64,000 nt of DNA from Gracilaria domingensis (Eukaryota; Rhodophyta; Florideophyceae; Gracilariales; Gracilariaceae): assembly GCA_022539475.1 (NCBI GenBank), contig VCMS01000241.1:1-64000 (forward strand), read 5' to 3'. The notes beneath the pieces were generated by a model, which worked only from the letters and a program-made list of their open reading frames with translations, did no database searches and had not been told where the DNA came from. Both the position numbers and the translations under genes were made by a program. Positions 1-64,000 of the stretch are shown piece after piece; position 1 is the stretch's first letter, and the number at the start of each line of letters is the position of its first letter.

Positions 1-332
1 GCTTGTCCACGTGTATTGGCGGGAGTAGGCTGTACATGGAAGTGAATGAGTGTACTCTTGACTACTATGCAAAGCATTTGAAGAGCATGATTAGAGAGCG
101 CGACCATGCTCGCGTGAGTCATCATTGCGCGAACTCCACGACTCTAAAGCGTACAATCAGCGTGCGAGCGGCCACGGACAGGACACGGACGAGACTGGCA
201 GTGCGCTGGGAGGAGCTGCCGAAAGCGGGGGTGCCCAGCGTAAGTCGCCTTTTAAAGGCTCGCCTCCGTTGTTGTATCGTCCCGAGCGAGCGTATTGTTG
301 ATATACACCTTTCACTGCAATAGCTGTTCAAC
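1..332. other. Upstream region of the first gene, no supported gene
   Basis: An open frame runs through 3-323 on the plus strand but its translation has no recognisable domain and begins at a non-ATG codon, so it is not called. The stretch probably holds the promoter of the downstream ParB/dioxygenase gene; a TTTTAAA box near 252 is a weak TATA-like candidate. Confidence 0.3.
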
Positions 333-661
333 ATGAAGCCAACTCGTGTTCGAAAGCGTACGCAAAGCGTGACTCCTCGCACTCGGCGGAGCACTCGATT
401 ATTGCAAGGTGGAATGCGGGTTTCTCTGCAGATGGATATTGAGGATGAAGGAAAGGTGATAGTCGGGAAGCGTTGTTGCATGGAATTGGAAGTGTTCTAC
501 GCCGCGAGTTGCACGGGAAGCAATTGGACACAGGTCTTGTGGTGGTTCATAATATTCTCATCAGTCGAAGCGGTCAGACGTTCTACCCTTACCGGGCGGA
601 GGGCCTGGATCTTCCACAATATATCCAGGATCTCCGGACGGCCGCTCCTTGGGATGAGAAA

Positions 662-3600
662 ATGATGGAACCGGTGGCAGCCAGCATTCCGGCGTCGAAG
701 CGAGGAACGGTGAGCGCTATGAGTGAGGTGATGACGCCGACAAGCCGCACGGAGCCAATTCGAAGTTCATCAACACCGAGAGGTAGCGCATCAGTAGCAC
801 CTCCGCGGGCAGGTCCGTCGTCTATTACGAAGCGGTCTATGGAGACGAGAGCATCCCCAGCTACGAAGCGGACAGGTCAAACAAAGTCTACCTCCGCTAC
901 GAAGCCCACTGCGTCGAAAAGGGCTTCTCCTGCGATGAATCAGACCGTCGACACAAGGGGAACTTCTGCGTCGAAACAGACGGTTCAGCAGGGGACGGCT
1001 GTGCAAGAGGAGGAAGATGAGATCATGAAAGGTCCCCTTCCAGACGCGGATGCGCAATCCGCGCAAGGAGCTGGTCCATCTGTACCCCAAACTGCACCAG
1101 AAACTGCGGAGCAGCAGGACGATGACGTTGTGCTTCTGTCCGCAAGAATGGCACGTTCAAGTGTTTCTGGCGAGCGGTCTGGAACACAAGGGACCCCTAC
1201 TCGGAGCAAGACGTACAGACGAATTCGTCAGAAGGTACCAAAGGTGAACCTCAATCAGTATCGGATGGTTGTTGTTACTGTTGACATCACTCTGGTGGAC
1301 ACTCCGCCCAATTTACTCCGTGGAGTAAGTAAACGCCACGTTGAAGCCCTTGTGAAGAGTATGGAGGAGCGGGGGATATTGCAGTCGATGGGTTCTCCAG
1401 TGGTGGCCTTACAAGATGCTACTACGGGAGAGAGGGATACTGACAAGGGACGCCTAACGAAGAAGTGCTTCATTGTAGATGGTTTGCATCGTCTGAAAGC
1501 TATACAATATTTGGCAGGGACTGGGGCACCGAAGTGGAAGCGATTAGCCAAGTTTTGGCGTTGCAATCTGCTGATACGAAGAGATGGGAGGCCCATTGGG
1601 ATGAAGGAATTGTTATGTGTTGCTTCGTACCTCAATGAGTCGACGAGTACCATGCGAAGGATGATGTTTGCAGACAAGATACACTCTATAGTTAGTGTGG
1701 TCGCCATTCTAATTGAAGATGTTGAGGGGGTGACGCCGGCAGACGTGGATCCTGCAGAAGTGACAGAAGTGTTGAAGGAGAGCCAACTGATTGGGACGGT
1801 GCAAGAGCGTCAGTACCTGAGATATGCCAATGTCGCCCTGCAACTCATGTCTCGTGAGGGAATGCTGCCCCATTTCGAGGATATATGTGAGACTGTGAGT
1901 GACATAGGTCTCACACATCTGTCCCATACTCCGCTATATGTTTTGGATGCCGAGGAGTTTTCCTTCATTCTTGATTGTCTTCAGATGTTTCTATTGAAGG
2001 GCAAGTCGACGAAGACAAAGCAATGGAAAAGCTTTGAGGAGGTTCGAGGTTTCTTTTATGATAGAGCAGTGTCTCTGTTCCGCGCGGCTAGAGCAGTGAG
2101 GAATGAACTGAACGAGGAAGAGTCCATGGAAGTGTTCCTGAAACGAGAAGTCAGTCTTTCTGCTCCATCGAATGAAGATGACGTTGAAGACCCAGACAAC
2201 AACGCAGCTGTGTATCAGTTCCTTTTGGGACAAGTTGTGAACTTCAACACATTGCCGCGTGTTCGGAGCAGGACGAGCTCAATTAGAACTGCCACGACTT
2301 CCGTTCAGAATCGATTGCGGACGATGCTCAAGGTAATTCCGCCCCCTGCACCAGTGAAGCAGTCCGTGACAAAGAGGAGGACTCCCGCTGCTGCTGCTGC
2401 AACATCTGCCAGTGAAGAAGGGGAGCCGCGAAGAAGTGCACGAGAACGGGCGCAGGTGAGTTATAGGGAAATCGAACACGGCCGAAATCGAGGTGCCATA
2501 GAAGTTCTGGATAGCTCTGAAGAAGAACAGCGGGCTCCGCCGAGGAAGAAACGGAGAAAGACTTTCACACAACAGATGAGATCTACTCTGAACAGCATGA
2601 CACCGGATGACCTGATGTCTCAACTAAATGAACATGTGCTGAGAGGAAGGTCGATGAAGGTTCAGTTCGTGGCATTGGGAGAGGGAGCGAATGCAGAGAA
2701 CGCAGGCAGTTCTGCATTTGTGGATGACGAAGAGCTTCTTTCTGTGACAGTTCCACGGGTTGTCACCGTCGAGAAAGATGCTGCGCCAGACGATCAGCAA
2801 GAGACAGGTGGGGGGTCATTTGATGACGAGTTACCTACAGCTCTTCCGGAATCTGAGGAGCACGGACTTGTTCGAGGTGACCCATATGATGGCCCACTGA
2901 ACCCATCATGGTGCGGGTATGCCAGGCTGAGACCGCAGGAATGGCAAGGGAAGAACGTAATTGAGCACAAGGACCCCTGGCTCAGAGTCATTCACTTGCC
3001 GAAGGGACATAGGTCGGAGCTGCTAAGTGTCTCGAATCTTAGAGATGTACACCATCCTGTCTTTTGGCACGCTGCAAGGGCTGAACATCGCCTACGGGCG
3101 GAGACATTTGGTATGCAGTATCCTCGTGCTCGACCGACAGGTATGGATGATGAAGAGGTGCTGTGGGTTGCTGCGAAGGAGCATGACGAATTTGGGCAAA
3201 TGTTCTTCGCCCGAATGCAAGCTGAGCTAAGGCAGAATGGATATTGCGTGCTTGATGGCTTTGCGACGGATAATGGTGTCCCTAAATGGGAGGAGTTGGA
3301 AGAAGTTCGGGAGTTCGGAGATGTGTCGGGGAAGTTGGTGGACTTCTTCGAGAATGAGTATGGAGCGATGCCGGATATACGGAAAGGAGAGGAACAGAAG
3401 TCGTTTGTTCAAATAATCAACGATGATAAAGGATGGAAGGACGGTAGCGATGGACCATTTGAGGAGAGAGTGATGTCGACACGTTGGGGTACGGTGGAGA
3501 AGCCGGAGGATAATGAGGAGCTCAGGTGGGTTGTAAGGTCGCGTGCTTTACTTGATGTTCGAATGGGTACAATTGCTGCGGCTTTGGGACTATGGGACAA

Positions 3601-4249
3601 TGAAAGGGAAGCTGTGAAGATGTACACTCCGAAAACTGGTGGTCGATTTCTGGGGACGACGAGAAAGTGCAAGCGCCAGACGCTGCACACCGACTTCAGT
3701 GGTCTGGTTACGAAGGAAACAATGAATACTGGCAACCCCGGATACTTTGTAATGGCCTCTGGGAAAGAGGGCTTTCCTCTCTGGGTGAGCGCTGGAAGCC
3801 ATCAACTGGTGGGGATGAACAACCAACAGTTGCGAGTGATGTCGGAGGTGTATCCAGCGAAGAAGATAATCATCCCACCGTACTCTGTATTCGTGGGCCG
3901 TGGTGATGTGACACATGCTGGAGCAAGTGGGAAGGACAAGGTGGATAGGCCCGAGTCTATGGATTTGCTGGTTAGATACCACATGTACATGGTACCAGAG
4001 GGCTACGCACTACCTGATGCTGTTCATCGGGTGCGGGATTTCCGACCCACGTTTGTCAATGGTGACGAGGAGGAGGAGGCGGAGGATGAACTGTTGTCCG
4101 ATAAGGAGGTTGGGGCGGTTGACATGGACGAAGACCAAGTGGTCGTGGAGATTGGTGTGGAAGCGGACGCCGGTAGAACCGAAGTGCTCGAGAGTAGTAG
4201 TGATGACGATTTGCCAATAATGAGGCTGCGAGCGCCTCGAAGTGGATGA
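662..4249 (+). CDS. ParB-like domain fused to a 2-oxoglutarate/Fe(II) dioxygenase
   Basis: A 1195-residue protein if started at the ATG at 662. Residues 1 to about 190 are low-complexity, Ser/Thr/Lys-rich and probably disordered. Residues about 200-330 resemble a ParB/sulfiredoxin-like domain: a GILQ-type strand is followed by VDGLHRLKAI, with Asp273, His276 and Arg277 matching the D-G-x-H-R motif of that fold. A basic RKKRRK patch follows as a likely nuclear localisation signal. The C-terminal part resembles the double-stranded beta-helix of Fe(II)/2-oxoglutarate dioxygenases: LHTDF gives the H-x-D pair (His1009, Asp1011), THAGA gives the distal His (1085) and LLVRYHM gives a candidate 2-oxoglutarate-binding Arg (1105). 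The tail is acidic. In-frame sequence is open upstream to 473 without an ATG, and a second frame with an ATG at 333 encodes a basic N-terminus, so the true start is uncertain. A role in DNA or chromatin modification is inferred from the domain pair; a transposon-borne origin is possible. Substrate is unknown. Confidence 0.65.
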   Translation: MMEPVAASIPASKRGTVSAMSEVMTPTSRTEPIRSSSTPRGSASVAPPRAGPSSITKRSMETRASPATKRTGQTKSTSATKPTASKRASPAMNQTVDTRGTSASKQTVQQGTAVQEEEDEIMKGPLPDADAQSAQGAGPSVPQTAPETAEQQDDDVVLLSARMARSSVSGERSGTQGTPTRSKTYRRIRQKVPKVNLNQYRMVVVTVDITLVDTPPNLLRGVSKRHVEALVKSMEERGILQSMGSPVVALQDATTGERDTDKGRLTKKCFIVDGLHRLKAIQYLAGTGAPKWKRLAKFWRCNLLIRRDGRPIGMKELLCVASYLNESTSTMRRMMFADKIHSIVSVVAILIEDVEGVTPADVDPAEVTEVLKESQLIGTVQERQYLRYANVALQLMSREGMLPHFEDICETVSDIGLTHLSHTPLYVLDAEEFSFILDCLQMFLLKGKSTKTKQWKSFEEVRGFFYDRAVSLFRAARAVRNELNEEESMEVFLKREVSLSAPSNEDDVEDPDNNAAVYQFLLGQVVNFNTLPRVRSRTSSIRTATTSVQNRLRTMLKVIPPPAPVKQSVTKRRTPAAAAATSASEEGEPRRSARERAQVSYREIEHGRNRGAIEVLDSSEEEQRAPPRKKRRKTFTQQMRSTLNSMTPDDLMSQLNEHVLRGRSMKVQFVALGEGANAENAGSSAFVDDEELLSVTVPRVVTVEKDAAPDDQQETGGGSFDDELPTALPESEEHGLVRGDPYDGPLNPSWCGYARLRPQEWQGKNVIEHKDPWLRVIHLPKGHRSELLSVSNLRDVHHPVFWHAARAEHRLRAETFGMQYPRARPTGMDDEEVLWVAAKEHDEFGQMFFARMQAELRQNGYCVLDGFATDNGVPKWEELEEVREFGDVSGKLVDFFENEYGAMPDIRKGEEQKSFVQIINDDKGWKDGSDGPFEERVMSTRWGTVEKPEDNEELRWVVRSRALLDVRMGTIAAALGLWDNEREAVKMYTPKTGGRFLGTTRKCKRQTLHTDFSGLVTKETMNTGNPGYFVMASGKEGFPLWVSAGSHQLVGMNNQQLRVMSEVYPAKKIIIPPYSVFVGRGDVTHAGASGKDKVDRPESMDLLVRYHMYMVPEGYALPDAVHRVRDFRPTFVNGDEEEEAEDELLSDKEVGAVDMDEDQVVVEIGVEADAGRTEVLESSSDDDLPIMRLRAPRSG

Positions 4250-4549
4250 GAATGAGATGATTAGTAAATTATGTGTGTCTTGCGAGTATTAAGAGTAGTA
4301 TACTATTACAAGGCTATACATATGAACATAGAAAAGGTGCGGCAGGCTGGTAATTGAACAAATGTCATACGTCTTTGGTCCAGTTGCGTCTAATTGCAAC
4401 ATGCCAAATGCTCGGTATCGTTAACATCATTGGTGGCACCATTCAATTCGCAATTGAACATGTAGCGTCCTAACACTTCTGAAACTGCACTTAAGGTTGC
4501 TTTTAAGAGAAGTATATGCAGTTCCTGTCTATGCGGTACTTGTGGCAGT

Positions 4550-5410
4550 ATGGTGACTGTATCAGGAAAAATGGCAGAGGAACAGAGAGACTTGGCGGAA
4601 ATTTCACCAAATACCTTGTCTAAGTTCATATATGCCAATGGTTACGGTATATTAAGTTCCGTTGATGGAACGTTGAGAAGAGAAGGAGAGTCAATTCCAG
4701 AAGAAGTTGTGAAGTGTATGAAGTTCATTGACGAACGTGTTGGTTTCGGACTTGTCACAGGGGGTGATGTGGGCGACGTGGAGGGGAAAATGGAAGGACT
4801 CGGAGACTATAAGTTTGGTGTCTCGGCGAATCATGGAGCTTTCATGCGTTTCTCTGACGAGAGGGAAATTAAGGGTGCATTCAATGATCACACCCTTGAC
4901 CACACTGTTGACGGACTACTGTTCCTGGCAAGGGATTTGAATAGGAGGCATGGTATTGTGAATGATGATGACAAGGGGTTCGTGGAGACCAGAAGTGATA
5001 GTGGCCTTCCCAATTTCGTGTACAACAAACTGTGGCAGTGGAAAGAAGAAGTGGATTCTGCTATTGGGGACCTGTTGCAGAAGATGGATGCGTTTGTTAT
5101 CTATCCCGGCGATAAAAGTTGCGAAATTGTGGACAAGCGATACACAAAAGGAAGCGGAGGAGAAAATCTTGTGGATAATGAACCGAGATTTATTGATACG
5201 GATGACGTCGTGACGTTCGGAAGTGCTTTGAGCGACGGGCCTTTGCATGAGGTAGGCGTGTACGGCGTTCACGTCAAAGAAGATTGTATCCCGCGTGGAG
5301 TACACAACCTGTTCGAAAGCGTGGAGGATGTACATTCGACAATTATGTTGGTGGCTCTGTTGTACGGCTACGAGGAAAAGCAGCACGATAAAAACCACCA
5401 TGAATCATAG
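4550..5410 (+). CDS. HAD-family phosphatase paralogue lacking the nucleophile (probable pseudoenzyme)
   Basis: A 286-residue protein starting at ATG 4550. It aligns along its length with the opposing gene at 5463-6335. HAD phosphatases use an Asp in D-x-D-G-T as nucleophile; here motif I reads LSSVDGT, so the first Asp is Ser37 while the second (Asp39) remains. Motif II is VTGGDV where the paralogue has ATGRD. The motif III lysine is present in RYTKGSGG, and motif IV reads FGSALSDGP, without the first acidic residue. Overall organisation (motif I at ~35, a cap between motifs II and III) suggests the HAD-IIB group, which includes sucrose- and mannosyl-3-phosphoglycerate phosphatases. The frame is fully open, so it is a coding gene rather than debris; catalytic phosphatase activity is unlikely by known HAD chemistry. 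It ends 52 bp from the stop of its convergent partner. Confidence 0.65.
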   Translation: MVTVSGKMAEEQRDLAEISPNTLSKFIYANGYGILSSVDGTLRREGESIPEEVVKCMKFIDERVGFGLVTGGDVGDVEGKMEGLGDYKFGVSANHGAFMRFSDEREIKGAFNDHTLDHTVDGLLFLARDLNRRHGIVNDDDKGFVETRSDSGLPNFVYNKLWQWKEEVDSAIGDLLQKMDAFVIYPGDKSCEIVDKRYTKGSGGENLVDNEPRFIDTDDVVTFGSALSDGPLHEVGVYGVHVKEDCIPRGVHNLFESVEDVHSTIMLVALLYGYEEKQHDKNHHES

Positions 5411-5462
5411 AACGGTATTGAGATATATACGACACTTTTATTACTGAGATCTCATATCATAG

Positions 5463-6335
5463 CTAAGTATTACAGGCATCGTAGCACTGGAAACAAATTC
5501 CAAGAGCATTTCTAAACCATTGACACTTGCATTTTCTGTACCCGTACAGTTCTGCCACCCTTCTGATGGTCTCATGCACGTCCTCCACCCCATCAACAAG
5601 ATATGTTACCGCTGGTGGAGGGTCGTCTCCCTTCACATGAACTGCGAGGGTTGCCATTTCATATAGAGGACCATCATTGGAAGCATTCCCGAAAGCAACG
5701 ATTAAATGTGTGTCGAACTGGGGGTCGTTTTCAACCAAGGCTAGCGCCCCACTATTTTTCGTGAAACGAATGTCCCCTATGTCACAGTTTTCATCTTGAG
5801 GGTACGCAACCAGGTTCGGAAAGGATGTCAACACTTTTGAAATACCGGAGTTAACTTCTGTTTTCCACTTCGACAGTCCATTGTACGTGAAGTTAGGGAG
5901 TCCACTGTCTTTTCTAGTGCTCACCACTGCTTGTTGACGCTCTTCGTGAAGTCCGTGCGATTCATTTAAGGAGAGTGCAAGTCTCTCAAGTTCGGCTGCA
6001 CATCTTTCGTAACCTTCCCTGTCAAGGTCCTGATCAATTTCGGTACCATTGGATAATCTCACCCGTGCGCCTTGGTTTCCAGAGATGCCAAAAGTGTAGC
6101 CACCCAGGTGCTCCATGAAACTCTCGGCATCCTCTATATCTCGCCCAGTAGCAATTCCGAAACCAACGCGTGCGTTGATGTACTTCATGCATTTGACTGT
6201 TTCGGCAGGAATGTTGTCCCCAGCTCTTTTCAGAGTACCGTCAACATCACTAATCACGGCGTAGCCATTTTCGAATATTTCGTTAGCCAGCTGCTGAGGA
6301 GTTACTTCTTGGGCTCTAACTTCTGAGTTATACAT
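5463..6335 (-). CDS. HAD-IIB-like phosphatase
   Basis: A 290-residue protein from the ATG at 6335; the open frame extends further upstream only from a non-ATG codon. Motif I is ISDVDGTL with nucleophile Asp30 and acid/base Asp32. Motif II is FGIATGRD, followed by a GNQGA segment typical of HAD-IIB enzymes, in which the cap lies between motifs II and III. The motif III lysine is in RFTKNSG. Motif IV reads FGNASNDGPLYEM: Asn stands where GDxxND members have the first Asp, the second is kept. The family hydrolyses sugar phosphates or phosphoglycosides; a mannosylglycerate-type or sucrose-phosphate substrate is possible in an alga but not shown. It is the convergent paralogue of 4550-5410, consistent with an inverted local duplication. 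A 10-bp palindrome TGAGATCTCA lies in the 52-bp shared 3' spacer. Confidence 0.7.
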   Translation of the reverse strand: MYNSEVRAQEVTPQQLANEIFENGYAVISDVDGTLKRAGDNIPAETVKCMKYINARVGFGIATGRDIEDAESFMEHLGGYTFGISGNQGARVRLSNGTEIDQDLDREGYERCAAELERLALSLNESHGLHEERQQAVVSTRKDSGLPNFTYNGLSKWKTEVNSGISKVLTSFPNLVAYPQDENCDIGDIRFTKNSGALALVENDPQFDTHLIVAFGNASNDGPLYEMATLAVHVKGDDPPPAVTYLVDGVEDVHETIRRVAELYGYRKCKCQWFRNALGICFQCYDACNT

Positions 6336-6931
6336 GTTTTGAAAGCTTTCGAAAGGGTTCGTTTTGCAAATGGGTATGGGTATACGAATGAGAAGGATGT
6401 GATTGATGTTCACAAGGTGTTTCGTAGTATACAAAGAGTCTAAGAACGACCATATACGGGTATTGTAGTACTGTTTTAAAACGTTACTAGGAGGAGAAGT
6501 TTTTGCATCGATTTGAAGTAAAGAAAGGATGATTTAGTCATAAATTATATGTACGGGTTGAAGTGGGTAAAGAAAACTGTAAATATCTTTAACATGAGCT
6601 TAGAAATCAAGAAGAGTAAAACAACCTCCATTATGGGTTGAAACCCATAAAAGGTTTACCTTACTTTATACGGGTGCCCCAAGTATTGCAAAGGCTTAGT
6701 TCTTCAGAAATATCACAATTTTTGTACTTGTTTCGTTACTAGTATCGTGCACTTTAATGATATGGAATGACCATTTTCTATCTAGCAAAGTCTTAGCGAA
6801 GTATTAGTGATAAGGGATGTAGGATTTAAAGGGGCATATTTGAACCACAGAAGGAAGAACAATATAAGTAATGTAATAGGAACAGGTCATTTCGATAAAG
6901 TAAATTTTATGTCTAACTATGTCTAAAAGGT
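6336..6931. other. Intergenic region with one perfect 9-bp inverted repeat
   Basis: AT-rich sequence between two minus-strand genes. The only structure seen is a perfect hairpin at 6631-6650, TTATGGGTT and AACCCATAA around a GA loop, which could lie in the 3' UTR of neither or either gene. No coding sequence is supported. Confidence 0.4.
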
Positions 6932-7852
6932 TCAGAACACCGAAAAGTCATGTGTTATAACCTCAAAGCTGGGGGATAACTTTTCCTTAACAACGTTGAC
7001 GTAGTTTGTATGAAAAGGAGCGGGGTCACCGCCTACAATGTTTCTTTCTTGGCGGGAAAAGTCGTAGAAGTACGCGTTCCTAAACTGAAAGTCGGAGAAA
7101 GAAGTAGGGAAGCCAACGAGAGTTTTCCCATATGCAAGAAGTCGCCCAACGGTCTCTTCCAGGTGGAAAGTAGTACCTGTCTTAAGCGAAACTATCTTCA
7201 ACAGCTCTTTCATTATTGTGAGCACAACCGTACTGCACTCCGTAGCGACTACGTCCATAGGAATGAAACCTCTTGAGGCCCCGACGATGTTGAACGCTGA
7301 TAGCCACACGAGCTTCTCATAATAGCTTACGAGAAATGTGTGTTCGTCGACAACCCCGCAAGTGAGACCCATAGACCTAAACCTGTCTGCAACGTTGGAG
7401 GCCCACTTTCCTGTTGCGACAGTGAGACCATCCGGACTTTGAGGAGTGACACCATCCTGCGGAGCTGCGTTTCTTGAGGGGACACCAACGTATAGGACAA
7501 CTTTTGAACATTTGTCCACACCGAGCTTCGAAAGCAATGGTATGATGTCTCCATTCTGGAAGAAAACGAGATTCTCTCTGAGCGAATAAGGGCAAGCCTG
7601 AATTACGGTCTCCAGGGTGTTCGTTCTTCCACAAACTAGTATCGGTACATCAGAAAGATGAGAGGTAGCAGCCATGCTGCAGAATTCGTGTGCGGAAATG
7701 ACCGTATCTTCTTCGTTCGCCAGCATGGTACCTATACGCCCCCTTCCAACAATAACGGCCCGAGTCCTTCGGGCGGGAGATGAGGCCTGAGGGACGTCAG
7801 AGTATCTGGGACTCGGAGGCGGAGTCGGAGGCATGTCAGACTGGGAGTTCAT
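6932..7852 (-). CDS. Ketopantoate reductase-like NAD(P)-dependent oxidoreductase
   Basis: A 306-residue protein from the ATG at 7852, which opens a proline/serine-rich leader of about 30 residues before the Rossmann strand. VIVGRGRIGTML is a nucleotide-binding GxGxxG-like segment, followed by ILVCGRTN and NLVFFQNGD, the usual order in ApbA/PanE-type proteins that reduce 2-dehydropantoate to pantoate. In the C-terminal domain EKLVWLSAFN matches the K-(x7)-N pattern around the catalytic lysine of the family, although the intermediate Asn of the bacterial enzyme is Leu here. Length is close to that of bacterial PanE (~300). The open frame continues 67 codons upstream but only from a non-ATG codon. 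The promoter side faces a truncated epimerase fragment. Pantothenate synthesis is plausible; the family also has members of unknown substrate. Confidence 0.6.
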   Translation of the reverse strand: MNSQSDMPPTPPPSPRYSDVPQASSPARRTRAVIVGRGRIGTMLANEEDTVISAHEFCSMAATSHLSDVPILVCGRTNTLETVIQACPYSLRENLVFFQNGDIIPLLSKLGVDKCSKVVLYVGVPSRNAAPQDGVTPQSPDGLTVATGKWASNVADRFRSMGLTCGVVDEHTFLVSYYEKLVWLSAFNIVGASRGFIPMDVVATECSTVVLTIMKELLKIVSLKTGTTFHLEETVGRLLAYGKTLVGFPTSFSDFQFRNAYFYDFSRQERNIVGGDPAPFHTNYVNVVKEKLSPSFEVITHDFSVF

Positions 7853-8243
7853 TGCAAGTGTTCGATTGTTTTTGTGTGACGATAAAAAGGGAAGATGGGG
7901 CGGAGAACTGCTGGGGTAAAGAGTGATACGTAAGTACAAACGGTTGGGAAGCGCAGAATGGGAACATGGTTCACTTTGTGAAAGTGAGCGAAATGTATGG
8001 TATGTGATTGTACTGAATGAATGATAGGGCTTGTATGAGACGACAAGCCACAAAGTGTGATGATGTTTTATGAAAGGTAGGTGGAAGAGTAGAAAGTGTG
8101 CAATGAATGAAACTGATTTCGAACCTGAGTTGTAAAGTAGTTGTAAAGTACGATTTACGGGGAGCTTGAATACAGGATGAAAGGAGCCATTTTGGCTTCA
8201 TAAATGACGTGAACGGGTTTTATAGCTTCACTCGGATTGCCAT

Positions 8244-8570
8244 AATTAAAAGGATGGAGTTGGATTGCGCCCGAATACGTCTATAAAGGTCGTAGAAGCA
8301 CTTATGAAGGAAGGAGTTGTAGACATGTTATTGTTGATGACGGTGGAGCCAGGGTTTGGAGGACAGGCGTTTATGGAGGGTGTTCTTGATAAGGTGCGAC
8401 ATGCAAGGGAGTTGTACCCAAGAATAGGGATACAGGTGGATGGAGGTATTGGACTGAGTACTGTGAAAGCAGTAGTGAAGGCCGGTGCAAACATTTCAGT
8501 TGCAGGATCTGCCATCTTTGGCTCGAGTAACCCAGCTCATGTCATAGCTGGTTTTCGAAAGGTTGGTTAG
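8244..8570 (+). pseudogene. Ribulose-phosphate 3-epimerase, C-terminal half only
   Basis: The frame encodes about 105 residues ending at 8570. TVEPGFGGQAFM and QVDGGIG are signature segments of ribulose-5-phosphate 3-epimerase, the (beta/alpha)8 enzyme of the Calvin and pentose-phosphate cycles; the GFGGQ phosphate-binding loop and the second catalytic Asp in VDGG are present, as is the VAGSAIFG phosphate-binding strand near the end. The family is about 220-230 residues, so the N-terminal half with the first catalytic Asp and metal-binding histidines is missing. Upstream an in-frame TAA occurs just before the fragment, and the frame has no ATG start. It is therefore a 5'-truncated, probably non-functional copy whose working paralogue should be elsewhere. 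Confidence 0.7.
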
Positions 8571-9203
8571 AGATAGTAGCATAAATTTATTGTTTATTAC
8601 ATTGTTACCTTTACGTGTTATCACAACTAAATTCTCCGTCTCCATTGGAGATGTATTTCTCTTGTATGACAACCGGGAAAGGATGTGAGAGAACATCAAT
8701 ATATCCCCAGTGGACGCTGAGAGGGAGGATGAACTACTCTACGTGCTATCATTGTTACCCATCCGGTGTCGAGTGGTGACATATTCTTTTTTTGTCACAA
8801 CCCACAAAGGATGTGACGGAAGAAGAACATGCCCCCAGTCGAGACAGAGGGTGAGCAACTCTAAGTACAATCACTAGTCCCTAGCTTGCCTCCACTGGCA
8901 ATATCTTCCTGTTTTGCTATAACCATCGAGTGGGGTTATGGTGGAAGAGAAAAATATCGCCGGTCGAGGCGAGGTGGGTGGGGACTATGTGAAGAGGGGA
9001 CAGAGAGATGGCGCTTAAATAGTGGAAGGTGCGGAGGTGTACAGTGGATGTTTTGGCGGGAAATGGGATGAGGGAAACAGGGACAATCATGGTGCTGGAT
9101 ATAGCCCGTGTGGTTGGACAGTGGGGGTGGACAGCACAGTTTAGCTCGATTGCACTGTATCGCAGCGGAAACTTCGATCCAACTACTACTTCTTTTTCTG
9201 AAG
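8571..9203. repeat. Three degenerate ~125-bp tandem units, each with a stem-loop
   Basis: Three related units begin near 8643, 8770 and 8894. Each contains a short hairpin at the same place: ACAACC/GGATGT (8669-8686), GTCACAACC/GGATGTGAC (8794-8817) and ATAACC/GGTTAT (8919-8939), followed by similar purine-rich text and a CCCCAGT or CGCCGGT element. The stems differ in sequence but the pairing is largely kept. The block lies upstream of the gene at 9204 and could be its 5' region. No protein is supported here. Confidence 0.5.
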
Positions 9204-10133
9204 ATGTCGAACGGATACGTGAAGGATGAGAAGCTGTGGGTGCTGTTGGAGGGGAAGGAGGTACCGCAGACGCCGTCACCAAAGCGGGAAGAGGACGTGA
9301 TTACGGCGGCTGGTCGAATGTCGCAGAAGAAGGAAGTGGCTGAGGAAGGAAAGAAGTGTGAGGCGAGGAGAGGGGATGGTGATGAGGTGGAGAATGGGGT
9401 AGAATTGGAGGTGGAGGGGGTCGCAATGGAGAGAAGGGGTGCGGTGCATCTGAGTCAGTTAGAGGTTGGAGACCAGATAGAGAGTGGGGGCGGAGAGGGT
9501 GACAGGGAGATGCGGTTTGTGGGGGAGATGAAGGCAAGGGTGGGGATGTTGGGGTTGGTGATGAAGGAGCAACTGGACGATGGAATTGTGGAGATTGTAA
9601 CGGAAATGGGCGGTGTGGTGCTGAGTGGGGGTGGTAGTGGTGTTTCGGTTGAGGCGATTTCGAGCCTGCGGAATTCGTTGTCGGTATTGGGAGTGGAGAT
9701 GAGAAATCATGTGTATGGGATAGTGGAGTGTGCGGGAAGGGAGGTTGGAGAGTTGCGGGAGGAGAATAGGGTTCTGAACGAGAGGTTGGACGTGCTGGAG
9801 AAGGAGGTGAAGGAGCTGTGCAAGAGGCAAAGATTGGTGGAAGAGGAGAGGGTGAAAGGAGGTGTGGAGGGAAAGACGGAGAAGGGAAGTGTGGGAAGGG
9901 TGGCGGTGCAGAAGGGGTCTCCTGTGACACCGAAGACAAAGGGTGGTGGGGTTGGGGATGGGAAGAGCCGTCTGAAGAAGAGGCGTAAGGAGATGAAGAA
10001 GGTGGTGGAGGAGGTGCCGCGGGAGGGAGTGGGAGCTCCGGTGGTGACTGGGTTTAGGAGTGCGGCGGAGGTAGCGCGGACTGCGAAGGGGATTCTGAGG
10101 GGACAGGAGGAGAGAAGGATGGGAGGGATTTGA
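9204..10133 (+). CDS. Unknown coiled-coil protein with basic C-terminal half
   Basis: A 309-residue protein from the ATG at 9204. No family is recognised. The N-terminal third is charged and Glu/Gly-rich; residues around 115-165 contain a hydrophobic stretch with EMKARVGMLGLVMKEQL; residues about 175-225 form a heptad-like coiled coil (LREENRVLNERLDVLEKEV); the C-terminal third is basic with SRLKKRRKEMKK, a likely nuclear or nucleic-acid-binding patch. The coding strand is strikingly purine-rich, G above all, so the opposite strand also stays open over long stretches as Pro/Ser/His-rich shadow frames. A gag-like or chromatin-associated role is possible but not shown. Confidence 0.45.
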   Translation: MSNGYVKDEKLWVLLEGKEVPQTPSPKREEDVITAAGRMSQKKEVAEEGKKCEARRGDGDEVENGVELEVEGVAMERRGAVHLSQLEVGDQIESGGGEGDREMRFVGEMKARVGMLGLVMKEQLDDGIVEIVTEMGGVVLSGGGSGVSVEAISSLRNSLSVLGVEMRNHVYGIVECAGREVGELREENRVLNERLDVLEKEVKELCKRQRLVEEERVKGGVEGKTEKGSVGRVAVQKGSPVTPKTKGGGVGDGKSRLKKRRKEMKKVVEEVPREGVGAPVVTGFRSAAEVARTAKGILRGQEERRMGGI

Positions 10134-10543
10134 AGCCGTTTCGGGGCGAGGCGGGTATACGAGAAGGGGGAGAGTTGTGCACCTGACTTCTACAAAATGA
10201 ACGCGTGATGGGCGAGAAATGGGTAAATAGCGGGGGTGGTGTGGACTGGGAAGAAGTGATGGGATGATTGAGGTGGGATGAGTTGCGATTGGCATTGCAA
10301 CATGGGAGAAAATGGAAACGCAAACTAGCACGAGTGCAGTTTTGAGAGAGGGTCGCGGAAAAGAGTGAATGGGGTGGTGCGGCGAAGTAGAACCTCTACA
10401 AAAACTAGGGGACCCAAGCACTAAACTGCGCGAAATGGAATTTAATATTCCAAAATTTCTTAATTTTTTGAGTGCCAGCCTCTGCTACCCCCTCGCGCGC
10501 CCCAAATAGCCCCAAAACTAGCTTAGTTTCCAAAGCGAACAGA
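10134..10543. other. Non-coding stretch, nothing recognised
   Basis: The G-rich bias of the preceding gene continues to about 10330, then changes to ordinary composition at about 10430. No gene or clear repeat is seen. Confidence 0.4.
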
Positions 10544-11130
10544 CTATATTCCACTTTGCAGAACACAGACGAAGGTATTGCGTAAGACTACCAGTACCGC
10601 GGAGGACAGATTTATCCAACTAGACGACCATACGAGGTAAACAGAAGCATTACAGGATGCCTTGCAACGAAAATGGGAGTCTTTGAGCACTTCCACAGCC
10701 GCCGACAAGTCGTCGATGTATGATACTTGCGGCATTCGATCCCGTAGCCTTTTTTTGACTATATGGAACAGCGGAAAGCCTGCTTTCGGAAGCAGCATGT
10801 TCTCTCCGTACTTGGCAATGCTTCCCAAAGCAGTTTCCAGCGCTCCAGATGCTTCGCTTGCTAAAACCACGTGCTCAGCCGTCAGAAACACTTCTTTGGT
10901 GGAGGAACGATTCGAAACTGCTTCACGTGCTTCTAAAGAACCCATTGAAATGGTGCACCTTTTTACCTCAGCACTGCGAATTATTTCGCAGAAATAGGCC
11001 ATTATGTCGTCGATTACCTTCAAGCTACCATACACAGTTAGGTACTCGACAGACAGACGGATCAAAAATTTTCCGGGTTCGGTTTGACGTCTATGTCATG
11101 CACCAAGTTACGGATTGGATTAAGTGTTCG
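10544..11130 (-). pseudogene. Tyrosine aminotransferase-like relic (N-terminal half)
   Basis: Reading 11130 to 10544 on the minus strand, LNPIRNLVHD and a NPE segment match the start of tyrosine/nicotianamine aminotransferases, then SLEAREAV, LTAEHVVLASEASGALE and ENMLLPKAGFPLF follow in family order; the last corresponds to the N-(I/L)-L-x-P-x-P-G-F-P-x-Y block of the PLP-dependent class I fold. Normal LSxGDPTVFG reads LSVEYLTVYG, and a frame change occurs at an A4T5 run near 11070. The region of the PLP lysine is absent and the last 50 residues lose similarity. It is a truncated, decayed copy. It follows a MenF/MenD relic on the same strand. Confidence 0.55.
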
Positions 11131-11131
11131 T

Positions 11132-12040
11132 TTAATTAGTGATCCCAGCCGAGGCACGGCTGGCTGACCACGCGTCGCCTATCGCGAGAAATCCTGCTTC
11201 AGGTTCATCATAGCAAACGAAATATCCTTCGTGACGTGATATTACTGCTGTAGCAACAGCAAGTGGAGCAGAACGGGAACCAGAGGCTACGAACAAAACC
11301 TCTATGCCATTTCGAAACAGCTCTTCTACGCAGCACAAGGCTCATAACGATTTAAAATTTGGCAGCAATCGTAGAGTGGAAGCATCTGAGCACCGTAGTT
11401 GCAAAGGCTTTGACTTTCACCGTTTCAGAACCAGAAGAAGTATATGAAAGATCTGCTCTATCATTCTTGCAAAGGAGAGAGCGTCTAGACATATGAAGTC
11501 CATGCCCTTCATTTGACGGACCCCTGTACATGTCCGGGCACCTTTGATGAACGAAACTTGGCTTTCCCTTGAAGCGGAGTAAATCATCGTTGATCCTCGT
11601 CGGAGGGGTTCACAGTTTTGAGAATTGCGACACACGATCAAGTTTTTGCAAGATTCATTGAAAAAAGACCAGAGAAAGCTGACATCTTCAGCTCTTTTTC
11701 GTCTCATTTAGACTTAATTTCCGAATAACAAGAATTGCACTTCCAGTGAACGCAGTAAGCTCATTGTCCCGCGGGACAGCTGACCTCATAAATAATCGGC
11801 TGCTTCCGTCGAAAACCAGCCAGAGTACATGTAAAAAATACTTGGCCAAACGCTCGAGCTCAAGAAATTCTGCTTGGTTTTTCTCACGTGGTAAGCAACA
11901 AACCGCTGTAGTAGGGTGCATATGATAGAAAATATCCGAAACTCTATCGGATACATCTTGAAAAGAGCTATGAAATCGACCACCAATCTTAGTTACGAGA
12001 TGCATGAGACGGACATGCTTTTGAACTTACGGACCGCTGG
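11132..12040 (-). pseudogene. PHYLLO-like relic: isochorismate synthase followed by MenD N-terminus
   Basis: On the minus strand, 12040-11688 encodes VQKHVRLMHLVTKIGG and later HMHPTTAVCCLPRE, matching the L-H-P-T-P-A-V-x-G-x-P block of chorismate-binding isochorismate synthases (MenF/ICS), then a weakened EFAVAIRSA-like region (FMRSAVPRDNEL). After a poorly conserved stretch, 11338-11132 encodes CVEELFRNGIEV, ASGSRSAPLAVA and YDEPEAGFLAIG, corresponding to the N-terminal domain of MenD (P-G-S-R-S-x-P-L and D-E-R-x-A-x-F-x-A-x-G). The order MenF then MenD on one strand is that of PHYLLO, the eukaryotic fusion for phylloquinone synthesis. Frames change and stops intervene, and MenC and MenH parts are not seen; it is a decayed fragment. 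Identification rests on motif reading. Confidence 0.55.
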
Positions 12041-14281
12041 ATTGAATATCATCTATGCAATTGAGACAGTCCAAATGTAGCTAAGCCCCTCCTTAGCAGG
12101 CTTGACGCCTCGCGGAGAGCAGCCACCGAACAGCGACATGAAGTAATAATGTGCCTGTGCTGCAGAGCCGCGATGCATCATCCTTGACCACTTTCTGGTG
12201 GCGCGCTGTTCCACGCGTATGATTGTCCGCTTCGTTTGCTACGAAGTGCGCACTGGATGTCATTGTCTTCATCTGTCGTCGCCGTTCACTCATATGTGCG
12301 CAGCATGAGCAGTATGTCTCATATTTCAATCTGGTGTTTCAGTCGCTTGCACCGCCCATCTATGCCATAAACTATGGAAGAATGTCTTGTGAAGCTATCT
12401 ATGCGGCGTCGTGAGCGTTGTCGTCATGTTCGGTGTGAAGCAGAATTATGTTTGACATGCTCGCATGAGTTCACGATACATCGCATTCAGCGTCCACACA
12501 AAACATGGGTAAGATGGATGGAAGAACGTGAACTGCTGTTTCCTGATGGACATCGTCATGAGCATCATGGCAATTTCAATTGAACTGATCTCGTCACTCT
12601 TGCCTTCCATCAGCTGTTGTCGTTTCAAACTCTATCATAACCGCTAATAATCACAATCAACGAAGCTTTGCTCCGCAAACCCGGACATAACACGATGCCA
12701 AGTTGGTGCCTAACTCAAGGTCATGGGCACCAATGCCGCCGGTGATTCTGTGCGGGTCTTTATTGAGACCAATATAAATCAACGTTCTTCGCGATTGCAT
12801 ACTATCTTTATGGTGATGATTGAGTGTTGATTATCTCAGACAGCAGGTGCTACCTTTAGTAACGCCCATGAGAATGTTCCCAGTATTTAGAGCGAAAGAG
12901 TTGTCATTCTTGAGCGCAGTATTTCTTTCGTTGGTCGATTTGGCATCCTCCAGACGAACGTCGTTCAAAGAGGCACGAAGCATGAGATTGGTTTAAAACA
13001 GACGTATCTACAACAGTCTTGTAGTCCTGGGTACGTTCGATCACAATCTAAGTTCTGGTTCCTCTTTATACCTCCCTCAGGTTCTCGACAGAGATATTCA
13101 AATCACCTGCTTCTGGCATTGAACGCTTGGTGGCAGTGCTGGAACAGCCAAAATTTCTGACATCGCCGTTCACGCTGCATACCAACTATACTTTTAATTC
13201 GCACAAATGTGCATGTTAAACAAAGAAGGTGAGCAATTACGCAAAGAGGATCAAACGTTTTGACGATCTAGCCAGTTTGCAGCCTGCAGGAAAGAAACTT
13301 ACCAAGATGGAATGGGTTTCCAATCTCATTTTTATCCCGTTCCCATTATATAAATTTGCAGCTCTAGCTCTACAGAGGTATAATGAGAACGTCATTTCTC
13401 GCGTGTTCCACTTATGCTTCCATCTTGGCAAAATCGTTTTACGAAGTATAGTTCGTTTTACACGAGAATTGAATCTCTGGTTTTCACGGCGTTCTGACAC
13501 AATAGTGTTCTCTTCGTAGTAAGACACAACTGCGTTTGCAAGAGTATAAGTGCTTAATTTCTTCTGAGTTGCGTACATAGTACTTCAACAAACATATCTT
13601 TTCAAACAGAGCAATCTGCAAAAGCTTCAGCTACGTTTGTCGTCATAATTTCATGCTCTAATTAACTAATGTTACCTATAATCCTATTCCAGCACTCTTT
13701 ACCTTACAACGAAGATCAGCATATAAACAGTGGCTTCATCCAACTAACTGCAACTTTGAGAATAATATTGGTACAAGAGCATATGAGTATTCATCAAATA
13801 AACAATTTTCTCAAGTCGCCTTGTTATTAACATGATTCAAGACTACGTCGCTTCGCGATAGTCCTTCTCGGCTTAGCTTCTTCGTATTCATGCTTGCACA
13901 CGTTTTCTGGAGTGCTCTTGGAACTGTTTGAAGAACCTTTACGCCACGGACATTAGCTTCTGTGTCTCATCCAGATTGAGTTTGGAAAGTTAGTTTAACA
14001 TTACTTCACTTCTTTTGACATCAACTTCATCTGCCTCGGAAGTATAATTCGATGGATTGCGCGTGTGCTGAATGATAGTTATCTCATGTGATGAGTGCCT
14101 TATTTCTGTATCATAAGCATGGGTGGTTTCATTTCCTCCATCGCAGCACCTTCTGGTACGTTGCTCGGAGGTGAAGATGCCCTTGCAGCCATCGTGGGAG
14201 GTGAAGGATGTTTTGTACAGAATACTTGTCTACAACGTTCAACGTTGGAAGCTGAATCGGTAGTCTAACACGAGCGTCCGC
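12041..14281. other. 2.2-kb region without a supported gene
   Basis: Only short overlapping frames on both strands, none with recognisable motifs. Compositional texture is that of old degraded sequence. Nothing further is claimed. Confidence 0.5.
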
Positions 14282-15100
14282 TTAGTTAGACTCTTGTGTA
14301 ACGTCTTTCATTTGAAAATTGGTTTGTTTACTGTCTGCAGTGATATCGGGTAAAATAATCATAGCCGGTGCGCTCACGAACACATCTTGATCAACGTTCT
14401 TTTGCAGCGTTTCGGATTCTTTCTCTGACATCTCTTTCATGGATTTCGACATTTTCATATTCGGAGTTATCTCGTTCTCTGTAATCGCTTCCGTCTTGTG
14501 AGGGACAACAGTCCCCCTAGATTGACATTCATTCTTCATAGACTTTGAGTGTTATTTCTTGGCTGTTTTCTGAATAGCATATGTTCTTTGCTCCGCGAGC
14601 ATTCCCAGACCCCATTTGTGAGAGGTGTGCGAGATTAAGTGTAGCTCAGGGGTTCTTGCAGCTGCTTGGATCACAATCTCACTTTTCTGCCTGTACCGAT
14701 TGCCAATCTTGTGCCATCTCATTCTCTTCCAGCCTAGAGCAATTCGCAGTCCCATGATATTTTCAATGCATTTCATGTCGTCTGAGTTCAAACGAGTATC
14801 TGACATTTCTGACTCAAACTGCTTGTAGAGTGGTCCCGGTGCATCCCGGACCACTTTGGTATTGTGAAGATTACGCTCGTTACGCGTTCCAATTTCTTTT
14901 GGCAGCATACCTGCACCATTGGTTCTGCGCTTCATATTCTTTCCTTGCACGGGACCCAGCAGTGGGAGGAGCTGCAGGGAAATGATCACAGCCGAAACTC
15001 TGTCCTTGACGTACTCGCGTAGCTGTTTTAACTCATTCTGTTGCTCACCGAGTTTGGCGACTACCAAGGCCTGAAACTGCTGGCTGCTGATTTGGCACAT
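14282..15100 (-). CDS. Unknown protein, frame interrupted by one in-frame TAA
   Basis: The frame opens at ATG 15100 and runs 182 residues to a TAA at 14552-14554; the same frame then reopens and continues to 14282 (another 85 residues from ATG 14539). The N-terminal part is helical (QFQALVVAKLGEQQNELKQL) and the middle has a KCIENIMGLRIALGWKRMRW helix rich in Arg and Trp. No family is recognised. The shared frame across the stop suggests a recent nonsense mutation or read-through. It is divergent from the CACTA-like relic starting at about 15441 and could be an accessory ORF of that element, which is a guess. Confidence 0.35.
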
Positions 15101-15440
15101 TGCAGTTCACGGCTTTAAATCCGGCTAGTAAATTAAGGGAAGGAGGCTAAGGACACAGTAACTGGATGAAGAAGAGAGTTGGAAGGACGAAGTCCACACG
15201 GCTGCCATTTGAGGACGACGTGAGTTTGAAGATGAAGCGTTCTTTCCAAATAAGTGATACGAGAGATTTCTATTTCGTTTCAAGCAAAGTGTGGTGATTG
15301 GTATCTCAATGAACGGAACTGTATCTTTTCTGAAGCGAAAAACGCGTAGAAGTAAGATTTGCGTTACTTTTTTTGAGTTGCAGCAGATCTTTCTTCCGTC
15401 TCATTCAATATACTCATTCGATTGAACTCTGACACAGTTG

Positions 15441-16238
15441 ATGTCACGCGTACGGAAGGCAGGAAGATATGTGTGTTCTCCTTGGTGTCATTGTCGATGT
15501 CCTTCAGGGAAGCCTGTGTCGTGTACGACAATGCTTCTCACAGAAGAAATTCGAACCTTGCAATTGCTGAGAAAGGGCTTCCTCTGTATAGATGGGGTCT
15601 GCGGGTTCCAGATTCTCTTTCTTGTTATACTTGCGACCATTTGGATCCTTGACTTTCGATTTTTTGGTGGCAGTGCGAGAAATCGATACGAGAACGGCAA
15701 CACAGATGCAAAAGCAGCTGACGTCAATCACTTGGGTACGCTTTCGTTTAGTTCGCCAGACGTGAATGAAAACTACGGAATAGATGAACATGTACCAACA
15801 GTTGCGTTGACTGCGGCCCATGTTCAAATCGGATCAGAGGAAGGTGATGGCATACGTCAAACTGGAATGCATCTTCCGACGTCTCACATGAAAGCATATA
15901 ATGAGCCCTGCTTTGATCATAACTTCATCGGACAACAATCCTCTCCAAACTTGCAACAACCACCGGTCTCACAAACTTTGCAGAGTGCTGAACCAGGGGG
16001 TCTCTTCCAGTGCGATAAAGATCATATGGAAGTTAATGAACCCATGTCTCGGCAGGACGGCGCTTTCCTCTCCCCAATTGCGTATGGAAACCATGCCGAG
16101 CGTATCATAGAAACCGAATTGGAACACATCGAAATTGAGATAGCAGTATCATATCAGCCCACCGAGAGGAGGAGATCATCTGAAGCATTGTGGGACAATG
16201 AAGATTGTATCCAATTTGGTAATCGCTGGCGAATCTAG
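15441..16238 (+). CDS. N-terminal ORF of a CACTA-like transposon relic
   Basis: A 265-residue open frame from ATG 15441. It begins with a cysteine cluster (CSPWCHCRCPSGKPVSC) and a hydrophobic segment around residues 45-70, then a long polar, probably disordered region. No domain is recognised by itself; it is assigned to the transposon because clear transposase fragments follow on the same strand from 16377. The hydrophobic stretch could instead be a membrane segment of an unrelated small protein. Confidence 0.35.
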   Translation: MSRVRKAGRYVCSPWCHCRCPSGKPVSCTTMLLTEEIRTLQLLRKGFLCIDGVCGFQILFLVILATIWILDFRFFGGSARNRYENGNTDAKAADVNHLGTLSFSSPDVNENYGIDEHVPTVALTAAHVQIGSEEGDGIRQTGMHLPTSHMKAYNEPCFDHNFIGQQSSPNLQQPPVSQTLQSAEPGGLFQCDKDHMEVNEPMSRQDGAFLSPIAYGNHAERIIETELEHIEIEIAVSYQPTERRRSSEALWDNEDCIQFGNRWRI

Positions 16239-16376
16239 AGAGAAGGCATGAGTATAGTTCTGCGATTTGTAAAAGTGCCTCCCAGCAAATGGTAGAGGTT
16301 ACTGATAACCTCCTATTTAAATCAAGACTACGCGATATTATACAAAGCTAAAAGGTATGCCCTGGACATATGGCAT

Positions 16377-18700
16377 TTGTTTCATCAACGACAGAAGGTC
16401 TTTCAGCTCATGAATGTTCGGAATACGGAGCTTCATCAACCGCTCTGGGACTTAATTAGCCTGGTAGCTTTCGATATCCCTTTGCTTCACCGCATTCGTG
16501 CTTTTGTCCAGCGCAAGGAAACATGTGAACAGTTGTATTCTTTGCGCAGATCTAGGCAAAGCAATGATGGCTGACTTGGTGATTACTTTGATGGAGATCG
16601 TATCAGATGTCTTTGTTCCTATTATGGTTTGAGAGCATGAGCTTGATAAAGACTTATGTTTTGCTGTGAGCATGGATGAGTTGCAACCACATAGAAAAAA
16701 ATACTATGACGTTTTTTTCATGGTCGAAATCAACTATAATCCTCATCCAGCGCATCGCTACAAGCCAGAGAATGTCCTGCCGCTGGCATTTATGCCTGGA
16801 CTGAAAGAGCCCCGTAACCTTCAGCCCTTCTTGCTACCACTTGTAGAAAAACTATTGCAGATGCGGAAAGAAGGTTATTCTTCGTTTCGCCACAATGTTG
16901 ATACGAAAAAAGATCGTCTTCATCTTGTGTACGTCGCAGGGGACCAGCCCGCCATATCAAAAAAATGTGGTCTAGCTGATCATTATGATGTAAGGCCGTG
17001 TCATAATGCAAACTTGAGGCAGTAATAGGCGGTATCTCTGGTAGTTCTTCCCATTATGACCACCTCAGCCTTGTAAGAACTTCCAGTGGAAATGGCAGCA
17101 TTCAACGACGGTTTCTCGTGAGGTTTCTTTTACTTTAGAAGAGTTGAAAGCTGCATCTACTTCTAAGAAGAAGCGCTTCCCAAAGACAACTGGAATACGA
17201 GAAGGTTCTATTTTGCTTCATCCCCCATGGGAAGATCTGAATCGCGATCCAAATAGACTGGATCCTTACAACATCGTTTCACATGAAATCATGAACTTGT
17301 TCTAAAATATGCAGAAGTACCTATTTACTTCGCTTACCTCTACAGGTGAAGAGAGGTAAAATGTTTCCCAGCCAGTAGTTCGTACAATTGGCGACGAGCA
17401 GGCTTTGTGGTCAAGGCAGATATTATCTCAGGCAGGAATCACATCGGAGCCTGTAGAGCATTACAGAAAATGGAAGGCGGATGATCATAAGTCATTCAAC
17501 ATACTTTTTTCACTCGGTGTCATGGATGGCGTATTGTCTCATTGCCATCTTGATGGTTTCCAACTGTTCGCTGAGATTGCTGACATATCAATTAGTACCG
17601 ATATTTCTACAGTAGATGTCAGTGGTCTCTCACGTCTTTGTAGGAAATACGTGGAGCACTTTAAGTGCGAATACTATCGCCTGGATCCCGCCAGGGTTCA
17701 CATTGCAAGTCTGTATACCATGCTTTGCTTCAGATATTCAAGAACTTGGCTGAGTACGGAACTTTAAAGCGCGTGTCTCAGTATTGCACGGAAGGTTTTA
17801 TTGGCTGGGTAAACAACAGATCCATTGCAAGACCAAATGTATTGACTGAAATGATCAACTTTTCATTATAATCTGAAGCGTGTAAGTGGTTCTACAGGAA
17901 CCCATTTTAATGGAGGAGTGCGATGAAGTGAAGCAGCTAAGCGCAAAAGGAGGTTTTGATTCTCTTGGGCCATCAACACAATGATGTTGGAAGAAATCAG
18001 CGAGCAGAGGATCATTCGAAGATTATTATGTAATTGCTTCTCCCGAAAGAACTGCGAAGCGGACGAATATACAGGTGTTTCTATCTCTCCAGCGAGGTGA
18101 ATGTCAGAATCCATTGAAAACGTTATATTTTACTCTCGTGTTCGTTTTGTAACATCCTCGAACTCTTTCGAAATCGCCACCGTCCATCGCAAAGACTATC
18201 ATCGCATTGGACCTCAAACTAAGTTGCAGTGGAAATGGACCTTACTGTAGGTAATTACTTGGATTTCCGCTACGGTCGACTGTTAGACGTACTGGAGTTC
18301 ACTCCCTCTTGGATTCTGAACACACTAACAGAACAAGAAAAATGTGAGAGCTTTCACACTGTGGGTTTGTTCCAGTGGGCTGCGAGGCCGCAGATGGGAA
18401 GACAGAAGCAAATTTTCAGACAGGGGGGCATCGACCAAGCGTTCCCTGGCAAAATCGTAGAGGGCATTTAGGTTTGGCGAAGATTGATTGGGTTAGTGCA
18501 GCCCAAGGCACATGTTCCCACTTCGGATTTTTCCTTCAATGGCACACGAATATATTTCATTGATCCAATGATTCGTTCCAAGGGACTGCTAGATTCTTCG
18601 CACATTTGCATCGATGGTATTAATCGAATGCTTGGAAAGGAGTAATTCCTATTTCTAATAGCATGGCCATCCATGCTCCAATTCAATCCATATTGTATTA
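16377..18700 (+). mobile_element. Degenerate CACTA-like (Tnp2/Plavaka-type) transposase relic
   Basis: Plus-strand fragments occur in the order expected for the large transposases of the CACTA superfamily. 16666-17025 encodes ENVLPLAFMPGLKEPRNL and VAGDQPAISKKCGLADHY followed by a PCH, matching the segment where these proteins describe a D-x-P-A motif and a Cys/His pair. Around 17270 DPYNIVSHEIMN resembles the D-x-x-H-x-x-x-x-D-x-M-H area. 17401-17871 gives the helical C-terminal part with VEHFKCEYY and PSVARPNV-like text, and 18229-18475 a last fragment. At least five frame changes or stops separate them. No terminal inverted repeats were identified. A better preserved relative lies at 59381-62437. 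Confidence 0.5.
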
Positions 18701-19119
18701 AACTTGTGTTACCTTCAATAGTTGAGGGTCATGATTTGAACCCAGTCTAAATCTCGAGAGTTCTTGGATTGAAATAAACGGTCAAGCTTCTCACTGGCCT
18801 TCAATTAAACCTGGTTCACTTAACATCACCAATCAACCACGACGTGGGTTTCGAGTATCTCGGCGCATGATGCGCGCCCTGTCACCAGGTTCTCGATGGA
18901 TACAGCCCGTGCTCATCACGCTGAACGGAATCGATTTGAGAAGTATCGTCCACTCGCATATCCGCTCAGGCAGGAACAACACCTTCGCAGCCTGGCCCTA
19001 CAAACAACGCCAAACAGGCGTGCTTTTGCGCTGTGCGGTTGCGCGCAAACTCCAGATCTTTACCTACTCAGCAGTTCTGATCATGTGTGAATATGTCGAA
19101 CAAGTTAAAAATGAACATA

Positions 19120-21243
19120 CTTGACGGGAGTGTGGACGAAGAATGTGCGCTGGTAGCGGCCGTTAGAATGCAAATGCTGGGCTTGGTGACGCTACAGACG
19201 CAGATTCAAGTAGAAAATGATGGTAGCCTTCCCAAAAAAGCCGCAAACATTTCTCAGGATTAGGCTAGCTCTCACATGTACTAAATGAAGAAGTATTTCT
19301 GACCATTGGACGTTCGCAGGCCAGAAAGAGAGTGCTGCAGAGCCGAGCAAAATGAAGCGGCGTCTGAATTTCGATTCGGAATGTCAAGAGCTGTACTTAA
19401 TCGCGTCTTGAGCGGAAAGCAGAATTACGAGTTGCTTTTGGCCTAGAAGACTACAGAATTACGGTTCTTCCTTGATTCGGGCACTTCGAGCCACATTGTA
19501 AGAGACCAAATCCAAGTTGCTTGGATCCCTACTGCGCCGCCGAGAGCCATTACTCTCGGTGACGGAAGGCATATTGCTGCACCATACATCGGGGAATTAG
19601 AGCTGTGGACTGAAGACTCTCCAAATGTTTGCATCTTGCTGGAAGGTGTCCTGTTGATCCCCGAATTGGATTCAAACTTGTTTTCTGCTACAGCCCTTGC
19701 CAAGAGAGGATGGAGTAATACGATTGAGCCCCAGACGTGCGTGTGAAGCAAAAAAGAAATCTTTGTAACTATCCGACAAACAACACAAGGTGTCCTGGAA
19801 CTATGCGGTCCATTTTTGACGCCCCGTGGTGCTTTTTCGGCGATGTTAGTTACAACGGATCCTAGAAATAGGCTTGAGCTGTAGCACTACGGGTACGGCC
19901 ACGTAGACCGCCAAAAGATTAAAAAGATGGAGACCTAAGGAGCCGTGAACGGACTGGACTTCACTGCCAAACCGGATCAGGGTATGGACTGCATCCCGTG
20001 TGTCGAAGACAGGATGCCAAGACTTTCGGGGGAAGGGAGGACTTACAAAATCCTGGAACTGAGAGAAATGATCATCTTAGATATATGTGTGCCACTAAGG
20101 ACAAGGAGTATAGCCGGAAAGCGATTCTTCATTATTTTCAGTGACGGTCCGAGTTCCGCATGGCATACTCGCTGTGATGAGGGAAAAGAAACATGCAACG
20201 ACGACTTCCGGTCCTTTCATATGTGGTTCGAAAGCAAATTCTCTTGCGTCATAAGAAAGCTCTATTCAGATAACGGTCCAGAGTATATTGGACTCAAACC
20301 GTATCTAGAAGAACATGGTATTGAATAGAACTCATTAACACCACATACGCTCAACAAAACGGCGTTGCTGAACGAAAATACCGGACACTAATGGATATGA
20401 TCCGAAGTATATTATGACATGCAGGACTGCCTAACAAGTTCTGGGCTGAAGCGCTCGCCACAGCCGTTGACTTAAGGAACGCAGCCAGTTCCACGAGAAT
20501 GGGTGAGAGGGCCCCTATTGAAATCCTAACTGGGCGGAAATCCTATGGGAGAAACCTCAGAGTATTTGGATGCGACGTCTGGGTACATCAGAGAAAGCTA
20601 ACCAAATTAGAATCTAGGTCAACACGGGGCATTCTACTGAGTTGTCTACCAAACCGCAACTTTCGAGTCTACATGAGTAACGATGGCGTGATATTGACGT
20701 TTCGTCATGCACGCATCAATGATCAATATTAACTGGGAAAGAAATCTTCAGGCAATAACAGACAGTTCCTCATGAAATTGATGAAACTGGTAATACCATT
20801 GAACTCCTCATAGAGATGCTAATGGAGGATGACCACGGCACGGACACAGACCATGGGACCACACTACATCAACTGGAATTAGGGCACAATGAAATGATTG
20901 AAGTGGTTATGATGCCTCCTGCACAGAACCAAAGACGTGACATCAAGGAGGAACCTATGAGTGAAGAAGAAATGCTTGAATTGATAACGAATTATCGTCA
21001 GAAAAGATACCTCTAGCGCACAAGGAAACCGGCTTCGCGATTTGAAGCGTCTTTCTTTGCACAGAGCGACAACGTAGACATCATCCATATGGGTGAGAGC
21101 GCGCAGGGCGTTAGAGAAGGAATAGACTCCCCTGACCGTGATCGCTGGAAAGCTGCAATCGAAGAAGAATTGACAACATTGCAAAGGATTAGGGCGTGGA
21201 AAGTCAGAAACTGCAATCAAAACGGAACGAAATCGAGTAGAAG
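19120..21243 (+). mobile_element. Ty1/copia retrotransposon relic, truncated at its RT
   Basis: Plus-strand reading gives, in copia order, a gag remnant near 19090-19260, an aspartic protease (FLDSGTSSHIV at about 19457, with the canonical D-S-G), a gag-pre-integrase segment (19945-20040), the integrase core with LDICVPL and YSDNGPEY for two of the three acidic residues (20080-20330), the integrase C-terminal part with LTGRKSYGRNLRVFGC (20499-20732), and the beginning of reverse transcriptase at about 21130 (DRDRWKAAIEEEL). Many stops and frame changes. The pol order protease-integrase-RT is diagnostic for copia. The RT is cut at 21243 exactly where the 5' LTR of the next element starts, and its remainder was not found downstream of 38452. 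Confidence 0.65.
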
Positions 21244-21556
21244 TGTGTAATGAGTGCATAGAAGTGGACTATGCGATTTTAGGCTGTTTTGGGGGCCCCA
21301 CAAAGTGTATGGAAGCGGTTCCCAGCGGGCGAAACCGCCTCTCACATCTTCGTACTTCCAAGTCAACTAAAAAATCTCTATCTCTACTAACGTCTAAAGT
21401 GCTTAGTAGCCGCACAACATAGATAGAAGTATATAAAACACATTTATTACAAACAAAAACCAAAGTCTCAACAACCAGTAAGTAGATAGTATTTCAGTTC
21501 AGGATTTAGTCCTAATTTTCAAAGAATTTACTAAAAGTACAGTAGCTGTATTAACA
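21244..21556 (+). repeat. 5' LTR of the outer gypsy element
   Basis: A 313-bp LTR, TGTGTAATGAG to TTAACA. A TATATAAAA box at about 21431 is a candidate promoter. It pairs with 38140-38452 over its full length with many substitutions. Confidence 0.65.
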
Positions 21557-22813
21557 AATGGTAGCATCGATAACCACTGTTTATAGTGTAGGAATCTAAA
21601 CCAGGCTCCAAGAAACTAAGCGGTAGTGAGGCGAAGAACACTACTTTGGCAGCCGGAATTCAGATCAGTAAGAATTGACAAACTTGACGAGGAAAAGAAA
21701 GGCTCATGCAGGAACTCTAATTCGAAGTAAAGGAATAGTTCACCTACGAGTATATCAAGGAGGAGTAACTCAGTATCAATAACAAAAAACCAAACGTTTT
21801 CAAGAACGTCCTCCTCATCGGTAGTAGTATATTTCCAGAAGTCAGAGGTCAACTTTGAACACGAAATTATCCTTCGCCCAAATATATCCCTATCAGGAGC
21901 AATTCCAAATTGCCTGCTAACCATCTTCTCACAATAGAAATTACATACAACATCCTATTTTCTCGTGGATAAAAACCACGCTGATGCCGATCATCAACGA
22001 TCCGAAGCCGTTGCCGAAATCTATTCGTTCATAGCTGCACACGATGATTTGTCTGTAGCTCGTGGCGCGTAGGCAGCTGCCGGGATAGCTACGCAGAGTG
22101 TCACCTAGAATGGGTATGACGTATATAACTGATTTTTTTCTTAGAAATGAACAAAGTTGGAGCGAATGCTAGTTTCGACAGAAGATTTACAGTAGTAACA
22201 ATCCTCGACAAAGACCAGCCCCTATGCAGATAGGAAATATTACTTTCTAAAATCAGAATTATTTAATTTCCACGGAGAGAAGAAGATGACTTAGAGAACA
22301 ACTGTGTTTTACATGTGAGAAAAAGAACCGCATTACAAAAAATCATAATCAACGAAGAGTTGGTAACAACTTTAAAAATGAAACAAACACATAAACATAG
22401 CGCTAGTGTCAGGATCGACATTAGCGCATTCCCAGGAGGACGATAAGAAAAGTGAATTAAAACTATCTTTAGACAGAAAATAGGATGTAGAAATTATGAG
22501 ACAAGAAAACAAAGAATAAGAATTTGTAGCCCAAAAAGAGCATGAAAACGAAAATCGCTTCTACTACATCTTCAGGGAACGCTACTAAGCCAGAAAGAGT
22601 AGCAGCACTGTAAGATATTAATGAACATGGGCTGTGAGGACATAATGATCTCTAATGGCTTTGTCGATCGATTAGGGTTAAAGTATCAGAAAAGCCAGTA
22701 CGAAGCCGAGCTATGGGATGAAACGCTTTTACTATATTTCTGGGTATAAATAGCATCCCACTTAGTATCGGAAATGATTCCTTTAAAATTAGACCATTTT
22801 TTGTAGACTTAAT
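21557..22813 (+). pseudogene. Decayed gag and first part of the protease of the outer gypsy element
   Basis: Starts with a primer-binding-site-like TGGTAGCATCGA at 21559. The 21.6-22.6 kb part has no long frame and only its position suggests gag. From 22621 the frame encodes MGCEDIMISNGFVDRLGL, a segment following the active-site strand of gypsy proteases, and ends in RPFFVDLI at 22813, where the nested element begins. Confidence 0.45.
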
Positions 22814-23702
22814 TGTGGAGCAATCCCAGGAAGGGAAAATCCATCGAGGCAGTTCGAATCCCCGCTCTCAAGAGAGGTTCGCACAGCGACAGAGCACCCC
22901 GTATCCTCCGGTGTGAGTGTAAATCCACGAGGACTTCAGGCTATACCACAGGGTTGACAAATTATACCCGAACGGGAAAACCAAGCAAAGGAGACACAGT
23001 AGAGTAAGGATGCCGTGACCAGCGATAGTAGCTGTAGTCAATGTAGATATCCAAAGGTGGAACAACCAAATAATAGTAGGCGGTAGTGAACCGAACCAAT
23101 GGTAAAAGCAAAAGAAAGAACAGAGAAAAACCCAAGTACTGCGCCGGAGAGATAGTCCCGGTCGATATATAAAGATATGTGGAATCCACGAGTCACAAGA
23201 AAAATAAAAGAAAAACAATACCAATGATTGTATGCACTGCGTGCACTCTCCTGGTTGGATCCCTGGGATAGCTAGACCGTGATGCGGTAACTCGCTCCAC
23301 GAGGAGTTGTAGTCGTCGCGCAGGCGAAATAGTTAGAGCCGCACACCGGGTTCCCTTTGCTAGGTTTGTGATGGCGGTGAGCCATCACCTAAGTAGTAGA
23401 ATTAGCGGCCCTGTAAAGGGTTATCAAAAATATCTAAAAATTAGGTTACTCTAAGCACCTCATATGCACCATCCATCCCAGGCAGTCTTGACACTGTCGG
23501 ACCAAATCCCACGGGGTATTTCAAAAAATTATGAAAAGATTCACTCCATCCAAACAACAAAATAGTGGTACACATGTACACATTCCGGGTCCGGATCCAC
23601 GTCATCGTGCTACTCATAACCTCGAGTTCCCATCGATGGGCGTCTCAACAAGTTATGATTGCCACTACCGAAAAGTTCTCTCTGAAGAGGGTTTGCTCTA
23701 CA
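22814..23702 (-). repeat. Left LTR of the nested element (3' LTR)
   Basis: An 889-bp LTR from TGTGGAGCAATCCC to TTTGCTCTACA. Near 22850 it contains GTTCGAATCCC, a B-box-like string, but no tRNA fold was found around it. It is followed at 23703-23744 by 42 bases of the host gypsy element and at 23745-23791 by a second, diverged copy of the LTR terminus. Confidence 0.65.
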
Positions 23703-24413
23703 TTGATCATCTACGATACAATATTAGAAATGACATGGTCATTATGATTGCCACTACCGAAACGGTATCTGAGGAGAGTTTGCTGTACACATGCCCGTTC
23801 TGAAGAGGAAACCACCCTGGTTGACGACGAGTTCCGTGACGAACATCAGTATAAATATCTGACCGCTATGCCACTCTCCGAGCGCTTGGCTTCCATAGAT
23901 CCCCACTGGGATATCACACCAGTCTCTTCAGACCTCTCGAACGTGAGTGTAGCTATACATTTCCTAGTTTCTTCTCCGAAATCTCTGATTTCGGAAAGCA
24001 ATTCTGACCAACAGATTCCTCCGTCTTCCTGAAAGCAGACTCCGTCCGCAGCGTAACCTTCCCAGAATACTGGACCTTCCCCTGGTGCGGGACCTTCAAA
24101 TCCCCTGATGGGTCAGATTCATACCGGTTTCTGTTCGCTTTCTCTGCCTCTAACAGTACCTCTTGGTCAAGCCCTCGACGTGGGCGCGTGGAACGCTTTC
24201 GATCCTATGCCGACCGTGCCGGCCATTCCAACTTGGATTCCGCGTAGCGCACTTGTCAATCGTGATCCCTTGCAGGACCCCCGATTGTATTCCCGGGCAC
24301 CTTAGTTCCACACTGTAGCGGTAAATGACGCCGCATTGTTGGACTCGTATGCCGAGAATGGTGTACTTCCTGGCGACCTTTCAGTTGCGGTTGCCCAATC
24401 GTGGGCTTGACGC
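23703..24413. other. Rearranged junction: host-element fragment plus LTR-terminus copy
   Basis: Bases 23703-23744 repeat the outer gypsy sequence that also follows the right LTR at 35577-35618. Bases 23745-23791 resemble the last ~45 bases of the LTR (ATGATTGCCACTACCGAAA, ending TTTGCTGTACA). After that come plus-strand frames with stops (23748-24305) rich in Pro and Ser that may be the decayed upstream part of the ORF at 24414. Confidence 0.45.
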
Positions 24414-25631
24414 GTGCGCGTAGCGATACCTCTTGGTCATCTCAGTGTGAAACATGGTCAGACTCGTGACGACGGGAGAAGTAACATTGCGAGAATCGCA
24501 TACCAACGCTTGGTCCGTATCCGCGGTAATACCCTCATTCCATTCGAGTACGGGCTCGATGTTGCCATATTCCGAGCTCACGGAGAAGAATCTTACGGTG
24601 CAAACTTGGCTGCCCTTGTGGGGACTATCCAACAGTTTGATAGATTATCGCGACCGGTTATCCGTGACAAATTATTGTGCTGGGAGCGACCCTTTCTCCG
24701 TGCCGGGTTCCGGTACATGCGAAGCAAGCTGCGAGACGATTACTTGCAGGACAGCGTCCGGTTTGAGCGCAAGGCTCGTTCCGAATTCGGATTCTTGGTT
24801 CATTACCAGAATTTAGAAGCTCGAGCGATCGCAGCGCGATTCCTTCATGGACGTTATCCAGCCCTGCTCCATTGGTGGGGTATGGTGGAATTTCTTCGTG
24901 GATGTGTCCCAGAGTTGCCGTCATGCTTGACCTACCTAGGTTCGAAGCTCTTGCCCAACCGACATAGCGGTTACTGCTCCGTTTTCCTTACCGAATGGAT
25001 TGCCCGTGTGGACGTGCTACGCCTATGGGAAGCGCATTACCAATGCCGAATCTGGCATCTTCCGATAGCACCCCGGAACAATCTTCGTACGATTAACCTG
25101 CGAGTTGCCCTTGAGGGTGAGTCCAACTTGGAAGAACTCAGGTACCTGGTCGATTTCATTGACAGCGTAAATTGGAACACCGTGCCTTACAACCAACCTG
25201 ATTGTGGCGAGCTTCGGGTCTTCGACCGTTCTCCAGGACGCAGAAGTTACCGAGCCGGTGATTTCGTCTATTACGATCCCTACGAGGGCTTGTTGTGTTC
25301 GTCTGCTCAGACAGCGGCCATTCAAGACGCACAGCGTATCATTTCTCATGGACACCCGAGGGTGTATGTCGATGCTGACGAGTTGGCACCTCCGGCCGAC
25401 CTAGAAGATCCGATGATGGACCATGACGCAATGAACGTTGACCAAGATGGTGGAATGGGCGCTCGGGGTGCGGACTTTGGTTATAATCCAAACGTAGGTA
25501 GTCTCGTGGTAGGTGACCCAGAAGAGGTTACCATCCGCCACTTCCTGACCTCAATGGGTGTGAACATTCCTGGGGACGTTTCCACGACAAAAGAGCTACG
25601 CGCATCCGTTGCGCAGTACTTCCAATCATGA
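24414..25631 (+). CDS. Long ORF antisense to the nested retroelement, unknown function
   Basis: An uninterrupted 405-codon frame opening after a TGA at 24408-24410; its first codon is GTG and the first in-frame Met is far inside, so the original start is lost or upstream of stops at 23748-24305. The protein is rich in Arg, Trp and Tyr with helical segments such as AFRYMRSKLRDDYL and NLEARAIAARFLHGRYP, and an acidic tail. No family is recognised. It lies between the chromodomain of the minus-strand element and its 3' LTR, on the opposite strand. Antisense or extra ORFs are known in some long LTR elements; a captured host gene or a gag-like protein from another element are alternatives. Confidence 0.45.
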   Translation: MRVAIPLGHLSVKHGQTRDDGRSNIARIAYQRLVRIRGNTLIPFEYGLDVAIFRAHGEESYGANLAALVGTIQQFDRLSRPVIRDKLLCWERPFLRAGFRYMRSKLRDDYLQDSVRFERKARSEFGFLVHYQNLEARAIAARFLHGRYPALLHWWGMVEFLRGCVPELPSCLTYLGSKLLPNRHSGYCSVFLTEWIARVDVLRLWEAHYQCRIWHLPIAPRNNLRTINLRVALEGESNLEELRYLVDFIDSVNWNTVPYNQPDCGELRVFDRSPGRRSYRAGDFVYYDPYEGLLCSSAQTAAIQDAQRIISHGHPRVYVDADELAPPADLEDPMMDHDAMNVDQDGGMGARGADFGYNPNVGSLVVGDPEEVTIRHFLTSMGVNIPGDVSTTKELRASVAQYFQS

Positions 25632-25981
25632 GAAACTTTTTTTGTGGGGTGCTCATGAACGCATGGTGTTGACCAACTACACGAACTCAATGACATGTAG
25701 ACGATATGAACAAACCAACAACTAGTGTTAAACTTCTGATAGGTCTTCTTTGCTTCTTCTCCGAATCTTCATAATGACCGTCATCGGAAAATCTTCTCTT
25801 CAAACGTTTATTGGCAGTGTCCGTGATCATGATTGGTGAACCATTCCAGGGTAGCTAACCTTTCCACTTCATTCGAAAGTTTTTGTTCTTCTCTTCATAC
25901 AGCAATTTCTTCACGTTCTTCTTCTCCTTCTCGAGTAACTAGAGGTCCCTTCGCGGGCTACGCGTCATCGCCACAGTAGCG
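25632..25981. other. Spacer between antisense ORF and chromodomain, nothing recognised
   Basis: Pyrimidine-rich sequence on the plus strand (runs of TTCTTCTTC at 25907-25935), equal to a purine-rich tract on the minus strand that could belong to the element's 3' untranslated part. No gene is supported. Confidence 0.35.
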
Positions 25982-26173
25982 TCATCCAGTTTGGGCTTCG
26001 CCGATGTTGGGCGGTAGTGGGGTACCGATGGGTCGGTGATAGCGAGCAATGAAAGACCTAGGCAGGTGTCTCACAGGTTCGTGGGTGTCTGCTGATGACG
26101 GAAATCCATACCATCGCACGCGATTAAGCCACCCTCCATTTGGAGCTTTTTCGTGATTCAAAATTTTCTCCAC
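25982..26173 (-). CDS. Chromodomain of the nested gypsy integrase (fragment)
   Basis: VEKILNHEKAPNGG, then VRWYGFPSSADTHEP and a hydrophobic L, matches the chromodomain consensus Y-V-V-E-K-I-L ... L-V-R-W-x-G-Y-x-x-x-x-D-T-W-E-P; His replaces the conserved Trp after DT. In chromoviruses this domain sits at the integrase C-terminus and directs insertion to marked chromatin. Here it is separated from the integrase core by about 1.6 kb and frame breaks. Confidence 0.6.
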   Translation of the reverse strand: MEKILNHEKAPNGGWLNRVRWYGFPSSADTHEPVRHLPRSFIARYHRPIGTPLPPNIGEAQTG

Positions 26174-26433
26174 AACGTACTCACGTGGCTACGCCGCTTG
26201 GTCGGTCGTTGAGTTCATCATACTATTTCCGCACGGAGTTACAACGATGATGCCGATATAAGAGTGCAGCCTTGACGGCGTATTGACTCCTTCAACAACC
26301 AGTAATGGTTCCACAATTAAGCATCGATGTGTCAATTCAACCGTCGTATTGTTGGTAATGACCAATTTCCATTCAGTCAAGAAAGTTATTCTATGAAAGA
26401 GAGCGACGAGCTGATCGTCACAAGCTGAATTCA

Positions 26434-27031
26434 ATACGATTTGGACAACGTAGTGCGAAGTTATCGCATCTCGAACACGAGTATCCCTGTCGATACCACG
26501 GGAGTTAAGCGTTCTGACGGTGGAGCTCGACGGTTACGCGCCGTGTGGCCTGCAAGTGCAAAGCAATTTAATTGGTTAGAGCACCACACACGTGGCTTTG
26601 TGGAACTGCTTCCTATTGGGAGAACAACTGCCAAGTGGCCATGTGCACTTACAAGTATTTCTGCTGTGTAACAACATCTAATTGGTTCGTCCATCTGCCA
26701 CTTGGAAGTGTGCAACCCATTTTCATTGGTAGTGCACCCAATTCACATTGGAAATGGTTTCTGAGAAGTGGAGTTGTGCAAAAGAATCCCATTGGTTGGG
26801 CAACATACCAAGTGTTCTTGTGCTACGCCGCTCGTTGCGATGGCTACCGGCGGCACCGTGATGCATCAAATCCTGCCAAAATTGGCCGATTTCCATTGCG
26901 CAATGCGCCTTTTCAAAACGGACAATGCCGTTCAACAAGGGTCGGTTGAAAAACCTTGGTTAGGTACCGTAATCGTCGCCTATGCGGCAGAACACGCCGT
27001 GTCGCAGTTCCTGACGCTGAAGCGTAGTAAG
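26434..27031. other. Cluster of CCAAT boxes inside the nested element
   Basis: Six ATTGG motifs (CCAAT on the minus strand) fall at about 26574, 26613, 26678, 26731, 26749 and 26790. Open frames here are short and without motifs. The block separates the chromodomain from the integrase and may be a small insertion. A similar CCAAT-rich block is at 39720-39980. Confidence 0.4.
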
Positions 27032-27800
27032 CTAGTCAGCACGAGCTCTGCGCGTGTGCTGAGTCTCCCACGAGGGTGTGCTCCGTATCATTATGCATGA
27101 CCTGAACGAGGTAGACTTCAAAAAATTCATCGCTGCAAGCAACAAGCCAGGGTCTGTGGACACAGTCTTCGTACTCGACGAACGATTCCTAACGGAAATG
27201 ACCAATTGGTTCTGAAGATTTCCACGTTGCGGCAAATCATCGCTGCGAGATGCGGGGCTCGGTATCAAGGATGAGACAACGTCATGCATCTCTTCCCTCT
27301 TCTCAAGCTGAGATACCGATGCGATAACAATCTCGGGTGGTGGGGTTACGCGGGCGTGTGGATCCACAGGATTCTCTAATAGAGTAGATGAAGAATTAGC
27401 CGACTTCTGCGGCAAATCAGTCAAGCCTCGATCCAGATGCTGAACTGTAGCGAGCCGTGGGGGCGAGGTTGCTTCAGTTTAACTTGAATTACCCTGTGGA
27501 GGTACAGTGATAGTTTCTACAGTAGGATTGTGAGCAGCAGTGACGCAATCGCGTGACAGCCGTTCATGAAGGCCATTGATATCCAGTACGACAGAGTCCG
27601 TTCGGGTGAAACTTCCCTTATGAGGTCCCTCAGCAATAGGAGAGAGTTTAAGCTTTGGTTCCTTCTCGGAGTTGTATTATTCCTTACGGGCAAAAACGAG
27701 GTGGCCAGGATTAAGAACCGAGGGTAGCGGTGTACGAATTCGCTTGTCAAAGTTAGCCTTGTAGGCAGATTTTGCTTTAGCCATAGCTTTCCGAGCGACT
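27032..27800 (-). pseudogene. Degenerate linker after the integrase core
   Basis: Short minus-strand frames (27032-27424 and 27517-27750) rich in Ser, Pro and Arg continue the integrase C-terminal direction but have no clear motif. Probably the decayed integrase tail that once joined the chromodomain. Confidence 0.35.
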
Positions 27801-27826
27801 AGAACCATCTTTTCTAACCAAGCCTT

Positions 27827-28750
27827 CTAGATATCCCGATATAACCGTTCCGAAAGGAACGCGCCCAGCTTGGGTTGAGACTCGATAGCGACCGGAGGCG
27901 GTATCCTTGACACTACGAGCTCAAATGGAGATAAACTGGTGACGCGGTGAACCTGTGTGTTGTATGCATACGTAATAGCGTCTGTGAAAAGGTCGCATTT
28001 CTTAGGGTGATCGGATACATAGGATCTTAATGCTTTAAGCATCGTACGGTTGAACCGTTCGACTTGTCTGCTCCCTTGGGGATGATACGTAGAGGTAAAG
28101 AGACTCCTGACATCCAAGACACGGCAGACGTCTTGAAAGAATTTCGAAGCGAATTGTCCTCCATTGCCGGACAGAACCTAAACAGGTGGGCCATGGGCAA
28201 AAATACAATGCTGGACGAACGCTTGCGCTATCGTCATTGCAGTGATGGTCCTTAAAAGAACTGTACCAAACAGTTTGGAACACCTGTCCGTAATGATCAA
28301 AAGAAAACGATGAAAACGAGCGGCCACGGAGTAGTGGTTCAAGAATGTCAATCGCCACGAACTCCAGTGGAGCACTTGCAGGAAAATGCGTGAGCTCCTT
28401 CGAGTATTTTCGGAGACGGAGATTCTTCTTCGAGCATTCCGTACAACCACGGCGAACTGCGTAGCAGTCTATCGCATTGCGCGCCAATGGAAAACTCTGC
28501 GTAGTTTCGAATACAACTTCCTTCCACCAAGATGAGCCCCCATTTTCACACAATGTGAAAGATGTAAAACTCTCTGTTGTAGAGTATGAGGTACCACAAT
28601 CTGTTTATGTTCCTTATTAACGAAACGAACCAGATAACCTTGGTCATTCATAGCGAACGGTATGTGAAAACCTTCATTTAGGCGAGAGCGTATCTGCGGA
28701 CATGGATCGGACATATGCACTCTGATCATCTCCTCAGAAGTAAAAGGCAC
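27827..28750 (-). pseudogene. Integrase of the nested gypsy element, frameshifted
   Basis: The zinc-binding region reads HLSHCVKMGAHLGG ... RRGCTEC, giving the H-x3-H and C-x2-C pairs. PLEFVAIDILEP carries the first catalytic Asp. After a frame change, 28117-27827 encodes STYHPQGSRQVERFNRTML, containing the catalytic Glu in the usual H-P-Q-x-x-x-x-x-E-R-x-N context. At least two frameshifts prevent a complete product. Confidence 0.65.
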
Positions 28751-29590
28751 AAAGGAACCCGACGGAGGTTCCGTGGATTCGGTAACAATAAATCGTCACA
28801 CAAGTCATCATCTATCGTCTCGATCAAACCATCCTCGGTCATAACATAAAACACGGTATCTCCAATTCTTCCGTGGCGGACGTATAAGCGTTTGTCCCTA
28901 GACGAGAAGTGCATCTGCTTAACAGTTTAGAGAGCCTTTCTTATAGTGAACTTCGAAATCGAATTCTGCAAACGGAGACGCCAGCGCATTAACCTGCCAG
29001 AGGGTTCCGATATCCCGAAGAGCCAACGGAGAGCCGAATGGTCGGTATGCCCCACGAAGTGAGTACCCAATAAAAGGGTCGCAGTATGTTCCATGCCGAC
29101 ACCCCGGCTAAACATTCTTTCTCAGAAACTGAGTAGTTCTTCTAATGAACATTCAGTGTCCTTGACCTTCCAACGAGATAAAAGAACAAAGGAATCTCCG
29201 AGAGGTTCTGGAATCGGCGTAACAAATAAATCGTCACACAAGTCATCATCTATCGTCTCGATAAACCATCCGGTCATACCATAAAACACGGTATCTCCAA
29301 TTCTCCGTGGGACGTATGGTTGTCCTAGACGAGAATGCATCTGTTAACGTTAGAGAGCCTTTCATGTTCGAAATCGAATTCTGCCAAACGGAGACGCCAG
29401 CGCATTAACCTGCCAGAGGGTTCCGATATCCGAAGAGCCAACGGAGAGCCGAATGGTCGGTATGCCCCACGAAGTGAGTACCCAATAAAAAGGGTCGCAG
29501 TATGTTCCATGCCGACACCCCGGCTAAACATTCTTTCTCAGAAACTGAGTAGTTCTTCTAATGAACATTCAGTGTCCTTGACCAATAGCC
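28740..29590 (-). repeat. 421-bp tandem duplication of the RNase H region
   Basis: Two consecutive copies (about 28740-29165 and 29165-29590) carry the same RNase H text: on the minus strand HTDHSALRWLF and SGRLMRWRLRL. The second genomic copy differs from the first by many single-base losses and short gaps (for example CTTCCGTGGCGGACG against CTCCGTGGGACG), rather than by substitutions. This may be a real duplication or an unpolished long-read assembly artefact. Confidence 0.65.
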
Positions 29591-30600
29591 AACCGGTCTA
29601 CGAGTTCGTCTTCCAAGGTAAGAGCGCAACCAACTTGGTAGGCACTAACGTCTCTGTACACCGAATATGGCAAGCCAGGAGTTGGTAAATCCAAAACTGG
29701 TGGTGACGTTACAGCGTCAACATGGATCTGAAATACAGAAGCTTCCGCTTCGCTAAAGGGTTCCAGCTCAACTGGCCTTCCTTTCTTCAAAAGCTCGTGA
29801 AGAGGAGCCGAGATCTTGGCAAAATTCGGAACGAATCTACGATACACGTTACAAAGTCCAAGAAAAGAACGGAGTCCAGTTTGATTCGTGGGATGCTTGA
29901 CTTCCTTCAAGGGTTTCACACGAACTTCTTCAATCGAGAGCTTTCCGGGACGGATCGTATATCCAAGATACTGAACCGAATCGGTGAAAAACTCGCACTT
30001 CTTTAACTTCAGAGTTATTCCGGCATCGCCGAGAACACGCATGACTTCTCGCAGATGAGACAAATGATCGTCTTTGTTGTTGGAAAAGATGATCAGTCAT
30101 CAAGGTATACCAAACAGCTCTTTCATTAGTATGGAGCCAGTAGAATGTCCAACGCTCTTTGAAACGTAGCACGCGCGTTTGTGGGCATACAAGGCATTCG
30201 CTTAAAATGATACAGGCCTTGGTGGCATACGAAACCGGTTTTCTCACGGTCTTCCTTGCAGATAGGAACTTGCCAATATCCCCAATTCGCGTCGAGGGCG
30301 GTAAAAACCCGAGCACTCCCGACTGAGTCAATGCATTCATCCATTCGTGGAATCGGGTGGACGTCCCTAACCGTGACCGACTTGAGTCGATCGTAATCAA
30401 TACGGAATCGCCTCGATCCGTCCTTCTTAGGGGCGAGTACTACCGGTGATGCCCATGGAGATTGGGGCGGATCGATGACTCCACCCCTAAGCAGCTTCTC
30501 AACTTGAGATTCTTCTTCTTCCCTAGCCTCAGGACCAGCTCTATAATGGTGTTGCGCTATCGTCCAAGTGTTCAGAAGCAGATCAAATTCTGTGCTCGGT
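29569..30600 (-). pseudogene. Reverse transcriptase of the nested gypsy element
   Basis: RDVHPIPRMDECID and DANWGYWQVPI match RT blocks around the first catalytic Asp; HFKRMP and ATFQRAL follow. LVYLDD, the Y-x-D-D active site, is present near 30085-30115 but the frame breaks right after it, and reading resumes with SHLREVMRVLGDAGI and the conserved Y-L-G-Y and FLG-x-x-x-Y-R-R-F segments. The part toward 29569 is the RT/RNase H connection. Confidence 0.65.
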
Positions 30601-30698
30601 AATCGATATCTTTGCTAGTAAACCATCCCACGTCCGGGTAGACTGCCTCAACATATCACGTAATTTCTCACGATGAGTGTCTGGTCCATGTTCCAGAT

Positions 30699-31300
30699 TC
30701 AATTCTTCCAATTCCGTAACAGGATCCTTCTGTTCATGTCCAAAGGGACTAGCTTTGCCTCAGGCTCTAATGATGCGTTCGGCGTACCGACATCCGAAAC
30801 GGTTGCAATTATCTCCTCTTCCCCCTTCCCAGAGTGTTGTACGACGAGTTCGTTCGCGAGGGTAAACTTGGTAGGTATTACAGAAGCCGGATGCGGCATT
30901 ATTGAACCAATACCTTGGTGTTTGGTGCACCATTGAGAATTGGGCCACAAATTGGCTATCAAAAGCTTAAAAGTCGTCTGGGGTTCAATAGGAACAACTC
31001 CATTAGTGAATGAAAGACGACGAAAATCATGCAGTGATTGTATCAGTTGTACGACACATAAACCATGCTGGTTCGAGCTCACAGTGACCTAAGTTTGGGA
31101 TTTTGCAGGAATCGAAATTGAACGGAGGCACCGTAAACCAGTAGAACTTCTATCCATATTTGGATTATGCTGTGCGGCAGAGAGACGAACTTGACGCTTG
31201 AAAGCTTGGCGGAGCGGCTCCCGAAGAATCGGTTTGGTTCAAACATCTTCCGTTTCGACACATTTAGAACGCGGAGGAATCACTTTGACGAACCTCTCGC
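30699..31300 (-). pseudogene. Protease-RT linker of the nested gypsy element
   Basis: Minus-strand frames give a linker with RRLSFTNGVVPIEP and a region ending in MSSNQHGLC; the order and position between protease and RT support assignment, but no diagnostic motif is present. Confidence 0.35.
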
Positions 31301-31358
31301 AAAAGTCGCATCTCAGAATAACGAGAGAAGCTAACGATTCGCATACGAGAAATTCTAA

Positions 31359-31583
31359 TTAGACTGCGCATTGGCCGAGCCGTACCATTTTGTCAATGAA
31401 GCCTTCTGTTCGTAACGGATTGTTGTTTGCATCGGCAATATCCAGCGATGGACCTTGACGAATCAACGGCCGTAACGAGGCAGTTAACAACGATTTAACC
31501 AAAAGGCAAGGACCAGCTCCTGTATGTAGAACAGATAAATGTCGAACCATGAACTGGTTGAACAAGCCAAGGTCTTTGTACAC
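31359..31583 (-). pseudogene. Retropepsin-like protease with His for the catalytic Asp
   Basis: VLHTGAGPCLLV matches the D-T-G-A-G-P-x-L-V active-site block of this type of gypsy protease, with His in place of the catalytic Asp; the flap-like and second strand (DIADANNNPL) follow. Without the Asp the enzyme would be dead, consistent with the decayed state of the element. Confidence 0.5.
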
Positions 31584-31948
31584 CTTTTAGTTACGTTTGG
31601 CCATGACCATAACCCGATCCGAGATACGGCGATTTCTATACCCCACCCACGGTCCACGCAGGACACCAAAGTGTCTCGAGTTCACGTCGGAAGCAGCCGT
31701 GTTCTTACCAAGGATCTTGACTGAAGAGCGAGGCGATGACGCCTCGGGCGCCACACTCCTCGACTCTGTGGGCGCCTCTTTGTTCGGGGAGACTCCCAAA
31801 ATTAGTTTGTCGAAGGCGAATCCACCGAAGCGGTTTTGCCCCCTTCTCATGACTGAACGACGTCAGAGGTTGAAGCTCCTTGAGATACCGGTGCCTGGTT
31901 GGAGACGGATGCAACAGTACTTGGCAAGAACAGCGAACTAACCTGTTA

Positions 31949-32697
31949 AAGCATCTCTATCAGCAAAGCTATATTTGAGAGCTAAATTTCGCAAATGCCA
32001 AAATTTAATTTGGCTCTTATCGGAGCACCTCTATCAGTCAGTGCCAAACGTTGGCAGTACATTCTGTCCCAACTACAGTCAGAACGGTTCGCAAAATGTG
32101 TGGCAGTACGAACTGTTGCTGTACGCGCAATTTTAACGCAAAGCGGGCGACAAGAGGGAGGCGAGCGCGCGGCTGTCGCTGCCAAGCGACGCGGCGACTG
32201 TGCTGGTAGTAGGCAGCAACGACGGCGCGAGCAGGGTAGGACGCATCGCGGCAGTCATGCATACGCGGCGATAGCGCAGCTGAGGCTCGACGGCACGCAG
32301 CTAGTGCTCATGTGCAAGCGCAACGCGGCGCTTTGCGTGCAACTGGCGTGGGGCACGTAGCCGCTGCACTTGACGGTGGTGGGCGTCGCCGCTTCCGAGC
32401 ATCACTGCATGAGATCATCATCTTTCTTGAGAAGATGATCTCATGCAGTGATGCTTCGGCTTCGAAATCGGGCGTGGTGCCAAAGCCACTGCCAGTTTTG
32501 CGACGTGTCTATTTCTGATTCGCTTTTCTGGATGGCTTGGAAGCTAAAGGCTCTGCCAAACCACGATCGATTTGGAATTCGTTTTAGCTTCAAAGCCAAA
32601 TATTTTAGGTTTACGTCATCTGGTAGAGATGTCAAAAGGCATGGCAAAGCCAAAAATATAGATATTCGGCTATTTACCTGTCCTGATAGAGGTGCTC
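31949..32697. mobile_element. 749-bp PIF/Harbinger-like MITE with GC-rich interior
   Basis: Imperfect terminal inverted repeats AAGCATCTCTATCAG and (reversed right end) GAGCACCTCTATCAG are flanked by TTA on both sides (31946-31948 and 32698-32700), the 3-bp target site of PIF/Harbinger elements. A second GAGCACCTCTATCAG lies inside at about 32022. The interior 32130-32400 is GC-rich and unlike the flanks, and a long hairpin occupies 32394-32460. There is no transposase, so it is non-autonomous. It interrupts the gag-protease region of the nested gypsy element and is therefore younger than that. Confidence 0.6.
32394..32460. repeat. Long inverted repeat at the MITE centre
   Basis: CCGAGCATCACTGCATGAG... 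pairs with ...CTCATGCAGTGATGCTTCGG over about 25 bp with one unpaired base, and the pairing continues inward (GATCATC, AAGATGATC) to a short TCTTGAG loop. It would form a stable cruciform or RNA hairpin. Confidence 0.65.
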
Positions 32698-32945
32698 TTA
32701 GTAAGACAAATTCGGAACGCGTGCACGTTCTTTTTCCCTAAGGGACTCATAAGCTTTGGTAATCTTCGACATATCTTTCAGATTGAATTCAAAGTCGGTC
32801 GAAACTTGACCACAATGATACCAAACATGGCAGATAAGCGTTGACGTATCGAAAGGTTGACGGGTATCCGTACGGTTATCCATCTGATGTTGGGGATTCG
32901 TTTTATCTCGCCAACCGGGTCCAATGAACGTGTGATGTTATCGGC

Positions 32946-33551
32946 TTATAGAACCTTCGGTGATACGTCCTGTGTTTTCGCGTACAGAGCCAGGTCTTTC
33001 TCAGAGGAAATTGAGGTTGACGGAAACTCCGTACTAAGCAAGAACTGTCTGCCCTGGCTTTGAGCCAAATGAACATTATCCAGACCTGGATTTTCCGTAG
33101 AACGGTGGACTAGCGAGAATGATGACGAGTTCTCCGCGTGGAGTATTCTAGAAGACCGACGTTTCGGGTGTTGGCGAGCACGCAAAGCATCTTCCTCTGC
33201 CTGCGCGAACCGAACCAGTTCCAGGTAGGTTGCCTTCCTGTCGGATTCCTGATACCAGCACACAAATTTTCTGATGGCAGGGTCTAAACCATCGCAAAAC
33301 AAAGCGCATCGCTCATAGTGAAAATACACATTTCCACAACGATGGAAAGCCTTATTGAGGCGAGTCGAATAAAGCGTTTCCGTTTCTCCGGATTTCTGTT
33401 TTGTATCGCGCAAAGCCAAGATGGCAGACTGGATCGCAGTACCAGTGGCGTATGACCTCAAAACGTATTTAACAGCTTCCGGCCAACAATTTACATCTCC
33501 CTCCGAAGCACCGGAAACTCCCATGACGGAGCGAAACTGATCTCCAGCCAT
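32946..33551 (-). pseudogene. Gag capsid part of the nested gypsy element
   Basis: A 201-codon frame with AAILALRDTKQKSGET-type text (AILALRDTKQKSGETETLY) and FCDGLDPAIRKFV, typical of the retrotransposon gag capsid C-terminal helices (W-x-x-x-F, then L-x-x-R-x-x-E-S-x-x-x-Y, then F-x-x-G-L-x-x-x-I). It is helical and ends in a basic Ser-rich tail. No zinc knuckle is visible. Confidence 0.5.
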
Positions 33552-33584
33552 TTCTTTAAAAAGCTAGGGTAGTGCCACGAAAGC

Positions 33585-34506
33585 CTAGGCTTCACTCATC
33601 ATGAGTATGTCGGCTTCCGATACGAAACGGGCGAGGAAGTCCATCCTCTTGATACAGACCTTTACACGACCTGTCCCACGGGGAGTACGATCAAGTGACG
33701 AGTCGTCTAAGCAATAATATCGATACGATAACAGTTTCCGGAACAGAATGTTAGAGGGCTTCAACTCTTTGAGTCCAATGTGCTTCCTACCCCTCTCGCC
33801 GGTCATGATGGTACCGTGCGCAGCATAAGTAACCTTAGAAATTGTCGGTCGTTCGCGGCGGTCACGATATCCAACATTGGAGGAGTCAGATGACGAAGTA
33901 GTAGAACTGTCCCAGTCGGAGTCAGAACGAACCAAACGGTCTTCATACGTAGTCGGTCGGTCCTTTCGGAACTTCTTTGAAGAATGACGGATTGAAACCC
34001 GAGGGCGGGCATCTTCCCTTGCCTTGGAAGCGATGAACTCTTCATCCGCCAGAAACGTAGCCTCGAGTGTAACGATGCCACTCTGGGCTCGCTCCATCGT
34101 ACTCTGGAGAATCTCGAGTTTCGATGTTCGATACGAATATTGTCGGAGCCGAAACCTTCCAAAATGGAATTAATACCCTTACTCATGGTGCGTAGTTCTG
34201 AACTAACATCCCTAACATGGACTTCCTCGACACGAGCTCGGAGAGTCTGAATATCCTGCGGATGATCGGTATTCGATATATGGAGAACCTGCACTTGGGT
34301 CTTCAACTCTTCAACCTGCTGTACTAGAGAACCCAATTGGGTAGATAACACAGCCAACCCACCAGCCTGAATAGCTGGGCATCCGGGGTCTGTTTCACTT
34401 GAGCAGATGTCGGCTTCTCCTGCTTAGGATTCCGTGACAGCTGCTTCGACGCGCGGGGGGTGGAGCAGTTCGAACCTTCACGAGATGCCTCTAAAGAGCC
34501 CACCAT
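33585..34506 (-). pseudogene. Gag N-terminal region of the nested gypsy element
   Basis: Overlapping minus-strand frames (34506, 34357, 34097) encode a coiled coil LVQQVEELKTQVQVL with HPQDIQTLRARVEEV, then a Ser/Asp-rich segment (SDWDSSTTSSSDSSN). Frames change at least twice. Position directly after the right LTR in the element's reading direction supports a gag leader. Confidence 0.45.
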
Positions 34507-34686
34507 ATCAACCGAACATGGTCCGACTGATTACTTCAGTACAAGCAACAAATCAAGGCCAAACAATTGCAAAAAAGGCAACAAAAATATCCAAACTGGA
34601 CAACGAGAAACCAATCGAAAAAGATCAACAAACAATTAACAACTGTGGTAATCCCGTTCTTAAGCTTCTAAATCGGGAGATCAATT

Positions 34687-35576
34687 TGTGGAGCAATCCC
34701 AGAAAGGGAAAAGCCATCGAGGCAGTTCGAATCCCCGCTCTCAAGAGAGGTTCGTAGAGCGACAGAGCACCCCGTATCCTCCGGTGTGGGTGTAAATCCA
34801 CGAGGACTTCAGGCTATACCACAGGGTTGACAAATTATACCCGAACGGGAAAACAAAGCAAAGGAGACACAGTAGAGTAAGGATGCCTTGACCAGCGATG
34901 GTAGCTGCAGTCAATGTAGATATCCAAAGGTGGAACAACCAAATAATTGTAGGCGGTAATGAACCGAACCAATGGTAAAAACGAAAGAAAGAACAGAGAA
35001 AAACCCAAGTACTGCGCCGGAGAGATAATATCGGTTGGTAAATAAAGATATGTGGACTCAACGACTCAGAAGAAAAATAAAAGAAAAACAAGACCAATTA
35101 TGGTATGCACTACGTGCACTCTCCTGGTTGGACCCCTGGGATGGCTAGACCGTGATGCGGTAACTCGCTCTGCGAGAAGTTGTAGTCGTCGCGCAGGCGA
35201 AATAGTTAGAGCCGCACACCGGGTTACCTTTACTAGGTTTGTGATGGCGGTGAGCCATCACCTAAGTAGTAGAATTAGCGGCCGTGTAGAGGGTTGTCAA
35301 AAGTATCTAAAAATTAGGTTACTCTAAGCACCTCATGTGCACCTTCCATCCCGGGCAGTCCTGACACTGTCGGACCAAATCCCACGGGGTATTTCTAAAA
35401 ATTATGAAAAGATTCACTCCATCCAAACAACAAAATAGTGGTACACATGTACACATTCCGGGTCCGGGTCCACGTCATCGTGCTACTCATAACCTCGAGT
35501 TTTCCATCGATGGGCGTCTCAACAAGTTATGATTGTCACTACCGAAAAGTTCTCTCTGAAGAGGGTTTGCTCTACA
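34687..35576 (-). repeat. Right LTR of the nested element (5' LTR)
   Basis: An 890-bp LTR, near-identical to 22814-23702. It ends CTCTACA at 35576 and is followed by TTGAT and the resumed outer gypsy frame. The adjoining sequence inside the element (reverse of 34660-34686) does not start with the usual TGG of a tRNA-primed site, so the primer is not identified. Confidence 0.65.
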
Positions 35577-37868
35577 TTGATCATCTACGATACAATATTA
35601 GAAATGACATGGTTATTAAAGAAACATCCCAAGATAGATTGGAAATGTAGAAGAATAAAAGTACGTCGGAAAGAAAGTGTAGTTACCCTTGGCGCAGAGG
35701 AAAGAATATATAAGTATAGACATGGTTCCTTTTATCTTTTAGCTTATCTGGTAAGCAGCTTTCACGGCTTGTGAGAAAGAAGAATTTTTCCTTGTGAGAT
35801 AAAGTGATGCGCAATGGATGTCCATCGGATGAAAGATTGGGACATATATAGGGTATCATTCGGATATTTTCTGCGCATCCCGGATATCCGAATGATATGC
35901 TGTGGTACCACGTTGGATGCGCCTAATTCATGCCCTTTACATTTCCTCTGGATGTACAAAACCTACTCCAAAGATACTGATATGACGCATGAAGATATGT
36001 TCCATGGAAGTCCGGAAATCTACGGTGCATCATTTGGACAGACTAAAATCCAAGGAACATCTCTTCACACATCATATGCGTATCTGACGGTTATCATTGA
36101 GGTATACTTCATGCGGATATCATAAGGATATTTAGGATCTAAAGTTGAAGTCACTCTTGAAAAACTTCCAAGATGTATTCCACAATGAATTACAAAAAAA
36201 ACGTTACCCCCTCAGAGAGAAGTGAAGATGAAAATATACTTAGTACTAGACGCCGAGCAAAGCATTGGACCCATGTATAAATTATCAAAACCTGAGATGG
36301 AGAATCACGTTAGTGAGCTGATAGAACATGGATTTATAAGACCTCGTATAAGTCCATGCGATAGCCCTGTATTATTTGTAAAAAAAGAAAGATGGCAGGT
36401 TACGAATGTGTGTAGACTATGCAGCACAGAATCAACAAACCATAAAAAATCAAGTGTCCTTACCTCGAATCGATGAAATCCAGGATGAAGTAGAAAGAGC
36501 AAAGTACTTCTAAGCAATAGAATTATGACAGGGATATCGCAAAATAAGAATACAAGAATGTGATATAGAAAAAAGAGCGTTCCGAACTCGCCGTGGCCAG
36601 CTTGAGTACATGGTAACCTCATTTGGGTTATTACGGACCCCATGGTGTTTCTAAACACTAGTGAATATCATATTCAGTAAGTATTTAGATAAATTTATAT
36701 TAGTATGTCTGTATGATAAACTATTATATAGTAAAACAAAGTAAGAACATATGACACAATTAGAAAAGGGTTTCCAAACATAACAAGAAAATAAGTTGTA
36801 TGGAAAGCTTTCAAAATGCAAAATTTGAAAACATTCAATATTTAAGACATGTTTTCACAGCTAATGGCATAAAAGTTGATCCATGGAAAGCAATAGCTAT
36901 TCAAATTTGGAAAGAATCAACTACTGTTACGGAAGTACAAAGCTTCATAGGAATGTCTAACTATTATGTAAGATTTGTTAAAGACTTCTCAGAGATTGCT
37001 GCACCATTAACAGAGTTAAGGGAGAAAAGTAAACAATTTCAATTGGAAGAAAATGAACAAAAAACATTTGAAAGAATGAAAAGAGAGTTAAGCAACACAC
37101 CTATACTTAGATGTGCTGATGCCTCTCTCCCCTATGAGTTAAAATGTGATGCATCAAGAACCGGCATAGGCGCCGACCTAACACAAAGAGAGAAACAGGC
37201 AGTCGTCCTGTAACATATGCATCTAGAAAATTAAATGCTGCCGAACAGAAACATACAACACATGAAAGGGAACTACTGCCAATAATATATTCGTTGGACA
37301 CTTGGAGACCCTACTTACATGGCTTAAACTTCGTAATATGCACAGATCATCATCCGCTTTGAAACTTAGAATGTCAAAAACTACTATCAAGAAAACAAGC
37401 ACGATGGATTGAATTCATGCAGGAACTTGGCTATAAAATTAGGTACATTAAAGGAGCGCTTCAGACAGTTGCCAATGCACTTTCAAGAAAAGAAAACGAG
37501 ATTCATCATGTATCATCTAATACCATTAAAATCTTAATGAATCTAAAAACGGTTTACATAGACGACAAAACTTCGGAACGACTAGAAGAAGAATATAGCA
37601 ATGATGAATTCTTCAAAAAAGTTTATGAGGAAGTAATGAAACCGTTTGAAAAAAGAGAAAAGAGACTACATCTCAATGAGAAATTATGCATTCCAGATAG
37701 AAGCATAATAAATCGGATTATTCAAGATAATCATCAGTCGTTACTAGAAGGTCATCGCGGAGTTCAAAGGAGAGAACGGTTGATTAATCAATATTACTGG
37801 TTGCCATAGATGAATAAGGAAATTGAAACTTTTGTTGAAAAATGCCAGGAATGTCATGACATTACTAA
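35577..37868 (+). pseudogene. RT, RNase H and start of integrase of the outer gypsy element
   Basis: Resumes with YDTILEMTWLLKKHPKIDWK, the end of the protease region. RT follows at 36260 (PMYKLSKPEME, SPVLFVKKE) with many stops to 36800, then MSNYYVRFVKDFSEIA and LKCDASRTGIGA (37090-37180) for the RT thumb and RNase H, TREL-like and YIKGALQTVANALSRK (37440), and the integrase zinc finger (HRGVQRRERLINQYYW, then CQECHD at 37850). An inverted repeat of 14 bp lies at 35854-35867/35884-35897. Integrase core is missing. Confidence 0.6.
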
Positions 37869-38139
37869 ATTTCTGGAGGTTCTGTTCTCCCAAGTAGAAC
37901 GAAAGCTACACTTTGCTGACCTCATTGCGGCCCGAGCAGATTTTCGTGCTGAGAAGGAGCACAATATAGACCTCTACGTGAGAAGGCGGCATGAACACTG
38001 CTCATTGAGCAGACCTTTGTGGCAGAGACGAGTGTAACAGTCGGCGGAGAAGGTGTACTGAATAGTTGACGTATAACGTGGAATACACTACCAGAAATGG
38101 AGTGTATGGGGCTTAATCCAAGTGCTACTGCCAACACAG

Positions 38140-38452
38140 TGTGCAATGAGTACCTAAAGGTAAACTGTGCATATTTGTGCTGTTTTGGGGCGTCAAAGAG
38201 TCCATATAAGCGGTTCCCCGCGCGCGGAACCGCCTCTCACTTCTTATCCCTTCGGATTCAACCCGAAAACCTCTAACTCTACTAGCGTCTAAAGTGCCTA
38301 GTAGATACACAACATGGATAAGGAGAGAATAAAACACATTGAGTACAAACAAAAACCGAAGTCCCAACAAACAGTAAGTAGATAGTATTGCAGTCCGGGA
38401 TTTGGTTCAAATCTTCAAACATGTTAGTAAAAGTACAGTAGCTATTATAACA
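38140..38452 (+). repeat. 3' LTR of the outer gypsy element
   Basis: A 313-bp copy matching 21244-21556, TGTGCAATGAG to TATAACA. No polypurine tract is seen just upstream, in keeping with an internal deletion between 37868 and 38140. Confidence 0.6.
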
Positions 38453-39298
38453 ACGAGCATGAACGTGAAACTGTTTACGTATGAAACGAACGAGTTCTCG
38501 TCGCTGCCGGGTCGCTGACTGTGAGGCAAACGTCTCATATTTTGGCCAGATTATGGACTTTTCTTTTGAAACATTGTGTTTCTCCAGCACCACGAAATGA
38601 GAATTTATGGGTTAAGCTGGCGGTTTCACTGCCACCAATCTTAGTTTATTAGTTACACATTCCTAGTACTACCAACATGCTAACTTCTGTGCGGTATAAA
38701 AGAGCTTAGGAAGCCGCGGGACCCGTCGTCTTGCTTCCCTCTCCCGACGTCTTGCATTTTAAAATCTTTAGTACCTAGTTGGGGAAACGTTGACACGGCA
38801 AAGAGGAGGAAGAAGGAAGAATAGATGTAAAGGTTGAGAAGGGGAGGTTGAGGGTAGGTCGTCGAAGGGGAAGTGGTCTGGCCGGGGTGGAGTCGGAGGC
38901 GACTCCTCCGGGCTATTTATAGACATCTATTTTCATGCATACTCCTCGGTTATGGATAAGGGCGTTTACGAAGTACCTCCGGAAGGAGGCATTTCTACTT
39001 TTGACAATTAATTCATTTACCGTGATACCTCGTCACTTACTGTGATGTCTCGTTGCCTACAGTGATGCCTCGTCAAACACTGCCATTATGGCACCTCATG
39101 GGCGCCATAAGATGCAATCATGGCGGCTGCGAGGTGCGATGAGTAACGATAAAACGAGAGACCTCTCGCGACACTGTGCGTCTCTCGTCGCACTTCGTCA
39201 CCAACAGCCAACCGTCATGATGCCGAACGCCACAGAGCTTGTGCGCCACTTATCCGACAACGACACCACGGGGTCCTCCTCACCGAGAACGTTGATGG
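38453..39298. other. Non-coding region with a short tandem repeat
   Basis: No supported gene. At 39018-39078 a 20-bp unit occurs three times (CCGTGATACCTCGTCA, CTGTGATGTCTCGTTG, CAGTGATGCCTCGTCA). TATAAAAG at about 38696 followed by pyrimidine-rich text could be a promoter. Confidence 0.4.
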
Positions 39299-39667
39299 AT
39301 GTCGAGGCGCAAGAGGCGTCCGCTGGGCCGTGCACTCGTGGCACAGGGCCTGTCACATCACGTGCCGGGGTGCGTGTCCGGCTATGGCTTCTCACATGCT
39401 CTGTGGTACGAATTTGAAGAATTACTTGACCACGTGGCCACCGGGGGACGTGCGCTGTCTACCGAGGACCGCGTGTTTTTTGACGCAGTGGCACAGATGC
39501 CTACCCTTTACATCCGTGGACTCCTCCGAAGTCTTTCATTGGCCGCCGCGGCGCATAAAGAGAACACTTCCCTACGCTTTGCGACTCTAATTCACGTCCT
39601 TGTGGAACGCCTATACAAAAGATTTCCCCTTGTGTCTTTTTTCTTTTTCTTCCCTTTCCCTACTTAA
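39299..39667 (+). CDS. Small hypothetical protein
   Basis: A 122-residue frame from ATG 39299. The first ten residues are basic (MSRRKRRPLG); the centre YEFEELLDHVATGGRALSTED and the helix SLSLAAAAHKENTSL look like a soluble helical protein; the last residues are Phe-rich from a T-rich tract and may not be real. An overlapping frame (39088-39417) is also open, so a frameshift is possible. No family recognised. Confidence 0.3.
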   Translation: MSRRKRRPLGRALVAQGLSHHVPGCVSGYGFSHALWYEFEELLDHVATGGRALSTEDRVFFDAVAQMPTLYIRGLLRSLSLAAAAHKENTSLRFATLIHVLVERLYKRFPLVSFFFFFPFPT

Positions 39668-39719
39668 CACTAAGTTATTAAAACCGGTCTAGTCACGTGC
39701 CAAATGCATCATAAAAATT

Positions 39720-39980
39720 GATCATTAGTAATCAAAACCAATCAGCTAGAGCCCCATCCACGGAAGAGGCATTGGCCAATCAGAATCCGGAGACGACAAC
39801 TCAGGTTGTGCTAAGTGGAACCCAAGAAGCTGTCTAAAAAACAAATTTTAGAACACTTTGGCGCCGAATCCGGATTTCACAAGTGTCATCCTGTCAGCCA
39901 ATCAGAACATGCCAATTGGAATCTAAATTCTACCGGGCTCGTGTAAATATAGAACAACTTCTGAAAGTCCGCCATTGGTT
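39720..39980. promoter_or_regulatory. CCAAT-box cluster
   Basis: CCAAT or ATTGG occurs at about 39737, 39770, 39774, 39897, 39911 and 39973, four of them as CCAATCAG, the NF-Y consensus core. The cluster is 540-800 bp upstream of the RING gene at 40517 and downstream of the small ORF at 39299. A promoter role is inferred only from motif density. Confidence 0.35.
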
Positions 39981-40516
39981 CAGACTGTGCCACGTTGCAG
40001 AATTCTGAAGTCACCCTTAGTAATTTTTTTTGGCCGTGATACTAAACCGAAAAAGATTAACGGCATCCGGAGCGGCTACCGAAACCGACTCGTCAGCCGA
40101 CGCCACTGATCGTCATTCCCTGCAACCTGTACCCCCCTCACTGTAGCAATTTGCCCGGTTTTTGCCACCCCTCCAAACAGGGTGAAACGGGTGGGTTCTG
40201 AGTGACAGCTGAACCCACTTACAAATCGCTTGCGCGTGACAACCACAGCGGTAAGAACAAAATTTGTAAGCTATTCTTTTTGTAACAACTCGGTTTTTCA
40301 ATTTCACGCTGAGGATACTAAAACGTTTTCATGAACTTCTGTCCGTAGATTGCAGGTTACTACGAATAGATGTATCTCAAAAATATCAACGAGACTCGTT
40401 TCACCTTCTCCTCTCCCATGGTACACCTTTGCATCACGTCCCGTTAATATTCCGCATACGATTACTGCCAAAGCGTTTCACTACCTACAATCTCTATTAC
40501 TGTGCGAGTATCTACT

Positions 40517-40960
40517 ATGGTTCACATTGGTCATCCGGAAGAGTGTGTTATTTGTTTGGAAAAACTATCTGGAAACGTCGTTCAGCTTGACTGCAAGCAC
40601 GTTTTTCACTACGACTGCATATCACAAATGTTTCCTAACAAACGTGTGCTTCGACAAACAAGATATAGTTTGGTGAGAGGAAGTAACGGTGAGGAAGAAG
40701 TCGAAGTCAACTGCCCTTTGAGTAATTGCTGTCCTAATTGTCGAAAACGCATCGATCCAAAACAAATGAAACAGTGGTTAGATTACGTTAATCGTAAGAA
40801 AAGAAGTCGCCCCGAAGGCGTTTCAGAGGAAGAGTACGAAAAGCGCAAGAAAAAGAACCGAAAGCGAATGGAACGCCGACTAAAGAAAGAAGAAAAGGAG
40901 AGGAAGGAGAAAGAAAGGAACAAAGAGCTTTGTGAAAACGATATTACTGTTATTGAATAG
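40517..40960 (+). CDS. RING-H2 finger protein, putative E3 ubiquitin ligase
   Basis: A 147-residue protein from ATG 40517; an open frame five codons upstream has no ATG. Residues 8-75 form a RING: ECVIC (first C-x2-C), then DCKHVFHYDC (C-x-H-x2-H-x2-C) and CPNC (last C-x2-C), the C3H2C3 order. RING-H2 proteins bring an E2 to substrates for ubiquitination. The interval between the DCKHVFHYDC knuckle and the last pair is long (about 45 residues) and polar. The C-terminal half is an extremely charged Lys/Glu/Arg helix (about residues 90-140) without a membrane segment, so a soluble or nuclear protein is likely. Upstream lies a CCAAT-rich block. Confidence 0.7.
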   Translation: MVHIGHPEECVICLEKLSGNVVQLDCKHVFHYDCISQMFPNKRVLRQTRYSLVRGSNGEEEVEVNCPLSNCCPNCRKRIDPKQMKQWLDYVNRKKRSRPEGVSEEEYEKRKKKNRKRMERRLKKEEKERKEKERNKELCENDITVIE

Positions 40961-41220
40961 AAAACGAGGTCGTATTGAGTTCAAAGCGATTGCTGGAACA
41001 ACACAGGTGCGAACTAGGTACGAGGAAGACTGTCCGTCGAAATGCACAGAAGTTTGCCCGTTGAATGTCAGTAAACCAAAGGGTTTAACCTGTGGCAATA
41101 CATCTTCTCGAGCTTTTAGAGCAGCGATTAACCAGTTTAAGGGATACGTAACGCGTATTGGTCTTTGTAATCCCTAATTGGCCGCTCTTACGACGCCTGC
41201 GGGCACAGCAGCGCGCAAAA

Positions 41221-41439
41221 CTAGATCAGCGTGAGCACGGCCCGCTTGCGCGCGTAACTGTTGACAGCCTGATGTCTTTCGTACAAATGGCTGACGGCGC
41301 GCCGCAGCGATGGCGTTAGCGCCAGGGCGCGCGCCGCGGGGTCTGGGAGTGGCGGCGGCTGTGCGCGGCGCGCTGTAGGTGCGGCGTGCCGTCCCATCGT
41401 ACAGGCGAGCACAAACAGCAGTGCAAGCAGCCCGCGCAT
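41221..41439 (-). CDS. Short ORF with a signal-peptide-like start
   Basis: From ATG 41439, 72 residues: MRGLLALLFVLACTMGRHAA is a good signal peptide, followed by a Pro/Arg/Ala-rich segment and an early stop. It may be the first exon of a secreted protein or a chance frame in GC-rich DNA. Confidence 0.3.
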   Translation of the reverse strand: MRGLLALLFVLACTMGRHAAPTARRAQPPPLPDPAARALALTPSLRRAVSHLYERHQAVNSYARKRAVLTLI

Positions 41440-41681
41440 GGTGGCGGGGTAAGCGGGGCGTTGGACAGAAGCGGCTGCGTGAGTGGATCAAGGGACGGCG
41501 TGCAGCGCGGAATAACGGCAGCGGATCACGGGTAGAAGGTGGGCGGCAAGGTGGTCAGGCCGGCCAGCGCTGCTGCTCAGAGAGCGCGCGCGGCACGTAT
41601 AAATCAGGATGCTCATGTTGTTTAACAGCTCCGCCAGCCTCTGCCACACCCACATCGTCAGCCGCCTCTCGATCTCCGACA

Positions 41682-41763
41682 GCTCCGCGCCCTCCGCGCC
41701 CTCCGCGCCCTCCGCGCCCTCCGCGCCCTCCGCGCCCTCCGCGCCCTCCGCGCCCTCCGCGCC
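41682..41763. repeat. 9-bp minisatellite (CTCCGCGCC)n
   Basis: About nine nearly perfect copies of CTCCGCGCC in a row within GC-rich island 1. It encodes Ser-Ala-Pro repeats on the plus strand, probably meaninglessly. Confidence 0.8.
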
Positions 41764-42219
41764 CTACGCGTCCTACGCTCCCCTGTGCTCGCCCACTCTT
41801 CGTCCTCGGCGTGCTTCGCGCCCGCCCCTCCTTCGTCCTCCCTCTCCGCACAACCGCGCGGCGCGCTCGCACTTACTCCTCGAAGCACTTGCGGCACCAG
41901 ACCTTGCGGCACGCGCTAACGCCAGGGTGGCATCCGGCGCGCGCACGACACCAGCCCCACCTGCTTTGCCGTGCCTGAGCAGATGTGGCAGAAGCGCGAC
42001 AGCAGCTGCGCTTTCCTCACTGCCAGATGCCAGCCGCAGCCGCCGCCGCTGTGCACGCCACCACGGCCACGCTCCGTGCCGGGCGCCGCGCGCACGCGCT
42101 GCATGTGGTCGGCATGCGTTTGCGCCGTGCGAGTAAGCACGGCTCCACCATCGCTTGCTAGCGCGCACGCAGCTGGCCTCAGCCGCGGCGCGACGCGGAG
42201 GCAGCAATGCAGCCACCGG

Positions 42220-44783
42220 TTTGCTATTAGAATCAGCCGTCCTGAGGTATATGGATGCCAATCGTCCCAAACGTGCTGCACGGACGGCTTTACGAGCAGT
42301 CGATTTTTGCCTTTCGGCCGGATATCCGGAGAGTGCGGCTGGCGTACCTGTCCGAGAAATTACGAAGGTGCGACCGGATGTATCGGATACGACGCCCTCG
42401 TTGGTGGATGCCGTGTTAGCCGTACTATGTGCTGTATGTTCTGATGCGTTTGCGCGTCTGAAACATCCGCGTCGAGCGTCGCGATTTGCGTTCTTTGCGG
42501 CAATTCGCTTTGCAGAGTTAAGGTACTTTGCTGCAGCCGCTGCGCCCGCCGAGGCTATTGACGGCTCCGCCTTACAACGCGCAGCTGTTCGACATCATAT
42601 GCATTACTGGATGGGGGAGGGTGCTTTTTCTCAAGGTAATTCTGTGTCGGCGGTTCGACATTTCTCCTCAGTGCTGGTGGAGGCGAAGAAATCGGCTCAG
42701 CCTAATGCGGTAGGGATACACGCTTCCGTTGTGCCGGCGTTTTTGCGAGCGTTGAAGATTGGCGCTGTCCCGAAATTGGCTACGCGATGGGACTCTGGTG
42801 CGGCTTATCCGCTCCTGGATACGGCTTTTTCATTCGCACGCATGATATTGCTGATTGTGATAGAGATTGGTATGCTCTCGAGGATGAGGTGTTGGAAGAC
42901 GCCGAGTTCTTTGAAAAGCTCGCGAATGATGATAGGCGTTTGAAAAGAGAACGACGTATTGAGGCGCTTATTTCTGAGCTTCGCTATGCGAAGCGAAGCG
43001 TTCAAAATGATCCCGGTGGCTCACTTGAGATGAAGATTAGACGAATGAGAGACTTGGCGTACGCCAGAAAACGACGGAAAAGGGCCGCTTCTTTGCTTGA
43101 GCGCGGGGCAGTTCTGGGTGAGGCGGTTCTTCTTCATACGCGATTAAGAAACCCTTTGCAGTTTCCTGTGTTTATCCGTTCGATGTCGGCGGTTGTTTCG
43201 CTTGATTTCAAATGTTACTCTTTGTTTGATAAGAGTAATGATGAAGCTGAGAGTGAACCTCCGCCCGTGCGGCTGTTCGAGGCGCCTTCCTTTACGATTG
43301 CTCCGAACTCGGAAGAGAACGTTGTGCTGAAGATCACCGGACAGAAGGCGGGTGTGTTGCAGTGTATCGGGGTTTGTAGGACTTTTGCTTCTGGCACGAG
43401 CGCTACTTTTGTACCAGACTCCCCCACGGTGTTCGTACCAGGTTTTGCTCTTTTACATCGAAACATGGATGGAAACCAACAACACTGCCTGCCCCAGCTG
43501 TTCCGATGGCAATAAAGCGAGGTAATATGCGCCCTTCCGCCCACAGACTTTGCATCAATGAAACTGCAACTTTTTCCGTGTTCTTGGTCCGTGATCGTAG
43601 TGTGAAAGACGGCTGTGAAGTGAATGATAGGGAAGATGGACTTTCTGTTTCACCTCACATGTGGGAAACGCATGTTGCCGATTTGGAACACAATTCCACT
43701 ACAAAGAACCAAGATAAGGCTTTTGATACAGTAAGGAAAATAACGGTGGAGCCGGAAACGGTTGAAAACTTTGAAAACCAAGATGGTGATACGTGGGATA
43801 GGAAGGCGGTCACACATTTTGTTGTCTGTTCCAAGCACCACTCGCACATTCTTCGGCAAGGAAAGGGACGCGATCGTCCTGATCGGGTGTACGTGACTGT
43901 GGGCTGGCGGACGAACGAAGAGAACGAAGGGGACATTCAGATTCCATCCATTGATCCTCTTAAATGGATGAAAAAGACTAAGATTCAAGAACACGGGAAC
44001 GAGTCTGTGACAGCTTCACAGGATGATATTCCACGAATGAAACAGAACGTAATGCAAGACGTTGTTGAGGGCATTGGGGCTTTGCGTGTCGATGACTACG
44101 AGAAGAATCCTGTGCAAGTGCGTGTTTCGCACCCTGAGAAAGTTAAGCATGACTTCTTTCGACGCACAAATCAAGATGAGCTGGGTTTAGTCAGTGAGCA
44201 GAGTTCCGTAGTCGCGTACCCCGCTGTCGTTCCTGTTGATGTGCTGGTCAAAAACGTTTCCGACGGAGTTTTGGATATTGCATTTGCTGCTCCTACGGAA
44301 GGTGGTGTGGCTGATGGGGAACGTGGGCGGTACTGGACGGGTCATGCATCAATGTCGCTGAGATCAATCGCTCCGGGGGTGGAACGGACAATATGCCTCA
44401 CAGCAGTTTTGATTAGTCCTGGACAGTACAATATGTGCAGGTTCACTATGCTATATCAAAAAAGCAGTTTTGTTCCCAACAGAAGAAGGCAACATATTTC
44501 CGTCAGTCCGTCTTACATGACAGTTGAAGCTGTTGGAGAGTACAAGTTGTGCGAAGATGATATGGCAGAAGAGCAACACGAGACTGCTCCGTTGCGACGC
44601 AGCTCAAGAAGGATAAGCACGGGGTCAAGTGGAATGTCCCTGAACCAAAGCAACCCGAAGAGACTGAGTCCAGGACCAAACGAAGATATAACAACGGGAA
44701 GTAAGCACTCTGAAGAAGACAAGACGTTGGGCCATGGTAGTAGAACGAAGAACGATGAGGTTGACCTCAATCTTAGAAAATGA
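42220..44783 (+). pseudogene. TRAPPC8-like (Trs85) trafficking subunit, truncated and frameshifted
   Basis: Three consecutive plus-strand frames make one protein: 42220-42840 (LLESAVLRYMDANRPKRAAR, then HHMHYWMGEGAFSQGN), 42830-43500 (ALEDEVLEDAEFFEKL, then LLHTRLRNPLQFPVFI) and 43490-44783 (RLCINETATFSVFLV and later beta-rich segments with NVSDGVLDIAFAAP). This order, a helical-repeat region followed by Ig-like beta domains with an R-N-P-L strand, is that of TRAPPC8, a subunit of the TRAPP III complex acting at ER-Golgi/autophagy membranes. The first frame change falls at a T5 run (42829), the second near 43490. The ~1400-residue family's N-terminal half is missing, replaced by GC-rich island 1. 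The frames are long and conserved, so single-base sequence errors are an alternative to pseudogenisation. Confidence 0.5.
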
Positions 44784-45313
44784 GGTGCAGTTACCGAAGC
44801 ATCTAGAGCTTCGGAACGGTCAGGTAGAGGTGGCCAGCGAGAATCGACGCTCCGAGACGTCTCACCGGCAAGATCGGGCAGAGGGACAAGTCGGGAAGGG
44901 AAATCAGCGCAATTACTTTCAGAGCTTAAGAATGACGCCTTTTGGAACGATGCAGACACGGATGAAGACTGACCAAACTTGTGTGAGAGGGGTGGGGTGG
45001 GGTGTGGGGGTGGCGAAATTTGTACATGTATGGTGTTTCTAACTACGCGCAGTATCGTATATCTCGTTAAACTATTAATTCAGACGATAGCTAGATGTAA
45101 ATCATTTACCTTCGGTGCAAAAATGCCGTTCTCATGTAGAGCTGTTTTCGCAACTCTTTCTGAACGATGGAAGTCTGATGTGCGAAATTGTTGAGAATAC
45201 ATATGACGAGCCAAATGCACGTCCCGCAAGTTCACGGCAAAATGATTATCGCACTAGAAAGTTACACCGTCGAGCTTACGTTTGCAGACCAAGGCTGCGC
45301 GCTCGCAGCTTGG
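44784..45313. other. Intergenic, nothing recognised
   Basis: Contains a G-rich tract (GGGGTGGGGTGGGGTG-like, about 44987-45013) with several G runs that could form a quadruplex. No gene is supported. Confidence 0.35.
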
Positions 45314-46135
45314 TCATTGGCCCTTTTTGGACTCGGATGTGTTCCCGCTCTTCGCAGTGGACTTGTATGATTTGGAGTAAAAGCGCAAAAACAATATGAG
45401 GTAAGAAAGATTGGTTGTTCCTGTGACAAGAAGGCCGGGCAAGCCAGTACAGCCTCCCAACGTGATGTAACTCCACGTGAAAGGAATCAACGACGCAAAA
45501 CTGGTGAGAAATTGAATGATTTGCGTAAGAGTGATGAGACGTTTGAAAGGCATTTTCACGCCAGCAAGACTGAAGGCGAAATAAGTATACATGATCACAT
45601 GAACAAAAGTATTGAACCACAACCCATATACACCGATTGTTACACCGTACTACAGCCATCCCCACACAGACAATAATACGCGGGAATGATGCCACACATG
45701 AAGCACGGAGAGCGGTTTGTTTCGTAGCATCAAGATGAAGGTATCGAGCAGTTCGTAAAACTTGCTGAGATAGAACAGATAAAATGTTGCAATAAACGGT
45801 GCTGGAAGGGCGGTCTGCGCGGGCGTGCACACGGTTGCTCTCCATGTCTGAGCATCTAAAACCGACAAGATGGCTCGAGAAACTTGAACATTCATGAAAG
45901 CGGATGCAACGGCCAGAATGAGATTATGCACAATGGCCACATTTCTGACAAACGAAGAGTCGCGAAGGGCGAAACTCTGCGCATGGACAACTCTCAAAAG
46001 GACAAGATACATGCAATGGTGTTCAAAACCAGCCGCAAATCGGACAGAAGTGGGGCGGAGGCGGGGGAGGCAGAACCAATTAGACGCGTTACGAAGTCGA
46101 AGATAGAGGTGGTTCCGCTTGTGGCACTTGTCCAC
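45314..46135 (-). pseudogene. ELO-family fatty-acid elongase with one in-frame TAG
   Basis: In one minus-strand frame: VHNLILAVASAF, FIATFYLFYLSKFYELLDTFIL (the K-x-x-E-x-x-D-T box), LSVLHVWHH (the H-x-x-H-H catalytic histidine box), then WGWL, a TAG at 45650-45652, and after it WFNTFVHVIMYTYFAFS (the N-x-x-x-H-x-x-M-Y box) and a Q-x-x-Q-F helix, ending with a short basic lysine tail (KSYKSTAKS). ELO proteins are ER membrane condensing enzymes of very-long-chain fatty-acid synthesis with about seven membrane helices. The stop replaces a codon between two catalytic boxes where the family commonly has Glu or Gln, a one-base change from GAG or CAG. The N-terminus is weak and no ATG start is in frame, so the start is also lost or misread. 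Confidence 0.65.
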
Positions 46136-46379
46136 CCAGCCTCGAAAGGGCGGTTGATCATATTCAGCAACAAGATGCGATGATTCGAGGCTCGAGAGGT
46201 ACTAGTGGTGAGGCCCTACGCACCGCAGAGCAGCGTGTGTTTATCCGCAAAGGGGGAGGAGCTGCACGGGTGTGGATGGACATGTTGCCGATCTCCTGGC
46301 AGGAGCTTTGTCCCGCAAAATGAAATATGATCATTCTGCATTGACGAGAAACATAACACATCATGATTTGGTGTTAGCG
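46136..46379. other. Short spacer, nothing assigned
   Basis: A plus-strand frame with EALRTAEQRVFIRKGGG is open but unassigned. The sequence is of ordinary composition up to the GC-rich island. Confidence 0.3.
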
Positions 46380-47300
46380 ACGCGGCGGGGGCAGAAGGAA
46401 AAGGTCAGGCGCGGAATAGTGCTCGGGGAGGATGGCGCGCGGCGGAATAGGTGGCGGCAGTCGATGGCGCCGGCGTTGGCGGTGGTAGGTGGAGGTAGGG
46501 GAGTGCGAGGGGTGGGGAAGTGCAAGGGGTGCGGAAGGGGAGACGATCGACAGCAGCACACGAAAAGGGCGCCGATGGCCAGCAGCGTCCGTGCGCGGGG
46601 GCTTTCGCGGCGCGCTACGGGGAGGGAACTGGGTGGGAGGAGGTGTTGCGCCGCTTGCTGGCGCGCGCGCCGCCGGAAATGACTTGACACCGCCTCCCAT
46701 GCGCACACGACGCGGGTGTGGCTTGTGTGGCGGATGCGGCGTGCGCGTGGCCACGCGACGCTGTAAGTGCTCGCAGTTCGCGAGAAAGTGCTTACGTATG
46801 AGTGCCACGCATCGCGTGGGGCACATACGCGTGGTGCCGGGCGTGAAGAAGAGAAACAGCGGCGCGGCAGCAATGCTTGTTACTACTGCGCACGCGCGCG
46901 CGCGCCTCAACCGCCCGTTACACTGCGCGCTGCACAACCCGCGAATCGCGCGCCGCTGCTGCGCAGATCGTTCCCCGCCCGCAGATTCAGCGCACGTTGG
47001 AGCAACCGCGCGGTTGGCGCGCTCGCCACCTATAACGCAACACGAGCCGTTTCCGAGCGCAGCCCGCGACACGTCCCGCATCGAGCACGTGTGCTCGCGT
47101 GGCTGCGGGCCACATCGTACACGACGCGCGGCTTGCGCCGCGCTCGCGCACGTGCGCAGCACGCGCGCGCGCACACGTGCACGGCGAGCTGCAGCCTGGA
47201 GCCCTTGCGTGGGTGGCAGGTGAAGTGCGCGCGATTGCAACCAACAGACGCGCGCGCGCCAGCGCGTGGAAGTCCGCGTAGCTGGCAGCTGCTTCGCGTC
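46380..47300. other. GC-rich island 2
   Basis: A second sharply bounded GC-rich block, full of CGCG runs. On the plus strand RRGCGLCGGCGVRV at 46708-46755 has the C-G-x-C-x2-C start of a CXXC-type finger, followed at 46763 by GTAAGTG, a consensus 5' splice site, and later ACYYC at 46876. Both strands have long open frames because stop codons are rare at this composition; none is called. Shared style with island 1 (cysteine fingers plus GTAAGT) suggests both come from a different, intron-bearing, GC-rich gene class. Confidence 0.4.
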
Positions 47301-48060
47301 TTGGGTGTTGTGCGTCGGGCAATTTGGAATTTGTTGCCTTCCGCTGAGCTCATCAAGTTTTATTGGTTGCATCTCGTAGTGGCTCCCCTTTTGGAGCGGT
47401 GTTATGCCGATGCCAAAGAGTCGATGCGAATCTCGCCGTTCTTCTTTCGCGGCAACCACTGTCTGGTGATCCACCGCTGTGCGCACGCGGCCAGCGCTGC
47501 GCTTCCCGCCGCAGCGCTCCTCGCTCGCTTTCAGCCTTGTTAGCGCTGAGCCATCGTGAGAATCTCTGTCCAACATTTATTTGTTATCCTGCTTGCGTTT
47601 CTGCGCCTCATCATCCTCTACCCATAACAACGCGCTGGGGTCACTCCAGCCGTTGTCCACCGCTCATACGAAAGCAGCATCTCCACGTCGTCCGCCGTTA
47701 CCGTCATGCAGCTTTCCGGAGTCACCATCACCACCTTGCTTCCTCCGCAACGCTTGACGCACATTGTGCTGCTCGATGCCACGCATTCTAACTTGGGCTC
47801 ACCCGCGCCCAGCTTGCACCTTTCGGAGCTTGCGCCGGGCTCCTCCATGTCTTAAACTCGCCACCTTGGTGCCTAGTCAGTTGGCACGCGCAAAAGTCGT
47901 CTGGTTTGCTTGAATCGCTTTGTCCAGCTAAAGTGTTGTGCTTGTTAGCGCCGTCATCACTTTTGATGTCGTCCTTGTCGTTCGAGTGCGGCACTCAACC
48001 AGGGCGTTTCTCCCACGTCTCATTGCGCAGCCCATCATTGTGCTTCTCTCAATTCAATGC
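47301..48060. other. Transition region, no supported gene
   Basis: Moderately GC-rich; open frames on both strands (47363-47791 plus, 47618-47848 minus) lack motifs. Nothing is claimed. Confidence 0.35.
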
Positions 48061-48600
48061 AAGCACAGCCCAGCATTGTAGTTCTCCCAACTAGACGTAG
48101 TCACAGCCCACATCGTATTCTTCCGAACCACATGTAGGCACAGCCCAGCATTTTGATCTACCCAACTAGACACAGGCACAGCCTAGTATCATTGTTTCCA
48201 TTCATGAAATCCAAACCACCATGTGCTTAGGACAGCCAAGCATACGGTATTTTCGATTTCTTAGCCACTGCAACAGGCGCAGCCCGTCGCAACAACATTT
48301 CCGATCTCAACGAACCACAGTATAACGCACTCATACGTACTAGACGTAGGCGCAGCCCAACATCATAGTCCTCCTAACTAAATGTAGGCACAGCCCAGCA
48401 TTGTAGCCTTCCCAACTAGACGTAGTCACAGCCCACATCGTAGTCTTCCAAATCACATGTAGGCACAGCCCAGCATTGTGATCTTCCCAACTAGACACAG
48501 GCACAGCCTAGCATCGTAGTTCCCATCAAAGAAATCTGAAGCACCATCTGCTTAGCCCAGCCAAGCATGTGGTAGCTCAGATTTCTCAGCCACTGCGACA
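48061..48600. repeat. 325-bp-period tandem array built on CACAGCC units
   Basis: Sequence from about 48063 recurs with a 325-bp offset (48063 to 48388, 48101 to 48426). Within each 325-bp unit a ~37-bp subunit repeats: GGCACAGCCCAGCATTGTAG, CCCAACTAGACGTAGT, CACAGCCCACATCGTA and so on. About one and two-thirds large units are present. The CACAGCCCA core also occurs in the 154-bp array at 52005. Confidence 0.7.
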
Positions 48601-48716
48601 GACGAAGTCCACGGCGACAACATTTCCATAAGGAACCCACCAGCAGATCTGTTAGTAGATCAGCTAGTAGCTGCAGCCGATTTAAGGGTGGACGTTGGGG
48701 GCCCTGCGCAGTGCAA

Positions 48717-48746
48717 GCAGCGGCGGCGGCGGCGGCGGCGGCGGCC
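48717..48746. repeat. (GGC)n microsatellite
   Basis: Nine or so GGC triplets in a row. Minus-strand frames through it read poly-alanine and are not considered genes. Confidence 0.8.
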
Positions 48747-49418
48747 ATGCTGGCGGCTTCTGGTGTATGGGAACGGTTTTGGTAATTATTTAGTTATTTT
48801 CCGGAGCAAAACATACAAGCTATTTCTTTGAAACGGAAGTCAACAAATTTTCTCACGTGATGAAAACCTAATTTTTACGTCTCGTCAAAATCAATCTACG
48901 GCCTTAAATTTTCAATCCTGGCCGCGTTCTCCACTCGCGCCCTGCCTGGCTTCGCCCTCGCTCTCTTCCCGCACTACAGTACTATGCGACCGCTTCTTCC
49001 ACCGCTCGCCCGACAGAGTGCGCGCCAGCACTCTGCCAGCACTCTGTCATCTCTAGCTAGCAAGCGTGGACGAAGAGCTAGCAATTCGTCCACGCCTACT
49101 CGGTGTTTAGAGAATCTACAACGTTTCGCCTGTTTCTGGCACTTAGCAATCGAGCATCGTATGCTATCACTTCCAGCTACGGGGTAATATTGTGATGCGC
49201 GATGCGCTCACGAACAAGAGTGCTGCTTTTTCATTAAGTCGGAATTGAATGGAACTTCAGTTTAAGTTACTTCACTGCGTTTATTGCTACCATCAAAAGC
49301 CAGGAATATTTTCGAAGCTTACAATTCCATAGACGTCTATGATGCGTCAAGAGCTTTTTAAAGTTCCAAATAATACTAAGTATCCCCAAAAATGTCCTTC
49401 AGATACAAGTTTGACTTT
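48747..49418. other. Region 3' of the recombinase, no supported gene
   Basis: A short direct pair CTAGCTAGCAAGCGTGGACGA and AGAGCTAGCAATTCGTCCACG near 49040-49095 forms an inverted repeat (CGTGGACGA / TCGTCCACG). It could be the 3' part or end of the Crypton-like element. No gene is supported. Confidence 0.35.
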
Positions 49419-50639
49419 TTATTCGCCCCAAACTTCTCTTTCAAATTCTTGAAAGGCCTTAGGATCGTTAACCCAGTTTGCGCTCTTAGAAATACTTTGA
49501 GCGTGTTGTATCATGTGCGATAAACTATTAAAACGCGGCAACTCTTGTGGCGCATCATTATTGTACGCAGCACAATAGTTCCAATAAGCATTAGGTCCAA
49601 CCATTCCAATTTTTCGCATGATGAACTCATCCATATACCCTAGAGATCTATGCAATTGAACGCATCCTCGTTTTAAGGAATGCCCTGTATAACTGTTCGC
49701 GTCCGCATTTCCAATCCCAATAGAACGCAATCGTTCTCGCATAAAACCTACAAACTTATTAGTAGTTAATGCTCGATCAAACACTAAACGATCTCCCGCT
49801 TTAGTTTGCACTACGTCAGGAAAAAGCGCACCGTCCGCATTTCCCCTCACACTGATCCATGAATACAATGCAACATAGGGGTCCATGTAGACAGAATGAC
49901 ATAAGGCTGTGTTTCCGTCCCAGTCAGATATTTGATAAACACGTTCAACGGTAGAGTTCTTTATGGAACAAGATAATGTTAGTGTTGCTGATTGTCTTCC
50001 AATTGATACATGACTCATTTCCAGCTTAGTGATTTCATCATACCTTAGTCCAAGAAAAAGTCCTAGGACGAATATTGAATGCAGTACGACGTCCATAAGC
50101 TTCACTTCCTTAGACCCAAACCAATATTTCTCTGCGTGGTCGCATACAATATCTGCGGTGATTGGTCTTGCGCATGTTTTCACTCCTCCATACTTCGCAA
50201 GATTAACCCTATACGCTCTTCGAAACTCCTCAAAGTCTGGGTTCTTTGTAAGTGGATTACCCTGAATAACATCTTTTGATTGGTCACAAAACCATGGTCC
50301 CCGGTGCCCGTTTTTTTCGTACATGAGGCGTAGACCTTGGACATAACCCCCAAACGTATCGATCTTCATAGCCGTTTTGGTGTTGTATCTGCAGTGATCT
50401 ACTAAAAAATTCATTACCAGGGTAGGAGAGTGAGCAGAAATTCTGTGCGGGTTGCTCTCATCATGTTCCTTTGCGAACCGCATAAACAAGCGTTGCGATC
50501 TTTCCATATTAGCCAAAGTTGAATCGCTATAGGACTTGTTAACAATATCCGTTATAGATCGCAGTCCTTTAGAAGTCTTGCAACGGCTGTTGGTATCTGT
50601 TGGTTTTGCGGCATCTGGATGAACATTCTGCTTTTTCAT
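49419..50639 (-). CDS. Crypton-type tyrosine recombinase
   Basis: A 406-residue intact frame from ATG 50639. The N-terminal half (about 30-150) is a helical core-binding region (SDSTLANMERSQRLFMRFA). The catalytic half has GLRYDEITKLEM with Arg199, then YTGHSLKRGCVQL with His320 and Lys323, and GPNAYWNYCAAY with Tyr355, the likely nucleophile. Spacing R...H-x-x-R...Y fits tyrosine recombinases, and G-H-S-L-x-R-G is the Crypton/DIRS style. Two canonical residues differ: the Arg three after His is Lys323 (Arg324 is next), and the His/Trp position before Tyr reads Val in GMVGPNAYWNY. Cryptons move by recombinase-mediated insertion of circular DNA. It is divergent from the GCR1_C-like gene at 51001. 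The full-length open frame suggests recent activity or selection. Confidence 0.65.
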   Translation of the reverse strand: MKKQNVHPDAAKPTDTNSRCKTSKGLRSITDIVNKSYSDSTLANMERSQRLFMRFAKEHDESNPHRISAHSPTLVMNFLVDHCRYNTKTAMKIDTFGGYVQGLRLMYEKNGHRGPWFCDQSKDVIQGNPLTKNPDFEEFRRAYRVNLAKYGGVKTCARPITADIVCDHAEKYWFGSKEVKLMDVVLHSIFVLGLFLGLRYDEITKLEMSHVSIGRQSATLTLSCSIKNSTVERVYQISDWDGNTALCHSVYMDPYVALYSWISVRGNADGALFPDVVQTKAGDRLVFDRALTTNKFVGFMRERLRSIGIGNADANSYTGHSLKRGCVQLHRSLGYMDEFIMRKIGMVGPNAYWNYCAAYNNDAPQELPRFNSLSHMIQHAQSISKSANWVNDPKAFQEFEREVWGE

Positions 50640-51000
50640 GCTTCACAGAATGTAAATGTTTGCTTGTACTTTCGGTATAAAGAACAATTACTTGTCTCGA
50701 GATCTTGACGACGACAGTGCTGATTTGAAACAAGTGTACTTCATCGTAAACATTATCATGTAGACAACTGATGCAAACACTGTGAGCATGAGGAAATCTG
50801 TGACAGGTTTACACGGATACACGTTTTACGCTATTGTATGTTTTTGGTTGCTAACGTTGGGTTCATGAACTGCTTGGGAGATTTCTGGAGAGCCCGGAGG
50901 CAAGATACGTTGTTCTCGACGTTCATTTCTCCTAGTAACCTTTCCTTTCTTCTCTGTTCTCTTACGATAAACATTTATAAACGTGGTATACTCAAGCGAT
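50640..51000. promoter_or_regulatory. Divergent intergenic promoter of the two Crypton genes
   Basis: 361 bp separate the two divergent ATGs. TTTATAAACG at about 50973 lies 26 bp before the plus-strand ATG, and GGTATAAAGAAC lies at about 50672. TTATAA is self-complementary, so a box could serve either direction. No repeat or hairpin was seen. Confidence 0.35.
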
Positions 51001-51864
51001 ATGGAACGAAAAGGACCGATTCGGCCCAAACAGGGCGGAGGAACAGGGGTTGGGTTCAAAATGCCACCAAAGATCTATCTTGACGAACCAAGGAAGTTTC
51101 CGCTTATTCTTTCTGACATCAAGCGCTTTCTGGAACACGCAAAGAGCCAAGCAGAACTGCTCTTAATTGAATCCACTGAATGCCAAAGAAGGGCTGTGCA
51201 GAATAAGCTAGATCATCTCAATGTCGTAGAAGAATCTCTGCAGTGGAGAATGTTTGTCTTAAGTCAACGCAAAAACAGTGATCTAAACTGGAATACAACG
51301 GCGATAAGCAGCTGTACCAGAATTCAGAATATGTCAAGAACTCAGCTTCTAAAGACATCGATGCACCAGAGGCGTGATATGGTTCTTAGTACAGAATCGT
51401 TTTACAATGTGCAAGGGGCCTCACATGTGATGAAGACAATTGACAAGCGTATCTCTTCACCGAGTCCTAATGCAGCAGTTTGCGCTCTTCGTATGCCGAT
51501 TACGCAGTTTATTCCGGGTCTGCCAAAGCAAATTGAAGAAGTTGTTCAGTTATGGCGGGGGGGTGATAAGAAACGGTTCTACCCGGTGTATCTTTTTGAC
51601 ACTGTTCTACAGCGCAAGAAGCTAATTCATGGTTATACAGATTGCCGCTGGAGAGAATCTGGGCAGAAGTCTGCATATTACAAGTTCAAGAAGCTTGTAA
51701 CTATAGTTTCCGAAGCCCATGGAGACCTTCCAATCTTCGATGTTAACAATCGAAACTGGAATGAAGCTTTTTTGCTGTTCCACGCGAAGCACGATAGAGA
51801 AAAGCCACTTCCGCTCAGCGCTTTCTTTATGAAAAAACTATATCAGGGTTCTCACTCAAAGTGA
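51001..51864 (+). CDS. GCR1_C-like DNA-binding protein, putative Crypton partner
   Basis: A 287-residue intact frame from ATG 51001 (open six codons further upstream without ATG). The N-terminal half is helical with basic patches (ECQRRAVQNKLDHLN). Residues about 180-240 read IEEVVQLWRGGD ... CRWRESGQKSAYYKFKKL, matching the pattern of the GCR1_C domain: a helix ending W-x-x-G, a spacer, then W-R followed by a (Y/F)-x-x-(R/K)-K-x-I helix. GCR1_C is a DNA-binding domain found in yeast Gcr1 and at the C-terminus of fungal Crypton recombinases. Here it is a separate, divergently transcribed gene next to a Crypton recombinase. Identification by eye is moderate; the alternative is an unrelated basic protein. 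Confidence 0.5.
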   Translation: MERKGPIRPKQGGGTGVGFKMPPKIYLDEPRKFPLILSDIKRFLEHAKSQAELLLIESTECQRRAVQNKLDHLNVVEESLQWRMFVLSQRKNSDLNWNTTAISSCTRIQNMSRTQLLKTSMHQRRDMVLSTESFYNVQGASHVMKTIDKRISSPSPNAAVCALRMPITQFIPGLPKQIEEVVQLWRGGDKKRFYPVYLFDTVLQRKKLIHGYTDCRWRESGQKSAYYKFKKLVTIVSEAHGDLPIFDVNNRNWNEAFLLFHAKHDREKPLPLSAFFMKKLYQGSHSK

Positions 51865-52004
51865 GTATACTCCGTACATTTTCTGAGTATACGTTTTGCT
51901 TTGATCTTAGTAAATGTTTAGAACACAAGAGTCTCTGTTCGTATAAATGCCAAGATCATAACAGTCGTCTTGAGTTGCGTTGCCTGCGGGGTCCAGGCGA
52001 TGGT

Positions 52005-53260
52005 GTACATCCCAAGAATGCAGCTTTATATGGCACAGCCATATCCCGAGCGGCTGCACAGAGTGTAATCACTTGGGAACATCCCACGATTGCACTCATG
52101 TCCGCGGCACAGCCGTGGCAGCAGCTGCCCGGGATTGATGATAAAGCTGCATTCTTGTGCACAGCCCAAGAATGCAGCTTTATATGGCACAGCCATATCC
52201 CGAGCGGCTGCACAGAGTGTAATCACTTGGGAACATCCCACGATTGCACTCATGTTCGCTGCACAGCCGTGGCAGCAGCTGCCCGGGAATGATGATAAAA
52301 CTGCATTCTTGTGCACAGCCCAAGAATGCAGCTTTATATGGCACAGCCATATCCCGAGCGGCTGCACAGAGTGTAATCACTTGGAAACATCCCACGATTG
52401 CACTCATGTTCGCGGCACAGCCGTGGCAGCAGCTGCCCGGGAATGATGATAAAACTGCTTTCTTGTGCACAGCCCAAGAATGCAGCTTTATATAGCACAG
52501 CCATATCCCGAGCGGCTACACAGAGTGTAATCACTTGGGAACATCCCACGATTGCACTCATGTTCGCGGCACAGCCCTGGCAGCAGCTGCCCGGGAATGA
52601 TGATAAAGCTGCATTCTTGTGCACAGCCCAGGAATGCAGCTTTATATGGCACAGCCATATCCCGAGCGGCTGCACAGAGTGTAATCACTTGGAAACATCC
52701 CACGATTGCACTCATGTCCGCGGCACAGCCGTGGCAGCAGCTGCCCGGGAATGATGATAAAACTGCATTCTTGTGCACAGCCCAAGAATGCAGCTTTATA
52801 TAGCACAGCCATATCCCGAGCGGCTACACAGGGTGCTATAACTGGGGAACATCCCACGATTGCACTCATGTTCGCTGCACAGCCCTGGGAGCAGCTGCCC
52901 GGGAATGATGATAAAACTGCATTCTTGTGCACAGCCCAAGAATGCAGCTTTATATAGCACAGCCATATCCCGAGCGGCTACACAGGGTGTAATCACTGGG
53001 GAACATCCCACGATTGCACTCATGTTCGCTGCACAGCCGTGGCAGCAGCTGCCCGGGAATGATGATGAAACTGCATTTTTGTGCACAGCCCAAGAATGCA
53101 GCTTTATATAGCACAGCCATATCCCGAGCGGCTACACAGGGTGTAATTACTGGGGAACATCCCACGATTGCACTCACGTTCGCTGCACAGCCGTGGCAGC
53201 AGCTGAACGCGAATGATTGTGAAGCTTCGTTCTTTTGCAGAGTGTAAGAATGTCGTTTTA
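52005..53260. repeat. 154-bp hairpin-rich satellite, about eight units
   Basis: Eight head-to-tail units at a constant 154-bp step (for example TGCACTCATGTTCGC at 52552, 52860 and so on). Each unit contains nested inverted repeats: ATAAAGCTGCATTCTTG with CAAGAATGCAGCTTTAT (17-bp stem, loop TGCACAGCC), ATATGGC/GCCATAT around ACA, TGGGA/TCCCA around ACA, and GGCAGC/GCTGCC around A. Units 1-7 are very similar; the last degenerates after 53205. All six frames stay partly open, giving repeated peptide frames that are not genes. The array starts 140 bp after the GCR1_C-like gene. Confidence 0.85.
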
Positions 53261-54799
53261 CAATGCAGAACAGTTTCCTTTGAAATAAGAAGGCGTTTAA
53301 GCAGAAGAAATGGTCTAAGTAACACATGTTGAAATTAGTGAGGAACACAATAGGAATGTCGATAAAATGCTCTTTACAATTGTGTTTTAATGATCTATAA
53401 AGAATTAAACTGAGTCCGAAAATCTTTGGAGGTTATGGCAAAGGCAATGTGATTCTTATATAAGTACAGAGAGTATTGGAAATGTTAAAGATTAACTTTG
53501 TAGCTTGAATCGCATATTACAGATTTTGTATAAGTTTACTTGCCAAGAATTAGCAGGTGAGAAACGTGAGTAGTGTTGCACTTTATGTGTGGGTACAGAT
53601 AAGGGTACAGGACTTTGGTTGGTGTTTTGATTTGAAATTTATATTCAAAACTGTACCCAGATCTGAACCTATCTGAGGAAGAGGTCGTTATAAGACTACG
53701 GGCAAACAGGTGATAACGTGAACTAACCGGTACCGTCGGTACCAGTAATTCAGCTCTGTACGTACATACAGAACGCACATCAATATACCATTGAAGGGGA
53801 CAGTGACGTGGAACGCTTTCGCCTGCTTACGACGCGTCATCTGGGTGACGTCAGTGACATGTCATAACGTGTCACAGTGTCGAACCGGGAAATTGCTGTA
53901 CTTGGTCGTGATTACCGTCCAGGTACGAAGGAACCTCTTTTGGCGGGACATCGTTGGCCTGTACGCAACCTTACCAACCTGGTCTTAACCGAGGCCTTGA
54001 TGGCCAGGTTCAAGAGAGAAGCTACACACCGCAGTGCATTACCTAGTTCTGGTCCTGGGACTAATATCGGGCCTAATTCAAGGCATTGGGGCCACATCTT
54101 TGAGGCACCGAAAAGCATACTATTCCGTGGGTGGACCACAATTGCTCCGAGAATCATCTCATTTAGCTGAAATCGAAATCAGCTAGATTTAAAGAATGCC
54201 AATTAAAGGTTTTATTGGAGTAGGCGGAGAAGCTGCAAGTTCATTTTGCAGTCTGCGACTTGTGGTGTAATGAGGTTCTTGTCGTGTACACGCACAGCGG
54301 TGCTCTGAGCGTTTTTCTTCCACAATGAAGACGGCGCGAAAAGAGTTGTGTTTGGAGGGATGCGTCTCTTCGCGCCCCAAAGAAGCCACGACTTTATTGT
54401 CAGATAAAACTTCTATTCCAAACTAGCCCCGTCTCCTTCTCCTATACGCGAGCGCCATTCTAGAAGTAGCCGGAGCGCACAAACCCGTACGTTCTGTGAG
54501 GTCGATGTTGTGCTCGGACGCTGGTGGTCACCTAGCAATGATAGCCACACCCTCTACACTCCTTCCCTCAACTTACCAACGTCCGAAAAAGGGTAGACGC
54601 GAGCGGGGGCGGCGCGGCGAAGGCGGTCTGCGTAACTTCAAATACGGGTCGGGCGGCAATGCGCGACAGAGGCCACCTGCGTAGTTGCAGTAGGAGGCGT
54701 GGGCGACAATGCGCCGCGGATGCAGGCATCGTAGCTGCAGTAGCAATCGGGGCGTAAATGTGCGCTAGAGAGGACGACCATTGCTTCAAAGCAGGCAGT
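53261..54799. other. No supported gene
   Basis: Short frames only. A plus-strand frame at 53877-54170 (97 codons, with REIAVLGRDYRPG and RHWGHIFEAP) is open but starts and ends without motifs. Nothing else is recognised. Confidence 0.35.
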
Positions 54800-54965
54800 A
54801 GAGCGGGGAAAGCGAACAATGCGGTAAAAGCAAACGAGCAGTAGTATGGCCAAACCAAACAAGAAGTAGGACAAGCCAGGCAAACAAAGAGCAATGCAAA
54901 CCAGACAAATAACAAGCAGTACAAACCAGACAAAAAACGAGTAGCACTGGAAAACAAAAGAGTAG
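54800..54965. repeat. Degenerate 25-bp tandem repeat
   Basis: Units such as AAACCAGACAAATAACAAGC followed by AGTAC repeat about six times with substitutions. On the minus strand they create a hydrophobic repetitive frame (FVWFALLFVCLA) within a longer open frame at 54638-55450 that is judged spurious. Confidence 0.55.
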
Positions 54966-55101
54966 GAGAAAATTAGATTAGAACGATATGCCTGCGAGTG
55001 GCTCGTACGAGAACGTTGGATAACGTGTGATAATCGGAAGAGGAGCGAGCAAATCGGAACGGTCTGTTGGAGCAGAAGTGGAGGGCTCAGCAGCAGAACC
55101 G

Positions 55102-55243
55102 AGCAGCAGAACCCCATCATCCAGAATGTTTGCAGCATATCTTGGCCGACTGCGTCGAGGGGTCTGCAACCCAGCAGCAGAACGCAATCATCCAGAACGT
55201 TTGCAGTATAGTTTGGCCCACTGCGTCGAAAGGTCTGCGATAC
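55102..55243. repeat. 71-bp tandem duplication
   Basis: AGCAGCAGAACCCCATCATC to GGGGTCTGCAACCC is repeated once at an offset of 71 bp with about ten differences. Its unit contains CTTGGCCGACTGCGTCGA. No gene is supported here. Confidence 0.65.
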
Positions 55244-56084
55244 AATCGGGATGTAATCTTCTCGAACAGTCCGAAGCAAACTGTGGAAGCCCGTCCTCCG
55301 TGGAGGTAAGAAGAAGTTAGAGAGATACGCATTGATATAAAGTACTCCAGAAGAACCAGGCAATATCCAGTGAGAAAGACTACGGTTGTGAGTGTCGTAA
55401 TATTCAATAACAGGCGAAGTCCACTCTTCCTCTTCGAACGGCTTTGGCACCGGCTAGACCTCATTGTGGGTGACGCCGTGTCCCATACACAGCAGTTCAC
55501 AAAGTAGGAGGGGTAGACATCGTTTTGCGGTGTAAGAGGTTAATATGTCACAACCAACCACTACGAAAACGCCACGTTCCAGTAAGGAACCATGAAGATC
55601 GTCTCGGAATGCGCCGAGGTCCGAAAAATCCCTGAGGGGGGCATCCGGTGCACGAAACGATCCAAAGGTCGATAAGAGGAGATGAGGCGTAGAGATGTTT
55701 ATTGCGTGGGACTATTCTCGAACAAAGAAGAAGGTGGTAGAGGGTCACTTCGTGGCAATGTCTTCGGCTCCGAATGGAACAGAATCCGTGTTTCCGGTTG
55801 ACATTGAATCACTGCAGACAAGGGATTTGAAGGGAGTGTACTTCACCGTGGCTGCAGAAACTCAGAAGACAGGAGCTAAAGATATACCCTTACTTCCCAA
55901 ACCGCGCATCCATTGAGGAGACAGGCATCGAGCGGGGGTCTTTATCAGGGTAAAGGTAATAGATTGGTGTTTAAAGAATCCGGGATTCTCGTAGACAAAG
56001 GTCGGCCCTGGTAAAAGAGGTGCGAGTTCGGAGTCGAGGCACCATTTTAAAGAGGAAGAGGAGCCAGTAATATGAATTCGCAAA

Positions 56085-56450
56085 GGAGGCGACTGCTTGA
56101 TGTTCGCGGTTGTGAACGCGGTCGCAAGCGTGATCGACGGAGGGACTGCCAAGAAGTTGCAGAACTTGATACGGCGCCAATGCAGTGGATATTCGTCAAT
56201 CGGCAGCCTCCAGCGAACGCTGCACAGCGTGTACCACAGGCTAAATATGAGAAAGAACTGTTTCCCAGAATTTGCCGAGAAAAAAGTTTTATGGATCGGA
56301 TCATGTGAGAAGGGTATATTCCTCGTGCGTCTCAGAGTTGGTAATATCGTCGATCACTGTGTGATGGTAGATGGATGCCGACGCGAAATTCTCGATGTGG
56401 ACGAGCGCAGAGCAATGAGATTGTCAGAGGGCGGCGTTGCGCGTCCATAG
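56085..56450 (+). CDS. Cysteine-protease-like domain fragment
   Basis: The frame opens after a TGA at 56073 and encodes about 120 residues. GGDCLMFAVVNAVASV resembles the Cys helix of papain-fold proteases; DHCVMVDG would carry the His and REILD the third residue, in correct order and spacing for an OTU/C39-like domain. The segment KGIFLVRLRVGN before the His is a plausible beta-strand. No ATG start is present, and upstream frames at 55695-55916 belong to no recognised domain. It may be a transposon-associated protease; the call is tentative. Confidence 0.35.
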   Translation, partial: GGDCLMFAVVNAVASVIDGGTAKKLQNLIRRQCSGYSSIGSLQRTLHSVYHRLNMRKNCFPEFAEKKVLWIGSCEKGIFLVRLRVGNIVDHCVMVDGCRREILDVDERRAMRLSEGGVARP

Positions 56451-57560
56451 TGGGGACGAGGAGGTGAGTAGAGCCTATGTTGCAGAGATGCGCGAGTTGT
56501 ATAAGTCAAGGGCGGAATAAAGAATGTGGTTCAACTTCTAATTATCCATTGCTCAGGTGTGATTGACAAAAAACTTGATGACGGTAAGTTGCGCAAACTG
56601 GCTTGTTGCATACGCTTGGTTAGTTCCTCTGCAATGTTAAGAGAACTGCGAACAAATCAAATGTCAGAAATGAGCTTGGATTTAATTCTTTGACGAGCCG
56701 CCGCAATGTCCAGCATCATACGTTTCTCCGACCCCTATGAACATAACCAGTCGCCGAGATATGGCCGCCTGGAGGGCGAAATATGGCCTTGTTTGTGCCA
56801 ACAAAATAGCTCAAAAGAAGTACATTTTATGGCCATAATACGGCCGAATAGAGGGCAACATTTGGCCTGCAACTTGGGACGAAAAGAGGCCTTATTCAGC
56901 ACGCCGAGAGTGGCCAAGGAATGGCCTCAGAGTTTCCACAGTACATGTCCCAGCAATGACCGATAGTTGTGATGTTATCGGTCGTATTGAGGTGTACCAG
57001 TACTAGGCCGAATAGTGTCCCGGTTGGACCTAAATTACTAAATTGCAAGCAACAAATTCGGTAATGGTAGCATTCGAAGTTCGATCCATATATGACCCAC
57101 TCACGTTCAATCGTGGTCATGAAGAATATCAATATTGTGCAGATTTTGGGACAAACTTTAGGCGATATTCGGTCCCAACAAGCCTCCAATTACGTAGATT
57201 TTCTTCCCCATTTAATTTCTAGATAATGACCAAAAATGGATCTACATTTTGGTCTAAACACAGCCTCAGCCATGGCGGAGGTATTGCAAATGATGATCCG
57301 CGTCCGCATGAAGGATCTTTAATTACCCATCCATCACGTATTTCAAACATACGTAGACAGAAAAACACGTGGTATATATTCATAACATTCACTACAAAAG
57401 AAAAAGATTGCATTAGATACACTTCAAGCTCAACCAAATTCAGCGCCAATTCTCATTCTTGTGTTCTGACGGACTGTATGGAACAAGATGTGAATATCAA
57501 AAGTCCAGGCATTAGATACATCGTGGAGAATCTTTCATCTCGGTTCGTATGTGATCATCG
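56451..57560. other. Non-coding region with a GGCC-rich block
   Basis: Between about 56757 and 57010 GGCC occurs nine times, often as TATGGCC or CGGCCGAAT, suggesting a decayed tandem motif. The rest shows no gene. Confidence 0.4.
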
Positions 57561-59009
57561 TCAACAAGTTGGATTGGGAGCCGTTGCATGAAGGTTCTTC
57601 TTGGTTTTTTTCGTTTTCGTCGTGTTTCGCTTACGAGGCTTGCTGGAGATTCCAGCGCTAGAGGCCATACCTCTTTGGATCTCATCATTCTCTCGAGCCC
57701 TTACGTCAGTGTTTGGTCGTGGAGCTGAAGGTTTCTTCGAACCAATTCCGCTCGCCTTGTTGAGGTGCAGCAGTCTTGTTCCTGCTTTTTGAGGCTGCTT
57801 TCTCTCAACAGTGAAACATTTCAGGGTCTTCGACGGAAGACTTTTACGACCGTGATCCACAAAGTCCCTGATCGATGAATTCGAGCTACCCATGCGCCTT
57901 TTATCAAGTATTTTGGTATTCTTGCGACCCTTCGAAACTATTGTGGCAGTGTCCCTTTGGTGCAAAGCAGGACTGTGCGCGTGCGAAAGATCATCACCTT
58001 CGTCTGAGACATCTTCTTTCTCTGGATTCTCATCTCTCGCCTTTCACAATGGCTGATTCTGTGCGAAGATTGGCTCAGCTCCATCTTCACATATCTCACT
58101 GACCTCATCGTCTGCCTCGCTACGGTTAGAGCCACTAGATGTTTCCTGGCTCCCACACATATCTCCTTGAACTACGCCATGCATGACTTCTTCTGTGTCG
58201 ACATCCTCATCATTAGCTAGGCCCACATTCTCTTCTGCTTGATGATGAAGTGTAGAAGGGCGGTCGATGGCAGGAGCAGCATGTGATTCTCTCCGGTTAA
58301 TGCCTTCACAGCCGCCTCTTTCGCAGGTGACCGCGGTTTGATTCTTCTCTGCTTCCCTTCTCTGTCGCTTCCGGGACTCTGCAACCTCTTTCTTGTTTCT
58401 CTGAATGGCCTCTTTTACGAATTCATTCACCACGCAATCACTCTGTGCAGCTGAGAGAACGCTGTAGCTCTCAATGAGCTTCTGCCTGAGCTGCAAGAAC
58501 TGGGACGGAAATTCCCTCTTCAAACTAAGAAGGGTTCGCGTTCCGCGTTCAACTCCTACTCGATAGTAGAAGAAGCCGCGAGCATCACCTTTTGATTGAA
58601 TTACTCATCGCGGGATATATCGGAAAGTCCTCGACAACTGCTTCCCCACGACGCCCCATTTTCTTCTGATACAAACGATTGGACAATTCTCTGGTAGATC
58701 CCGTGGTTCCTTCAACTTCGTCTTCATCGCTGCTGTTGGAACCATTACTGAGTTTGGAGGAAGACAATTGCTAGAGCGATGATTATTAGAGTTGGGAGCA
58801 GCACTGCCCACGGTCGCATCATTCGTGCAAACATCTGCAATCCTGTTACTGTTTTCGTTCCCATCACGATTTGATGCTCGGGAAGAAATGTCGCCACTCG
58901 TATGCTGAATTGCACTATCTGCGGTCACATGATACAACGTTCTGACGCTCATGCGGAGGCAAGGTATTACGTTCCGCATGGTTACTAACTCAAGCGATGT
59001 TGAATGCAT
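57561..59009 (-). pseudogene. Minus-strand relic of an unknown charged protein
   Basis: Reading 59009 to 57561, four frames follow each other: a Ser/Asn-rich part (59009-58605), SNRLYQKKMGRRGEAVVEDFP (58700-58585), MKREFPSQFLQLRQKLIESY with EAIQRNKKEVAESRKRQRREAEK (58523-58044, helical, basic then acidic), and a basic Lys/Arg-rich tail (57965-57561). They look like pieces of one nuclear-type protein with frame changes. Neighbouring CACTA-like DNA at 59381 suggests it may be that element's second ORF, which is a guess. Confidence 0.3.
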
Positions 59010-59380
59010 TTGTGAACGATGAATAATTTCGTACCGGTGATTAGGCTGGAGTAGTCCGCAATCTTGAACCTGTATCTCTGCTGATAAACGTGGAGGAATA
59101 TTGCAAAGCTCGCGTCAGGTCTTAACCGACAACGACTTTCAGGAATCGTTCGTAGGTCTGATGTAGCCAGAAGAAAGAGCAGGATATCCGTCGCTGATAG
59201 ATTCCAGGGCCTGCTGACGACGATGAAGCAGGGAAGGTGTAGGAGGGCAGGAGCAGAGTTTCTAAATACCTGAAGTGAAAAACTCTGGTTGAAGTGAAAA
59301 CCAGAATTTTAGAAACTGAAAATGAATAGTTTTGTAGACTTTCAGCCAAAAATACTGAAGTACTCCTATCAATTGAGATC

Positions 59381-62300
59381 ATGAATATTTTCTGTGAAGA
59401 TGATACGAGGCCGTACCTCACTGGCACAAGCGCGTGTCTGAAAAACATAAGGGCCACTTCACGCTTTCTTCTTACCATAGAAACATCGTTAACATACCCA
59501 GATATGCGGAAGGGAGGAAAGAGGGACAGTTGGGAAATATTTACGTGCGGGAAGACATTGACTCAGCTAACAGAAGATGCTCACAAGAACCCTACGAACG
59601 ATAACTCCATTCTCGAAATTCCGGTTTTGAATAGACATAAAACAAGATATAGACCTGTGGAAAACCTATCGGAGCCAGACGGCATTCAACCACCAGTAAA
59701 CGACGGAATCCAGTCCCAACATGATGAAGATTCGGATAGTGAGAGCAGTCGCATCAGATTTCGATGTAGACGTGAACCTCCCAGATTTAGTTCAACGCTC
59801 ACCCCTACCAGTAGACTGTTTTGTTTCTTATCATTGCATAATGGCATCTCAAGAACCCAGAGAAGGAATTGGTGAGATCAGTCGAAATGAGTTTCAACAA
59901 GCTGATGATAGTATCCGTGCCTCGTCATTGGGGGTCTCACAGCATTCATACTCGTACGAATGGTATCAATTCGAGTCGTTCTCAGTCGAAGTAACAAAGA
60001 AACAGCAGGAATACGAGCGTTTGGCGACATTCATATACAATGCTGAGGTATCCAGTGTCTCCCAGAGAGCCATTAAGAGACTGATTCGCGTATCACCACT
60101 TGATTCCTTATTCTCTCACAGGACACTCATATCATATGCAATCGAAAGGTCCCGTTTGAAGAAGTCATAGTGAGAATGTGTGTTAATGGCCATGCATCTC
60201 AGGCTGGGAAGCTACGATCGGCCTCCCATTGTCCGATTTGTAGATTGGACATGTCGAAAAGCAGTAAGAGATTCTGGTTCTTGAAACCATCTTTGGGTTT
60301 CACAGCATGCTGTCGCGCACAGGAGTCGTTCGAGGCAATGATGGGTGGATGTGTAAGAGCAAAAGACTCGTTGAGCGTAGATCGGTCAGAGGCTAGCCAG
60401 CACGACTATTACTACGGCGATATGTTTGTGAGACTGCACGGAGAACGTCTGCAGCAGTGGACACCTGAGAGCGATCACCTTTACATCTTCGTTACACTTT
60501 CCTCGGATGGCTCTGAGTGCGCAAAGAACAGAAGAGGAGATCCAATTTCATCCTGGCCCGTCGTATGTACTATATTCAATTATAGTCCTCAACAACGAAG
60601 GAAGGCTTCCAACTGCATTATCAATGCAGTGATTCGATCAAAACATGACGCGGAGTATTTTGACACCTTCATAAGTGTTCTAATACCCGATTTGAAGCAG
60701 TTGGAGGAGGGCTGTTTGGTCCCGTGTTATGATGGAAAAATCCGAAAGCTACACGTCTTTGGACGAATATTCTTTCGGTTTTGTTTGAAACAGCGTGTGT
60801 TTTTGAAGGAATGTCGATTGCTATGCGCAATACCGGAAAATCTGTCGCTTCTGTTGCAGTCTTTAACCTCCAAGAACAACTTCGACCTCGGAGACGTCAT
60901 CAGATTGGAGTGTAAACAAATGAGGGAAGCGTCTGATATTGAATCAGCTTGGAGAAAGTTGAAGTCAAAGAGAAGTAACGATTCAGCAAAGCGAGAAGTA
61001 GTGAAGTCCACAGGTATCAAAATCATCTTGTTCTTCTCAGCTCTCCTTAAATTTGGTCTACTCATTCCCGTATGATGTCATGCATTTAGTTCTTCTCGGT
61101 TGGGCAAAGCATATTTTTAAACTTATCACAAAATCCCACGCACGACATCATGCGCTCGAAAATCTCCCACCGTATTTCATACCTTTCCAAACACTTGAGA
61201 AGATTATCAGAGCTCTAGACAGATTTGTACATGGCATTCCAAGCTCATGGGGACGAGCACCCCTTTCACTCGAGAACCTGTTGAGATTCAAGGCCGAAGA
61301 TATCAAACGACACTGCGAGTTGTACTTGTTTCCTTTCTTCCATCGATACCGTGTTTCGAAATCAATTATGGATCTTTGGAACCAGACGCGATACTTGATT
61401 ACTCTATGCTTTGGTTGTCAATGTGATGATATGACGGGGAAAAATCTTGAGGCCGTGACTGAGAATTGCTACGCCAGGTTTGTGAAACTGTGCTACATAG
61501 ATCGTTTTTCGTCGTACTGTCTCATGCCAAGCACACACACGATATTGCACTTGCCAAGACTATTACGAGAATGCGGACCGCTTTCCAGTTCATCTTAGTT
61601 TCTTGTGGAAAGATTGTTAGGAGAAATCGGAAAACGAGTTCAGCAGACGTCGAAAATATCCTCCCACATCTTCCAAAAGAACTTCAATTGTTTCCGCTTC
61701 AACTGGCAAATAAAGAAACGTCATTTGGCGAAACAAAAGAAGCAGGACACGAGTCGTTCACATTTACGACGCAGCTGAGCGATGTTTCAATAAAGACAGA
61801 ACTATAGTCCGGAATTCAATGTCGTGGGGTGCGAATGGCTCTTGGAAGTCCCATTAAGAAGCAGTATCAAGCGGTGAGGAAGTTTGTGGAGCATAATCTT
61901 TACGGAGAGACAGAAACGTATGAGATTTTGTGCATCACGGAGTTCAACTCTGCAATTGTAGTCAAGGATTGCCGTGAATTAAAAATTGAGAGCATTCGGT
62001 TTCACGCAAACCGAGGATTGAACTCTCAAAACCACGACAGACAGCGGTACTGCGTAGCGGCGCATTTTTTTCCAGAAACTTCATCCAATTACACGATATC
62101 AAACAGATCTCAAGATGAACATCTTGTGCATTTGTACTATGGCTGCATCAAGAACATCATTGCAGATTCCAAAAAAGTCAAACACATGAAGGTCAAGGCG
62201 GGTTTTGTAGATATCGGCTGGCAGTTCAATATGGTGGCAGATCTTAACTTTGACATAGTGTACATCGACAAAACAGATCCTGGACAGATGACCACTAAGC

Positions 62301-62437
62301 ACTTCAGTTGCATTCAGAGAATAGTTGGTTTTGTAGACGTAGAGGAACGGAGATACTTCATCGACCCATCAAGATTTCGAAACGAACAAAAGTTAGCGTT
62401 TCAAGAGATATTACAGGGTATCCATCGTCGAGCATAG
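59381..62437 (+). mobile_element. CACTA-like transposase, better preserved copy with frameshifts
   Basis: Consecutive plus-strand frames give a long transposase: an acidic leader (59381-59875), QQEYERLATFIYNAE (59721-60170), a zinc-like CVNGH ... HCPICR (60180-60245), the catalytic-type segment YIFVTLSSDGSE with SSWPVVCTIFNYSPQQRRK (60480-60600), FPYDVMHLVLLGWAKHIF (61065-61115, the D-x-M-H motif), PSTHTILHLPRLLRECGPL (61530-61590, the N/T-x-H-x-x-x-H-L ... G-P-L block), and a C-terminal beta-rich part with LYGETETYEILCITEF (61895-61945). Motif order matches Tnp2/Plavaka-type CACTA transposases. The frame changes at about 60170, 61070 and 61580, with a stop before 61829. Terminal repeats were not found. 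Confidence 0.6.
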
Positions 62438-63470
62438 ATTTGTCGACCTTCTGGCAGTTTTGATTAACAAGATCGTTCACCATTACTCATCGCCAGAACA
62501 TATCGTTTGAATGAAGAAATTTGGAGACCGCGGGAATGATGTGAGCCATTCACGCGTCGAAAAGTATGGTGGGTACACCATATTCGTTCAAGTTGCAATC
62601 GATGAGCGTAGATTGTTACGTAAACGGCCTCTGTATTACAGCAGAGAAAATTCACAGGTTCGCATTACAACCAAAACGCAGAAGGAACGGAGCGCTTTAG
62701 AAAGTTTCTTCCGCGCGTTTTAGAGTCTCCAATGTGGTACTTTTTATATCATATAGTAACATCATCATCAGAAATTTTCATGCCAGAAGACAAGCGCGCG
62801 CCAAGCGGTGTTCAGAATATGTGCGTTGTGGAAACTGCGAGCCAAATCCAAAGCGGTTCGTCCGAGCGAGGACAGAATTTCATACTCATTTGCCCCCCAT
62901 GTTCTTGAGAAAAGCAACAGACGGAGGTGCCAAATAGAGCAATTCTCAATATCAGTTCCCTCCGTGTTTCACCTTGCGTTTAGCTGATGCGTGAAATCCA
63001 AGATTCGGACATCACTTTCCACACCGCTGCGGCGATGAGCGACCTAGCTAGATTGCACGGAGCTAATCCGACATCAAGAGGTAGAGTCCATCTATAGCGA
63101 GAGCGAAGGCACCGGAAAACGTGAACGGACTACCGAACTGTTGTGGTTGGCTTCGACCTTAAAGGAGGCAGTGGAGATGTGCAGTCATGAAGGTTGTTCT
63201 GTTAGTCCCAATTCCGAAGCAGACGTTTTCTCTGTGGTGTGACGTTCTCCTCTCATCGTATGGTGCGAGCAGAGATCAGGTTCAACCAAACTCTATGGTG
63301 GAAGGTAATGCAAGTTCCCATTGGTCGTCCGAGTACTTCAATAAAACCTTGTTCCGCCACAGGTACACAATTGAACCTGAATGAACTCAAGTTTGGTTCG
63401 CGCCGTGCCGAACCGCGGCGTGATCCACGCCTACGCATAGAGCTCATCTCATCTTCAACGCTTTTGAAGT
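62438..63470. other. Region 3' of the CACTA-like gene, short frames only
   Basis: Plus-strand frames at 62511-62723 (from ATG, 70 codons, basic) and 62734-62937 may be leftovers of the same element; neither has a recognised motif. Nothing else is supported. Confidence 0.35.
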
Positions 63471-63707
63471 ATGTCTGCTTCGGAAGACAATAGTGGCGAT
63501 GCGTTTCGAAAGGTTGGGCTTCATAATGAGATTGGGTCCTCTCTGGAGCATGTAATGGTTCCAAGAAATGCAGCGTTTTTGGTGTGGAAAGAATCTGCTT
63601 CTAACGGGGACCCACGCACTAGAAAACCCAAGATAGAGCATGTGGTTTCCAAAGAACGAAACAATTTGGCAGTAATAGCCCTCTCCAACGGCATTGGATC
63701 ACTCTGA
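63471..63707 (+). CDS. Small hypothetical protein
   Basis: A 78-residue frame from ATG 63471 (MSASEDNSGDAFRKVG) with mixed polar composition. No family recognised; short and unconfirmed. Confidence 0.25.
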   Translation: MSASEDNSGDAFRKVGLHNEIGSSLEHVMVPRNAAFLVWKESASNGDPRTRKPKIEHVVSKERNNLAVIALSNGIGSL

Positions 63708-63866
63708 ATAGCTAAATGGTGATTGTAAGGCAATAACCGAGAGAAAGAAAACGAGAAATACTGGCAGCGATATAAACTTGCGCAACGTAACGAGTCCGCG
63801 AAACAACGTGCAGTGCCACTTGCCAAACGTCGGTAGAGATACGTATTGAAAAGCGCAAATACCGAC

Positions 63867-64000
63867 ATGGATGATGCAGACTCTGAAAGTCTTGTTTCTT
63901 CCAATAGTGATTCGTCCTGTTCAAGCCCGTCGTACTCTCCATTTGCAGAGAGTGAAAATTCTTATTCATCTTCATGTCAGAGTAAAGCGTCTAGTAGCGG
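63867..64000 (+). CDS. N-terminus of an acidic serine-rich protein, runs off the window
   Basis: From ATG 63867 the frame stays open to the end: MDDADSESLVSSNSDSSCSS and further Ser-rich text, 44 codons visible. Such acidic Ser-rich leaders occur on CACTA-type and other nuclear proteins; the product cannot be named from this piece. Confidence 0.4.
   Translation, partial: MDDADSESLVSSNSDSSCSSPSYSPFAESENSYSSSCQSKASSS

Follow-up and report, generated by a model that had tools for sequence, protein, structure and literature searches.

A 64,000-bp stretch of the genome of the red alga Gracilaria domingensis (hereafter, the window) contains a transposable element of 13,679 bp, positions 40114-53792 with both CATT ends counted, whose limits are set by ends shared between copies and by an empty site. 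The element is probably a Crypton-like DNA transposon that moves by means of a Cre-like tyrosine recombinase, has its DNA-binding function in a separate partner gene and, in part of the family, carries a RING accessory. An earlier note on this DNA had singled out the stretch 49419-51864 as a split Crypton, with the recombinase and a GCR1_C-like domain encoded by separate, divergent genes. Those coordinates cover the gene pair, but the mobile unit is larger. The split itself, a mainly divergent arrangement, shared outer ends and a short terminal direct repeat were all recovered, but the GCR1_C identity of the partner was not, as no GCR1_C match could be obtained for it in Pfam.

Ends, insertion site and copies of the element

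A search of the organism's own genome (78 Mb) with positions 40000-49419 returned matches on contigs C49, C18, C26 and C23, all of which start at window position 40114. Including the window, this left end is common to five loci with differing flanks, where the 70 bp outside the element seem unrelated and the first 70 bp inside are identical; copies with the same outer ends, which the earlier note had named as a test of its reading, thus exist. A divergent copy on C251 starts at the base homologous to 40114, and the conserved left tip (40114-40240, plus strand) is 76% identical there and at C414.

At the right end, the C49 and C23 copies share about 230 bp past the point at which the window diverges from them, terminating in CAATATACCATTGA. 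Of this tip, the window retains just the final bases (a remnant at 53773-53792, plus strand) and therefore lacks about 205 bp that precede them in C49 and C23, including a 121-bp palindrome. The same kind of right tip is found at C26, C251 and C8, and the C18 copy breaks off before reaching it. Isolated 33-bp matches to the right tip (97% identity) occur at C238:53570, C207:55963, C144:182826 and C17:203075, and perhaps belong to other elements sharing this end.

Both ends of the window element consist of the tetranucleotide CATT on the plus strand (40114-40117 and 53789-53792), a 4-bp terminal direct repeat. CATT forms the left end in all six copies read (window, C49, C23, C26, C18 and C251) and the right end in five of six (window, C49, C23, C251 and C8), the remaining one, C26, reading CAGT. 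The insertion in the window sits inside another repeat family, and unoccupied members of that family on C337, C42, C260 and C98 align straight through the junction. In the case of C337, this paralogous empty site holds one CATT where the element holds two, from which it follows that insertion adds the element plus one CATT; the corresponding bases in C42, C260 and C98 are AATT, AAGT and AAGT, respectively. The recurrence of these four bases at unrelated insertion sites makes CATT look like a sequence-specific crossover core rather than a random target duplication. Eleven inverted repeats of 25 bp or more lie within the element, none of which joins its ends, and the element thus has direct repeats within the 4-6 bp range, single in the empty site, and no terminal inverted repeats. 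Short terminal direct repeats are reported for Cryptons in the available part of PMC3212892, and the CATT ends fit that type.

These ends suggest a route of movement. Excision would yield a probably circular form with a single CATT, and the recombinase would then join its CATT-centred junction to a CATT in the genome. After integration by this route, each end would carry CATT and nothing else would be duplicated.

A linked recombinase, partner and RING gene

The recombinase gene (49419-50639, minus strand) encodes 406 amino acids and the partner gene (51001-51864, plus strand) 287 amino acids. Both frames are uninterrupted and face away from each other across a spacer of 361 bp between the two ATGs (50640-51000), exactly as first described. 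The partner ORF opens upstream at a GTG codon (50983-51864, plus strand), but the start is most likely the ATG at 51001, because all ten aligned partner members, once the alignment rows are trimmed to that start, have MER at this point, with a Q-G-G-G-like motif after it. The window protein combines this N-terminal MER...QGGGTGxG motif with a C-terminal tryptophan-pattern domain that is putatively GCR1_C-like.

The pair is beyond chance, since the stretch recurs with 97-99% DNA identity at C49, C23, C26 and C18. The frames have fared differently in these copies: both are open in C49; in C18 the recombinase is open and the partner is split into pieces about 12 kb apart; in C23 the partner is open and the recombinase interrupted; in C26 both are interrupted. 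C251 also carries a divergent pair, with a recombinase of 71% DNA identity to that of the window. In the window, C49 and C251, recombinase and partner are two ORFs on opposite strands, and no single protein joining a tyrosine recombinase (YR) to GCR1_C is present at these loci.

Own-genome protein searches yielded at least 36 partner, 59 recombinase and 23 RING matches, which merge into at least 34, 37 and 23 loci, respectively; these locus counts are lower bounds based on the best candidates scored, and many of the loci are close copies and so not independent. Of the 34 partner loci listed, 28 have a recombinase no more than 6 kb away, as compared with 0.19 expected under random placement. 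The recurrence of the divergent pair that the earlier note called for is thereby established, with 23 of the 28 listed pairs divergent, five with both genes on one strand and the partner lying upstream, and none convergent. Among the six listed partner loci without a recombinase is the distant half of the partner gene that is split in C18, and nine of the 37 listed recombinase loci lack a partner over the same range of 6 kb. On C29 (76194-88101), recombinase, partner and RING genes occur together twice, with equal scores and at a distance of 7,964 bp, possibly a tandem duplication.

A third gene, at 40517-40960 on the plus strand, encodes a RING-finger protein of 147 amino acids from its ATG, and the ORF at 40502-40957 matches Pfam zf-RING_11 (E 2.2e-8). 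Of the 23 RING loci listed, 16 have a recombinase no more than 20 kb away (0.44 expected). When the RING protein of the window is used as the query, 16 of the 28 listed pairs have a match and 12 have none within 20 kb, for which reason the RING gene is assigned to part of the family only. RING loci of the same family that have no recombinase match within 20 kb are C414:34698-35565, which also bears the left tip of the element, two on C12, and one each on C37, C227, C69 and C31 (at 257900). Where present, as in the window element, the small RING protein would probably act as a ubiquitin ligase on element or host proteins and may thereby adjust protein levels.

The recombinase, partner and RING genes are all conserved between the window and C251 despite synonymous saturation. 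The RING protein is 66% identical between the two, and Ka is 0.197 for the recombinase, 0.379 for the partner and 0.242 for the RING gene, with synonymous sites saturated. Differences at the first, second and third codon positions number 66/48/223 for the recombinase and 100/71/158 for the partner. Within the young family, Ka/Ks ranges from 0.10 to 0.73, on counts too small to say much.

The predicted structure of the recombinase, a model of low confidence, resembles Cre and points to a tyrosine recombinase fold; structures were predicted from shallow alignments of ten partner and seven recombinase sequences, the latter from seven of the 37 recombinase loci. Candidate catalytic residues, assigned by pattern, are R199, K227, H320, K323 or R324, and Y352, Y355 or Y359, with R199 absent in two of the seven recombinase members and H320 in one. 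The recombinases of C51 and C35 have open frames and no box-I arginine (LGLQYDE and LGVSYDE), and the C51 type is present at several loci with nearly equal scores. Searches of PDB sequences with recombinase and partner, alone and as profiles, gave chance-level matches only. A weak DUF6708 match in three of seven recombinases (best E 0.0081, under the cut-off) was taken as chance, as was a single NCBIfam match.

Motif arrays and the nature of the partner

The window contains 32 occurrences of the motif GCACAGCC, where 1.64 would be expected, and 31 of them fall inside the element, mostly in two tandem arrays. The first consists of 38-bp tandem repeats holding the motif, at 48028-48520 on the plus strand, in two stretches (48028-48183 and 48339-48520); the second, at 52003-53217 on the plus strand, has 7.9 copies of a 154-bp unit, with some of its motifs lying within palindromes. 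In 9.9-kb stretches around C31, C249, C221 and C9 the motif is replaced by GCACCGCCC, with 23, 11, 4 and 5 occurrences, respectively, a sequence that neither C8 nor the elements of the window, C49 and C251 contain. In the C26 copy, close to its right end (C26:28647-34667), a unit related to the 154-bp repeat occurs five times at a spacing of about 1.44 kb. A tRNA-like unit was suspected in a 227-bp repeat (L016), in which ARAGORN found none, and Rfam and tRNA scans of the window gave no match.

In C31 and C249 the motif cores lie within near-perfect palindromes. A palindromic-arm test, in which control DNA pairs a mean of 2.2 of ten positions, gives strong values for C31 (8.3) and C249 (7.1), moderate ones for C9 (5.4), C221 (4.6), the window element (4.2) and C251 (3.9), and a weak one for C8 (3.1); this result is kept out of the proposed mechanism. 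The palindrome at the right end of the C49 copy has a folding energy of -76.5 kcal/mol (z -21.65). At its centre, this 121-bp palindrome has GAA in C49 (165062-165182) and TTC in C23 (258240-258360), as if it could be flipped.

The GCACAGCC and GCACCGCCC arrays are candidate binding sites for the partner. DNA binding beyond the core site would then come from a separate protein that is not fused to the recombinase, and that by binding these arrays may help to assemble or regulate recombination. The partner is usually encoded such that it would be transcribed away from the recombinase out of the shared spacer, and might also control a shared promoter located there.

What kind of protein the partner is can be approached from its C-terminal domain, in which W15, G18, R35, Y42, W47, G51 and K53 are invariant in six of six sequences. 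The W-x-x-G...W-R...Y-x-x-K-K pattern on which the GCR1_C proposal was based holds in part: W15, G18 and W47 are present in all six, but the arginine after the second tryptophan is found in three and the K-K pair in four. GCR1_C was sought with Pfam at E <= 10 in the window protein, in ten partner members (seven with the whole domain, three of which are near-identical copies) and with the domain consensus, and the profile check proposed in the earlier note came back without a match in each case, in a search in which HMMER filters may hide weak matches. A search of the organism's own genome with PF12550 was empty, but as its controls were empty as well it carries no weight. The Pfam matches that the partner did give, each of a single member to one of three unrelated families (best E 0.026), were rejected.

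Two accounts of the partner deserve serious attention. The first, which comes close to an even chance in our estimation, is that the partner is an unrelated DNA-binding accessory. It would be analogous to the TNPA protein of En/Spm, which binds subterminal repeats, and its likeness to GCR1_C would reflect convergence on a short tryptophan pattern. The missing profile match is consistent with such an origin, as are the iterated motifs, which differ by element group (GCACAGCCC versus GCACCGCCC), a group here being defined by likeness and free of any tree. However, the difference in motifs could be satellite drift, and C8 departs from the layout. The C8 element (C8:230000-239900 and C8:217850) looks mosaic: its left end and cargo are about 87-88% like the window family or C65, and its recombinase and partner pieces, on the same strand, reach identities of about 47-58% and 26-47%, respectively, which is suggestive of an exchange of the recombinase module.

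The second account, which is possible but more doubtful, holds that the partner is truly GCR1_C, so that the single YR-GCR1_C protein of a CryptonF has been split into two genes, or the element represents a state before their fusion. The W..G...W...(K/R)(K/R) pattern of the C-terminal domain is in its favour, and the helix order in the partner model matches the helix layout of GCR1_C, although at a pLDDT of 46.5 the model is too poor for use. The terminal direct repeats are likewise of Crypton type, and the available part of PMC3212892 confirms the background on which the earlier note relied, namely that CryptonF carries YR and GCR1_C within one protein. Against this account are the Pfam results for members and consensus, together with the PDB sequence searches.

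Captured host DNA and comparison with known systems

Between the RING gene and the repeat array lies a broken segment of captured host DNA (42200-46379), which is 93-96% identical to C65:82531-87522. Inside it are a TRAPP-subunit-like fragment in three frames (42155-44783, plus strand) and a truncated ELO elongase (45653-46135, minus strand). On C65 the TRAPP-like frame is open over 1,234 amino acids, with a weak match to the TPPC8 C-terminal family (E 3.7e-5, under the Pfam cut-off), and the ELO elongase frame is open over 297 amino acids (E 1.1e-53). Codon-position differences between the captured TRAPP-like piece and C65 are 18/21/40 and 18/21/28, flatter than those of the element genes. 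The four copies compared (C49, window, C18 and C26) all lack about 790 bp of the C65 sequence at one and the same position, indicating that capture preceded spread, and the captured DNA would since have been carried along with the element. The captured segment has no match at C251, where a piece of the element (L014:6600-9800) contains a 565-bp match (85%) to C1:118846-119410, a possible other cargo.

Outside the element, the window holds an ORF at 60170-61072 with a weak match to Transposase_21 (tnp2; E 5.4e-5, under the Pfam cut-off) and two convergent ORFs at 4550-6434, both HAD-like Hydrolase_3 (E 4.3e-5 and 4.8e-13), which are probably host genes.

The cargo raises the question of a Starship-like element, in which a captain recombinase moves with its cargo. 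The tyrosine recombinase-like model, the 13.7-kb size and the captured C65-like segment at 42200-46379 would suit this reading, but that segment consists of broken gene pieces, and the recombinase, which is 9.3 kb away from the left end and 3.2 kb away from the right, has a further gene beyond it in both directions and is outermost on neither side. In addition, no DUF3435 match was found among the Pfam matches of seven recombinase members at E <= 10, a search in which HMMER filters may hide weak ones, and the reading is improbable. An integrated virus or virus-like element using a YR integrase would account for several genes and a terminal palindrome, but it is very improbable given that the eight element ORFs scanned contain no capsid, polymerase or packaging family and that neither the recombinase nor the partner has a relative in pattern-based scans of viral contigs. 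Helitrons are rolling-circle elements with a 3' hairpin, gene capture and no target duplication, with TC...CTRR ends and insertion between A and T, and such an element is hardly credible here, despite the strong hairpin beside the right end and the gene capture, as the ends are CATT...CATT, insertion is at CATT, and no Rep or helicase match was found in the eight ORFs scanned.

The Crypton-like transposon with a separately encoded partner thus accounts best for the element, and it can be extended to a more speculative proposal. The element could represent a distinct group of YR transposons built from separate proteins, namely a recombinase, a DNA-binding partner for iterated sites and often a RING ubiquitin ligase, in which the partner would read group-specific GGC-N3-GCC sites and the right-end palindrome would serve excision or replication. 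YR transposition in this genome would then be a multi-protein, ubiquitin-tuned process that can also capture and spread host DNA. We regard this as less likely than not, and somewhat less so given the 12 of 28 listed pairs that have no nearby RING match. No split or RING-bearing Crypton was found among the titles and abstracts listed, which cover few of the subscription journals.

If the Crypton-like reading is correct, an independent gene can supply the second, DNA-binding module of CryptonF or something that stands in for its function. This has implications for the gain and loss of domains in YR transposons and for the origin of host regulators such as Gcr1 and Cbf2. The reading would also connect YR transposition, in some members of a family, with a conserved RING protein, and would provide a eukaryotic example of a YR element whose ends are exact, which has an empty site and whose capture of host DNA can be traced. 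Direct tests are possible for the CATT junction, for the motif arrays (GGCACAGCC and GGCACCGCC) and for both layouts of the pair.

Among known systems, En/Spm (CACTA) elements with their TNPA and TNPD proteins combine a separate DNA-binding protein and many short internal motifs with a DDE transposase, terminal inverted repeats and a 3-bp target duplication. The element resembles them in its separate, putatively DNA-binding protein and its many short internal motifs, but has a recombinase and a CATT core in place of the DDE transposase, inverted repeats and 3-bp duplication. For giant EnSpm elements of red algae, PMC12477816 cites a 2025 Bostrychia genome paper. Starships share recombinase-based mobilisation, cargo and direct repeats (PMC12134995, as far as its accessible part goes); in contrast to them, the present element has no DUF3435 match, does not place its recombinase outermost, is smaller and carries broken cargo.

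The Crypton lineages are the closest comparison, again within the available part of PMC3212892. CryptonS elements of oomycetes and a diatom likewise have a recombinase and, in some cases, a separately encoded accessory, a C48 peptidase, but the accessory here is a RING protein rather than an Ulp1-type peptidase, and the termini are CATT rather than the TATGG of most CryptonS. In CryptonF elements of fungi and oomycetes, as here, transposition depends on a tyrosine recombinase with which a DNA-binding or DNA-binding-like domain is associated, the terminal direct repeats are 4-6 bp long, and terminal inverted repeats are lacking (PMC3212892). Unlike in CryptonF, recombinase and second domain are here separate genes on opposite strands (on the same strand at five loci), with the GCR1_C identity of the partner putative, and the element is further set apart by its 13.7-kb length, a RING gene in part of the family, captured host DNA, motif arrays and a palindrome at the right end.
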